Positions 1 through 64,000 of a stretch of 64,000 nt of DNA are shown in pieces (positions within the stretch are counted from its first letter, which is position 1; the number at the start of each line of letters is the position of its first letter). Position numbers and translations under genes: made by a program. Source of the DNA: Owenia fusiformis (lineage: Eukaryota; Annelida; Polychaeta; Sabellida; Oweniidae); contig CAIIXF020000007.1 in the NCBI GenBank assembly GCA_903813345.2, positions 31,545,564 through 31,609,563 on the forward strand, read 5' to 3'. Below the pieces are notes generated by a model. The model was not told the DNA's origin, made no database searches, and worked only from the letters and a program-made list of their open reading frames with translations.

Positions 1-408
1 AAGTCCCCCAACTTTAAAACCATGTTTTGCGTATTGTTGGGACGATAAGGTCATACTAATATCAAGTTACACGTTATATACACGAGCACTTGCTTTTTGT
101 TTCATAGCGAGTCATCGGGTCTCAGCTTCCGGGAACTAAGTGACGTCACGGTAGAACATGCCATGATTATCGTCAGTTTCGAGAAATATTCGTGAAAACG
201 ATTTGTTATAAGGACCTATATTTTATTGATTGTGCAATTATACGTGAAGAGAAATGTCAAATAAAACTGAAATGATGTGTTCAAAATCGGAAAAAACTCG
301 GATGAACAACATCTGGTCTCGGAATTTGAATTAAATAAATTTAAACAGTTAACCAAATGAAATAAATATTGATGTTTCTCATAGAAATATTAACCTTGGA
401 GTACTTAC

Positions 409-474
409 ATCTGTCAAAGAGTTCCACAAGTCAGTGTGATGGGTGTTGCCATATGCATTATCTCTCAAGTAATT
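409..474 (-). CDS. Aminopeptidase exon 11 (last in window)
   Basis: 66 bp between acceptor ATTTTGCAG and donor GTAAGT. Encodes [20 protein letters not shown] and TD, matching the M1 'YL..  ..Y.N....DLW..L' segment. The gene continues to the left of position 1. Confidence 0.9.
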
Positions 475-3400
475 CTGCAAAATGAATACTGATTTAGGAT
501 TTGCTGTGTATATATTTTTAAGCATCGTTAAATGAAAAATTGCAAGAAATTTAGACAAACAGGCATAACCAAATTAAAAAGCTTTGGATCATTTAAATAT
601 TTTACTGAGCCAACATGGTACAGGATCGAATAATTCTCAAACATACCGCAAGTCCTTTTCTGAATGTACCCTCGGTCAAGAAGTTGTTCATCATTCTAAT
701 TATTGAAGCGCCCTGTAAAAACAGTAAGCTTAACCGAAATTATGTAAGAGAAAAGTCAATTATTATTATAACGACAGACAAAAATATCATACCAGTTTAT
801 TCGAGAAGATATCAGGACGTAGCTTATATGGTAAATTTATGTATTCTAAAATTGTAATAAAGTTTAAAATCGCAGTGTTCGTTAAATTAATATTGGTGAG
901 CTGGTTCAGTACCATGTAGATCAGTGTATTTTCAATTTGCCCTTTTTAGAGATGCTTGTCAGAAAGTGCATTAAAATTATAATCGAACCTTAGCGTATGA
1001 TATTCTATCAAAAATCTCATTTATTTCATCAGGATGGCCTACTGGGACATAAACTGGATGTGATGAAGCCAGACCATCAAGCTTGAACACATCTTCAAGA
1101 TCTTCGACCACAAACTGTTCCATCTAAAACAATTGAGTTTTGAAGCGTTTGTAGATATCTCATGCATCACTTTATATATACTAGTTATATAATGTATAAG
1201 AGAGATTCATGTCATCAAGTTCAACCATTCTATAGCTAAATGTATGTTCTTAGAAATCAGTGTAATCGACAAAAGGTACACATTAACCTACGTATCCTAC
1301 CGTTGTTTTATTGACAAACATGGGGTGATAATCGCTGTTTTCCTTGAATATCCGTTTCCAAGTCTGAATGTGAACAATTCATGAGTATGGCAGAGGAGTG
1401 AGTCTGGGGACAAATGTTTGACGAAGAATAAACATACAGTGAAACAGTGATACTCTTACCATTTTCCATTCAGGATGTACAAAGTCAACCCCTAGATATT
1501 CTACATAGCTGGCAAAGCCTTCATTTAGCCAAAGGTCATCCCACCATCCAGGCGTCACCAGGTTACCAAACCACTGTAGAATATGAAGTACTAAGTTGTA
1601 CTAAGTACTAAATTATGAGCGATGATAGTTTCAACATATATTGTATCAAATATCGTTAACCATAGAATTTTACATTTAGTTAACGTGTTTCTACATGTAG
1701 TTAGATTATGCCTCCTTTCTTTTCTGTCAAGTGTTTTCTATGATTAACTTCTACAATTTACAACGCATTAATCATGGCTTGAAGGTTAACATGATTTACT
1801 GTCGAATTTATTCATAAAACCGGTCATGAGTTCGTTCAACCTGATGTGCCAGTTCATGAGAGACGACAACTGCAACCCGCTGTTTGTTTGAGGCAGATGA
1901 CCCAGTATTATCATAGAGCAATGCCGTCTCCCTGTAAATGATCAACCCCCAATTCTCCATCGCTCCAGCAGCAAAATCGGGAACAGCTATCATATCTGGA
2001 AAATGGAGATTGCACCACTGGATTTATTTTAATAATCTGAACTTGCTTTTTGACGGAAGTGGAAAACAATGATTATAGTACTCGTAGTACCAGAAAATCC
2101 CTAGACAGGATATACGATTATATCAAAACCTCACCTTGTTTTGGTAAAGGGAAATCCACATCAAAATAGTCCTCAAAATATTCAAGTATTGCTATTCCTG
2201 TGCCAAGTGCATACCTTGTCTGATTTACTGCCTCTTTTCGAGACCACACTCGAAACTAAAAATCATATTTGGAGATATGTTTAATTTCGGTTTGACTATG
2301 CAAGAAAGCGACAGGGTCAGTTATTAATAATAAAATATCCATAGTTAATATTCAGGTGACATGTGAACATACAAGGCGGTAACTAGGACCAGTAATTCAC
2401 CTATATCTTTTTAATTTTTTAAAAAAATTTTTATTCATTGATTTCTCAATTCACCCTTTATAGGGTATAAGAGTACAAGACATTAAAATAACATTATAAA
2501 TGTACATTTTTTGCCCAGCCTTGATTAAAAATTTACAAAGTTTTTTTTTATGAAGAACAATAATTTTGTACCCTATTTTGTACCACCAATGTTTTTGTCA
2601 TTTAAGCCCATCACATATTGTTGGAAACAAGAGAAGGGATATAGGTAATTTTACTGTAGTATTAGAGAGATTTCGCACATAAGTGAAAGTACAACTTATA
2701 CGTATACGTATAGTTTAAAGGGTCATGTCGGACTATTATATTTACTCAAATCAATTTTAAATTGTACTAATGGAACATAACTATTCCCGATACAGAAAAG
2801 CTCCATCAACCAGAGACTGTGAATGCACTGTCATCTGCACGTGTAGATTATGCACATTATAATTAAATGCTTGCTTCCGTGTCCTAGTAGTTGTAGTGTA
2901 TTCTAAACACGATCCTTTAAAGTGAGTCATGATCCTTTTAAGTGAGTAATTACATAAACAAGTTGATTATTTCAAAGTTTTTATGATCAGTATAAGTTCA
3001 ATGAACTTACAAAATTGTATATACACGTAGATGATAAACGTATACAGTTGGATCTACGTATAATGCTTTACCTACATGTGTGTGAAACAATTGACCGCAA
3101 GCATTTTCTAAATTAATCGGCTGAGTAGGAACAGTATCCAATCAAATACTTTAACCATCAATTTGAAACACCAATCAAACCAGTAGGTTCTAGCAATTCC
3201 TAGAAACGACCCATTCAGTAGCTCAACAAATGACATACAGGGTGTTTCATAACGAGCATCTCCAAAAAGTCAATTTGAGAAGAGATGGGTCTATATGTAT
3301 GTACTATATTTGAGCCTATTTTATTCTAGACAAACACATTTGGATCAACTAAACATGCTATAATTCAAGAAAGTACAAATGGCATCCCTTTGACCTTTAT

Positions 3401-6400
3401 TTATTACAGTCCGAGAAGATCTTTCCTGACGAAATACCCACATTATGAAAACAATTGTACATCTTCTTATAAGTATAAGTATACGTTATAAGTTGTATTT
3501 TACGTATGTGCGAAATCTCTCTAATCTTTAGAAACAGCATTAAAGGAATATTCCTAGCCAGACCATTTTTCTCCTAATATGGTAGCTATAACCATATATA
3601 TACATTCCATATTTAGCAAAACAGGGAAAAATGTTTTGATATGGTCAATATTGATCACTTGAAAATGTAGTGCCGGATTCCAGTAGGCTGCCATCTTTTT
3701 ACTCAGGAAGTGATGTCATCGACTCTCAACTTACTTTGCATTTATAACACTATAAGGAACTATTATGAATTACAAAACTAGCTGAATATTCTTTTTCAAT
3801 TTTGTCTATGATTTAATCCTTCTAAAAGTCTCTTCTTTTATTCTAAGCTGACAAGCTCTGAACATATTTTTGCGCATAAAGTAAGGATCACTCGTCTAGA
3901 AGTGATATTGTGCTATTTTCCTATACTGTTATATGCAAAATTGAGAGTCGATGACATCACTTCCTGAGTAAAATCTTAAAAGATGGCAGCTTACTGGAAA
4001 TGAGCACTACATTTTTAAATTATCAGTATTGACTATATTAAAACATTTCCCCATGTTTTGCTAAATATAAAAAGTATATATATGAGTATAGCTATCACAT
4101 CAGGAATGAAAAGGTTTGGCCAGGAATGTTCCTTTAAGTAATGTCTGCGCGAGTATTCTATATAGTGATTATTGTGTGTATAAAAGAATGCCGATGGTTA
4201 ACTTGCATATTGATTGTTTTCTCACATGTTAAATGAAATATAATACTTTTGGGGGCATGTTTTGTTTGACGTTTGGAGAGGTTGCAAAACACGAATCTGT
4301 GACTGCACAACCAATGCCATCAGAATGCCTCTGTTCTTAGAACACTCAAGACATGAAAGTCAACACTTGAGTCGCCTTCAATAGCAATTCGTCATTTTTC
4401 TCAGTGTTTACCTTTGTACCACTTGTAGTAACACCTTCAGATTTGTCAAAGTCACACACAACAAAAGCCAAAAGGTAAGTAGGCATTATAACTGTTGTTT
4501 GGTAGACATCTGCCTTTAGGCCACCAGCTCTAAAAACACAATTAAACCTTACATTGTAAATATTTGTTAGTTCAAGAAGTCAAGTACATCCTTCATAGCT
4601 GTAATAGATTTTTTTCTAAAGTTATGAAACTCCAAATTTTGCAAAAGTAAAAACAGACATACCTAGTTATATTTATTATTTTTGCTATATGTATGCTTTA
4701 CCTTACCTTCTTCTAAGGCCACTATATCGTGACCTTCGTCCAAAGATAAATCCCTGCATGTTTTTACTGCTGCATACTGGTCATGTCGTAATCATATAAT
4801 TTGAAATCAAATGTTTGCCATTTTCCACATCACAATTTGAATTGCGAGTTGGTCTTATCACCTCACCAAAAATTCCAAAACACACATGAAGTGATCAATG
4901 AATTAGTTCACATCTTCTGGATCGCTAACATGTATTTTATTGCGTTTGAGTCACGTAGTACGAATTAGCAAGAAAATGATTTCTATTTGGTCGTTTAACG
5001 TTATGAAAATAGAACGGTATTTGTGAATGCAGTATTACTGAGTAAACGGTGTATGTATTCGTGAATAAGATCACTTCGGCTCTAAGCGGCGAGATAAACG
5101 GACGTTAGTTACTACCAACTCATAATCGTCACCTTGAAAATAATACGGCCATGCAGGCACAAGCTTACTGAAGGAATTCTCGGAAACAAATCCCAACAAA
5201 CGGAAAATAAAATGAAGCTAAGAATAATCACTCTAAAACAGAAAAACTTTCTATCAATTCAAAGAAAAACAACACAATTTGGAAGAAAAATGGGCACAAA
5301 CAACAGTCCTATGCATGGTTTGTTGTCTTTGTAATAAAATAAGATTGAGTAAAAATGTTTGAAAAGTACATATACTGGTTTTCAGTGGCTACCAAGTCAC
5401 TCAATGAAAAACGACAACTTGTGCATCCAGAGTTAAGACAGCTTAGAGAAGCTTCCGGGTGTGATTTAGGCAGCAAAGCCACAAGCACAATAGGGTCATA
5501 CGGCAGTGCTTTCGACAGATGGTCAACGTGGGTAAACAATTGCCCCGAAGTATGTATTTTATCAGCTAAGACATGATTTTTGAAAATCATTGACATTAGA
5601 CAGTAGTGGAATCAGCCTAACGAACACTAGCGAAACCGACTTCTAATAAACACACATTTACAACATAAATAATACAATTTTTTTATCAGATCACATGTTA
5701 ATTCAGATTTGTTTAAAATTTGAGTTTACATTTATCATTAGCTCTTGGTTTAGCAAGGTTTTCTCAGATTTGATGATATTTGTCATATTAGAAATTCAGA
5801 CTGTCGTTTTATGACACTAATATTTGTATCAATATAAGTTATTTAAAAACAGTATATAAGAAGGTAGCAAGTGCGTCATTGTAGCAACATGCTCAGATTT
5901 TTGTCCAGTAACTTTATAATATAAGACGGTTTAAAGTAACTTTCTATGATTTCATCTAAAAATTAAAACCTTTGGAAATACTAAATATGGTTTAAATGCC
6001 ATATATAAAATTTATTTCAGAAATAGTGTGGATCAAAATGAAAAAAAAACAAAAATAAAGAATAAAAACATATTCCACCTATGGGATTTGAACTCAGATC
6101 TTTTGGAATAAAAGTCTGCTTGGGTCCTAAGCCCTAACCACTACACCACAGTGCCAAAGCTTTCTGAGAGAAGAAATTCTTTATCTATATAATCATGGAT
6201 GAAAAAAGTCTTATTTAAATGGTTAAATTTCTTAAAAATGATCAGAATTACTACTAATAACAACATTTTGCATGTCTAAGTAAGTATTATGATCTACATT
6301 TAGGATAAATGTTGTTTTATTCAGTTTTCATTTTGGGTATGACTTCCTGTCAAAATAGTGTTAAAAATGCAGGGCTCAACAAAAATTTTCAATTAGAAAA

Positions 6401-9400
6401 TGATATATATCCTTTGATCAGCTGTTTTTGGTACCTGGACTCATCCTACTAGAAAGGTAAGACCATTTTCTTGAGACATATGGCTCGAAATCTCAAATTT
6501 CTCCTTCCAAGTCATAGAAAGACACTTTAATAGAAGCAAACATAAGCAATGGAAATTCGTTTTTAGAGCAATTTTATATCACACAATCATATGTGTTCAA
6601 GTTTAGTGATAAAGCTATAAGCTACACAAGGTGCAGATAAGTTATTGTAAAGGCATTTAAGTCATGTGGTGACATGATACGTTGTTGAGAACGCAATATT
6701 TAAGACCCCGCGGTGCAACAAGGGCTGCAAAGAAAGGCATTTCAGATAGGAGACTGTGAAAAATGGTTTTATCCAGCACACGTTAAAAAAAGGATTAATT
6801 GTTTCAAAGAATTTAGGATTATAATTATAAAACCTGTATTTTAAGAATCTTACTCAACAGTTTATGTAAATGTCTGTGCTTAATAATCAATATAAATTTT
6901 CGCTTACTTTAACACTTCACGCAGCCGCAGAGCCACATGCTAGTAAATGTTATGTTTCTTAAGTGTAAGTTAGAATAGAAATGTATTTTATTGCGTTTGA
7001 GTCACGTAGTACGAATTAGCAAGAAAATGATTTCTATTTGGTCGTTTAACGTTATGAAAATAGAACGGTATTTGTGAATGCAGTATTACTGAGTAAACGG
7101 TGTATGTATTCGTGAATAAGATCACTTCGGCTCTAAGCGGCGAGATAAACTAAGTAAATGTCTTTAAAATGTAATGAAAATTTTTCGGACAAACCTTTTT
7201 CCTTTAACCTAAATTGTTGAGGATTTCAAAGATTTTTAGCATCATGTTCTCAACAGAATAATAATGGGCATTAATGAGTGTGTGATGCTAAAGATAGAAA
7301 AGGTTTTACAGGTGGTCGGAAATTTTTTAATTTTGAAAATGAGTTTTGTTATTGCTACATTATCGAGTAAGCTAATCAATTGTCCATTATAAACATTTTT
7401 GTATATTTTCCAGCGGCGACGCAGCCGCAGAGCCACATTTTGGCAACCAGCATGTACATACGATAACATTATTGTACAAATAATACACTCGGTTTTTCTG
7501 CAGCACGCAGCCGCAGAGCCACATGCTAGTAAATGTTATGTTTCTTAAGTGTAAGTTAGAATAGAATTAGAATTTACAGCCAGTTACTAATGTCAGACAA
7601 TAACGACATTTCGTCCAGTTTTCAAATATCGCCATTTTTCTTGGAGCCGTTTATTTTTTAATTTTAGACGAAATCCTGACGAAATCATGCAATATCTCAT
7701 CAAGCAGCCCAGCCAGTTCCATTTTAATTCATGATTTATTTATCTGGCGATTTTTAAAAAATGTTTAATAAATTAATAACACGACGGCCAGCTTTTTTTC
7801 AAATGGTTCACTGTGTTCCAGATGAAATAACTTCTAGCAAAGAATTAGCTATATAGAGACTCGAGTAAGCTTTACCTATTCTCTGTCTGTTTGATTTCCA
7901 TATTTGACAATGAGACCATTGCTTCTTTCCTCACAAGTGTGATATCGAAGGTTGATTTCACCCCAGGTTCATCAAAACAGGGAAAAGCCCTTCTAGTATC
8001 AGTCGGTTGAAACTGGGTGGTGGCAAGGTACCTAAGATACATGGAATAATGGTTACTCGTGAAAATTAGGGTCTTCCAGCTATACAATGACGTAATGACC
8101 CAGAAGTTGTAAATTCCTTATCTAGTGTGCGATAGCGGCTGTAAGCTTTACTTCATGCGAACTGATGGCTTTTCTTCATACGAATCGAAGTAAATCGCGA
8201 CTCATTTCAATTGATTTACTAACCCTACTATCACACCAAACTAGTTCTCACTACGTTCTCGAAAACGGGCTTCAACTGTGTACGAACGGACTGGACCTAC
8301 TAAGAACCGTTTGGGATCTATTTACAAACTTCATCGAACGTACTCGAACGGGTAGGTCCTCTAGAACTTAGACAATGCTCAAAATGTTCTCGTGGTCGTC
8401 ACGTTCTACAATTAGAACGAGTGACAACGTACTAACGACGAGCTGGACGTACTACGAACGGAACCGTCGTACTTCAATCCTACTAGGGACGTTTTAACAA
8501 CGAGTTGAACTGTCTGAGGACGTGTTGAGAACGGGGTAGAACTAATTGCAAACGGGTTTAAACTGATTAAGAACGTATTTAACACTGCTTATGAACGAGT
8601 TAGCAAAAATATAGTTATCACACCAAACAAGTTGCCACTGCGTTCTTCAAAACTGGTTTTAAACTGTGTGCGAACGGAATGAACGTAACTGCAACTTTCT
8701 AAGGTCTATTTACGAACTTTATGAACGTTCTCAGACGGGAAGGTGATTTTAGAATTTTGAATCGATTCAAAATTCGATGGCGACCATACCGTTCTTTAAT
8801 CAGGTCATGTTGACCTTCTAGACTAAAGGACGCGTTCTACGACGTTGCACATCGACGTGGTGCGACCTGAATGAACTGCGAACGAGATGGACGTATTGAA
8901 GACTGTTTAAGAACGAAGAAGCTTATTATTTCAGACATATTTCCCGACCACAGCCAGATTGAGCCCGTTTTACGACGTTTTCGTAGGACTGGCAAGAACG
9001 GGTAAGAACTAGTTTGGTGTGATAGGGGGGTAACCCTACTATCACACCAAACTAGTTCTCACTACGTTCTCGAAAACGGGCTTAAACTGTGCACGAACGG
9101 ATTTGACGTACTAAGAACTCACTAAGAACCGTTTGGGATCTGTTTACGAACTTCATGAAACTACTCGAACGAGTAGGTCCTCCAAAACTTAGAGCATGCT
9201 CAAAATTTTCTGGTGATTGTCAAGTTCTGCAATCAGAACGAGTGACAGCGTACTTAAGACGACCTGGACGCACTGGGGACACACTACGAACGGAAGTGTC
9301 GTACTTCAATCCTACTAGGGACGTATTACGACGTTGTGTAGTCAGGCGTAAATTGCAGCCGTGAGTACCGCAATCAGGCAAATAGAGGGATTATAAAGGC

Positions 9401-11280
9401 GTTCTGCACGGATTAGGGACACGATGTTTACTATTTAAGAACGAGTTCAACCGTAAGGAAATTTGGTGGATAATTCAGTAACATATGAGGACGTAGTGAG
9501 AACGAGGTACAACTAATTGTCAACTGGTTTAAACTGATTAAGGACGTAATTGAACTGCTTGGATACGTTGTGAAGTCGAGACGAACGCACAATTTAATCC
9601 GATCTAAACTTGATACCAACGTACTGCAGACGGAATTAAGACGGGATGAACGTATTTAAAACTGCTTATGAACGTATTAACAAAAATAGCTATCACACCA
9701 GAACCAGTTGTCACTGCGTTCTTCAAAACGTTGCCGAATCGGTTTAAAATGTGTGCGAAGTGAATGAACGTACCTACAACGTTCTACGGTCTGTTTACGA
9801 ACTTCATGGACTTTCCCGGACGGGGAATGTGATTTAGAATTTTGAATCGATTCAAAATCCGATGGCGATCATACCGTTCTGTAATCAGGTCATGATGACC
9901 TTCTAGACTAAGAGACGCGTTATACGACGTTGCACACCGACGTGGTGCGACCTGAACGAACTGCGAATGAGATGGACGAACTGAAGACTGTTTATGAACG
10001 AAGTAGCTAATTATTTTAGATATATTTCCCGACCACAGCCAGATTGAGCCCGTTTTACGACGTTTTCGTAGGACTGGCAAGAACAGGTAAGCTAGTTTGG
10101 TGTGATGGAAAACGTTGTGTAGAAACGTTGGCGATGTATACTGTCAAAGTGTGAATTACCAGCAATTTAGGATACCAATTTCAGATTGTATTATAGAAAT
10201 GCCCAAAATACTCACTTTGTCACACCACCTTCTTCGTAGGAAGATAAATAAAGACCAGCTAGACCCTTTGTTAACGGAGCTCTAAATGTCATCTTAATGG
10301 TATAGTTCTTGCCTTTAACCATTGGTTTATCCAACTTCTGAATGAAAAATTGCCTCTCTTCATCTTCTTCAAATTGCCCTTGCTTTTTGGGCCCATCAGC
10401 TGCCCCATTGGCTTCACTAAATTCAATGGACGCATCATCGATTGTTAGCGCTTTTATATGGAAAATAACTTCATCAGTGGGCTCCTTGCATTCTAACAGT
10501 ATTTCAACACTCCCGGTGAACTCAAAATCTTCAGGGTTTTGTTTGTACATATCAGGGTAAAGTTCCACCTTGTAATGGTGAGGGTGTAGGTTAGTAGGCA
10601 ATCGTACATCAACGGTGGGTTTTGTAGTTGGTGCCGTAGTCGTAGTCGTAGTCGTAGCTGTACCGCCAACGTCCGGACCATTTGGGCATGGCAGACCCAT
10701 TGTACCTGGGAAATGTTGTATAACAGTTTGATTAAAACGACTAAAGAAACGGATCTGTTTTTATACCAATATAATAAGGTCATTACATTAATTTATTAAT
10801 AGCTTACAACTACTATTACTACTATTTTTAATTTTTGTATCCTTATATTTTCGCATCCATTCGCAAGTTTTGAAATATTTTTACTATCATAATATAGAAT
10901 TATATGAGATAACATGTTTTGGTGTGAGCTATAAACTTGGCAACACATTTCACATGTTCATATCTGATTAACACACTATGTATTGAATACGTACACGAGT
11001 CCTTCCCAGCATCCGTCAGGTTCTTGCAGACAGATTCCCATGTAAGCGGGGCAGTTGTGCCAGTATCCGGGATTTCTGGGTACTCACAGATGCACTTTTG
11101 TTCTTTAGAAGGTGATGCGAAGAAGACAATCAGGCCAACACCAACGGCAATAGCAATTGCAAGCAGCACCAGGATGAAACCGGTGACCGTAGTAATATAA
11201 CAGCCACTGTTCCCTCCACTGCCACCATTTCCATCCTTATCAACATAGTAGTTAAGTCCTTGCTGACTATCTCCTCTCAT
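409..11280 (-). CDS. Aminopeptidase N-like M1 zinc metallopeptidase (11 exons, 3' end outside window)
   Basis: Membrane ectopeptidase that removes N-terminal residues from peptides. Coding exons on the minus strand: 10995-11280, 10216-10705, 7876-8031, 4412-4529, 2135-2255, 1841-1995, 1460-1573, 1301-1363, 989-1123, 647-712, 409-474. All joins keep frame and use GT-AG sites, giving 590 residues so far. The family is usually 900-1000 residues, so the C-terminal region lies left of the window. Seen: a cytosolic N-tail, one membrane segment (about residues 28-54), a Thr-rich stalk, the M1 N-domain, GAMEN (401-405), HELAH with zinc ligands H437, H441 and E460 (18 residues after the second His), and the YxKGA tyrosine Y544. 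The catalytic set is complete. Introns carry many transposons. Which vertebrate M1 subfamily is closest was not tested. Confidence 0.93.
647..712 (-). CDS. Aminopeptidase exon 10
   Basis: 66 bp between acceptor TTTTTACAG and donor GTATGT, phase 0. Encodes [20 protein letters not shown] and LA, the conserved M1 segment after the catalytic Tyr. Confidence 0.92.
989..1123 (-). CDS. Aminopeptidase exon 9: catalytic tyrosine segment
   Basis: 135 bp, acceptor TTGTTTTAG. Encodes [29 protein letters not shown] and FDRISYAK. The Tyr of SYAK(GA) is the transition-state tyrosine of the family. Donor is GTTCGA, a weaker GT site. Exon 10 continues with GASIIRMM, as expected. Confidence 0.92.
1301..1363 (-). 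CDS. Aminopeptidase exon 8: candidate 21-codon cassette exon
   Basis: 63 bp, open, phase 0 at both ends, with acceptor CACATTCAG and donor GTAGGA. Encodes [20 protein letters not shown] and one more Thr. M1 relatives have no matching segment: joining exon 7 directly to exon 9 also keeps the family spacing (WKM then MEQFVVEDL). It may therefore be an optional or lineage-specific insertion, or a false exon. Confidence 0.5.
1460..1573 (-). CDS. Aminopeptidase exon 7: third zinc ligand
   Basis: Acceptor TTCTACAG. Encodes [20 protein letters not shown] followed by [18 protein letters not shown]. The Glu of WLNEGF is the third zinc ligand, 18 residues after HELAH across the exon junction. Donor is GTAAGA, phase 0. 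Confidence 0.95.
1841..1995 (-). CDS. Aminopeptidase exon 6: GAMEN and HELAH catalytic exon
   Basis: Encodes [13 protein letters not shown] (substrate N-terminus recognition) and VVSHELAHQ (two zinc ligands and the general-base Glu). The donor GTTGAA follows the Gln codon. Reading on past it gives a nonsense tail and stop, which confirms the splice. Confidence 0.95.
2135..2255 (-). CDS. Aminopeptidase exon 5
   Basis: 121 bp, from acceptor TGATTTTTAG to donor GTGAGG. Encodes [20 protein letters not shown] and the [17 protein letters not shown] stretch that precedes GAMEN in M1 peptidases. It ends in phase 1, and the first base of the Asp codon is completed by exon 6. Confidence 0.92.
2661..3525. 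mobile_element. TIR (MITE-like) element in aminopeptidase intron 4
   Basis: Imperfect terminal inverted repeats of about 50 bp at 2661-2710 and 3475-3525. Both begin ATTAGAGAGATTTCGCACAT and run on through ACAACTTATA. The 865-bp interior has no transposase reading frame. Superfamily not identified. Confidence 0.8.
3540..4137. mobile_element. Foldback MITE flanked by TTAA
   Basis: About 215-bp imperfect inverted arms (about 3541-3757 and 3920-4137) around a 160-bp loop. The outer ends read TTAAAGGAATATTCC and the complement of TTCCTTTAA, so TTAA occurs at both edges, as in piggyBac-type insertions. Non-coding. Lies in aminopeptidase intron 4, 15 bp from the preceding element. Confidence 0.82.
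4412..4529 (-). CDS. Aminopeptidase exon 4
   Basis: 118 bp. Encodes [20 protein letters not shown], the conserved M1 segment (Met/Pro-Thr-Tyr-Leu-Leu-Ala-Phe) before the catalytic domain. The acceptor TTTTTAG completes the Arg codon split at exon 3. Donor is GTAAAC in phase 0. It is too short for standard ORF cut-offs. Confidence 0.9.
4930..5099 (+). repeat. A1 direct repeat of the split-repeat element
   Basis: 170 bp beginning ATGTATTTTATTGCGTTTGA and ending GGCGAGATAAAC, identical by reading to A2. The bases just outside differ in the two copies (C/A on the left, G/T on the right), which fixes the boundaries. Confidence 0.9.
5355..5576 (+). pseudogene. Tyrosine recombinase N-terminal (SAM-like) domain remnant
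   Basis: A 73-residue frame containing [20 protein letters not shown] and WVNNC. The pattern of Thr/Ser, a hydrophobic 'xxSYxxAFxRWxxW' helix and a following Trp resembles the core-binding domain that precedes the catalytic domain of DIRS/Crypton and phage-type tyrosine recombinases. A GTATGT after the Pro-Glu codons could be a donor site, but no R..HxxR..Y catalytic domain was found downstream. Its place inside a split-repeat element supports the reading. The family call is from memory of the fold only. Confidence 0.5.
6075..6155 (-). repeat. tRNA-like SINE head
   Basis: On the minus strand, an A-box-like TGGTGTAGTGGTTAGGGC and, about 35 bp on, a B-box-like GAGTTCAAATCCC have the spacing of a pol III promoter in a tRNA-derived SINE. 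The 5' GGCACTG does not pair with the 3' end, so this is not an intact tRNA gene. An A/T-rich tail follows (plus strand about 6035-6070). It lies inside the split-repeat element. Confidence 0.5.
6918..7150 (+). repeat. B1A2 junction of the split-repeat element
   Basis: B1 (6918-6980) runs directly into A2 (6981-7150) without a spacer. B begins CACGCAGCCGCAGAGCCACA. A third, 20-bp fragment of B (GCAGCCGCAGAGCCACA core) lies at 7418-7438. Confidence 0.88.
7504..7566 (+). repeat. B2 direct repeat, right end of the split-repeat element
   Basis: 63 bp identical to B1, ending GTTAGAATAGAA and followed by unrelated sequence. It marks the right end of the element. Confidence 0.88.
7876..8031 (-). 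CDS. Aminopeptidase exon 3: [20 protein letters not shown] segment
   Basis: The acceptor (ATCTTAG) completes the Lys codon of exon 2, giving the hallmark M1 N-domain sequence YLATTQ...[11 protein letters not shown]. Donor is GTAAAG after the first two bases of an Arg codon. Confidence 0.93.
8228..9025. mobile_element. TIR element with 10-11-bp phased GAACG motif, copy 1
   Basis: Begins CTATCACACCAAACTAG and ends with its exact complement (21-bp perfect TIR, 8228-8248 and 9005-9025). The interior is a quasi-periodic run of (G/C)AAC(G/T) motifs every 10-11 bp, for example TGAGGACGTGT, TGAGAACGGGG, TAGAACTAATT, GCAAACGGGTT. A diverged inner copy of the TIR start lies near 8617, suggesting two fused half units. 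A perfect 22-bp palindrome centred on ATCGAT is at 8752-8773. It contains no convincing reading frame. Located in aminopeptidase intron 2. Confidence 0.75.
9039..10108. mobile_element. TIR element with 10-11-bp phased motif, copy 2
   Basis: Second copy in the same orientation, 13 bp after copy 1 and sharing its flank TAACCCTA. The left TIR is intact; the right TIR is slightly decayed (GCTAGTTTGGTGTGATGG). It carries about 180 bp that copy 1 lacks (around 9320-9500) and an inner TIR-like CTATCACACCAG at about 9690. The ATCGAT-centred palindrome is repeated at 9838-9859 with one change. Confidence 0.72.
10216..10705 (-). CDS. Aminopeptidase exon 2: Thr-rich stalk and start of M1 N-domain
   Basis: Acceptor is ATTTCCCAG. 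It encodes a [16 protein letters not shown] stalk, likely O-glycosylated, from an ACG/ACT triplet run. Then comes the M1 N-domain opening ([20 protein letters not shown]) and the conserved [11 protein letters not shown] segment. It ends at GTGAGT inside a Lys codon. Confidence 0.93.
10995..11280 (-). CDS. Aminopeptidase exon 1: cytosolic tail and signal-anchor
   Basis: Starts at the ATG at 11280. It encodes a short Gly/Asp/Asn-rich cytosolic tail, then a hydrophobic run of about 26 residues ([20 protein letters not shown] onward), typical of type II M1 peptidases. The exon ends in phase 1 at a GTACGT donor. Its split Cys codon is completed by exon 2. Confidence 0.85.
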
Positions 11281-13289
11281 TTCTAAAGTGCAGGTATAAT
11301 TTTCCGAAAATTCTACCCGGGCTCGTGGTTTTTAGAAAGGCCCACTCGACAATACATCAACACACGTAAAAACAATACTACAACCACCAGTTGATGTTTG
11401 CACACATATATGTATAAATCAGTTTAAAAGTGATCGAATATCCTAGCTGTCACATGAAGTTCTTTAAAGCATATTTGCTTAAAGATTATACGTTATTCTT
11501 AAACAAGCGAAATGTTTTACTTGTCGTAGAGTTGTAACGTGTAAAACACTCTGTCAGCTGTTATCATGAGGGTAGGGGTATATGGAAGTGAGCAATATTT
11601 TAGTTATCATTTTGTTTGCACGATTTATCATGATAAGGCAGCATATATCGTCTCAAGTGGTTCAAATTCAAAAAGGGCATCGTCATGAATAATGTAATAT
11701 AATTGAAAGTAATACATGCAAAACACCCTCTCAGAAATAGCTGGTTCATAGCTACCACATGCATGTAGCTGTTATTATTTATACCAATGCATTAACAAAT
11801 AAACAGAATTTACAAAAGGGCTTTCAGAATCTTAAACAAAGTAAGCGCAATGAAAATGTCATAATTTCAATAGCTTAAAGTTGTTTGTTTTTGCGGCATA
11901 TGAACTTGGATTACAGCACATTCAGTGTATCGATTGATAACGTTGCTATTTTCAACCTCTTGATGAAATATGTCTACGATCATCTCTCAATATAGATTGA
12001 TTTTAAATATGTGTTACCCTTGAAAGGAAATACTTTTATTATGCAAATATGATTTTTTCAAATTTTCGTTTCCTCCAATACATCGGTTAAATAAAGATTG
12101 TTGATGCTTCGAAAGTTGAAAATGCGCTAAATATTGCATAACCTTTTAATCCTTAAATGACGGACAATGACAATATCAGACAAATATTTTTTATTCTGTT
12201 TTGAATTTAAGTTGTGCTATAAAATAGTTGATATCCTCCGAACATTGAAATATCAGCTTTCTACAAATACATATACATGTATGGTTTCGAATAATCATTT
12301 TGAGAATGAATTTGGTTTTCGAATGATTGTTTTATACTTAACATCTTAATTATGTATACTTTGAGAGCAAAATAATGTGCAAAGCATGTTTCGGAGGATA
12401 CAAATATTTGAGAGTCGTGTAAGCATAATACACGAAATCTATGTTTAGGAGTAATAAATACCAAAAAGAAACTTTTGGAAAGTGGTAACAGAGATACCAT
12501 TTCATATGTTGGAAAATATCAACGCAATATTGATACATTGTATGTCATGTACTCTTAGTTTATATTAGCATTAACATCATTAAAGCTGTTTTTAAGAAAA
12601 ATGTATTTTTTCACACATATCACAATCTTTAGAACAATGCAATGTCAAAATTAGAATAAATAAATTATCTTTACAGGCCCAGGTTTCCTTAAACGTTCAA
12701 TCCAAACTGTAAGTACAAACTAAAGTCATAGTGGTGGTCATAGTCTAACAATCTATAAAAAAATTCTGCTTATAGAAATTAATATAGCAATATCATTACT
12801 TTAACAAACCTTTAAATTATCTTTCTACATTTCAAAAATGAAATACATTATCATTTTTGTCTGAAAAATCCTTCATTCAAAATAATAGTTGACCCAAACT
12901 GCACTTGTCAATATGGTTTCATCTCATATAAAAACGCTTTGAGAAAAATTATCAAGTGGAAAGTATGACTTAATAGAATGTCGTTTTCTCCTATGTAAGT
13001 AAGGGCGCTTTAGGTAAATTGTTTGCTTGGCAGGATTTATATTTGGGAAAATGATCACGTGATTAGTCAACCAAGTGGCCACCCAAAAGTTAATGAGCTG
13101 TAGAATTTGATATCCTCCAACATGTGTACGGATTAAAAAACAAATCAGCTGTACAACTTAGGGCTTTACAGATTAAGTGCCATTAAACAAACAATTTACT
13201 CATAAGAGCCTAACCTACTTTCATAACGAAATATTACATGCCGCCTCAATCAGGGTTAACAAAAAACTGCATATATTAATATTCCTTAG
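11281..13289. other. Gene-free AT-rich spacer; aminopeptidase promoter side
   Basis: Upstream of the aminopeptidase start (minus strand). No coding exon, RNA gene or clear repeat seen. The aminopeptidase promoter should lie just right of 11280, but no convincing TATA box was identified. Confidence 0.4.
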
Positions 13290-13305
13290 GATAAGCTGAT
13301 ATACG

Positions 13306-13641
13306 ATGGTAGAGTCCCATGGCAGTAAAACGTTAGCTCAGCAAATCAATCACCAGGCTCAGTATCCAAACTATCAACAATTCCCTCAGCAAAACGCTAT
13401 TCCACAAAACCCTATTCAAAATCAGATACCTTTAGGTGGAATGCAGCAAGCAGAGTCGGTACTCATCAACGCTGAAGGAATCAACATAGGAGGAATAGGG
13501 GTGCCACGGATGCCCAATCCTGGCAGGGGCCAGGTTGGAGGCAATATGTGGAACCCCAATGGCGTTCAGGGAGGTTTTCAGTACCCAAACCAGGTAACGG
13601 GAGTTGGGTTTTCCCAAAGCAAGTGGGCCAGTGCGTCCCAG
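13306..13641 (+). CDS. Candidate exon, Q/N/P/G-rich protein
   Basis: 112 open codons from ATG 13306 to a GTAATT donor at 13642 (exon end CCCAG). An upstream in-frame TGA at 13297 and a possible acceptor (ATTCCTTAG at 13289) fit a first coding exon. The product is rich in Gln, Asn, Pro and Gly (QYPNYQQFPQQNAIPQNP; GRGQVGGNMWNPNGVQGG), and looks disordered. Base composition is clearly more GC-rich than the flanks. A possible continuation is an acceptor TTTTACAG at 13977 with a short frame. No family recognised; it may be a relic. Confidence 0.35.
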
Positions 13642-14164
13642 GTAATTTGAATGCCAACAACCTCCTCTTTGGTGGTAATGCATTAGATAGTCATATTCAA
13701 AGTGCTACTAGGCAAAAAATAATTTCAGATGATTACGTTACTCTGCGATTGTTATTGTCTGAATGGATTTTTCAATATCTCAATAGAGGCTCGTTATATG
13801 GTGTACTCATGGAGTAATGCAAATGTAGACTGCTAAAGTGACAGTGATATGACATCTATTTTTGTTGACTATACTTATTCCTCTGGACGTATTTGTTTCA
13901 ACAATATTTAATGAAAAAATTTGAAAAATCTTATATAAAAAAGTACAAGTGTTATCCCTATGTATGTTATTTTACAGGGCAGTCTATTTTGCCAAACAAT
14001 TGAGAAATCGATGTTCTCCTTTTTCCAGTGGGAAGTTTCAATCACTGCCTGAGATTTGGGATTCCGAGTCTAGGCACGTCTAGAAACTAAGTTTAAGCAC
14101 GCCGGGTGCTTAGGCGTGCCAATTTTTACACACCTCTTATATAAAAAACAAAAAGACAGAACAA

Positions 14165-16015
14165 ATGAAGTTTTATGAAAAGATATACAGATCAACCAAT
14201 GTAGACAAAGAAAAACACAAAAGCATATTCTTCCCGGAAGAGAAGGACACAGGAACTAACCGGAGAGCAAAAATAAAATTGTGAAAATGATATAACAGAA
14301 GAAGAATGCCTCACACAACTAAAACTGATGAAAAGAGGAAAAACCCCTGGCAGTGATGGCATAAACACAGATTTCTATCAACACTTCTGGAAACTTTTAG
14401 CCCCATACCGGCTAAAAAGTTTTGAAAAAAACATTTTTAAAAGGAGAATTAAATATCGAACAAAAAAGAGGTGTAGTATCATTGATACCAAAAAGGCAAA
14501 AACCCAATTAAGCTTAAAAACTGGAGGCCAATAACGGCCCTTAATACTGATTATAATTATAAGCTACTTACAAAATTGATAGCCTCCAGAATATCAAGCA
14601 CTCCCGCACATAATAAGTAGTGACCAAACGGGCTTCTTAAAAGGACGTTATATCGGATAAAACATAAGTCTTGTGATTGATCTAAATGAACACATGAAAA
14701 ATGAAAACAGATATGGAATCATAACTCTAATTGATTTTCAAAAAGCCTTCGACACAATTGAGATCAGCTACACACTCAAGTCACTAAAATACTTAATTTT
14801 TGTGAAAATATAATAAAGTGGGTTACGATTTTTTATAACAATATTAGCAGCACAATACTCAACAACGGTTTTACTTCACCAAGATGAAACATCAATAGAG
14901 CTAGCAATAAAATTACTCAAGAAGTTTGGAGAAACATCAGGTCTGTGCATCAACAAAGAAAAGACAGAAATAGTCATAATTGGTAAAAAACCAAACCAAC
15001 GTGAAATAGAAACCCTGTGTGAATCGATGAACTTAAAATTAGAAAAAAGAAAAATTAAACTATTAGGCATAAACATTCCTATGAATGGGGATAACATAGA
15101 AGACATAAATTATCAAGGAGCTTTGGAAAAATCGAAGCCCAAATCAAAATGTGGAAGCAAAGAATGATTACTGATAGGGAAAATTCATGTCATCAAATCA
15201 CTAATGATCTCTCAATTAACCTATCTGCTAGCAGTTTTACCCCTTCCATCAGATGCATATCTTAAAGATGTTGAAACAAAACTACATAAATTTATATGGA
15301 ATGGCAAAAGAGATAAAATTTCAAGAAAAATATTTCAGTTAGAACTGATCAAAGGACTAGAAATGGTTAACCTAAAAGCCTTCGCCAGAAATGCAAAGGT
15401 TAAATGGTTACGAAAATATTTCAATACAGATGACCAAAGTAAATGGAAAACTTTATGGAAAATGAAAGCTAAAAAATTATGATAATAAGGAAAATGGAAT
15501 TGTAATGCTAAGGATCCAAAAATATTAGGAGACAAAGGTAAATATTACAAGCATAGATGAAATACTAAAAATATGGTGTGAGCTACACTACAAAGCAGCA
15601 AATGAAATTGTCACGAAGGAAGAAATAAAACAAAAAATTATATGGAATAACAGCTGCATTCTGAACAGAAAAGAAACTATAAACAACATGAATGGGAATC
15701 TAAGGAAATAAGGCATATATACATCAGTTATAGAGAACAAATTATTAAGATTCCAAGAACCGGAAACCAAATATAATTTAGCTCACCAAACATTCTTAGA
15801 CTATAACAAAATTGTAGTTATGTTTACCATTATTACGGAGACAAAAAATGGTGGAAATGGGAGAAACTCGTACAAACTGGAAGTCACTCAGAGATCAATT
15901 GCCTATCATCTCAAATAAAAACACTTATAGGATGTTTAAAAGAGATAAAAATACAACCAATAAAAGCACAAGACAAGTGGCTTAGGGAGCTAGAGGTCCA
16001 TGTGCAGTATGGCAA
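14165..16015 (+). pseudogene. Decayed L1/Tx1-like LINE
   Basis: Fragments in shifting frames: a linker (FYEKIYRSTN), RT motif 1-2 (KRGKTPGSDGINTDFYQHFW, then PKKAKNPIKLKNWRPI after a frameshift), RT motif 3 (IDFQKAFDTI), then a jump at about 14880. The jump deletes the catalytic FADD region. After it come thumb and C-terminal segments (SGLCINKEKTEIV, KIHVIKSLMISQLTYLLAVL, KLHKFIWNGKRDKISRK). Many stops and frameshifts show it is dead. Dispersed retroelement, probably long resident. Confidence 0.8.
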
Positions 16016-16387
16016 GTAATTATGGACGGTCATATCTTTCACCATGAGTACATACTTTGTTTCCTTTCAAGTGAAGTCCCCGTGATGATAAAAATATCAA
16101 TCAATGCAAACAATTTTTCAAAATTATAAATAGGGACCCCATGTCAACAATTTTTCAAAATGTTGAACTTATTTGCTCAAAAGAGGATCTTCTTTTTCTG
16201 ATTTTTATTGCATGAAAACATTATTCAACAAGGGGTCTAAAACATCTCAAAATCAGAATGATAGAAGTCTAGTTTGGAAGATATCAATCTTTAATGACCC
16301 AAAGCATGCTTTTTCAACATTTTTGAGAGGGGAATATTGTCTAGTAACAGACATTTTTAATTTTTCAAAACACTTATGTTGAAGATA

Positions 16388-16432
16388 CAGACCTGTCAAC
16401 CTAAAATAAAAAACGGGATGTTGACAGGTCTG
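16388..16432. repeat. Short perfect hairpin downstream of the GPCR gene
   Basis: CAGACCTGTCAAC (16388-16400) and its complement (16420-16432) with a 19-bp loop. About 120 bp beyond the GPCR stop. It could form a stem in the 3' UTR or be a small repeat relic. Confidence 0.5.
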
Positions 16433-16549
16433 GATATTGTTCTATGTATTGGAATGAACAATCAAAAATACCCCGAAGGCTATCAAATTATTTGCACTAC
16501 AAGTATAACCGATTCTTTATAAAAACAATGTTACAAATTAGCTAGTCAT

Positions 16550-18166
16550 TTAAAATTTTTCTGAATGTTCTTTTGTAGCTTCCCCATTGGTTGTCTTGTA
16601 GTGCTTTAGAGAGGAATTATTCAGCGCAATACCAGAGTTGCTGCTCTGTCGCGAGGCATACGTGATCCTTGTAGAAGGGGCAGTCGAATCCTTCGTACCG
16701 CAGAACAGATTTACAAGTTCCATCCTAAAGCGCTTCCCGGCTGTGCAATACAACAAGAAGTTTATAGCGCAGTTAATGAAAAATAACTGCTTTGTTACGG
16801 TATGTGCTAGACGAAGCTTTGCAAATTCGTGAAAGTCTTCAGAATCTGTATTTACATCTTGTATACTCGTCATAATAAAGTAAATGGTTACGGGTAGGGT
16901 AAGAAGAACAAAGATGAAACTTATGGCCAGCAACATTGCCGTCATTGAATTGGTATTATCATCTTGTTTTGCAGATGCGCCTGTATTCGACGCCTTGCGC
17001 CACCTGGCGGCCCTAGTAAGGTTTACGATGATCAAGATGTTACACGTAAGAAGAATGATGAAAGGCAGAATAGCCGCGATAGACATGTCCAACCAAGGCC
17101 ATACCTTTAATCGAAAAAATTCTTGTTCTGGGGCTATGAACTCATGACAAAGAGTCGGTTCGTCTGTGTCTGGTTCATATGGTCCGCTTAACCAAAGTAG
17201 GTAACCATCAAGCAGGAGGAAATATAGCGTGATAATCAGGATGACAATACCAGCCTTCCTCCTGGTACAGATAAGTTTTGCTTTAAGGGGCAAATAAACA
17301 GTTACGAGCCGTTCAACTGTAACCGCCACCAAGAGCCAAGCTGACAGATGCGAGACGTAATATGCTAAGAAATAACCCCCCTTGCACAATACGACATGGC
17401 TCTTTCGATAATCTATATTCCATAAGGCCTTGATCCAATCGCGCATCAGCATCAGTGTCAGATTTAGGGTATCTGTGACACTTAGGGTTATCAGATACAT
17501 GCTTGAGCTCATTTCTCGTAGTTTAGTTAGAGTCAAAACGAGAAAGGCGAGGACGTTCATTACTGTTCCTATGATGATGAGCACTGGAGAAAAGTAACGC
17601 ATTATGGCCGCAGAAATTTTAGCCTCGATGAAATCATCAGTTGTTTCTGCTTTATCTATTTCTTCTTGGAACTTTTCTTTGTTATTATCGATACAAATTC
17701 TCGCATCTGCAATGCATCTTTGTGCAACAACAGGAATAAAACTTTTACAATAAGAGTATAACTCAAACAAATATTTAATATCAGTTCGGCTTGTATCGCA
17801 AAGTATTACATAGCTATTGTTAGGTGAATCCAGATCTTCAATTGGGGATTCAGTTTGGTTTTCGAATGTAACACTAGCGTTCTCGACAGCTGACACTGAA
17901 CCTGAACGAGTTGTAGATGAATTCCCGTCTGAGTCATTCGCTGTATAATTGGCAAATTTGCCATTCGAGACGGAACGTGAAGGAACTGTTACTGTCGTTA
18001 TATTCTGTGTAGTTACTGTGTTATTCATGGTTGTTGGTTGAAGTGTAGAATTAAAGGCCCTTGTTGTCGTATGGCTCAATGTGGTGTTCGCTGATGCTAC
18101 ACATGAGCATAACACAATGGATGCAATGATAACGAAGCACGAAGTTACCAAAAGTGCAAACATCAT
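16550..18166 (-). CDS. Rhodopsin-class (class A) peptide-type GPCR, orphan
   Basis: A complete 538-residue receptor in one coding exon. Signal peptide (about 1-26), then a Ser/Thr/Asn-rich ectodomain to about 185 with around ten N-glycosylation sequons and four Cys (123, 140, 151, 158). Seven membrane helices: about 188-213, 222-243, 265-290, 304-327, 356-382, 408-432, 455-475. TM2 Asp232 is present. Cys261 and Cys340 can form the conserved disulphide. The DRY motif is ERL (285-287), TM6 lacks the usual Trp, and NPxxY is replaced by NFLLY (469-473). The tail is Ser/Thr-rich. ERL and a loose NPxxY recall invertebrate FMRFamide/TRH-type peptide receptors, but no ligand can be assigned. An acceptor (TTTTTTCTATTTCCAG) ends at 18209, 43 bp before the ATG, so a 5' UTR intron is likely. 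Confidence 0.92.
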   Translation of the reverse strand: MMFALLVTSCFVIIASIVLCSCVASANTTLSHTTTRAFNSTLQPTTMNNTVTTQNITTVTVPSRSVSNGKFANYTANDSDGNSSTTRSGSVSAVENASVTFENQTESPIEDLDSPNNSYVILCDTSRTDIKYLFELYSYCKSFIPVVAQRCIADARICIDNNKEKFQEEIDKAETTDDFIEAKISAAIMRYFSPVLIIIGTVMNVLAFLVLTLTKLREMSSSMYLITLSVTDTLNLTLMLMRDWIKALWNIDYRKSHVVLCKGGYFLAYYVSHLSAWLLVAVTVERLVTVYLPLKAKLICTRRKAGIVILIITLYFLLLDGYLLWLSGPYEPDTDEPTLCHEFIAPEQEFFRLKVWPWLDMSIAAILPFIILLTCNILIIVNLTRAARWRKASNTGASAKQDDNTNSMTAMLLAISFIFVLLTLPVTIYFIMTSIQDVNTDSEDFHEFAKLRLAHTVTKQLFFINCAINFLLYCTAGKRFRMELVNLFCGTKDSTAPSTRITYASRQSSNSGIALNNSSLKHYKTTNGEATKEHSEKF

Positions 18167-18208
18167 TGTTGGTGAAGTTTACAGTTCTGTGAATATCTGT
18201 CAATGGAT
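18167..18208 (-). other. GPCR 5' UTR segment after a splice acceptor
   Basis: On the minus strand a strong pyrimidine tract and AG end at 18209; 42 bp of leader precede the ATG. The upstream non-coding exon and promoter were not located. Confidence 0.5.
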
Positions 18209-18467
18209 CTGGAAATAGAAAAAATCTATAAGTCTATTGGATATGCACGACTGGTTTTAGTGAATTACATTCCTTTGCTCATATTGTAAGTAATTCAACG
18301 TACACGTGAAATTCAAGAAACAATTATCAAATATTTTATATTATTAAACATTGTTCGGATGGACAATTACGACCGAGGGATTCTTTTCCAAGTATAATTT
18401 TATCTAGAATCTTAAATATATAGGATTATTCAACATGTAAAACAATGAATCGTGAACATCATATTAT

Positions 18468-18470
18468 ATT

Positions 18471-18509
<39 letters not shown>

Positions 18510-18600
18510 TTACAGTGTCATCCGTAATTGTACGGCCAGCCTCCAAAGGCTTATGAGACACAATTACAATCATATTATAAGCAATTTCAAATCAAAGTTT
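18468..18600 (-). mobile_element. LINE 3' end with (AAAT)n tail
   Basis: A (TTTA)n run at about 18468-18510 is followed on the plus strand by a segment with AGTGTCA, CCAGCC and GGCTTATGAGACAC. The same string series occurs beside the (TTTA)n run at 28739, where LINE coding sequence follows. This copy keeps only the 3' UTR and tail. Confidence 0.55.
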
Positions 18601-21600
18601 TCTCAGTGATCTTTGCACCCGTTTCCGCATAAAAGTACGTTTACAATGCAAACGGCGTGGGGTAAAGTAGACAGGCTACGAAAAAGTATTTTATTAAATG
18701 CATCTTACGTTGATAAGCTTGTCATTGGAGATAGAAAAAATAATATTTGAATAATTCATTCATGGCATTTCAATCGGCGAAGAACAGGTGCATTTCATAT
18801 CGATATGAATTTTATATGATCGAAAGATAGCACCGAATGTAAACATTTATTTTGACAACATCTAGGTGTTGGTAATGGCAACTTGACTCTTGCAGACACA
18901 GTATTACTTTTACAATTAAGTTAGAGAGAAGAATATATTCAGATTGTTTTGATTTTTTCTCAAAGTGTTGATGTTTGTTTATAAGTGATATCAATCAAAA
19001 GGTGTACCATTGTTTACCAGTAGACATCATGAAAGTATAAAAACATACTATAAGAGATGAGCAATCAGTTGAAAACTGACTATAAATGTTCTTTTATTTA
19101 TTATGTTTTTATCATTTTCATAATTCCCATAGAGTATAATTATTTAATGTCCATTTTATAATGGCATTAAAATGTAATGGTGCATTACTTTCCAGTCTAT
19201 AAAATGCATAATTTGATTAGATGCGAAACTTAACAATAGTAAAAATGATAAAGAAATGGAAAACACGTCTACAATTTCTGAATACCATTGTTTTCTAATA
19301 TGCAAATTGTTGATTTGATAAATTCCAGGTATTAGATAAGAAATTGTTGTCATCACCAATATAGTTCCAATTGTTGGGAGAATTGTCAAATCAGTTGGTC
19401 ACGCGTATTATAGCTCATCAAAATGGTACCAGAATAAGCACACTTAATATTTTAACTTAAACAGATGAAAGAAAATCATTATTTTCAAAAGAATTGTATT
19501 TGGAAACAATTTCTTTAGATTCAAGTAGAAATATCTTACTTATTACTTACTTTTAAATGATTATGATAGGGATTTTGATGCTCGTGATCATCAACTAATG
19601 TACCACACCAACAATGTAAAACAAATTATTGGCATGCGATAAATGTTTGAACAACACTGAATAACTCGAGCCTTTGAACGGCCGTCGGCAACCGGATTAA
19701 CCTACTTTTTAATGGCAAACTGATTTAAATATGAATGAAATAGTGGCAGTACTAGAAACATTTCGTTAAAGATGACCGTCGACATCATATACAGTAGGAA
19801 CCCTTTCTTGACAATCGATGACACCCCCCTTCCCTTTTCTATTGTTTGATAGAGCAGTATACGGTAAAAAGCAGAACAAAAAAAACCATTGAGTTTGCGA
19901 ACGATAAATCTAACTGAAACTTATGTAGCATGGGTTGATGTTCAAAGACAGTTTGGTCCATATGAAACTTCCCATAAGGAACTTTTCATCAAGATTCTTT
20001 AAGGGAAATTCAACCAACGGCAAATTGAAACAACAGTTCCCTACAAAACATGCGCTCCAAATATGGGCACCTCTCCTCTCTCTATTCAATTGTGTATAGA
20101 GAGGATATGCGCCCACTTGGATTTCGGAAGTCATATTTCAAATTTGATTCTAGATTTGGAATCCTAAAAAAATTCCCTATAATTTTCACACTTCGAACGT
20201 TGAATTTGCAAAACTTTTTTGTTAACCTACTTTTTGGACACTGTTAACTCAAAATCGATAAGAGTAATCAAAAAACGGATGGCACATTCTCAATTTATTT
20301 GTTTCTAAGCTACATGATGAACAAGAGCAAGGAGTTATGATAAATAACGGCAAATATAATTGATAGAATGTTGAAAATGTAAGATTTGACCTAGTTCTTG
20401 ACCTTTGACCTCAATAAAGAAATTGACCTCATTTCTCATCAACTAGACTTAGTTAGTTATTAAGTTAGTTAGGCATAAGTTATCCGTGTAAGCAGCTTAA
20501 AGTAAGCTCTTCTAGTTGGTGAGAAAACGTTTGGGGGGGGGGGGAAGAAGAAAACTGGCAAAAGTAATAGACTACAGATTTTCAATCTGGAATCTAATAA
20601 TAAATTCTTAGTTCTCTTGAAAATGTGCCCTATAAAAAAACTTTAGGTGACTCTGTAGCCGTATACGAGATTATTTCAGATAACTCAATTCTGTTTAGTT
20701 CAGTGCCATCAATTTGTTTGATTTTGTTTTTTAACATGAATAATTGGACGCGATTTTATAGATTTTTATGTCATATTTGATTAAACCACTGGGTTCACTG
20801 AATACAATGAATATCATAATGTTTTTAAATTATTCGTTTCATGTAGATTCACACTGGTCAGTAAAAGTACCAGGATGGCAAAATGCCAGCAATGATTTTT
20901 AATCACATTGCATTCAATTAATCGAAATTTTGACCACATCAAATTACTTCATGTATTACAATATGCATAAGAAATACGTAAACTTGCGAGCGGTTTATTT
21001 AAAATTGGATATTATAGAGAGTTGAATGGTGTTTGCAATAAATGGTCATAATCAAGGAAAACTAAATACATAATAGCCATAGGAATACTTTACATTGTCT
21101 GTCTCACATGACACTGGTGCTTTTTCAATATCATAAAATGAAGGAGTGCCGTGTTAATGAAACATCGGACTTCAATTAACGACTTAATAGCCAAAGAATA
21201 TGGTATCTAAATTAATTTCGACGAAGAAAAACAAAACGACATACCAATTCGCAAGAACGTATAGTAATGATCATCAAGTACCATTGTATTATTTTAAAAC
21301 CGTAGCACAATTGAACAAGGCTCAGTAATGAGTTTTAGTAAGATTACTATTGGGAAGATGTATAACTTCTTTTTATTAAACTGCGATCATAATGGAATTA
21401 TCAATGGGATGATCAGCAAACAGTTCCGGAGTAAATACAGTAATTGTTGTAATACTTACGTTGGTTATTTCCTAGTCAATACGTTTAGAATCTCTCGCCT
21501 TTTAATAAACTTGGATACTCCAGTATCTGGTACAGTATGATATACAGTCAATGTATTGGATAAATAGTTATGTATCGTAATTAAGTCAACATCAATATTT

Positions 21601-21800
21601 TTAAGTCCTTCATTAAACTATTTTCAGGTTTTTGTGTAAATTGTAGATATTTTCATCGTGACAAGTTTGCACAGGCGTATCCGTTGCTGCAATATCCGAG
21701 AATTCATTCGATAACTAGCTTATATTTACAATTTAACTAACGTCATTAATATTCTTATATCATTTCACGATGATGTAACCAATAAGATTAAACATCCAGT
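18600..21800. other. Gene-free AT-rich spacer
   Basis: No exon, RNA gene or transposon recognised. Small features: a G11 run at about 20530, an imperfect inverted repeat around GGGCACCTCTCC at 20066-20116, and a DR1-type nuclear-receptor site at 20399-20411. Confidence 0.4.
20399..20411 (-). promoter_or_regulatory. DR1 nuclear-receptor-like site
   Basis: The minus strand reads AGGTCAAAGGTCA, an exact DR1 (two AGGTCA half sites, 1-bp spacer) as bound by HNF4/RXR-class receptors. It stands alone and may be chance. Confidence 0.3.
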
Positions 21801-21801
21801 C

Positions 21802-21815
21802 GTTACCATGGTAAC
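21802..21815. promoter_or_regulatory. Perfect palindromic RFX X-box
   Basis: GTTACCATGGTAAC matches the RFX consensus GTNRCC-N(0-3)-RGYAAC exactly and is a full 14-bp palindrome. RFX sites mark ciliary and neural gene promoters or enhancers in animals. A CCAAT-type AACCAATAAG lies 22 bp upstream. No adjacent gene was found, so a distal element is more likely than a promoter. Confidence 0.45.
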
Positions 21816-22481
21816 GTATTTGTTTATTTTTTCTCATTTCCGTGTGCATTGTATTCTAATAAGTAGGCCTTTTACCTTATAATTCAAATACGCAGCTGTA
21901 ATCTGTTTAAAACAATAATCGAATCACTAATTGAGCTCTAGCAATCAATTGCATGTAAATCGCATGATACCTTAATCCGCCTATGGTGTAAACATATCAT
22001 ACATCATTTAAATATCATAATAGATTGTATTGTTTTCAAACATATCGGGATGGTAATCTTGATGAGCGACTTACGAGTTATAATGCAGCAATTTCAAGAC
22101 TTGCGTGATCTCCATTGCATTTTAATTCTTATCATTCTCGAATACGAGATAAGATCGGACTTTCTATGGTAATTTAAGAACGATTATCATTACACTGATC
22201 TGAAAATAAATCTTAGAATATGTTATCATTGTTTACTTCGCGCAAGTTTACAATGTCATCTATTTCTTAACGCAATAGAGGAGTTTCTATATAGCTTTGA
22301 AATTTCGCAAGACTTATTTTTTCTCAATGTTCTGCGCAATATGCTAAATGGCAGTCATTTAATTTTTTGAGATGAAAAAAGGCAGAACAAATTTGTTTTC
22401 GGATTTCATGTTTAGTCAAGGCACTGGCAATCCGCTCGATTACGCTGGTTACCGAAACGGGAAATGTCGGAAATGTTTAAG

Positions 22482-22706
22482 AAAATGTACATGTTTGCGA
22501 ACAAATAGTACAGAAGACAACAGAATCGTCCATTTAATTCCTCACTTAAGTTACATAAACGCAATTTCGAAAAACAGTTAAGATCTGCATTTTTTACCCA
22601 TTCCGTTTGCGTAACTTATTAAGTTACGTAAACGGAATCTAAGTGAGGTATTAAATCGACGATTCTGTTATCTTCTGAGCTATTTTTTCGCAAACATGTA
22701 CATTTT
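22482..22706. repeat. Foldback element with nested palindrome
   Basis: Inverted arms 22482-22548 and 22640-22706 (about 67 bp, a few mismatches), each with the series AAAATGTACATG, TTTGCGAA, CAGAATCGTC. Between them a second, nearly perfect palindrome (22601-22637) starts TTCCGTTTGCGTAACTTA. Non-coding and cruciform-prone. Confidence 0.75.
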
Positions 22707-23667
22707 CAAAAACATATAATACTGTGATACACGTTTGTGAGAAAAATGTCGTGGGGATTCTGAATTTCTTTCACAACAGCAGAAGATCAAGATGGCCTGC
22801 TGGAAATCAATCCTCTGATTCTACCTGCAGTTCAAACCTTTTGATAACAAATTCCCGGGACAAAGTGTACCATTTTGTTTCAAACCTGTTAACGATTTAG
22901 ATTTGAACTGATATGTTACGTGTTATAGAACAAGTTTACACACTTGTCACTAAATATCAAAGAGTTGCAATGTATATAAGTTATAAAATAAATTAAAGAT
23001 AAATTAAGTTCAGCATTGTTTGTTGATGTCACGGTGGTGTTGTGGTAGATTTCGCACGCAGTTTACTAAATTGTGAAAAAATGTTGATATTTACCCAATA
23101 CTTCTCACGAAAAAAGTTTGGCTTGCCTGTAATGTCCACTAATGCTTAAAACCAATTGATTTGTATTGTCAGAAATTGTACAGTCCAAATTTCGTCAAAG
23201 AGAATTGCTTTTTTGTCCCGGTTACTATGTACTCTCAAATACTGGAGGTAATAAAAATTAACTAACATCGACGTAAAATGCCATTTACTTATTAAAATGC
23301 TATTGTTCAACTTGATTATAGGTCTGTTTCATTGAATAGTGTCAAATCAACCTACGTAATCCATGTCTCACAATTATGAAAATAACTTTACAATAGGCAT
23401 GATGGAATCTCATTGCGCTATCAATACTGGAACATTGACGCCTGAATCCTATAAAATATCGACTCGGGCTTATCGGATTTTACTAATTGTGGCATCGGAT
23501 AGCGATGTGGCTCTCGTTACGTAGGATTGGAGGGTATTTAGAATATGGACAAAAGCAATATTCTCGGTTTAAAGATGGCTTTTTCCAAGGTATTATTGTC
23601 GACCTTCTATATAAACCTACTGTCATCCCTGGTTGGGTATAGGTAAAATAAAATATCTCTAATTCGG

Positions 23668-23864
23668 TAATCTTGTTGAGACTCGATCAACCTGAGTTTT
23701 TCTAAGAAGATGAAAATTTTGTAAATATTTCCATGGAGACATACACGATGGTATCCCGATGCCAAGTCAATAATTAATGGTGTATCCCTATGTTGAGTCA
23801 ATGCACCTTTGCTGAAATACTAATTTTCTCAGAAAAACTCAAGTTGATCGAGTCTCGACAAGAA
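23668..23864. repeat. Inverted repeat (foldback)
   Basis: About 40-bp imperfect arms: 23668-23707 and 23825-23864, sharing GAGACTCGATCAAC and GAGTTTTTCT. The loop is about 115 bp. No coding content. Confidence 0.65.
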
Positions 23865-24073
23865 GATTCATATTGGATAGTATTGCTTGAATCCATTTTC
23901 AACAGTAAGAATAGTTGTTCTTAAAACAGGACATGGGGCTTGGTTTTTAGAACTTTTTGTTGGCCCTGCTAGACAAATAGAAACACCTTAAATTTTAACA
24001 TAAGATGCCTTTTCTAAGAACTGGTGGGTGGCGCCTGTAACAATTTTTAAAACTTCTGATAACTTAACAAACA

Positions 24074-24325
24074 CTGTTTAGACTTTAGATTTAAGATTTG
24101 ACCGTCAATGCAAAAAAGTCAAAAAGGTATTTTTTCTACTTACTTCTAATTGAAGAATTTTCTTTTCAAAATTATCCACAAGTTCTTAGAAGTTCAAATC
24201 TGACTTTAGATTTAAGATTGACCTTCAATGACCTACTCAAGGTCAAAAAGTCAAAAAGGTATTTTTCAACTTGCCTCAAATTGACTGATTTTTTATTTCA
24301 AAATCATCTACAAGTTCTAGCCAGC
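24074..24325 (+). repeat. Tandem duplication, about 125-bp unit
   Basis: Two diverged units start at about 24080 and 24200, each with GACTTTAGATTTAAGATT, then GTCAAAAAGGTATTTTT, then AAAAT(T/C)AT(C)(C/T)ACAAGTTCT. The second runs into the minisatellite-armed element at 24331. Confidence 0.6.
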
Positions 24326-24330
24326 TTCCT

Positions 24331-25245
24331 GGTCATCTCAACCCCAAGTCAATTCAACCCAGTAAAACTCAACCCCAAGTCAACTCTACCCCAAGTCAAG
24401 TCAACCCCAGTAAAACTCAACCCAAGTCAACTCAACCCTGTAAAACTCAACCCCAGTAAAACTCAACCCCTATATTTCTATATATTGATAAACTCATAAG
24501 AAAGTTTATTTCATAAAAATAATTCTGATTATTCAGTTTGTGGTTTATCTCCGAAATGTCAACATGGTACTAATAGGATTAAAATATGGGTCATTTTATG
24601 AATCTTGCTAATACATTTGTTTTGTTGTAATCCCTATGAGGTTGACACTCGTGATTATTTGGAAATCTGGAACATGACCATTGCTTTCCAGGGGCATAGC
24701 CAGCTTTCAGTCAGGAGGGATGCGATTGCCCAAAAAATCAGGTTTTCAGTCGGGGGTGCTGATCGTGGCATAAGGGAGCCAAAAAAGATATGTTTTGACA
24801 AAAAATGATGCAACTTCCTTCAAAATTGAGAAAAGGGTGTCCTGGCTACGCCTATATGCTTTCAGTCTATGAATTAGTAAATTTTAATGATTTTGTTAAT
24901 GCATATTCATACAAATAAAAAGTTATATTACATTGTTAATTAATTCTAAATTATCTAAAATTTGATTTCAAAAGATGTCTTAAATTAAATAATAGTGACA
25001 ACTTGATGAATTATCGTTGAGCTTAACTGGTTTTTTTGAATACTTTTACAACTTTCTATTCAAGGTATCATGCAAAGTGCTAGATTTTCAGAAATGAATG
25101 ACTTAAATTATTCATCATAAAAAAATTAAATTAGACATTGCACAAATGAATAGGGTTGAGTTTTACTGGGGTTGACTTGACTTGGGGTTGAGTTGACTTG
25201 GGGTTGAGTTGGACTGGGTTGAGATGACTTGGGGTTGAGATGACC
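24331..25245. mobile_element. Foldback-type element with minisatellite arms
   Basis: The left arm (24331-24474) is a tandem array of about 15-16-bp units alternating CAACCCCAAGTCAACT and CAACCCCAGTAAAACT. The right arm (25152-25245) is the same array in reverse complement. The outermost 20 bp are an exact inverted repeat (GGTCATCTCAACCCCAAGTC). The loop is 680 bp, AT-rich and non-coding. Internally repetitive inverted ends recall the foldback (FB) transposon class. A long apparent reading frame over the left array is only the repeat being open. Confidence 0.72.
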
Positions 25246-26227
25246 TGTCACCAGTCTAAATGACTTAAGATTGAACTCATAATACTAGTATTGTGAGCAA
25301 CTAGGTGGTGGCATTTGGTCATGTTAATGCGTTGTTTAACTGTGTCCCCGCCACCTGGTATCATATTCCTCATTCCAATATTTCAAACTATGTATCCACA
25401 TGTATCTCAAACAAGAATTGAAATTGAAACAAATGCATCATTAAAATTCAGAATATCTAAAAAACATCTACATACCAGCAACTTGTTCGAAATTGAATAT
25501 TTAGGGTGACCTTGACCTCACTATTCGTAGCTAGGTGACCATGTCATTCGAAACAAGGTCGCATCCTGTCGATCCAAAAATGTATGCCGACGCTTCTTTG
25601 GGTTGTTTATTCCGTTCAGCTGTCTTGCAAGTCCTAAATTATTCTCACCAATATAATATTACAAGTATTGTGGATAACAATTGTTGCGCATTAAATATAC
25701 TCTAGCCAGATAAAATATTTATTGTATTTGTATGTTTATCGTTTGCCTTCAATCAAGGAGCGAAAATGTACAGCTAACAAACACAGGTTTGAAAAATTTA
25801 AATCATTTGTGTCTGCAATGTTTAATAAGTGATAAATACTATCATAGAAAATTATAGATCTTCTTTTCTGAAACAACATAAATTAAACAAAGTTTAGTCG
25901 AGCATCACGATTTCATTAATTTTGACTTGTTGGTTTTCAATGTCGTTATGATGACGTTTTTGTGCATATTTGTATATTTTATCGTTAGTTGTTACATTTG
26001 TACGTTTGGAATATGTGTGCTAATAATGATGTAACGTGTACCTTGTTAACCTATCTGAATCAACATTGCCTGCATCTCTCTGTCTCTTGATTTTAAATGC
26101 GACTGCCAGTTTCTGTATATTGTATCCGCGACAGGAAGGATGATCCACGGTCCCTCGGGTAGATTTATTGTATTTCCCTCAGGATATACCCTGTATCCAT
26201 AAGCTCCTATTAAATAACCATCATGTA

Positions 26228-26831
26228 CAGGGTGAGCCAAAAAACAATACTCTAGTTTAAAGATGAATATCATATGATATATGTTAAATCATGCCATGTA
26301 TTATATATCACTCTAAAGATAAATCTTATTATGACACCATCCGATTGAAAAACGTTGTTTTCTTGTGGAGTTAGAGGCAAAAATTGATACCAGGGGTGTC
26401 ACGAGCGACCAATAAGTTATTCACTGGGATTTCCAAAATTGTGTAAAATTGAGGGAACTTTGGCACCTTCAAAAGCGGTACTACATATTATACAAGTTTA
26501 GTGCAAAATTCACCAATAAAACTTAAATCTTTTTAATCAACAATCAATTGTGCATTACTCTTAAATAAAATAATGATTCACTCATGCATATTGAGTCAAG
26601 CTAGCTGTGACTGCAATATGAAGGGAAATTCGGGAATTTTCATTTTTTATTTCTGGTCGCTCATGACACACCTGGTGTCAACTTTAGCCTCTAACTCTAT
26701 AGGAAAACAACGGGTTTTCAATCGGATGGTGTCATTGTTAGGAAATGATTTATATAATGCATGGCACGGTTTAAGATATATCATTTGAATCATTCATCTT
26801 TAAACTTGGGCATTGTTTTTGGCCCACCCTG
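26228..26831. mobile_element. Tc1/mariner-type MITE
   Basis: Long inverted arms (about 205 bp; 26228-26430 and 26627-26831), outer ends CAGGGTGAGCCAAAAAAC and the near-complement GGCCCACCCTG, flanked by TA on both sides (26226-26227, 26832-26833). No transposase frame. TA flanks and CAGGGTG ends fit a Tc1/mariner derivative. Confidence 0.78.
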
Positions 26832-27047
26832 TATATGTTGGAGCATCATACACACAAAATACAGGTTATTCTTCTTGGTAATTAACAACTTTCACCAAAA
26901 TGATGACAAAAGAGCATTGGACTTAAAATCGCGTAATTGGCGTTTAGTGATTTTTAGATTCCGTAGTATGTAGCGTATATGCACATTTTCTATGTACATT
27001 TTTCCTACTTTTCATAAATCTGGAGAGTAATCGAAGGCTAATAACGC

Positions 27048-27880
27048 AAATGCAAGTAGGTAGTAGAAAGTTCCCTTTAACTTAAATTACATCTGTTTTA
27101 GTGGTTCAATTTTCATATAGCCCTTATGTATCAAATACACCCTATGCTTAGTGAGCGGACCTAATTTCAAGGGTGATGGTAAAGACGAGGCATGGCGCCC
27201 AAACCTGGCCTGTAACTAGGTGCACTGATGCTTTCTTCGCAAATTACATCGCCATTGCTCGTCATCGAAATTCTGATCGCCGAATAGACACTCTAGTAAA
27301 CATTCATTTTGCATTGGATGTACATAACTAGAGACCGTCTTATTTCGCATATATGAAAAAATAAAACATATCTAGGTACATATATCTTTATATGTGACAT
27401 CGATCAGGAATTATTGACATATTGACAATATTAGGTTGTAATTTCTTGCGGTAAATTCAAATTGTATCTTTAAACGACTGTTTCATCTTAACTATTCGTT
27501 TTATTGGATGTAAAACAAACGGTATGCATAGTTTAACATCTTTCACTTCTAAAACAGCATAAAATATCACAATATCATCACCTTATGCTGCAATAATACG
27601 ACTTAAAAGATTATGGTACTAATATTTTTTGGTTTTTGGGCGCCCTGCCTCGTCTTTACCATCACCCTTGAAATTAGCTCCGCTCACTAAGCATAGGGTG
27701 AAATAGTTATGCAAATTAAAGTATGTCCAGTAAAAGAAAATGTTATATGTCACTTTTTGTGATTTTGTAATATGGGGTCTATGGGGAATCAAACCGAACT
27801 AGAAGTCACATTTTCAAAAAACTAACTGATTTTGAATATTTGATGACGTAAATCAAGATCATTTCAACCGATATTGCATA
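27048..27880. mobile_element. MITE family M1, copy interrupted by M2
   Basis: Homologous to the uninterrupted element at 31195-31620: both share TTCCCTTTAACTTAAAT-like, GTATGTCCAGTAAAAG and ATGGGGTCTATGGGGAATC segments in the same order. Positions 27138-27700 are an insertion absent from the other copy. Confidence 0.75.
27138..27700. mobile_element. MITE M2 nested in M1, 5-bp target duplication
   Basis: 563 bp with about 68-bp nearly perfect TIRs starting CACCCTATGCTTAGTGAGCG. Flanked by AAATA on both sides (27133-27137, 27701-27705), while the paralogous empty site near 31335-31345 has a single copy (TGATAGTTATAC). The interior is AT-rich and non-coding. Confidence 0.85.
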
Positions 27881-28261
27881 TTGAAGTGTGATCATCACAA
27901 TTTATATTTTGAGGATAAAAACCCCGCATCTGTAAATATAAGAAAACAATTTAAAGAATGCACATTGTTTTCATGGACTAGTAAAAAATCCAATATGGCA
28001 GACGAAAGTCAAAGTTTCGCTACACTGCACTTTCAGCCGATGAAATTGAAGAGAAGGGACATATAACATTAAACGTACCGTTTAATACAAGAAAAGCAAT
28101 AACAAGAAGAAATACATCGATTAAAAAATCTATGGGGTGAGTAAGGTTGATCTGTCTGAATTTTCTCCGGCCAGGCCAAGGAATTGACTTGATTTGGGGA
28201 GAGAAGAGAGAGAAGAGAGAGAAGTCTTGTATTTCTTCTCTTAGTGATCATGGAATAAAAA

Positions 28262-28350
28262 CGTTATTCAATGATTTCTCGTGAAATACATAGATTCTGC
28301 CCTTCTCGGGCAGAATATTTTCTGTATTTCACTCGAATCATTGAATAACT
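28262..28350. repeat. Perfect-type hairpin, about 40-bp arms
   Basis: The arms carry GTTATTCAATGATT, GTGAAATACA and a GC-rich apex ATTCTGCCC/GGGCAGAAT closed by a TTCTC loop. Preceded at 28198-28225 by a purine (GAGAGAA)n run. Confidence 0.7.
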
Positions 28351-28738
28351 TATAATACTTATTTATTTTCACATAGTTTTCACTTTTGTCTGACTATATG
28401 TTCGACTCTATGCATAGCGTGAGTCTAAGAAACGTTATGTTTATAAATGGATCTACATAGATATTTTCGTTATCGGAATCGGCAAAAAGTTTTTGTATTT
28501 GGATTTTTCTCAGCATCGGAATTTGTAAGAAATGTTTCAAAACTGATTGCAAGGGGTGTATCTAGAATATAACAATTTCGATAATAATATAAAACATGAC
28601 ACCGTATAACGTACTGTTTTTAATAGAATATATACTATTGACTTTTTCTCTTGTTTTCTATTTTCTCTTGTCGGGAAAACTTACAATGAATTTGACAGTC
28701 AGTTTATTCAAACCAGACGCATAAAGATCAAGCACTTA

Positions 28739-29660
28739 TTTATTTATTTATTTATTAAAATAGTTTATTATAGTGTCACTGGTTTACATTTGGTACAAAT
28801 AAATACATATTCTAAAAACCACCAGCCGATGTCGGCTTATGAGACACTGGACTTTAAAGGTCAATAATAACAGTGTTTAAATATATATGACATTCAACAA
28901 TAAAACTACAATTCATCTACGTTAATGCATAGATTGATAAATATTAATAATTCATCTATAAGTGATGATAAATGATTTACATCTTGTGAGATAATGACTA
29001 GATTCTTGACTACAAAATGGTGTGTAGGTTAGGCCCTCACTGCAATAAATACAATACATAGGAATAATATTGCAAATTATTATACTGCAGTCAACCGTTC
29101 CAGGTCAAATCGCCTTTTCATGAACATTTTGTATAACAGAGCAGCCCACTGTCTCTGAATTGATCTTGAATGCATTAGGCTTATAAATAAAAGTAACTCA
29201 TTGTCGGTGTTTGTTCTTATATCTGGTGTTAAAATATCAGTTACAGTTCTATAAAAATGTGTTCTCAAGTTGGAATAATGTTTACATTGGACAGCAAAAT
29301 GAATTTCATCTTCAACAAAGTTACCATCACATAATTTACATGTACGATCATTTAGTGCTGTATTTGACCAACGACCTGTCTCAATGTGAAGTGGGAGGCT
29401 ACCTGTTCTCAGTCTAGCAAGAATGGTTCTGTGATGCCTTGGAATGTATTCAGACACATATGGTTCATTAACTACTGCATATTTAAACAATCTGTATGTT
29501 CGAAGCTTATTGCCATTCTGTAAATTATTTGTATCATCCCAAATGTTAATCAAACTGTTCTCTAAAAATCGTATGACAATTTTTACACATACTCCTGGCA
29601 AATATAAATATCCTTTGCCTTTTTTAACACGATTTTTAAAAATATATTTGTAAAGTATTT
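28739..29660 (-). mobile_element. 5'-truncated LINE, C-terminal domain and (AAAT)n tail
   Basis: Minus-strand frame 29601-29080 (173 residues) is the C-terminal tail of a CR1/Jockey/RTE-like non-LTR reverse transcriptase: RTGSLPLHIETGRW, then a zinc-knuckle CxxC-x(11)-H-x(4)-C (CKLCDG, EDEIHFAVQCKHY) and a Leu-rich end. Upstream frame continues to about 29655 and then stops. The 3' UTR runs to a (TTTA)n run at 28739 on the plus strand. RT domain itself is missing. Confidence 0.8.
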
Positions 29661-29809
29661 ATTGCAGAAATAGTTTATTTCAAAGCCAACCAGTGGGTGT
29701 GGTTGTGTTTAGATGAATGTATGTAGCAGTCCTGAACGCTGGACTGCATTGTTCAGATGGCTGGATTGAGGCTTATAAACAACCATTTGTTCATTTCAAG
29801 CTCAATCAC

Positions 29810-30164
29810 ATTTGCTCTTTGGCGACCGCATGTCGTCTAGTAGTTACCTAAATCAGTAGATTTCTGCGGCACCCATAGGAAAACTATAGTCGCCTTGCGG
29901 TCTCCGTACGGCGTATTCAGTTTTTTACAGGCCGTGGCGTGTAGAGTCACTGTACGGTAATGCCCCCATGTGGCTGCCTTGCGTCAACCTTTGTTTTTTG
30001 TCAAGAAAAAATACACCCATCACAGGGCCGCCCTTCGCTGACCGTGCGTCATTATTTATAAGCTGTAACGGAACCGTAGTTTTTATGTCCCTCAAAATTA
30101 AATACGCCAAAAAGGCTGTCGTTGCAAATGTGACTGCTGGGTATCTACCGCAGAAGCTCTAAGA
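29810..30164. other. GC-richer block of unknown nature
   Basis: A 350-bp island of balanced base composition with many CG dinucleotides, set in AT-rich DNA. A pyrimidine tract with AG (GTTTTTTACAG, ends 29930) could be an acceptor. Both strands have frames of about 60 codons, but neither is recognised. It may be an exon relic or part of an unknown retroelement. Confidence 0.3.
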
Positions 30165-30496
30165 CCAGGGGCGGATCCAGGAACCAACAAGGGGGGGGGG
30201 CCCAAATTTCAGGTCAGAGAAAAAACGTCCGCGCTAGCGCGGAAAAAAATTTTGGGCCCCTAAAATTCAAAAGTGGGCCCAAATTTTGAAATTTTGAGGC
30301 CCATTTTCTTCAAAATTTGGCCTGAAATTAACAAATAAGGCCTTAAAAGGCCCAGTAATGACCAAAAAGGCCCACTTTTTGGGGCCTGAAGGCCTTTTTT
30401 GGCCCAAAAATTTTTTTGGACCCAATTTTTTTTTTCTGGGCACACCCAAGGGGGGGGGGCCCGGGCCCCTGGGCCCCCCCCCCTAATCCGCCAGTG
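30165..30496. repeat. GGGGCGGATCC-type dispersed repeat
   Basis: Starts ACCAGGGGCGGATCCAGG and ends CCCCCCTAATCCGCCAGTG, near-complementary termini. The interior is built of GGGCCC/AAATTT runs (GGCCC recurs about every 20-40 bp). This terminus style is common in animal MITEs. Long G and C homopolymers may be misassembled. Confidence 0.6.
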
Positions 30497-31194
30497 AAGA
30501 CGACCGTAGGAATGTTTTTGATGGAGCGTTCACACATGATGTACCATACATGTACATGTACATACACATACATGTGTGCGTGCTTGTACAATATGAAAAG
30601 TGAAAGGATAGCTCTCGATGCAATATAAACCTTTAGATGTTATTATATTAAAAGTAAATTATATCAAAAGAGACGATACTTTCTTTCCTCATTTTTATTA
30701 CAATATAACAAATTCACACATAGCAAGGTACTAGGCAGGGTGTGTCCGATTCAAGCCAATCCGAACACAGTATTTCATATAAGTGCATTGCATTATATAA
30801 CCAATTACCGCACCCTAGTCCACTCATTGAATGGTTGTTAAGGTGAAAGCTTGACTCTACAGATTGAAATTGATGCTTTTCCAACTTGACCCTTGCAAAA
30901 AGTTTCATTGAAAATTTGTTCTTTTAGTAATTTCGTATATTTTAGATGAAAAGAAATTTAACCCAAGATTTGATGCATTGTGGGTGCGCGGTCATGCAAA
31001 GATTTGAAAACAACACCTTCGAGGGAATGATTCAGTCCTCAATGCACTGACTCCAGGGCTAAGATGCTCAAACAAAATAACATTGCTTTCGCTTCCAATT
31101 ACGGATCTCGTCGCTGGCGTCGTATGGTGATGGAGATGCAAGATAGAAAGTCGCGTACAGTACCAATGTATGATGATGGTACACACAAATTACT

Positions 31195-31620
31195 CAGATG
31201 CGAGTAGGTAGTTACCAGTTTCGCCACCAGGTGGCTGTTTCGGGGGAAATAACATGGCAGGGTATTGCAAAATTCCCTTAAACTTGAATATTCATCAGTT
31301 TTACAAATTCACTTTTCATATTACCCTTTTGTATCTGATAGTTATACAAATTAAGATATGTCCAGTGAAAGAAAATAGTATCTGCCCAACACAAGAAAAG
31401 ATATTTACATTTTTGTGATTTTACAACATGGGGTCTATGGGGAATCTCCCCGACCAAGAAGTCAAATTTTCAAAGAAAATTAAATTTTTAAAGTTGATAA
31501 ACTCTTTTCAAAACCACATTTCTAGATATAATTTTACATGTAGATTCCAAACATGACATCAATTTGACTTAATTTGGAACTTTTAATGACATAAATCAAG
31601 ATTATTTCTACTCGCATCTG
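31195..31620. mobile_element. MITE M1, uninterrupted copy
   Basis: CAGATGCGAGTAG at 31195-31207 is exactly inverted at 31608-31620. The interior shares several blocks with 27048-27880. A palindromic GCCACCAGGTGGC at about 31217-31230 resembles the CTCF core motif. Confidence 0.7.
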
Positions 31621-31799
31621 GATATTGGGCGCGTGTGGTTAAATACTATATGCATATTTATATTTTGGTAAGAGTCCAAAATACTAGTAAGAGAAGAGGT
31701 TTGGCGGACACAGTCAGCTAACGACGAAATTTGTAGTTCTTCAAGGTGAATCGTATGACATGTATAACAAGGACTTGAGTAAGATGTTTATTAGTTCTG

Positions 31800-34700
31800 G
31801 TGGGTACAGGAAGCAGTTGGTTTCAATGAAGTCACACCCGTGGCCATTGATCTGAGGGGCATAATAGCAAGAGAGTATACGTCTACCAGGGAAAGATCGC
31901 TTCAAACTGCTGGCATTTTTGGATTTTAGACTACAATAAATAGCAGTGTCACCTAGCTGTGGTTCGCATTGAAATGACATGCACCTGTTACGAGAACAAA
32001 ATCATAATTTATTTGACATTTAATATAATACTCTTAAGTTTAATTAGCTTTTATTAACCAAACAAATTGAAACTAAAAGTTGAACAAAGTTACATCTCCA
32101 TATGTTACATGCTTTTGGATGTATATCTCTGGTGATTTCATTTTGTGAATGAATAACCGTTAATTTCACTGACACTACATTAAGTATATGGATACTGTTA
32201 GTTTTTAGGCTCTTATAAGCCATAGGAAGTGGCGGCCTTGTTCTAGTTTTATAATAATGTTTTTTTAAATTTAAATTTGGAAGTGTGTAATAAAAAAATA
32301 GTTATTGATTAACTAGTAAAGTAAAATGCAGTTTTCACAGTTTTTCTTTGATTTCTCGATGTTGGGATGGCAGACGCCCCATTCTGATACTCATAGCATC
32401 TTTCTGTTTCACCTGAAACATGTTTGGCATCTCAGGGCTGAGAAGAAATACCCTTTGCATTCGTTTAACTTCACTTCTTAAAAGAGAGTTTTGTCTTCGT
32501 CTGTAGTTTAACTAGACTCTGCACGCAGGGTAGAGAAGAAATGAGATGTCATGGTTTATCATGATGAATACGCCCAGGTCTTCCCCAAATCAATGTGTTA
32601 ACAATCGATTTCACTAAATCCACGCCAAGGCCAGAAAAGCTATGTTCTATTGCAAAATGTAGAATAGCATGGATTTATTCTTTCTAGTTTTCAACAATGT
32701 GAAAAAGAATATTTGTCTATGTGATGTGTGGAAGTAAAATTAAGTGGATTTTTCATTTGCAGAGACAAACAGAATGCATCGTTGCGATATCGATGAGAAT
32801 GCGCTCACTGACATTGCATAAAAACTGAAAACTGATCAGATAATTATGTCATCATCAAATATGTATACTGATAAATTCCCTGTTCTAGAAACATTTGTTT
32901 ATCAAGACAAGCACGACAAGGAAAAACAAATGAAATTCGACTCAATTTGTAATTTGCATAATTATAACAAATTAGCTTTTCAACGTATGCAGCAAAGATG
33001 CAATATACAGTGAGACTAATAAGCACTTATCTTTAATGTTTGTACAATAACAAAACAGGGCAATCATCTCATCAATGCACCGATCTATAACTCTATGAAA
33101 CAATTATATTACTTGTATTTTTAATCGCCTTAGACGTACGAGCCTGGATCCGAATATATTGTTTTATTGTTGACTCTGGCCTACAGAAGCACTAATTCTT
33201 GTTTCATTTTGTACACTATTTTTAGTCTCTAATTGGTTATCAGGAGATTATTAACAAACCTCGTTAAAATTAAGATTTCCCAACTGTTCTTTTACTATTA
33301 CGTCCTTATATCCGTTGTTTCAATCGATTTGGAAATTCTTAACTTCACGAAGTTTTCGTCAATGACCCTCTGAAAATATAAATGATGAACAAATTATGTT
33401 AAACCTACATCATTATTTTATGTTATGTCCAGCATTTCAATGTCATTGATGTCATTTTAATTCTAACCCATAAAAAGGACAATTTTCCTTTATTTTTCAT
33501 AAATAAACGATATTGAGATAACTGCTCTAATGTCGTACCATTGTTAGCCTTATGGTTTATACTAATAAAGTCATTGATGCATAACGAATCTATGAATAAG
33601 ATAACGGTTCGAATAATTATCTTGGAAAGGAAAATAAATATTTAATGTTAAAAAGGATCCTGCAGTAGTGTGTCAATAGATAATTAAAAGAATTGTGTAA
33701 TTTCCTCGTTTGGAATTTCACAGATCCAGGAGATGATAATTGTGCTTTTGTTGTTCCGATGATCACTTTATGCAATATTCAATCGTATTCTGTATAGTTC
33801 CACATAAAACGGAGTTTATGTGGTCACTATATGATAAATAATCCAAAGGAGTGTTTCAGCAAGTCGCCCATTGTGATATAATAGCGTTCCATGGAATAAC
33901 TCAGTATTAATAATAGAAACATACATATTTTCACATTGGCCTCTTTTGATAGAAATTAAACATACTGATTCGAATCAAGGAACTATTTTCCCCCACGCCT
34001 GCAAATGACTTGTTCATTAACTTCACAATTCAAAATTTTTTTCACAATACAAAATTACACACAAGAATGATGGTTATGACTTAAAAATAGCCCCTTTGGT
34101 TTTGCCACGCGGTCAATTGTGTTTCACGACAATCTTTGATTGCTCAACCATTAATGGTGGCAATATTTCCGGCATCTCTTCTGTTTGCCTTTCTACTCAA
34201 CTACTTATCATTCCTTAATAAGCATTGTTTCACTTAAGAATACACTTAATATTATGATTAATTGACTTTATTTGCCTTAAGTAAAACGTATAATTGATAT
34301 GCAGCAGTTGATCCTTATAATGTAAGATTAGTATTTATTGTTAAAATACATTTGTTGCCCATTAAGATTTTATCACAATAGAATAAGCAATTGTAAATAA
34401 AAATAATGATTTTAAAAGGATGCTATTTATTTTTAAATGTATTTTTAACGATGGCTTTATATATTCATCAATGGTTCTTTGACTGCTTTACTTCTTAAAA
34501 TAATATCCCACAACAACACGATAATAATGAATTAATTTGTTATAAAGTGTCACAAAGGCATCGTTCTTTTAGGATTATTCCGATATGTGATTAATGGCTT
34601 TAGAGTAGACCAAACGCAAACTTACATCATCACTTTGTAGCGTTTGTAGGCAAATAATCATCATTATAATGTATAATTACCAACACGACTAATACGAATT

Positions 34701-37300
34701 TCACACGAGGACTATAAAAAGGATGAAAACACCATTACGTGGGTAACTATGGTAACTGCATCTCCCTGGCTTCTCGTTAACTATTTGAAACATCATCTAG
34801 AGATATTAGTTGGTTTAGATCTAAATCGGGGAGATTATACGAGGGTTGACACCATTTTAAAGTAAGGAAATCAAAGCCGAGTAAATGATATTGACCTATT
34901 GACCTTGACCCTACAGTCGCACACATATACACATTAAAGCAGTCCCCAATGTAACATACATAAAAGTCCGGGAGATTATTGTTCCTTTTATAAATGGACT
35001 AATTATTGTCTCGGATATGGCTATGGACTACTGAGAAATGTGTGTTGCAGATGGGGCAAGGTGGGACCTCCATGAAATTAACGTTACGTGCTAGTACCAC
35101 TCCATTGTGGAGATCTAATGGGACTTAATGAGACTTTACTCTATGGGACTCGATGGTCCACGTGAGGTTACGTGTCCCAATGCTGGTATTTGTTGGGGTT
35201 AGTAATTATATTATTTACACTATTACTAGTGAGTTTTAATACTTATAGTGTCATGCTTACCAGAGTCTCTCTAATTCTGTTTCCGAATAATCCCGAAATG
35301 TTTCAAATATGCAAAGATCTAAAACGTACACCATCAATAGACTTTTGATATAGGTTCTGAATTGTGCACTTTCATTAAAGGGTGATACAACTTGAGGATT
35401 GTCTGCGTTTTCATGCCATTTGATATCAGAAGTTACAAATGCCTAAGTTTTGTTAAAATACATAATATAGTCTTCGTTCTTCATTTGGTAAATTGAGATT
35501 TAATGTAGGAGTAGAGGATGACAAACGATATCTACGGTATATATAGATGGAACTCGGAAAGTACAATGATTTCCCAGGAAGGCCATTTGCAGTCCAAGAT
35601 CTAGAAATGTCTATGGGCTAAAAGTATAATGTTCAGTCCTCAAATACTGTAAACACCATACTAGCAATTCTATATACATGTATTGTAACTTCGTAACTCG
35701 AAAATCGAAGATTCGTGGACACGACTGGACAATCTTTTAGAATCCATGTCTCTAGTTACTAAAAGCACCAGACGTTGTGATCATACAAACCCAAAATCTA
35801 AGATTAGCACGTGTTCGAAATTGAAAAGGCAACGGACCTTATCCGAAACAATCTCCAAGATCGTGTGCGAAGAACTGTAGATGAAAAAAGATATTTGAAG
35901 CTCGATAGTTACAGCGTAATATTGTGATTATATTTGCATAGGTGAACTGTTAATAGCTCAGTAGATGTCTCATTATACACTGATTGATGTAAAGAGGGAA
36001 GCTCAGTTCGGAAATGTTGGAAATAAAAGTGTCATAACGATAATCTAGTTCGCTATTATAACAATATATGAGAGGAAATAATTCAAAAATGATATTTGTA
36101 AGGAACTATTGTTTCGAAGCAACGGTCGGGGATGATTGTTAATTTATTGATAATTATATAGAACTGTTAATATCTTAGATAAGAGTTTGATTAACGAGAT
36201 CATAGTTATGTTCCTTGTAACAGATACATCCTGTTCTGTGTTACGTCGTATTTTCCAAAGCGACCTAAAGGACATATCAATACGCCATCTATTGATCGGA
36301 AGGATGTTTTTTGAGATGATTTCTTATACATTGATGGAATCGATCCACAAAGAAAGACTTATTTCAAAATTGTTTAGATTGAATCATTGTTAATTGATTG
36401 ATTGCTTTCAGATTCTGAGAAAATATAGCAATGAATTTAATACCAAATCTCAATATTTAATCCCCTTCGAGTCATTTTTAACTCTAAATGTTAACAAAGT
36501 TTCGCCAATTGACAATTGGTCGGTAGAGTTGGTAGGGCTAGGATACCATTGCAAGTATACAGAGAACTAACAGAAAATCATTTAATTTCTTGATTTTTCA
36601 AATATTTCCATTTGGATTCATATGTACCTGTAACTCCATTGGCATATGACTATGTGATCTTGTTAACACGTTGATTGTGATATAACATTAAGATTGTGAC
36701 CCCTGATATTATGACCCTGGATATTAAGGATATTTAAAGCTTTCTAACATTGTGCCAATGGGGATTTAGCCCGACCTTTTTCAGAAAACTTGAAAATCTT
36801 CAGAATTTGAATAGAGGTAAATAACTGTGCAAATCAAATCTATTTTAATCGAAAATAACACGCAGAATTCAAATATGCCATCAAAAAGAAGAAAATGTTG
36901 GTCTTAAGAGGTTAAAAATGCAGATCTCCTAAAATCTCATTAAAACGAGACTTAAACGAGATTTCAAAGCGATATGGAAAACATCAATTGGCCACGAAGT
37001 AAAATGTCATATTCCCGTTCTCTGGTTGGTCCATTTCCTGCATATGACCAAGAAATAATCAAAAGAAGTCATACATCTGTCATTTCGTCTGGTGTAAAGC
37101 TATCGAATGTACATTGGGTGTTATTTCATTCAATCATTGCGTTGATAAAGAATAAAGTGACAAAAGTCACATTCATTACAAACAATGTTATAATTATTAC
37201 GTACGATTTACATATTGTTTATAAGACTACTACCTTTGAAAATAGTAGGTTAAGACGTTGTAATCTTCATTTTGTTAAATGTTAATAAAAACGTGAATTC
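31800..37300. other. Gene-free, repeat-poor spacer
   Basis: About 5.5 kb without recognised exon, RNA gene, MITE or LINE, in contrast to every neighbouring interval. It contains many TAATTA-type and E-box-like motifs and a good TATA-like box (GGACTATAAAAAGG at about 34708-34721) with no gene after it. Possibly regulatory DNA. Confidence 0.4.
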
Positions 37301-37445
37301 TCTAGAACTATAGAAAGAGTGTGAGCTTTTATAGTAGGCGGTTGGGCCATTTGATAAACCTATTGATAGCATTTTCCAGAATTCAAACGACCAAGACCAA
37401 GGCACTCGTCTTATAAGTGATACATCAATCAACTCCATTAACATC

Positions 37446-37572
37446 CCGCAATCAGAGCGGCTCACACTATTGCAAGTGTAAAAGCCGTTGATCATCAAGA
37501 TCAAGAAGCGGTTGATCACTGAGATCATTGACTGTCTTATGAAGAATGCGGATCCAGACGAATAGATTAAAG
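37446..37572 (+). repeat. TGATCA-rich unit, diverged copy a
   Basis: Shares the order GCGGCTCACA, CCGTTGATCA, TGATCACTGAGATCA, GACGAATAGATTAAAGGC with the units at 38393 and 39332, with many substitutions. Confidence 0.5.
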
Positions 37573-38392
37573 GCATTGCATTGTTCCGATCACATTAGGA
37601 AATAAAACTTGTTGATTGATAAGTCTAAATACACCAAATCAATTAATATTTTCTTATTTTTGATCTTTGAATTAGACATTGGTGATCACTACTTGGATCA
37701 TCTTGACAATTAAAATGATAAAAATGGTTATGCTTTCCAATACTACATTATTAATATTATATTATTTGGGCAGGGATTTATAAATTCAACTTCTGCCTAT
37801 TTCAACATTTCTAATATTAAGTAAGATCTTACTTTAAATGATGAGTTTTCGTTTGCGAAGATTTACGAGGTTAATTGATGAAAAATGGTTAAACATCTTC
37901 TAAAATACGTAATAATGTATTTAACATTGTTTAACTTCATTTGCTTACAGACTTGTATATATGCATCGCAAATCTGTGTACACATGTAATCTTTATCATC
38001 ATACAGGTTATTGCAAACAATGATGGGTACAAAAAAAGTTGTAAAATCATTTTATATAACACTTCGTAGAATAAAATAAATAATAAAGAACATTTAAATA
38101 CTAGCCCCAAACCATTGTCACCTCCCGGGTGTCATCTCGTGCTTGTATTCTATAGCTGAATATGATTAATTATAGTGTCCTAGAATTAGAAAATGATGCT
38201 ACATGCATATATCAATTTCAAGAATAGTGTCACCATCACAAGAAAAAAAAATCTGAAATTTTTAAATGTTCCCTTAGTATCTGATTATATTTAGCCTATT
38301 GACAGTATAATGGAAGTGGTTGCAGAAAACCTACAACAGTCCAGATATGAAAACAATCTTTGAATTTGCAAATAAACTATCAAAAACATAAC

Positions 38393-38537
38393 TAGCCTGA
38401 TATATTGCAGAATGGTGAAACAATCTTAGTGGCTCACATTACTTCACTGTTGATCAAACTGTGCTTGATCATTGAGATCAGACTCCGACTGTTTCAAGAT
38501 CAACGGATAAATATTCAGACGGATAGATTAAAGACAC
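38393..38537 (+). repeat. TGATCA-rich unit, copy b
   Basis: 145 bp starting TAGCCTGATATATTGCAG and ending GATAGATTAAAGACAC. Differs from copy d by about five bases. Contains CTGTTGATCAAACTG and CTTGATCATTGAGATCAGAC. Confidence 0.8.
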
Positions 38538-38710
38538 TTGGACAAGTTAAAGCTAGAATCAGATATATAAAGGTGATGATTGCAAGAAACATTAAACATT
38601 TTCCGGAAATGCAGTATAATAACTAATAAAAAGGTGCAGGCTATCATGTTAATTATTGAGTTATTAAAACCATGTTCGTTTTTTGCATTGATTTTCTCTG
38701 GACATTCATA

Positions 38711-38890
38711 TACAAGGGGCGATCAAAAAGTTCTCAAAACATCTCTCTAATTTCTTATTTTTCAATATATTCTAATGACATTTTCACAGAATGTGCAGCA
38801 AAGAATGTCTTCTTAATCCAGCAAAAACAGCTAGTACGACAGGAACGTTAGATAAGAAATGGTTGCCGTAGTAACCGGAAATCAAGACAT
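38711..38890. repeat. Solo mariner-like terminus
   Basis: TACAAGGGGCGATCAAAAAG resembles the GGGG(C/T)GATCAAAAAGT terminus of mariner elements, with a TA at the edge. No partner end or transposase was found. Confidence 0.35.
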
Positions 38891-38966
38891 CCGGGGGAAA
38901 TAAAAAATCTAGTATGTTCCGACCACAAACAAGGTGCATTTTTGCTGATATTTTCGCAATATACTG

Positions 38967-39033
38967 CGCTCTTGATCAAACTGTGTTCGATCATTGAGAT
39001 CAAATTCCAACTGTTTTGATATCAACCGTTAAA
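38967..39033 (+). repeat. TGATCA-rich unit, partial copy c
   Basis: Central part only: CTTGATCAAACTGTGTTCGA, TCATTGAGATCAAATTCC, CAACTGTTTTGATATCAACC. Followed at 39044-39084 by a 12-bp-arm hairpin (GGTGAATACCTG). Confidence 0.6.
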
Positions 39034-39331
39034 TATATATTTTCGGTGAATACCTGCACAGTGAAAGATGCACAGGTATTCACCTCAATAGAATAAAATA
39101 TTTACATAATATTTGGATATTTTGAAAACTGACAAGAAAAGTAATGACCTGAAATAATAATATAAAAGTTGAAACGCTGTTTTCTAGATCTGATACTATA
39201 TTTAACATTTGGTGATATAATCTAAAGAACTTATGCAATATATACAGTATATACAATTATACATATAAAATGTAAAATATCATCAAAATCAAGAGAAAGT
39301 TAAAGTTGTTCAATCAACGTTATCTCAAAAT

Positions 39332-39476
39332 TAGCCTGATATATTGCAGAGTGCTGAAACAATCTTAGTGGCTCATATTACTTCACTGTTGATCAAACTG
39401 TGCTTGATCATTGAGATCAGACTCCAACTGTTTCAAGATCAACGGATAAATATTCAGACGGATAGATTAAAGACAC
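39332..39476 (+). repeat. TGATCA-rich unit, copy d
   Basis: 145-bp near-identical partner of copy b, 939 bp downstream. The flanks differ beyond the unit, so the duplicated block is sharply bounded. Confidence 0.8.
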
Positions 39477-40532
39477 CAAATATTAATCAGATGATTGCGT
39501 TCGCAACCACAAAATGCATAGAATACAAATGTATTCCTATTCATCTTGGAGCACTGTGTGAATATTGATGTGTTTTCTTTTTCTACATTTGACTGTATAT
39601 CATCATTATGTGGGTATACTCTTGAATGTGAACTGACCTTGGAACTTCCTATATGCTATGTGGTAGAGTTACCATGAAAACAATGTGTTTCGTAATTGTT
39701 TTTATATTAAGCGTTCAGACACTTAAATTCTATCATAACCCTTATACAGCATAACACTTTATTCTTCTTTATGTTTCCAAGCGTATGCTTAGTGAAGGCA
39801 GCTCAAATGAAGGCACCGTGATGTGTCAACAAAAAGCGATAGACAATCGCCTCATCAGCATATTAAATGTTTTTAAAAGATCTGATAATAGAAATATTAT
39901 TGTGAATCGCTCTGTTAAACAGAATATTTATTTCTATGAGAAAGTATAATACGAATATAATTAGGTCTAAATGTCGTGGTAGCCTATATAACGGTTTATA
40001 ATCGGAGGGTCTACAAGTCTTGTTTTCAACGCTATTGATTATATTCTTTCCTTTTAGGCGATAAAATTGATCAAAGATCAAATCTAACAATCTTTGCATT
40101 AATTACCATTCTTAATAGTGAAACGATATAATTTCTCCATAACCCGGGGAAATCGTAACGGCACACTTATGATAATGTTAATTAATATCTTCTTAGTTTT
40201 CGGGATTTAATTGCACTTTTTAGGCGATGGACCAATAAAATTCGTTGTTTTAAAAATAGCGGTAAATTTGAATAACCACCTGGAAAATTATTTTAGGCTA
40301 AATAAATCATATAGTGGACTCAGATAATTTACATGTAGTAATTATATCTGTAATCAATATTTAATTGTTGCGTTTGACGCGTTAAGAGTTGCAGTGACAA
40401 CTTTTTTGCTTTTTTTGCAGATGTCTCCTGACAATAATGTTTAGGCAACTAAACGTTTATGCTAATTAAGTGGCGCGTGTACGGGTGCAAAATATCTGTC
40501 ATACTCTATCCAATCACAAGTGTCGTCAGAAG

Positions 40533-40720
40533 TAATTAGTGGGTAATTAGACTAAAAGTTATGTATATAATGAGGAACTTTTTTAAATATTTTATTCGTG
40601 TTTCACTTACTGTTTTACAAACTGGAAACGGGACTAGAGAAGAACACAAAATACTGACGACAACATTTGCAGAAATATTGAGGGAAAGAGGACAATTGCA
40701 CTTCACTTCAGACTCAACAG
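40533..40720 (+). promoter_or_regulatory. Putative promoter and 5' UTR exon of the bHLH gene at 41255
   Basis: Two TAATTAG homeodomain-type sites (about 40534 and 40545) precede a TATATAA box at about 40563. A donor CAACAG|GTAAAA at 40720/40721 could splice to the acceptor TTTTCATTTCAG ending at 41192. Joined, the leader is non-coding (a stop precedes the ATG). Inference from motifs only. Confidence 0.4.
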
Positions 40721-41254
40721 GTAAAAATCCTCTATTTACGGAATTATTTTAATTAAATCAATTTCTTAATTGAATTAGAGCATTAATTGATAATTTGCCA
40801 TATATCGTAATGATTTGTTCATTAGATATAGTACAGTAAATTGATAAATTTGAATCAATTTATGAGAGAGATTTTTTCTGTCTAATTTTTTTTAAAGCTG
40901 ACAGATTATTTTGAAACACAATTCATAAATAAAGAAATATAAATAGCTATTTTATTTGCATTATACATATGCATATGGACTTTTAACCTGTCATTTATAA
41001 TATCAACTGATGTATAGAGTTAGATTCAATGACATTTATTGGAATTAATTGAAAGTGTATTGGTACTTATATAATCTGCTGATTCTGACTGATATTTCAA
41101 TAATTGTGCGTTTCTTTTAATTCGAATCCAGTTAGTATTGTTATAATTTTGAAGCGAAAACGTAAAATTTATATCTTACATTTTCATTTCAGAAATTTCC
41201 AGTTGAATACAACGGTGTCTTACACCTTATAGAATACTCCCGCCTGAGAAGAAA

Positions 41255-41839
41255 ATGGCCTACAGTCCAGATCATGTGAATTATTCGTACTCCGACGCAC
41301 CATATCAACCTAACGGAGAAGTCACATACCAGATGTATTCAGGTAATAGTCCTGCATGTTCAAGTAGTGACAGCGGAACGTGCCTGCGATCACCCTCCGA
41401 GGATGCGTACACATGCATGAACACTGATAACACTAATTCAGAGTCCAGAAAACGGAAATCCGACAGAGCTTGTACAACGAAAACTGACTCTGAAAATTTC
41501 AGTCAAAATGTAATGGAGTGGCTGAACGATCAATCGTGCGGAGGAACTACAAAACGTAAACGTGTTATCACGAAAAACCAACGAGTCGCAGCAAACCAGA
41601 GAGAACGCAGGAGAATGAATTACCTAAACGTCGCATTTGACAGTCTGAGACAAACTATTCCTATGTTTCCGTATGAGAAGAAGATGTCAAGAATCCAAAC
41701 ACTGAAACTTGCAATTGACTATATCCAGTTTATGAGTGACATTGTACATGGAGATGGAGCCGTTCAAACAAGCCAGCAGATCAGTCCCATAATAAACACA
41801 ACTAACCAACACGTACACGACGATGTGCATTACTGGTGA
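41255..41839 (+). CDS. bHLH transcription factor, Fer3-like family (divergent member)
   Basis: A 194-residue protein in one coding exon, preceded by a spliced-type acceptor at 41192. Ser/Thr/Asn-rich N-terminus, two basic KRKR runs (65-68, 100-103), then a bHLH: basic region about 108-120 ([13 protein letters not shown]), helix 1 121-134, loop with [13 protein letters not shown], helix 2 to about 164. The [20 protein letters not shown] and YI.FM elements are those of the Fer3/Ptf1a branch of class A bHLH factors, which bind E-boxes as heterodimers with E-proteins and direct neural or secretory cell fate. AANQRER in place of AANIRER and SDI in place of SEL mark it as divergent. It ends soon after the domain (YW terminus). 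First downstream AATAAA is at about 43016. Confidence 0.9.
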
Positions 41840-43550
41840 CATAGACGCATGCATCTTTGTCCATTCTCACACAAACTCGTGTATCGACATTAACATTCGA
41901 AACAAATATAATGTACATATCAGAAATGCATGTGAACGTAAGGAAGAACTCATGCTTCTGTAAAATCGCAAGCAGATAATCCTCAAGTGCCAAATACCGG
42001 TCAAATGGACATCAAAATGTATATAGCCCCATAGACAAATATAATCTAATATCACCTTTAGCTAATTATTTGAATATCATTAATCAGATCAATTGAGTGA
42101 CATGTCTGAATACGCCCACCTACTCAAAGCTTCATGAAACACTTGTTGAGAGAATGAATTATTTGGCTAAATGTGCTGACACGTGATGCAGTATAATGAG
42201 AGTCTCGTAATTAAAAAGCATCTCAATTAAAGCTCGATTCTTTCCCAGAGTAATTCTGGTGGCTTATCTATGTATCGCAATATTTCTGAATTTAAAGTAC
42301 TTGAATTATCTACCATTATAAGAGCCTCTATAAATAATGCATGTTTAATCGGTAGGATGAGATATCTGTAGCATCAGTATTCTAGATATTAATGCAAAAT
42401 GACGAGCATACTTGGATACGGGTACTACGCAATGCAATAGAGCATGCAAACTACCTGTTTTAATCCACTGGTGTTGCAATTGAGATGTAATTGAATATTT
42501 ATAGTTTATTTAAAACGATTAAGCCTCTATACAATACGGTCTGGTGATTTATAGCATGATGGTTAAGATATACCAAATGATCTATACAACACGAGAAATT
42601 AACATCACAGCTTCGTTAGATGTTTTTCAATTCCACCTGACTGTGCCATTCTTGTGTGTACCACATCCTGTCTATAGAACCGGGCGCTACTGATTTGAGA
42701 GATATGACATTATTAATTTTTTTATCCAACATCCTGACCTCCATATTGTCAAATTAATTCTACATGATATAGTTCAAACAAACCTATTTCTTAGTTTAGG
42801 TAGGGACAAGCCGCAATATTTGTATGATACAGGCAGGGACGCTATTGCAATCGTATTTAGGGTAGGGACAACATATGCAATATTGTAATATAATACAGTG
42901 TGAAATGTGTGAATGTGTATGAAAAAATGTTTTGTTATTTTCAGCATTTGTTGAAGATGACGAACAGTGCCCATAGATGCCAATTTATATCAAAATCAAA
43001 TTATAAAATGTAAATAAAACATGTAAATATATTTAAACATTGATGAACGTTTTCTTTGAAAACATATCTGCAATAAGATATGCTGTAGTATAGCCTTTAA
43101 ATTATTGTATAAATTCAATTATTCAAAGTGAATGTAGTTTAGCTTTTAATAATATATGAATCGAAATTATGTTCAACATATTGGAAAACGAATAAATAAA
43201 ATTCTAAAACTAATTATGATATGTTGTGTTTTAATTATAGGTTCTAAAGTAATATAACGGTTGTAAGATGAGTCTAATGACATATATTTTGAAAGATGTA
43301 CCGCACAATTCCCCTAGGCGATCTCTATCGACAGGTGCCGTGTGCCAAGGAGTTAGAATTATTCAGAACATACGTTTTATGCCACAATTATATTTCAATA
43401 TTAAATTGGTCAATTAAATAATTATGATTATTTTTTGTCACTGATATTACATTCATGGAAAGTATTTGTTACAAATGAACAAATAGATAAATAAACAGAT
43501 AAACGTAAATGTTATTTCATGTAGAGTTATGTAATACATATTCTTGTAAA
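41840..43550. other. 3' flank of the bHLH gene
   Basis: Likely 3' UTR followed by AT-rich spacer. No further exon or repeat recognised until 43555. Confidence 0.35.
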
Positions 43551-43554
43551 GATC

Positions 43555-43865
43555 ATTATTACCACCTTGCTGGGCCAGTTCTAGGGGTTTTAGTGCTAGT
43601 TTAGAAGGCATTCATTTTACTATATCGACCTTAGTGACGTCATAGTGGCGGTCAATATAGCACTTCAGACCGGTCAAGAATGCAATTAATGACCGGCAAT
43701 TTTCCACGGGAAATTAGATAACGTTCAGTGCGTAAGATTTTCTTGCTGTTTCATTAACGGTGGTAATAATACTAATAACGTCATTTCTGCGGCCGATATA
43801 GTGAAATATTGGACCTCGGTACAATAGTTCACTATATTGCCCTTCGAAATGACGTTATTGTACTA
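43555..43865 (-). mobile_element. CRE-bearing MITE family M3, inverted copy
   Basis: Reverse-complement relative of 57294-57896. Shares GGTGGTAATAATACTAATAACG, GATATAGTGAAATATTGGACC, CCCCTAGAACTGGCC-type blocks. The terminus GAAATATTGGACC is followed head-to-head by a second partial terminus. Contains a full CRE palindrome, TGACGTCA. Confidence 0.75.
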
Positions 43866-44262
43866 TTCATCCATAAAGATGCGAAAAAGCATGATAAGAT
43901 TTTTTCAGTATATCAATTTTATCGATCCCATTATTGCCATTGTCCCAAATGTTAAATACATGAAATATTGAAACTTTTTTCTACTTTCAATATCGACTAT
44001 CTATTGTTGTGCTTTGACCTTACAAGTAGATCTCCAATAAATCGTATTCTAAGTGTAATATTATACATATTATATTGTAATAGTTCGCTGTCCAATCATT
44101 ATGTGAAAAGTTAGTGCAATGGCAGCATAATTATAGACCTTTTTGGAACGCATACATATGTATTGAGATACCCGACAATTAAAAAATAGCCATATCAAAT
44201 TTTCTTGATATGATAATTATCATGCCAATCGATCGATATCAGGTCATTCATCGCAATGTATC

Positions 44263-44929
44263 TTTAAACTCTATTTTCTAAGCCCGAAACGAAAGAAAAC
44301 CTGGTAATGTAAATGGATATGTACCTCGACTCTATTCTATAAGTTGAGGAATTTTTAAAAAAAGGGCAGAACCTATGTTAACCAATGAGAAATGGGGGGT
44401 TAGGGGGAAATCAGATTTTTGGATATCTATTCGGTAAAACATTTATTAAAAATAATTTCTGAGTAGACATTTGAATTGTTTTACTTTCTGCATGTTTGGT
44501 GTTAAGCTTACTTTGTGAGAATTACAGATATAGAGCAATCAACGTATTTTTGAAAACTCATTTTTGACCCCTATTTTATTTCAATGGGAAGTTTGTTGAG
44601 AAATGATTTTGACTTTGAGATTCATAACTTTGTAAAACCTGGAGAAGCAAATCAATTTTTTGTTGTAGACAAGTTAGCAAATTCAATTGTCTATTTATAT
44701 TCCATTTTTGAGAGCAATTGAATGGATGGATATTTTCTATGACTTTTGGCAACTCAACCACTTCCCATTGGTTTACATGGGTTCTGCCATTTTTTTTAAT
44801 TCTTCATTATTGTAACGGATAGATTGTATTGAAAAAATTTTGAAATATAGAGAATAGAGTAAAGGTACATATCCATTGACATTATCAGTTTTTCTTTCGT
44901 TTCAGGCTTTGAAAATAAGAGTTCAAACA
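44263..44929. mobile_element. Foldback MITE
   Basis: Inverted arms about 44263-44400 and 44755-44929. The outer ends share AAACTCTATTTTC(T/A), then AGCC(C/T)GAAACGAAAG, then TGGATATGTACCT. The loop is about 350 bp, AT-rich, non-coding. Confidence 0.72.
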
Positions 44930-46275
44930 TACATAGGGTTTAACATGTAAACCTATGAGGAAAAAAGACAGGTCCTTAACTTTTTTTGAGGAGTATATAT
45001 ATGATTACTAGTATATACACTTTGGCAACCATACATGTGTATCGCTTAATAATACACCCCATATTCAAAAACAAATCATATATTTTCTTGGTATCATTTA
45101 GATCATATCAACACAATCAATATCACAGTGATTCGCTTCGCTCCTCCGTGATAACAATTGCATATATAAAAAATTGATATCATTCTAAATAATTACACGA
45201 TGTCACATTTACTAGATTGTATGCTATATGCCAAAATACTGGCATGAAATATGCATAATTATATCATCGTGTAATAACTATGTACGTAAGTAAATAAATT
45301 ACTAGATAACAGTAAATGTCACACTATACAAATACCAACATTTGATATGGTTGACATCTATTAGCAAATACAAAACGTTTTAATTAGAATTTTAATCAGG
45401 TTTATTCAGGATTCTGGACTTGAGGTCATTTGACTAGTATTCCAGATGGGCCAAAGGATGGCGGCAGTGGTAAAATATTTTAATATGTTCCTGTCTCAAA
45501 TGTAACGTTGAAATCAGAAAACTATATCAAAGGGTTATGTATCAATTAAGAAATTGATGAAAAGTGATGTTATCAATTTAGTAGCAGTAGTAAATATTTC
45601 AAGTATTTTTGGAAGCTAACTGATGAGTCAAATAGGCACTATGTTCCATGCCTACTGAGGTTCTAGGAACATTCCGATTGGATATAGTGTATCGAGGGAG
45701 CAGGATAATATTTTTCTGGATTCATCCCGCTATCGCCAAGGTCCGGTACAGGGATCGGTAGACAGTATATCCATCACGGTCAATTTATGCTCGTTTTTCG
45801 GGGGCAGGTGGGAACCTTGTTTTCAGAATCAAAGATATTGATTCGAAGATTGACGTTGCAACTCTTCAGAAATTCTTACACAAGAAAGATCGAAGACATC
45901 ATCCTGAAAACCTACAATTTTTGTAACATTTTTTGTTAACATTCGCCAGTTCGACCGGTGTGAATATCAATCATAGTAGGATCATAGAAAGCTCTAGTGA
46001 GAGTTCACATGAGTACTAACAATGTGTTCAATTTTTCTGAGTATCTATTAATCATTGGAAGCTCTAATGAGCGTTCGCAAACTTGAATACTCCTGTTTTA
46101 ATCTAATTAACACTCTTGTTTAGGAAATATGTTCACCACATTTTAAACATTTAATTAGTGTAGTTAAATTGCCTCGGCTTCTACGATCTTTCGTTTCTCA
46201 AAACTTGACGGTTTTCGTCAGCATGTCAATCTACGATATCATCGTGGCTAGACGATTTAGTATGGAATTTATTTT

Positions 46276-47290
46276 GTATCAAAATTGGACATTACATGAT
46301 GTATGGGAAAAATCGAACTATATGATGCGATACTCGAACCATATGATTCGACACTCGCATCATACTATGCGAAATACGCATCATTATATGCGAAACTCGC
46401 ATCATCGTGTGCCATTTTCAATCCATATTATACCAACAATTAATTTTCTTACATAACTTATTTTCATTCACACACGCACTGGTTGTATCAAGTGTCACAC
46501 AAAGAGTTAGCACTAACTCAAATCACTTTCCAAAAATCCAAAAGCAATGTTGAAATGTCACACGGATTGTGTTATAAGTTGCATAGAATACTGAAAGAAT
46601 TACACATGGATCAAAGTAAATTTCGAACGAACGTGTCAATTTTACACACGCATTGAGTTCAAACTCGCATAGGATGGCTCCCGCTCGCATAGGCTGTCAC
46701 AAACAAGTTGCACTTCACACAAGGTGTGAGATTTGAAGTCACGTGATATTTACATCCTGATTTCTACAATATGGCGCCCTTCGTTGAAATGTGATGAAAT
46801 GTAAATTTTAAATTAAAAATATATAATAGGATACCCTAGGCCCTAGTCTAGGGAGACGTACAGTGGCCATATATTGAGAAACTACAAACTAGATCTTTTT
46901 ATCTTTTTGCCGCGCTGATGTGTTATTTCGTTCAGTGCAAAAGTAACGCGAGATTTAGAACAAAATCTCGAACATCTCTAGAAAGCAATTTATGTTACAT
47001 CAAGGTGTGTGATCGGTACATCAAGGTGTGTGATCGGCACATCATGGTTTGTGAAGGGGAAAACTTTGTGCGAGCTGCACAAGAGTTTGTTCGACTTATG
47101 TACCCTGTTCGATGTCATTTTTAAACAATGCATACACAAATACGCATGAACAAGTGTGATTTTACAAACATAAAGTGTACAAACTCGAACAAAACGTGTA
47201 TGAAATCACACGGATTGTGTATGTATTCTGCTAAACGCTATTCTATGTGTTTGAGATATCACATAAATATAAGATGTCCAATTTTGATAC
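46276..47290. mobile_element. TIR element with 21-bp dyad repeat arrays
   Basis: GTATCAAAATTGGACAT at 46276-46292 is exactly inverted at 47274-47290. The left interior (about 46318-46415) has four or five 21-bp repeats, each a dyad ATGCGA-AAC-TCGCAT, so half sites recur every 10-11 bp. The right half holds another 21-bp repeat (ACATCAAGGTGTGTGATCGG, about 46998-47050). The motif TCACACGGATTGTGT occurs at both 46557 and 47207. Because 21 is a multiple of 3, the arrays stay open and mimic protein repeats (HYMRNSH; YIKVCDR). No transposase. Confidence 0.65.
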
Positions 47291-47879
47291 AGTTTTAACA
47301 CCATAATTTAGAAGCCACCTCTAGGGATAATAGTCAACCATCCACGATTGTTTTCCACTTGTATATTTTGAATTTTGATATCAACTCAGTGGTCTGCTCC
47401 AGCAATGCACGAGTGTGAAAATCTTACAAACTTAAAAAATATTTTTAAGACTGAGAAAATGCGTACTTAGCGTAGGTCTTTGAGTTTTGGAATTTTATAA
47501 GGTAGAATGCATCAACAGCCTCAGTAGGTACATAATGTATATGGAATACATAGAGATTATCCTATATAGAGATTATCCTAATTGGCCAAGGGATAATACC
47601 AATATCCTGAACCGACTATAGGATAATATGTTTATCCCATACCAATCTTGGTCATCTGGTTCACATTGTTCAATCGTGGAAATATTCTAGAATATTCATG
47701 TCCAGTTTTGTTTTCTTGGCCGTGGGTGGATTTTTCTGTTCTCTCAAATAATCCCACATTTATTTTCTCGAATTTTTTAAGTGGATGCTCCTTCCATTTT
47801 TTAAACCATCAAGCAGATCACGATTGTCTGTGTTTTCTCCATTGTCGTTTACAGTCATTACGCGAACGTTACAAATTAT

Positions 47880-48145
47880 GAACAAATATGCGAGCCGCGA
47901 TTATGACGTAGCGGGCGGATATACTAGATCTGCCCGCTCGGAGCGGGACGTAAAGCTATATCTGCCCGCTGATGAAAGTTTTTACAAACCGGCTTTATGT
48001 ACCTGTAACACGTCCAAGTATGGGATAAATCTAGATCTGTTATTACGGACGGGTTTGGATATAGGGCTCATCCCTCGGAAAATACATGTATCTCCCTCGG
48101 TTCTTACGGTCCTAGCTACTTGGTACGCGCATATTCTCCTTTAAT
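47880..48145. other. GC-richer block of unknown nature
   Basis: Stands out from AT-rich surroundings; carries an inverted GCGGGC.../...GCCCGC pair (about 47914-47945) and a second CTGCCCGCT. Plus-strand frame of 119 codons (47785-48144) covers it but has no recognisable domain. Confidence 0.25.
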
Positions 48146-48538
48146 TAAGATAAACCCTGTATCCAAAACATCTCAGTACATGACCCTAAAAAGTAATGAA
48201 TGTCGATGATGCACATTATGTATCCATATGTATCAATCAATCGACATGACATTCTCCTTACTTAGTCACTTTATGGTGGTATCTGGGAGACTGGTTGTTG
48301 ATGTATAATACTGCCCGGGAAGCCAGATGATTGAGCTTTAAGACAGTCGATTATTGTGACCTATTTCTATTACTCCATATGATTTAAAAGTCCTGATGTT
48401 GTGCTAGTCCCGGGACCTCAGGGGCCAGTCTTGCATTATACATGTATCCCCTTCCCATACTTTTAGCTTTTACAAGTTAATACCCGGCCATAATACATGT
48501 ACTTGTAACAGATCATACGAATCAAAGAGTTATAAGTA

Positions 48539-49612
48539 CGAGGGGTGATCAATAAGTAATGGACGCTTTTTTTACATAGATGCTTTTTATGGACCAGTCT
48601 CTTTATTTTTTAACCAGTGATACATCATTCAATTTCCTATCAGCTCTGAAAATTTGAAGACAAAACATGTAATATATTTTGATATATCTTTATTTCTGTG
48701 AAGGAGGTATGGGTACCCCGGGACCGACATAACGTCACACATTCTGAAGCTATTTAGCTCATTTAACGCCCAATGCAGTTTAATGCAGGTTGAACAAAAC
48801 AAACCATGATGGTTATGAATTACACCATTTCGATACACCATAATTGATTATGAATATTGTGCCTTCACTTTGTGGCATTTATGCCACATTCATTCTTCAG
48901 GGCCCTCTACATGGGTTCCATTAAGTGCTACACACTTCCTCATTATCCCCTTACTCAAGATTGAAAGACATGACCGATTCCATTCTCTGACATGGTGGCA
49001 AACTGCAGTTACACAGCTTGTTTTATTTCATCAATGTCATTTAACCTGCATCATTTTTCTCTAGAAAAAAGTAGTATAGAAATACATAAGTCGTGTGTGG
49101 CCAGATCTGGACTAAAGGGTGCATGGTTTTTCATGTTCAGGTCCAGGGATATTATACCCTGAACATTTTGAGATATTTGGGCAGGGGCATTGTCCACATG
49201 AAGTAGGGTGTTACCTCCTCTCACTAACCTCTTCTTCAACATTGCATTCTCAAATCACCTGCAAACCCTGACCATACAACACTTTGACCTTACAATACTT
49301 ATTTTTTATGTGTTACTACAGGCAGCATGATATTCAAACAACACAACTCTTGTGGCATATCAAAAAGTTCAAATCTAACTGATATGCAAAATTGGCATTG
49401 CTTCAGAATATGTGACATAAATGTCGGTCCCGGGGTACCTCTACCCCCTTCACGGAAATAAAGATATATCAACATGCATTACATATTTTGTCTTCAAACC
49501 TTCAGAGTTGATAGATAATTGAATGATGTATCACTGGTGAAAAAATCAGAGAGATTGGTCCTTAAAAAGTATCCGTGTAAAAAAGCGTCCATTACTTATT
49601 GATCACCCCTCG
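48539..49612 (-). mobile_element. Degenerate mariner transposon with long TIRs
   Basis: Bounded by TA (48537-48538, 49613-49614). Ends CGAGGGGTGATCAATAAGTA and its complement, with inverted arms of over 200 bp that include a second conserved block (GATACATCATTCAATT). On the minus strand around 49242-49051 a transposase relic keeps LHVDNAPAQ (second catalytic Asp) and FSPDLATHDLC (third Asp), about 33 residues apart, against 34 in mariner DD34D. The rest is decayed. Unusually long TIRs for mariner. Confidence 0.82.
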
Positions 49613-50559
49613 TATATGTCACATTCATGTAATTTATACGATTTTATTATTTTAATATGAGACTGGAACTAATGCAAATTCAGATATAGGCACGGAGATG
49701 CAAACTATGAATTTCATGTACACATTTTCAATGCAAAATGAGATATGTTGTTATCTTTTAGAACTTGATGTTTTGAAGCGGTCGAAATTTTTATAAAACC
49801 AATGAGAGAAGGAATAAAACATATATATATCCTCATTCTAATTTGGGTTTTAGATATCTTTCGTCAACTGTAGCCAATGATATATAGCTTTAAATTGACT
49901 ACAGATAAGATAATGAATTCTTCGGGTTTCCGAAACGTTAAAACAACCACAATATCAATTGTTTAGACTATAACACTACAATCTATAAGTAAAATATTTT
50001 ATTCAACAATAAATATTTTCTGAAGTACAATAATGAATCATATTCAAATGTAAGTTATTCCCAGGCATAATCGTGCATATCTCTTGCAAATATACACACT
50101 GATCTGATGCTGGCACCATGATATGCAACATAAAGTGTTGCATATTCTTTGTTTTATGTTGTACTTCTATTATATTATTGTCGTTCATTGCAATTACCTA
50201 TATCGACTGTTGAGAACTTTGAGCATTGTGAACGAATCGTCTTTCGAATATATAACACCTTAATTAAATTATATCCAAAGAATTTACAAACACCTTGTCA
50301 TGTCTTACATCAGATTTACATACTTATGTTCATCTCTTTTTTGTCTATTTCTACATGCTATTTTCCCGGAGAAAACTGAGATTCAGACACACGTCTCACA
50401 ATTTAACATACGAACTTGAGATCCTTCATTCAGTTTTGTACAATTCCTCCAATAGATAAATTTGAAAAACAATTCTTAGTTGAATGTTAAAACATTTTGA
50501 AGAATAAATGATTGAACTTACTTTGAAGACATACACAAGTCAATTGAATATTTTGACAT

Positions 50560-50783
50560 CAAAAATCATTTTGAAATACATATTATCCACTGCATTCTAT
50601 ATTCTACTCAGACTTATAGAAAAGAGTCTTTCACAATATTTCCGCAATCAAAAATCATTTTGAAATTCATATTAACCATTGCATTCTATATTCTACTCAG
50701 ACTAAATATAAAGAGTCTTTACAATTTTATTATTACCGCAATCAAAAATCATTTTGAAATACATATTATCCACTGCATTCTAT
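50560..50783 (+). repeat. Tandem repeat, about 90-bp units (interrupted array)
   Basis: Units start CAAAAATCATTTTGAAAT at 50560, 50649 and 50743. Each runs through GCATTCTATATTCTACTCAG and AAAGAGTCTTT to CCGCAAT. The third breaks off at CATTCTATAT where the next element begins, and the remainder resumes at 53008. Confidence 0.82.
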
Positions 50784-53007
50784 ATATCGTCGCGTGAGAA
50801 TAACTTTGTACTAACTGCCATTTTCAAAAAAATTGAGATAGACATGGAATTTTACTATTTGAAACACAGGCTTTCATCTCAGATACATGCCCCATCTCAA
50901 TTCCCTCTCATTAAGCTAGAATTCAGTGTGAAATTGTACCATCTCCAGACAAACAGCTTATTTCTAATTTCAAATTGTCATATCTGATATCAACTGTTTC
51001 AACCAATCAACTCTCTAAGAATTGGTCATGTGACTTACAAAACTTGGAGTTATAACAATCTTATATTAAAACGAAGTATGCCAATATGCATGTTATTGTA
51101 TCTAAAATGAAATAATGTTTTGTAACACAATACCATGCCAGTTTGCATGCCTGGCCTTTCATGTTTTAGTTTTAGAACTATTACAAGTAGATCAAAAAAA
51201 TAAAATGATACAGTATGTGTAATCCCATGCATATTCAAATTATATGCCCTCAATTACTCTTTGTATTATGGATTCTCATTGGATTATTCATGGCCACATG
51301 ATATGAAATAGAATTACTAATTTCCTCGAAAACCTAAATCCTTGCTACCAGGGAAGATGAAAAGTACAAATGACCAGTTAATTAGATCATGTGAGCAGTC
51401 AAAAGTACCCTTTATCTTCCCTGCTACCAGGTCTTAGAGGGGTTTGAATGGCCAAATGCAATAGAAATGCATATACGAAGCTGTCATCATTAAATGTTGA
51501 AAATGAAAGACTACTTATTTGTTTCTTCAAATAGAGTACATAATAATAGGTTATATACTAGATATAGTAATCAAAACAAATAGTAACTGTCATATTTTGC
51601 ACTACATTGCTCAAAGGCAATCACTGTCTGTATACTATTGAAATCTCTTTCAAAATGATGTTTTATGGTTTGTGGAAAAAAGCTAAATCTATTTAAACTA
51701 GCTTTAACTTTTACTGACCATACACTATATCAATAAGGAGTTACCTTTATGTTAGTATAGTCCCTTAAAACACTTATTTTATTTTATCTTCATCTATGAT
51801 TTACTTTGCGCTATTCACTGAACATCTGGGATCTTTTTAGTTATTTTATTACTAGTATGCTTTTCAGATTTGTCCTTTCTTTTGCATTTTTGGGATCATC
51901 ATAAATGATCATCTACATTTTATTTTGGAAAAGTAACAAATTGGTTCAATTTCTTTACAAAGAGCCACTCTTAGTCTCCACTTCTACAATTGCGTCAATT
52001 CCCAATTGTACTCCACAGAGTAGCAAACAACAGAAAATGAATGGATAATGATAGCTGCATCCCAATGAACAAAATGTGATTACCTAAATCGAGGTTTCAT
52101 CACTTTCATTAATCTAAAATGTATTAGAAATTATTTTTCTATTTTCAAATTTCTTCCATGTGCATGTAATAAAAATTGGTCATGTCTTAGGCCCTAAGGA
52201 TCTAAAACCTGCTGGTCAAAATGGAATTACGGACCAGTTGCAATGTTATTCTCCTATACCCAGTGAAAAAATCAACTGGTCTGTATCAAAAATAACCTGA
52301 TAATGACCAGCGGACTGGCCCTTAGGGGCTACATTGTAATGTGCTAGGAGGTTTAGGCTACAGGGTTTATACCGAGGGAAATATGTGGGGGACCGTATTG
52401 GCATCATTGGTTTCAATGCATTGTACTTCTGCCTTAGTTTCAAAGGCAATAAATTCTTTTTGAAGGGTGTCCTGAGATTCCAAAATTAAGAAATAATTGT
52501 ACTTATTTGAGAAATTGATTTTAAAGTTTTAAAAATTGAATTTTCTTTATTTTATTAAATAATATTCTTTGGTTTTTGAAGATTTTTTTTACAAAGCAAA
52601 ACATTATTTTTCATTCTAGATACAATAACATGCATATTGGCATACTTTGTTTTAATATAAGATTTTTATAACTCCAAGTTTTGCAAGTCACATGACCAAT
52701 TCTTAGAGAGTTGATTGGTTGAAACAGTTGATATCAGATATGACAATTTGAAATTAAAAATAAGCTGTTATTCCGGTGGGAAATTGTATCAACTCCATTT
52801 CCATAGTTTTAAAAAAGGATCTTGTAAATTGTTTCAAGGTATGCTATTTCATATAAGATATCTCTAGGGTGAGACCAGGTGACATACAAAAAATCAAGTT
52901 TCACATAGCAATACTAAGTAAGGTACAGACCTCTAAACTTTCAAACCTTGATTTCTCAGTTCCGTAAAAATGTGAGATAGTACAAAGTTATTCTCATGCG
53001 ACGATAT
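50784..53007. mobile_element. 2.2-kb long-TIR element inserted in the tandem array
   Basis: The ends ATATCGTCGCGTGAGAATAA and its near complement (right end GTTATTCTCATGCGACGATAT) extend into imperfect inverted arms of about 340 bp on the left and 410 bp on the right. Shared inner blocks include TGATATCAACTGTTTCAACC and CATGCATATTGGCATACTT. The right flank (ACTCGGACTTATATAAAGAG) continues the interrupted 90-bp unit. No transposase frame in the interior. Confidence 0.8.
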
Positions 53008-53060
53008 TACTCGGACTTATATAAAGAGTCTTTCACAATTTTATAATTTCCGCAATTTAA
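53008..53060 (+). repeat. Remainder of the interrupted 90-bp tandem unit
   Basis: ACTCGGACTTATATAAAGAG, TCTTTCACAATTTTATAA, TTTCCGCAAT: the second half of the unit whose first half ends at 50783. Confidence 0.75.
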
Positions 53061-53489
53061 AAAAATGATTAATTAAATTATTTTTTTCTTGGAGAAAAAC
53101 AATCATATAACAACAAATACAATCACAAGATGCCCGTTTCTCTTTAAAATTATAATTAATAATTATAAAAAGTGTTACAATATCCTAATATATTAAATCA
53201 ATCAATACTAATTTGTGAAATAAAGTTGGAGAGATAACTTCACACAGACTCTCATATTGGAATGGTCAAAATAAAAATATAACTCTGCAACAAAACGTCT
53301 CAGTTAGATAAATCTTCATTTATACAAAATAGATTGACACAAATAATTTATCGCAATATTACTGAATCGCCATGCAACCTTTTTGAGAAATAAAATAGAA
53401 ATGGATTTCATATGCCTACTGATATAACAATGTTTCACTGAATCCAAACGGCATTGAATTTTTAGGCGGATGGGAAAGCATTTTAATTT

Positions 53490-53495
53490 TTTATT
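53490..53495 (-). terminator. Polyadenylation signal of the bHLH gene at 54221
   Basis: AATAAA on the minus strand, about 58 bp after the stop codon of the 222-residue bHLH gene. Confidence 0.5.
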
Positions 53496-53552
53496 TAACA
53501 GAACCACATTTTGTAAGTAATTATTAAATACTTTTTGTTTTTTTCTTTACGA

Positions 53553-54221
53553 CTAGATTTGCTGGTTTGTGTCTATATACCCATTTGTTGGAGTGTTACC
53601 CTGTGGAGGTGAACTATCGGTCAGATCAGCGTCGTCGGTATCATCATATGGTTGCCAAACAACAGGTTTCTGTTCCGTAATCGTTTGCTTCATCATCGTG
53701 TTCATATCTTGCCCAGTGAGCAATTCCGACATGAAAGAAATGTACGTTATAGCTAGACGTAGCGTTTGTATTCTTGAGAGACGTTTTTCATGAGGGAACA
53801 CGGGAACCCTCCGTCGTAGACGTTCGAACGCGGTGTTTAAACTACACATTCTTCTCCGTTCTCTTATATTAGCTGCCATTCTTTGAGAGGGTGTTGTTTT
53901 ACGTTTACGTTTCATTGGTTGCCCCTGACCAACTCCCTGGACATTTCCGGTGGCTAACCAGCCCGTGATTTGTGAACTAGCTACCTTTGGGTCCCAGGTA
54001 GCTAACGATGACCAGGGGCTGGCTGGTTGACTTACACTAAGTCCTGCCGCTCCATAAGCGGCCCCAGCTGCCAGCGATGTGCGTGCCGCTGTGTAGACAT
54101 CATAACTATTATAGGCTGAAGCGGCTCTGGTTGGGTCTGTGAACCCAGAAGGGTAATATTGGGGTTGACCACCATAGTATTCTGAGAAAGCACTTCCGTT
54201 ATAAGCTCTCGATAAATCCAT
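53553..54221 (-). CDS. bHLH transcription factor, Fer3-like (FERD3L/Nato3 type)
   Basis: 222 residues, one coding exon. The N-terminus is Tyr/Ala/Ser-rich ([16 protein letters not shown]), then a WL motif ([10 protein letters not shown], 83-92), KRKRK (104-108), and the bHLH at about 112-168: [41 protein letters not shown]. The basic region, EKRLSRI and [13 protein letters not shown] match Fer3/Nato3 closely, better than Ptf1a (which has EKRLSKVDTLRLAIGYI). It should act in the nucleus with an E-protein partner, in neural progenitors by family precedent. A TTTATAG/CTATAAA box (54244-54250) lies only 23 bp above the ATG, so the leader may be very short. C-terminus is acidic (DDTDDADL). Convergent with the bHLH gene at 41255. 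Confidence 0.93.
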
Positions 54222-55001
54222 ATTATTGATCTCTTGTGGTCTGTTTATAGAGTTATTCTTTAATTATATTTGATAATAATTATCTGGCCTCGTCCGTTAG
54301 TTGACAAATGTTGTACCTGTTGCGCCAAACGGCCAACTTTGTCACTTATCTAATTATAGTTACTTGTCATTTTTGTAAAGGTCTTCATATATGTTCCAAG
54401 AATTAAAAGTGTATAAGAATTCATCATAATCATTCTCTGGTATTTATACGTAACTAATTAAAAATTAAACGACTTGCGCCACCCTATCATTAAATGAATT
54501 TTATAAGTTATTTCCACGCCTCTCATTTAACCCAATGAGGCCTCCAAAAACGTATAATCACCAAAACACGCTTATTGATGTTCATACTAACGCATATATG
54601 AATCTATTCAAAAATAATTCTCTGCATTATACATGTAGGAAATAAAATGAAATGTGAGCAAAATTGGATAAAAATGTTTTATTAGCATTTATTTGACAGA
54701 TACAAGCGATATACACATGCTATATTGATTTTTTCAAAAGATGTAACATAATTTATTCATGATGATCCCTATCGTTTAGAGCCTCATAATTACAATGTTA
54801 TTGGCTCGACTGCAACATGCCACATGTAACATCTGGTGAGGCAATGTATCATTTTTACTTCCCGAAGTTACCTGAACTGCAATAATATACACATATTAAT
54901 GCAACTGTATTCACATTTATCATTTCGGCATCATTAAAGTGACATCATCATCAGTTTATTTATATATACCTGAATATTGCTACCATGAATAATCTAGATC
55001 T

Positions 55002-55211
55002 TCGTCGTGTTCCGGGGTTCACTGTATGTAAATTTCGGCGGGGGTCCTAGGCTGAACCCTCAGATATCAATATGTTCCAATACCAATCTGTCAAATTTCA
55101 ATGTGTTCCCATACCAAAAAAATAACCCCCGAAAGACATACCAAATGCCCAAATATAGGACAATATAGGACCCCCTTCAAGGTTTATATACAGTGAACCC
55201 CCCGGGCGTCG
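55002..55211. mobile_element. Small MITE
   Basis: About 46-bp inverted ends: GTTCACTGTATGTAAA with GGGGGTCCTA (55002-55049), inverted at 55166-55211 (TAGGACCCCC, TATACAGTGAAC). 210 bp in all, non-coding. Confidence 0.7.
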
Positions 55212-55984
55212 TTTCAAAAATTGACCTCACCGTTAACCAACATTAAAATTGCCTTAGTCCACAAAGGTAAATATTAATTTACGTAAACAATAATATTTCT
55301 TAGAATAACTATTAATATATAACTTTATATCGCTGGAATCCCATTTGTACATTGAAAACCTACATGTAGGACCAACGCATATTACTTTGAAAATATAAGA
55401 ATATTGTACATATGTCAATTATATGATAGAATCAATAACTTGCATAATATTTTATTGTGAATTAATTTGATTAACTTAAAAGTATATACTTATTTTAATT
55501 AAGTATGTTAATGTTTTATTTCAAACAGCAGTTTTAGTTTTACACAGAAGTTCCAAAATCTTCAACATTGATTTTTTTGTAATTATATAAGGTGCACATT
55601 TTGTGTTAGTAAAATGAAAATAAAACTGAATAGTTTTTGCTTATCACAAATGTGTAAAGTTACATTTTCTACTCATAGTAGGTAGATATCAAAAATATTG
55701 CATAATATTTTGCAGTATCAGTAGTAATATAAGTTTAGTTAATTTATTTATATTGGTCAGTCTAACAATTCAATAAAATATAAAACAATTAATTACAATT
55801 TTACCTAGGCTACCCTATTAACTACTGTTAATAATAGGAAATACAGAATTAATACACGAAAATCAATATCATATGTTGTAAATCTATGAATTGCCTTCTC
55901 CGCACAAAAGCCGTCTTAATATAATCTTACATCTTATGTAAACCACAAATTCAAAATACTTTATTATAACCTGTGCGTACATGA

Positions 55985-56057
55985 GCCTGGATAGCTCAGT
56001 CGGTAGAGCATCAGACTTTTAATCTGAGGGTCCCGGGTTCGAGTCCCGTTTCAGGCT
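55985..56057 (+). tRNA. tRNA-Lys (anticodon TTT)
   Basis: 73 bp. Acceptor arm GCCTGGA pairs with TTCAGGC (one G-T wobble). D-arm GCTCAGTCGGTAGAGC, anticodon arm TCAGA-CTTTTAA-TCTGA with anticodon TTT, T-loop TTCGAGT. A and B boxes are intact. The T-stem has one C-T mismatch (CCGGG against CCCGT), and the discriminator base is T, where animal tRNA-Lys usually has G. So it could be a slightly decayed copy. A TTTT terminator follows at about 56062. Confidence 0.88.
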
Positions 56058-56310
56058 TGATATTTTAGTGTGATGTTTTGATACATCTGTCAATTTAACC
56101 ATGCAATATGTAATTTATTTTGAATCAATCAAAAGTATGGTATTTTAATGTGAATTAATTTGATTAATATTTTAAGTAAGTACGTAAGTATCTTATGTTA
56201 ATATTTCAATTCAGTCAATATGGTACAACTTTTGTTCAAGTTGATACGATTGTCTTTCGAACTAGAGACTAACCTCATTCGGAAGACCATAAAATACTTT
56301 ATCTATACTC

Positions 56311-56895
56311 TTAAAGGGTGACGATTAGCATCCCGTATAAAAACAATATGGCGGCTCCAGGCGAATCAACTGGATCAGTCCATTTTTAAGAAATAAGGGG
56401 AGTTCTGTAAAATCAAGTTTATTGAAATTGTCTTTGAGATAAAGTAATCCGTTTATAATGATTTTGAAAACGTTATCCAAAGAGTGATTGCGTTCAAAGA
56501 ATACATGTACAACAGCCAAATTGAATATAAATCCTTGTATTAGAAACCGTGTGTCTTGCTTTGTTTCATTTGTAGGATATTTCATATGCCAAGCTGTGTG
56601 CTATTACGTTATGGGGAAATTTAGATGCCAATTTTTCCTTATTATACACAAATAGAAGATCCTGAAACTTCACCCATAAATGTGGAATTGATTTGTCAAA
56701 ATAAAAATCACCCTTTTATAAATGTGTGACTATCTATAATATACTTATGCTATATAACAGTTAGAGGTGTTGACACAACGACCTCGAACCTGTGAACCCT
56801 TGAGTATTATTCCGGGATCGGGCCTTTTATACTAAACGGTGAGCAACACCAGAAACGAGCGTTCGATTTGCTAAACGATATGCGTCACCCTTTAA
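56311..56895. mobile_element. TTAA-flanked MITE
   Basis: TTAAAGGGTGACG at 56311-56323 is exactly inverted at 56883-56895, giving TTAA at both edges, as in piggyBac-type elements. The 585-bp interior is non-coding. Confidence 0.65.
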
Positions 56896-57293
56896 TCTTA
56901 GATCCAAACACAGTAGAATACGCCGTCAGTCCGCATTTGATATTTTGAAGTGAGTTTCGTAGATCGTCAGATTTCTCCGACTGATATCGGGTTATCTCAA
57001 ATTGTTTCGTTTATAAATACGAATTTCTTTACCGTTGTAAGGCGCATGCGCAAAATTGATTTATAAACGTTATTGGTTGATGGTTTTTCTCATGAGCATG
57101 CGTGAAGTCTGATGAACACTTATGACGAAGACCGGAGCAAACATTACTAGCTCTCGAACGAAATTCCAAGATTCAGATCATTTCGCTGTGTTTGCTAAGC
57201 GTGTATACATGAATGACAAGCTGTTTTGAGTAGATCAGGTACCTGTTTCAGACACAACATTGATTTAGCTTGACATTGATGCCGAAGGCCCAA

Positions 57294-57609
57294 GGTCCAA
57301 TATTTCACTATATTGCTCGCAGAAATGACGTTATTAGTATTATTACCACCGTTAACGACCAGGACTGAAACAGCAAGAAAATCTTACGCATTGAACGATA
57401 TCTAATTTCCCGGGGAAAATTGCCGGTCCAGAATATATTCTAGACCGGTCCATATGGACCACCACTATGACGTCACACATTTCTCAGGTCGATATAGTAA
57501 AATAAACGCCTTCTAAACTAGCACTTAAACCCCTAGAACTGGCCAGGCAAGGTGGTAATAATAGTACAATAACGTCATTTCTAAGGGCGATATAGTGAAA
57601 TATTGGACC
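57294..57609 (+). mobile_element. CRE-bearing MITE M3, tandem copy 1
   Basis: Starts GGTCCAATATTTCACTATA and ends in the inverse (GATATAGTGAAATATTGGACC). Next to the ends lie AGAAATGACGTTATT and its inverse, so TIRs are about 45 bp. Interior includes CTATGACGTCACAC (a full CRE) and CCCCTAGAACTGGCC. Confidence 0.82.
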
Positions 57610-57626
57610 AAGGGCCGAAGGCCCAA

Positions 57627-57896
57627 GGTCCAATATTTCACTATATCGCTCGCAGAAATGACGTTATTAGTATTATTACCACCGTTAACGACCAGGACTG
57701 AAACAGCAAGAAAATCTTACGCATTGAACGATATCTAATTTCCCGGGGAAAATTGCCGGTCCAGAATATATTCTAGACCGGTCCATATGGACCACCACTA
57801 TGACGTCACACATTTCTCAGGTCGATATAGTAAAATAAACGCCTTCTAAACTAGCACTAAAACCCCTAGAACTGGCCCAGCAAGGTGGTAATAATA
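57627..57896 (+). mobile_element. CRE-bearing MITE M3, tandem copy 2 (right end missing)
   Basis: Repeats copy 1 with a 333-bp offset and very few changes, including the flank GCCGAAGGCCCAA. It stops at GGTGGTAATAATAC, so the right TIR is lost. Confidence 0.82.
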
Positions 57897-58394
57897 CAAG
57901 TTTTTACATTCTTAGCACGAGACGGGCTTTCGAAAAATCTGTTATCTGATTCACTCGATTATCGTATGGATATGTATTTCTGCTGACATTTCAACACCAC
58001 ATCACATAGAATTAAGATGCAGAATGATAATAAAACACAAAACAACTACTAAATTCCACTTGTTATTTCACAGGAGGTAAAAATGCACACTGCTTAGATT
58101 CTTTGTAAGGGTCGTCAGACATCGGATTGGCCGCCATATTTGAAATGAAAATATCACTAAATAGAGCTCTGCGCATGTCTCAACATTTCGACTGAATTCA
58201 AAGAGCAGTTTTACACCCATACCAGTTTCGACACTTTTTTCAAGTTATTATATAAAAAGCACAATTTGTTGTTGTAAAATGAAAATAAGATTGAATAGCT
58301 AAAGATAGGAAGGATTATTTTGATACAGGTCTCTAGGGTGCTCGCTAAAATGTAAGAACTCTCTGTTTCTAGATATTCTACACTATTCAATTTC

Positions 58395-59350
58395 AATTCA
58401 ATTCAATTTATTTATTTCATAATTCTTATATAATATACACTATAAAAACAAGCCGCTAGACACCCTAGTGGGTATATGTTGCGGTTTAACAGAAATCATT
58501 AAAATGACAACTAGACTACATATAAAAGAAAACACTTATATTATGTTACATGTAGGTATATAAAAATGGTATTAACAATTAATCTAAGGATGTACAATGT
58601 AAAAATGTTACAAAAATCAGGTACCAGTATAAAATCAACAGTATAGTATGATATTGGTATTATACATTATCGATAGATGAGTAGTTTTTTATATGAAGAT
58701 TTGAAAATATTTAGAGTGGAGCATTTTTTAATATCATGTGGTAGAACATTCCAAAGATTAGGACCCAGATAGCGAAGGGAAAGTTTAGAGCATTTAGGGA
58801 TATGAAAATAATGCAATTGTCTTGTGTAATGATGATGAATATTAATGTTGATATCAAACAAGTCTTGAAATAGATTTTTTGGAAGACTGGGGTGCTTATT
58901 AAAGATTTTGTACATGAACTGACCAGTACAATATCTGTTGACATCAAAGATATTTAATATTCTAAGATCTTTAAATAGGGGAGCGGAGTGAGAAAGTCTA
59001 TCCTTATTTAAAGCTAGCCTTAAGAATTGTTTCTGCAGTTTATGCTGGGGTGCTTATTAAAGATTTTGTACATGAACTGACCAGTACAATATCTGTTGAC
59101 ATCAAAGATATTTAATATTCTAAGATCTTTAAATAGGGGAGCGGAGTGAGAAAGTCTATCCTTATTTAAAGCTAGCCTTAAGAATTGTTTCTGCAGTTTA
59201 TGTAGACGATCATAAAATGATTTAAATGTGTTACCCCAGATTATGTTGCAATAATTTACTTGAGAGTGTATCAATGAGTAGTAAATTGTTTTGAAACTGT
59301 CTATTTGAAGTAGATGTTTAATGTGATAAAGAGAACCAATGACGCGAGAA
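58395..59350 (-). mobile_element. 5'-truncated CR1/L2-like LINE with internal 157-bp duplication
   Basis: Minus-strand frames give the C-terminal RT region: MIHSQVNYCNIIWGNTFK, LHKLQKQFLRLALNKD, SHSAPLFKDLRILNIFDVN, then (after the duplication) FDININIHHHYTRQLHYFHI, SLRYLGPNLWNVLPHDIKK. About 157 bp (58888-59044) are repeated directly at 59045-59201, which breaks the frame. The 3' end has an (AATTG)/(AAAT) tail at about 58395-58420. Confidence 0.82.
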
Positions 59351-59472
59351 ATCTTTCACTACCACAGAAAACTGGTCAAATGAACTCGTTTGAGTTATCT
59401 ATTCGCCGAAAAAATCACCGAATGTGTGTTTATAGGCTATCTCTGGTTTGGTAAATCAATGAAGTGTGAAGT

Positions 59473-59523
59473 GAGCATCAGACTTTTAATCTGAGGGTCA
59501 CAGGTTCGAGTCCCTGTCAGGCT
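59473..59523 (+). pseudogene. tRNA-Lys pseudogene, 3' two thirds
   Basis: GAGCATCAGACTTTTAATCT, then GAGGGTCACAGGTTCGAGTC and CCTGTCAGGCT: D-stem end, TTT anticodon arm and T-arm of the tRNA at 55985. The acceptor 5' strand and A box are gone. Downstream flank (TTTAG, TTTTGATACA) also matches that of 56058 onward, so a larger segment was duplicated. Confidence 0.82.
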
Positions 59524-59729
59524 TGACCTTTTAGACTTTGGTGTGTATTTTGATACACTTGAATTACAATTGGATTACTCAGGGGCTATTTTTCGTTTAC
59601 ATGTCAACTTTTGAATAAATTGTCAATAAACTTGTCGATAAATTGTTTTTCGTATGGGACATTTTTTGTTTACATGTCAACATTTGAGGATTCATTCTGA
59701 GTGTACAGGGTTCGATACCCCGGCAATAT

Positions 59730-60545
59730 TGACCGCCACTATGACGTTACATATTGCTCTCAGGTTGATATTAAACAAATACTGGATGATCAGGAGCTGG
59801 ATATGGCAGAATACCTATTCATGAAAAAATATTGGGCGAGGCGGCAGCCGAGCCCAATATTTTTTCGAGGATAGGTATTCTGGCCATATCCAGCTCCTGA
59901 TCATCCAGTATTTGTTTTATTATGCACCTCCCAATCAAAGTTAAGTGGAGTACTTACTTGAGTACAGGCTTAAACTGTCGTTTAGTTGACATTATTATGC
60001 CAGTCCTGGTATAGATATAGTTCCAGGGCAGTTCGAAGAACGTATTAGATGTCCGTGATTATTTTGACATTTATTTATTTTTTCTTTCAAAACTCAGACG
60101 ACTTCCGGCCAATTTATTCGCTATACTGGACGAAAATATTTGCCCCGGGAATTTAATTTTTATTTATTCGAGACGTTCTTGCAGAATTATATGTAACTTT
60201 TGAATGATAAAGCTAATTGTGATTGATTAAGTGCATTTTTTTCTTCTATTTTCCGCCAGTTTCAGATGTAAGCTTTAAGTAGTACTCCAGTTATTAAGAA
60301 ATAAAACTCTGAAGTGGGAATGTTGCATAAACATTGAAAAAAATATCCGACCCTTTCTCTCGAAAGGGTCAGATATTAAAAAAATATCCGGCAGTTTTCA
60401 GAAAAGAGCAGAGTATTGCCAAATTACAAGCAACTAAGAACCAATCAGATTTGAGTATTTTAATGAGGTGCATAATAAAGTAAAATGAATACCTTCTAAA
60501 CTGGCACTAAAACCCCTAGAACTGGCCCGGCAGGGTGGAAATAAT
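59730..60545 (+). mobile_element. MITE M3 relic split by a nested insertion
   Basis: M3 pieces at 59730-59771 (CCACTATGACGTTACAT, CTCAGGTTGATATTA) and 60480-60545 (AAAATGAATACCTTCTAAAC, CCCCTAGAACTGGCCC) are collinear with 57294-57609 but separated by about 708 bp. Confidence 0.7.
59772..60479. mobile_element. Insertion nested in M3, with a long hairpin
   Basis: Left part (59772-59919) is a near-perfect hairpin with about 65-bp arms (AAACAAATACTGGATGATCA, GGAGCTGGATATGGC, AAAATATTGGGC) and a GC-rich apex. It is followed by TTATTATGCACCTCC at 59918, inverted at 60465-60479 (GAGGTGCATAATAAA). A smaller GACCCTTTC/GAAAGGGTC hairpin is at about 60344-60376. Probably two elements stacked, or one with a duplicated end. 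Confidence 0.65.
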
Positions 60546-60569
60546 ATTACATAGCGCCAAAGATCTCCT

Positions 60570-60850
60570 TGTTTGTGTTCAATTGTATCAGACGATCAAA
60601 GGAATTCACCGTCAACATGTTCAATAATTATTTTATAGCAAATAGCACAGTAAATAAAAATAGATTTGACCTTACGTCAAAGAATTTTAAATCGGCTCTT
60701 TGGTCAAAAATCCATGCATCTAACACAAAGGCCAAAGTATATGGAATGAACTCCCAAACTCAATTAGAGAAATCAATGACAGAAATAAATCCAAAACGGA
60801 TTATGAAAAATTACTCATAAAAAATAGTATCGTGATTCTCGTCTTTTGTT
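60570..60850 (+). pseudogene. LINE C-terminal fragment
   Basis: Read in shifting frames, the segment gives WNELPNSIREINDRNKSKTD followed by YEKLLIKNS, the 'LWNSLP..I......FK..YK..L' end of CR1/RTE-like reverse transcriptases. 5' part absent and frameshifted. Confidence 0.6.
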
Positions 60851-61376
60851 TTAATTGGAATTAAAAAATTCAGTGTATACTGTGACTTAAGCGAGAAGAG
60901 AACTTTGCTATGTAAATTACTGTATGCTATGCGAAACCTGCAACGTTCTCTTCTCTTTTCTTTCTAATTCGTTTCTTTTGTTTATCAATTTCTTTTTTTC
61001 TTTCTCGAATGTTAAATTCTAAGCATCAGCCATCTAATGTAAAAATAATTTAAAAAGGATCCAAGAGGATATCAAGCCGAGATATGTAAAAGATATGTAT
61101 AAAAAAGTGTTGATAAAAAAGAAGATAATTGCAGTGCCATCTTTTGAATCAGAAGCATTATAAATCAGAAATTGAACCGTCACTCAATGTATCGTTTCAA
61201 ACTGTTCCGAGTTTTGAATTCAAAACACATTATTTTATCATCACATTTGATATCTTGCTTATCATTATTATCTTATATCAATTGATAAGAAATTTAAATT
61301 AATGTATCCATGACGTATGTACATGTGAGCTACTCTTCAGTTCGAACAGACTCACTCTGGCTATCAGGCAATAAGG

Positions 61377-61436
61377 ATGAAGTCACTCTTCACCTTATTG
61401 GTAGCTTCCTTGGCGTTTGTTACAACATATGTACTA
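61377..61436 (+). CDS. Astacin exon 1: signal peptide
   Basis: 20 codons from the ATG to a GTAAGT donor, phase 0. It encodes a hydrophobic signal peptide. Too short for ORF callers. Confidence 0.8.
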
Positions 61437-62097
61437 GTAAGTTTCGGTGTGGTAATGGGTTCAGGAAAACAGAGGATGGTTTTATCCAAAATTCAACTTA
61501 ACTTCAGTTTTACACAATTGATTGATTGTCTGTTGAACTCGAAAATTATCTTTTCGAACCCAAAGACACCAGGGAAGGTTTCGTTTCCAAGAATGGTTGA
61601 TTACGCACTCGGTCTCTTTTAAGAGACTGTGATCATAGATGCTAAATAGCTACTCTGCGCGCAGAGTCTAGTTATAAATTATGAAGACAAAGCTCTCTTT
61701 TAAGAAGTGAAGTCGAACGAATGCAAATGAGACTAGATAGCCCTTATGGCCGACGAAATGTAATGTTGTATGGTCACTCACATTATTTCATGTATCATAT
61801 CATGATGATCGGGAAATGTTATGCAGAAGAGCAATGCGTTTCCAGGCAACTCCAATCGAACATGTCAGATCCCCAGAAGAGGGTAATTTGTTTGAAGGTG
61901 ATATTGCGATAGACGGCGACTGGGAAGATGTTTACAATGCCATCTCTAGAGCAACACAGATGTGGCCCAACGGGATTGTACCATATACAGTACAAGGTGC
62001 AAGTAAGTACAAAACATTCACCAAAACAACTGTGGATGATTTCTAAGATTCTTCAATATTCTTCTATATTTCTTATTTTACATTATATAATGATATG

Positions 62098-62128
<31 letters not shown>

Positions 62129-63714
62129 TCAAACAAATAAAAGGCCTCAGGCCCATAGTTTTACAAATATAACAATACATGTTTACATCAATTTAGTAGC
62201 TCCTGCCTTAAATTAAATGCTTTATAGCAGAAAGTAGCTAAGTTACATAAATCATTTACACCTTTTGTAGACATTAAATTAATATACTTTTGATGTGATG
62301 GTAAAATATAATAATACCTTTTGATGTACTCTTCCCTTAGATCAATAAATGACGGGCAGATTAAAATAAAATGAAATTCATCCTCCAGAATATGTGTACC
62401 TTGGTATAATTCACAAAGAGGGCATATGCGATCCTCTTTTGGCATATTTTGATGCCTACCAATTTCAATTTTCAGTTTATGATTGGAACATCTCAGCCTT
62501 GTTAAAGCTCTTCTATATTTTACAATATTTACAACTGATAAATATGTTTCGACTTCTAATATACTTTTAAAATCACTGTATGATTCCAATCTATTTGAAG
62601 CTAATAATGATCCTGACCATGCTTGTAAATTGACATCTTTTATTCTTTGCACAAAAATTTTAAGAAATAAGTTTTCATCTCCAACACTTTGGTTGGTATA
62701 AACAATTCCAAAGCCCATAGAACTCAATAAGGTTTTAACATGTGTTGCCCAAGTTATCCTACCACTTTGGTCTAATTGATATAACATTTTATAGGAAGCT
62801 TTCGGTAATCTTTCATCTGGCATTTTAAGAAGGTTTAACCAATATTTTATACAATGTTTCATATATACAATGTTTAAAGGATGCCTACCACATTCACCAA
62901 GTGCACATACATCATTTGCCTTTTCACCTAAACATAAAACATATTTACAGAACCGAACATGCTCTCTTTCAATAATATCAGAATATTCATACCCCCAAAC
63001 TCCACTGCCGTAACATAAAATAGGTACAATAGTTTTGTCAAATATTTCAAAGGCTAGTTGTATTGGTAAATCACCACATCTCACTCTGATTTTTTTAATG
63101 TTGAAAATTGCCTTTCTAGCTTGCGATGCTAAATTTCTTTTAGCTGGTGACCAACTTAACCTTGAAGAAAATAATAAGCCCAGATATTTATAGTATGGTG
63201 TAGTTTCTACTTTAGTATTTCCAAGGTGCCACATCTCATTTTTTCTAAGAACACCCCCATTTCGACATACCATTATTTTTGTTTTGCCTAAATTAACTTT
63301 CATACCCCAGTTTTGACAAAACTGCTCAAGAATTCTGATTTGACCTTGCAATCTACCAACAGTATCAGAGACATTGGCTATATCATCAGCATATAGCAGC
63401 ATAACAACATTATTATGATTTTCATTTACATATATTCCATTACAATTTTCTTTCATCATTGATATTAACTGATTTAAATACAAAATGAATAGCTGTGGGC
63501 TGAGCATACAGCCCTGTCGTGTGCCAACAGAACATGCAAAATACTCTGTTAATGTGTTAGAAAATGTCTATGCAATCATTGTAATGCGCCATTCAGGTAG
63601 CAGTGAGTTGCAGTTGCTCCAGGCGGCCATCTCCGACTACAGAACTTACACTTGTATAAGATGGGTCCCTAGAACCACGGAGTCTGCCTATGTTAAGATC
63701 ATCAAAGGCGGCGG
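61377..63714 (+). CDS. Astacin-family zinc metalloprotease (first three coding exons; 3' part beyond window)
   Basis: Secreted M12A protease. Exons 61377-61436, 61846-62002, 63597-63714, all GT-AG and in frame. Exon 1 is a 20-residue signal peptide (MKSLFTLLVASLAFVTTYVL). Exon 2 is the propeptide, with NLFEGDIAI (the FxGD aspartate switch that blocks the zinc) and the mature N-terminal strand WPNGIVPYTV. Exon 3 has LQAAISDYRTYTCIRWVPRT and AYVKIIKGGG, the opening of the astacin domain; the first conserved Cys is present. The HExxHxxGxxH zinc site should be in the next exon, past 64000. Intron 2 hosts a reversed LINE. Substrate cannot be inferred. Confidence 0.9.
61846..62002 (+). CDS. Astacin exon 2: propeptide and mature N-terminus
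   Basis: Acceptor GCGTTTCCAG, donor GTAAGT, phase 1 end. ATPIEHVRSPEEGNLFEGDI and RATQMWPNGIVPYTV are diagnostic of astacins. Confidence 0.92.
62097..63575 (-). mobile_element. 5'-truncated LINE in astacin intron 2
   Basis: Minus-strand frame 63507-62188 (439 residues), open further up to about 63570. It starts within the RT domain at GTRQGCMLSPQLFILYLN, has the catalytic YADD (LLYADDIANVSD), NLGKTKIMVCRNGG, YKYLGLLFSS, PILCYGSGVWG and a C-terminal zinc knuckle (RICPLCELY, EDEFHFILICPSF). Fingers, endonuclease and ORF1 are missing. 3' end is an (AAACT)n run at 62097-62130. The long intact frame means a young insertion. CR1/Jockey/I-group non-LTR; exact clade not resolved. Confidence 0.9.
63597..63714 (+). 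CDS. Astacin exon 3: start of catalytic domain
   Basis: Acceptor CGCCATTCAG, donor GTGAGC, ends in phase 2. Encodes SSELQLLQAAISDYRTYTCI and RWVPRTTESAYVKIIKGGG. It begins only about 20 bp from the truncated 5' end of the LINE. Confidence 0.92.
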
Positions 63715-64000
63715 GTGAGCTTTTGGATCTTTAGAGAAAATCGCCATGTATGATAATATTTTATCCAATGAAAGGTAAAGTATTGTTTCTTTGTTGCCCA
63801 CATGACGCATCGTTGTGATGCTTTCGTACATAGACGATAAATTCATATTGAACATTTAAGTTTTCAGTAAGAATACACTATTGAAATTAGAGGAAACATT
63901 TGAAGACCTCTTAAGTCATGGAAAGTGAACATCCAAAATTAAAGTAACATTTTGTTTATGTGAAGAATGCCATTCTATGCTCATCACAGATCTGTGTATT

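Follow-up and report, generated by a model that had tools for sequence, protein, structure and literature searches.

A young, internally deleted split-direct-repeat element in Owenia fusiformis, very probably a non-autonomous Pat1-like retrotransposon

The window analyzed here, a stretch of 64,000 nucleotides from the annelid Owenia fusiformis (contig CAIIXF020000007.1, positions 31,545,564 to 31,609,563), was found to contain an ordered set of repeat blocks between positions 4930 and 7566, with no reverse transcriptase (RT) match and no intact gag in the copy itself. The locus is very probably a tyrosine-recombinase (YR) retrotransposon of the echinoderm-form Pat1-like type (PAT, order DIRS), present as a young, non-autonomous copy with an internal deletion, from a family that presumably moved by way of a circle. 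This agrees in part with the first-pass annotation, which had proposed a recently inserted, non-autonomous split-direct-repeat YR retroelement, presumably moved in trans. Elements of this kind are already known, if little studied, and the window copy is a clear example.

On self-comparison of the window, A1 (4930–5099, plus strand, as are the other features of the element proper) and A2 (6981–7150) were identical at 170 of 170 bp, as were B1 (6919–6980) and B2 (7505–7566) over 62 bp. The identity of the B copies and the abutting of B1 and A2 had been noted before; however, the length given then was 63 bp, and the 63rd base is the first base of A2. The B1|A2 junction reads GAA|ATGTATTT, presumably an image of the circle junction, and a similar junction is present in the coding relatives L021, L022, and L023. 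B1 is preceded by a 3′ non-coding stretch (6531–6918; 88–92% identity to the sibling copies L001–L009), while A2 is separated from B2 by a mid spacer (7151–7504) which holds a third copy of the 20-bp piece that starts B (7419–7438). The terminal repeats are direct, not inverted, and a DIRS1-like reading, which requires inverted terminal repeats, was discarded. The repeat blocks are real and their order is not due to chance, as the same arrangement recurs at other genomic sites.

The coding remains between A1 and B1 are sparse. A gag N-terminal fossil with a broken frame lies just 3′ of A1 (5176–5307) and was detected by tblastn of positions 5100–5720 with the gag fragments of relatives L019 and L024 (E = 4e-7 and 2.6e-5, respectively). 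It is followed by a 73-codon open frame (5355–5576), a YR fossil from the N-terminal, core-binding part of the enzyme, with a real but weak tblastn match to the YR of L021 (E = 1.2e-4). This fragment gave no Pfam or NCBIfam match, and its four PDB matches (E from 0.6 to 1.4) were regarded as chance. The earlier statement that only a recombinase N-domain was left therefore holds for the YR remnant but overlooks the gag fossil. A splice-acceptor-like TTTTCAG also occurs inside the 5355–5576 frame. In the siblings, the stretches matching this frame are split between frames or carry stops. An internal deletion junction separates the two fossils (5307/5308), with no microhomology noticed there; at the corresponding point L001–L009 hold approximately 0.5 to 6 kb, comprising the rest of gag and an RT-RNaseH fossil and, in the longer ones, a 24-bp minisatellite.

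Positions 5931–6530 are foreign to the element. They are occupied by a nested repeat with a body at 5935–6526 between TTAA copies at 5931–5934 and 6527–6530, with inverted arms (5931–5952 and 6509–6530) identified by window self-comparison. The repeat was found at 30 other genomic places among the 50 matches listed. It is missing from L001–L009 according to blast coordinates, and letter-by-letter reading of L001, L003, and L005 found them uninterrupted at this point. The tRNA-like SINE head that had been ascribed to the element sits within this separate insertion, and neither ARAGORN nor Rfam called a tRNA in the stretch; a SINE reading of the element was accordingly rejected. With E values up to 1 admitted, Rfam matched 5900–6560 only to snoU36a, whose 19 bits fall well short of its gathering score of 45, and this was considered a chance match. 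By eye, the minus strand of the nested repeat bears GTTCAAATCC, which we take to be a box-B-like motif, and a tRNA origin of the repeat itself is conceivable.

A search with the left end returned 11 loci, of which ten (all but C4:31535301) were read. Nine of these ten share both the A1..B1A2..B2 arrangement and its outer boundaries and lie in flanks unrelated to each other, and one has A1..B; copies at other sites thus match the A1 and B2 boundaries of the window copy. A1 and A2 are exactly alike in 10 of 13 copies. Among nine copies of the window subfamily, A1 and A2 differed on average by 0.33 when taken from one copy and by 2.0 when taken from different copies, with corresponding values of 0 and 0.56 for B1 and B2. 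A 9-bp deletion in L007 is found in both of its A repeats, and the private variants of the window copy likewise occur in both A1 and A2. As the A repeats also vary little from one family member to the next (four of the 13 A1s are one identical string), this co-variation rests on few private variants. The left flank carries AA at 19 of 21 insertion loci compared with 12.2% in adjoining flanks; the window copy has AAC, not AA, ahead of A1. Related empty sites were also identified for one solo insertion: when its two flanks were joined, five of 40 scored matches ran across the join. Four of the five were read, and target duplication was absent at each. Both deletion products of the element, solo A-mid-B and A-int-B (the latter in L006), were observed.

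At several loci A-mid-B resembles a solo LTR in its behavior, as would be expected if A and B were rearranged parts of ordinary LTRs and the locus an LTR-retrotransposon remnant or nested duplication. This explanation is hardly credible, however, as the left end consists of A without mid-B, with a constant boundary, in 14 copies listed, and the four related empty sites were read without target duplication. In addition, relatives that share the layout code for a YR (Phage_integrase), and the domain tables for the proteins scanned held no retroviral-type integrase domain. One apparent tandem copy, L010 (C361), was considered as a circle inserted into a copy, but its repeat unit continues into the right flank, which makes it either a simple tandem duplication or a feature of the assembly.

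The search for longer autonomous relatives that the first-pass annotation had suggested was productive, with both RT-RNaseH and open YR frames being found. L021 has gag, RT-RNaseH, a Dam-like domain, and an open YR frame within A1..B1A2..B2, and L022 has the same layout except that its RT is frameshifted. The open RT frames of L017 and L021 matched PF00078 (E = 1.5e-17 and 6.3e-15), and the YRs of L022 and L023 matched Phage_integrase PF00589 (E = 3.3e-6, 27.4 bits against a cut-off of 27.1, and E = 3.9e-11, respectively). The coding relatives carry their YR 5′ of the internal repeats and in direct orientation. The gag of L023 has a zinc knuckle (PF00098) above cut-off, a CCHC-type stretch is visible by eye in L021 and L022, and none is visible in the gag of L017. 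Since siblings and relatives carry RT or an RT fossil, a Crypton reading (YR without any RT) was set aside.

The element had been described as PAT/Ngaro-like, and it is the PAT half of that description which stands, because the relatives carry a Dam-like domain. A match to Dam-like methyltransferase PF05869 follows RNase H in all eight RT proteins scanned (E = 0.0075 for P0003 and 3.4e-6 for L023, with the remaining six between 2.1e-4 and 6.7e-7), with only one of the eight above the curated Pfam cut-off. Ngaro elements lack a methyltransferase domain according to PMC4157794, and we consider a Ngaro-like rather than PAT-like identity improbable.

The PAT-like family of the window appears from its sequence to have lost RT, gag, and YR function while keeping A1, B1A2, and B2. 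Compared with L017, all eight RT-bearing siblings have in common two stops within the RT frame and nine indels that break it, which suggests that the family spread after the death of its RT, and the YR region of the longer siblings is broken as well. The internal deletion of the window copy was not seen in L001–L009, which would suit a decayed autonomous copy that moved by its own proteins and was deleted after insertion, with no need for movement in trans. Such a history is very unlikely given that the dead-RT lesions are common to all eight longer siblings and that YR is broken too; together these indicate that the source was dead before the copies spread. Family members were presumably moved in trans. 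As neither the deletion nor the nested repeat was seen in other copies of the element, the exact deleted form in the window may never have moved itself.

In the mechanism we propose, element RNA would be reverse transcribed by the RT of related elements, with the internal B1A2 block serving as the template by which both ends are restored and joined, giving a circle whose B|A junction reads GAA|ATG. The YR of a related element would then recombine this junction with a genomic AA, which would explain the lack of target duplication. Later recombination of A1 with A2 or of B1 with B2 could give solo A-mid-B or A-int-B. Together with the private variants common to A1 and A2, the AA preference and the duplication-free sites are consistent with ends copied from a template and with a circle integrated by YR. 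With regard to possible helpers, 33 of 121 YR matches listed were stop-free, covered nearly the full length, and reached 42% identity or more. The A repeats of L021 and L022 match the window family over just the initial ~63 bp (73%), and no forward B match to that family was found, so the two are candidate helpers at most. A YR-like frame (P0001) at L011 was considered as a helper, but it lies ~5.6 kb upstream of a solo without B1 before A, itself part of a repeat whose flanks recur in 15 of the loci read, and no link was drawn. L024 with its downstream piece has A1 and a broken RT without B1A2 or B2 in 9.4 kb and was kept as a relative only. The phage collection gave no match, and a whole-genome RVT_1 profile search was too broad to use.

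RT and YR may also have been supplied separately. L017 and L018 inserted recently at sites unrelated to each other, show 24 differences in 5842 bp, and have identical A1 and A2; in both, the RT-RNaseH frame is open and YR is dead. Compared with L019, which has the same YR stops, their RT frame shows eight silent and three replacement changes, and looks selected while YR would have come from elsewhere. We tentatively suggest, though with considerable doubt, that a PAT element can lose either RT or YR independently and have it supplied in trans, in which case YR would act on each element at AA|A1, B1|A2, and B2|flank, three sites in all, both to integrate it and to trim it to two reciprocal solo forms.

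To our knowledge, replication of split-direct-repeat retroelements is known mostly from models. One genome here contains members in which RT and YR are both open, members that keep RT but have a dead YR, members in which neither works, and solo forms, making it a good system for asking how far RT and YR act in trans. The per-copy co-variation of A1 with A2 and B1 with B2, the recurrent AA target, and the duplication-free related empty sites serve as sequence tests of the replication model. In Chlamydomonas, TOC1 is non-coding, has split repeats, and also occurs as solo forms.

Among known systems, SpPat1 and the echinoderm-form Pat1-like elements (PMC4157794) resemble the coding relatives in their A1..B1A2..B2 arrangement, internal repeats downstream of YR, methyltransferase-like domain, gag zinc knuckle, and direct YR, whereas in the window family gag, RT, and YR no longer work and the 24-bp minisatellite is present in the longer siblings. 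DIRS1 has inverted terminal repeats in place of split direct ones, but its integration mode is like the one proposed here; in PMC3266345, a short circular junction of DIRS1-like elements is described as recombining with identical genomic sequence without target duplication, the end motifs being mostly NTT. SIRE of Trypanosoma cruzi, a non-autonomous relative of VIPER which is described as corresponding to the stretch with A2 and B2 (PMC6681497), resembles the solo A-mid-B forms; unlike SIRE as presented there, longer non-autonomous copies here also retain A1 and B1A2, and related empty sites were found. The Ngaro solo AB repeats of the flagellate Cafeteria, which PMC8547959 suggests could stem from recombination of 5′ with 3′ repeats, are isolated A-B units as in Owenia, where by comparison one solo has also multiplied inside another repeat and A-int-B occurs in L006.

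The element at 4930–7566 of the window is a young non-autonomous member of a PAT (Pat1-like, order DIRS) family of retroelements, and the anatomy of this family is well supported. Its A repeats (A1, 4930–5099; A2, 6981–7150) were found to be identical over 170 bp and its B repeats (B1, 6919–6980; B2, 7505–7566) over 62 bp, with A2 starting directly after the end of B1 and a 20-bp piece of B occurring a third time at 7419–7438. The repeat order A1..B1A2..B2 proposed in the first-pass annotation was confirmed by this comparison. To the right of the element, several diverged direct repeats of 21–47 bp (families D3–D5) lie at 8229–8897.

Copies were sought in the genome of 498 Mb (525 contigs), with match totals being lower bounds. 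Queries with A plus 51 bp, with B and with the A2–B2 stretch gave 40 scored matches each from at least 75, 66 and 80 candidates, respectively, and the left end with its adjoining interior matched 11 loci, ten of which were read (the window copy and nine siblings, L001–L009). Nine of the ten have A1..B1A2..B2, with L006 having A1..B only. The outer ends of these copies are the same bases as in the window copy, in unrelated flanks, which marks the boundaries as those of one mobile unit; copies with boundaries that disagree with A1 and B2 would have refuted the first-pass annotation, and the boundaries agree. The length from A1 to B2 is 5.5 to 8 kb in seven siblings with all repeats and 2.6 kb in L008, while L006 spans 4.9 kb from A to B. 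A further locus, L010 (C361:5000–14900, on a 20-kb contig), holds a tandem duplication of ~4.57 kb (99.5% alike), and the duplicated stretch includes sequence flanking a diverged family member on its right.

The replication model was tested on the repeats: among nine copies of the window subfamily, A1 and A2 differ by a mean of 0.33 changes within a copy and 2.0 between copies, and B1 and B2 by 0 and 0.56, respectively. Private changes are present in both As of a copy, namely a 9-bp deletion in L007 and the window copy's own variants. A1 and A2 are exactly the same in 10 of 13 copies, including the window copy, and differ at one (L002), two (L008) and three (L010) positions in the others.

The window copy departs from its siblings by an internal deletion (5307/5308) and by a nested insertion. 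The latter is a repeat with inverted ends and TTAA on both sides (5931–5934 and 6527–6530). Of 50 listed matches in one search, 30 belong to this repeat, which is absent from L001–L009 by blast coordinates (L001, L003 and L005 were also compared letter by letter). The tRNA-like head attributed to the element sits inside this repeat and does not belong to the element. No tRNA was detected in the repeat by ARAGORN, nor by Rfam at E up to 1; a box-B-like motif, GTTCAAATCC, can nevertheless be seen by eye on its minus strand.

Relatives with coding capacity support the class assignment. L017 and L018 (A 87%, B ~94% and spacer ~82% identical to the window family) have a 715-codon open stretch holding reverse transcriptase (RT) and RNase H, with the tyrosine recombinase (YR) region broken in L017. 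In L021 and L022, gag carries a CCHC-type stretch, the YR frame is open and RT-RNaseH is encoded (with a frameshift in L022); both elements have the repeat order of the window copy with A1 equal to A2 (188–189 bp) and B1 to B2 (84 bp). L021 is a longer relative with RT-RNaseH and an open YR, of the kind that the first-pass annotation had suggested looking for. L023 encodes gag, RT-RNaseH and YR, its A copies being identical to each other over 213 bp and its B copies 94% over 98 bp, and both can also be aligned over longer, less similar extents. Pfam matches comprise Phage_integrase in the YR of L022 (barely above cut-off) and L023, and the gag of L023 matches a zinc knuckle. All eight RT proteins scanned have a Dam-like match downstream of RNase H (above cut-off in one). 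This layout is the echinoderm form of Pat1-like elements under a published scheme, as given in PMC4157794. At L011:2-1486, a 494-codon open frame appears by eye to hold an RT/RNase H end followed by a YR of another element group; it had no Pfam or NCBIfam match.

Remains of these genes were found in the window copy, where 5176–5315 matches gag fragments of L019 and L024, the latter a relative with a broken RT (E = 4e-7 and 2.6e-5, respectively), and 5373–5588 matches the YR of L021 (E = 1.2e-4). Ahead of the YR region, three divergent elements have a pyrimidine-rich CAG resembling a splice acceptor (window 5372–5384, L021 and L023, by eye), and YR may therefore come from spliced RNA. An RT-RNaseH fossil is kept in eight siblings (L001–L007 and L009; 327–454 of 714 residues covered), the main match beginning at residue 379 in all eight; coverage is 25 of 714 residues in L008, and the same search gave no match in the window copy. 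Aligned with L017, the eight siblings have two in-frame RT stops in all and one in seven, and frame-breaking indels that occur in four or more siblings number 11, nine of them being in all eight, one in seven and one in five. In this alignment the siblings are 96.5–99.4% similar to one another and ~80% to L017. These common lesions indicate a source that had no working RT before the copies spread, and the copies therefore presumably moved in trans. Near-full-length, stop-free YR matches of at least 42% identity (33 of 121 listed, counted by hand) make candidate helpers abundant; among 28 matches to the window YR fragment no close intact YR was found, only family fossils being listed. The RNA intermediate, the circle and the identity of the helper are inferred. 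A 24-bp minisatellite, GGTACTACAATTCCCCTCATCTCG, lies between the RT and YR fossils at L003:2151-2951, and repeated peptides resembling it can be seen in other siblings as well as in L017–L020 and L024.

L017 and L018 differ at 24 of 5842 bases, with dissimilar left flanks and identical A1/A2, and their insertions were therefore recent and separate. L017 and L019 have the same YR stops, and L019 is without much of RT. In the RT part in common, L019 and L017 differ by eight silent and three replacement changes (binomial p = 3e-4, simple site count), and L017 and L018 by one silent and five replacement changes, with no sign of constraint. These comparisons are only suggestive of an RT retained in the element while YR would be supplied from elsewhere.

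Solo forms (A-mid-B, mid being the A2–B2 spacer) without an adjoining B1 occur at L014 (flanks as in L025), L015, L026, L027, L028 and in one repeat-borne event. No A1 lies within ~7 kb upstream of the L014 and L015 solos; L026–L028 were called from ~120 bp of upstream sequence. L006 is the single case of A-interior-B. Homologous and YR-mediated recombination are indistinguishable here as the origin of solos. According to the published accounts, SIRE of Trypanosoma cruzi corresponds to A2–B2 (PMC6681497), and Ngaro elements of Cafeteria also have solo AB repeats (PMC8547959).

AA directly precedes A1 (or A in solos) at 19 of 21 loci, against 12.2% of dinucleotides in adjoining flanks (235/1932; p = 7e-16), the others being the window copy (AAC) and L010 (TTA). 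One locus was counted per insertion event, judged by flanks; the count leaves out loci with an unreadable left A start (L020, L029, L036, L038, L043 and L044), L025, 14 other loci with L011 flanks and the coding families L021–L023. Since B ends in GAA, AA is common to donor junction and target. The repeat-borne solo has the same two flanks in 15 read loci, and three further loci have its right flank in common (piece read). The larger repeat around it (L011, L012, L013 and L016) is several kb long and ~95–98% alike, and its multiplication copied the solo inside. Diverged family B matches lie 1.1 and 2.3 kb from the empty sites L048 (C11:16777350-16777560) and L049 (C1:33923200-33923430), which raises the possibility that an additional, older insertion of the family sits at another place in the larger repeat. 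The joined flanks gave five uninterrupted sites among 40 scored matches, and the four read have the flanks joined with no duplication and GAA or a near variant once; these sites are related copies of the larger repeat rather than alleles. The absence of duplication resembles DIRS1-like elements, which are described in PMC3266345 as integrating via a 3-bp junction and likewise without duplication.
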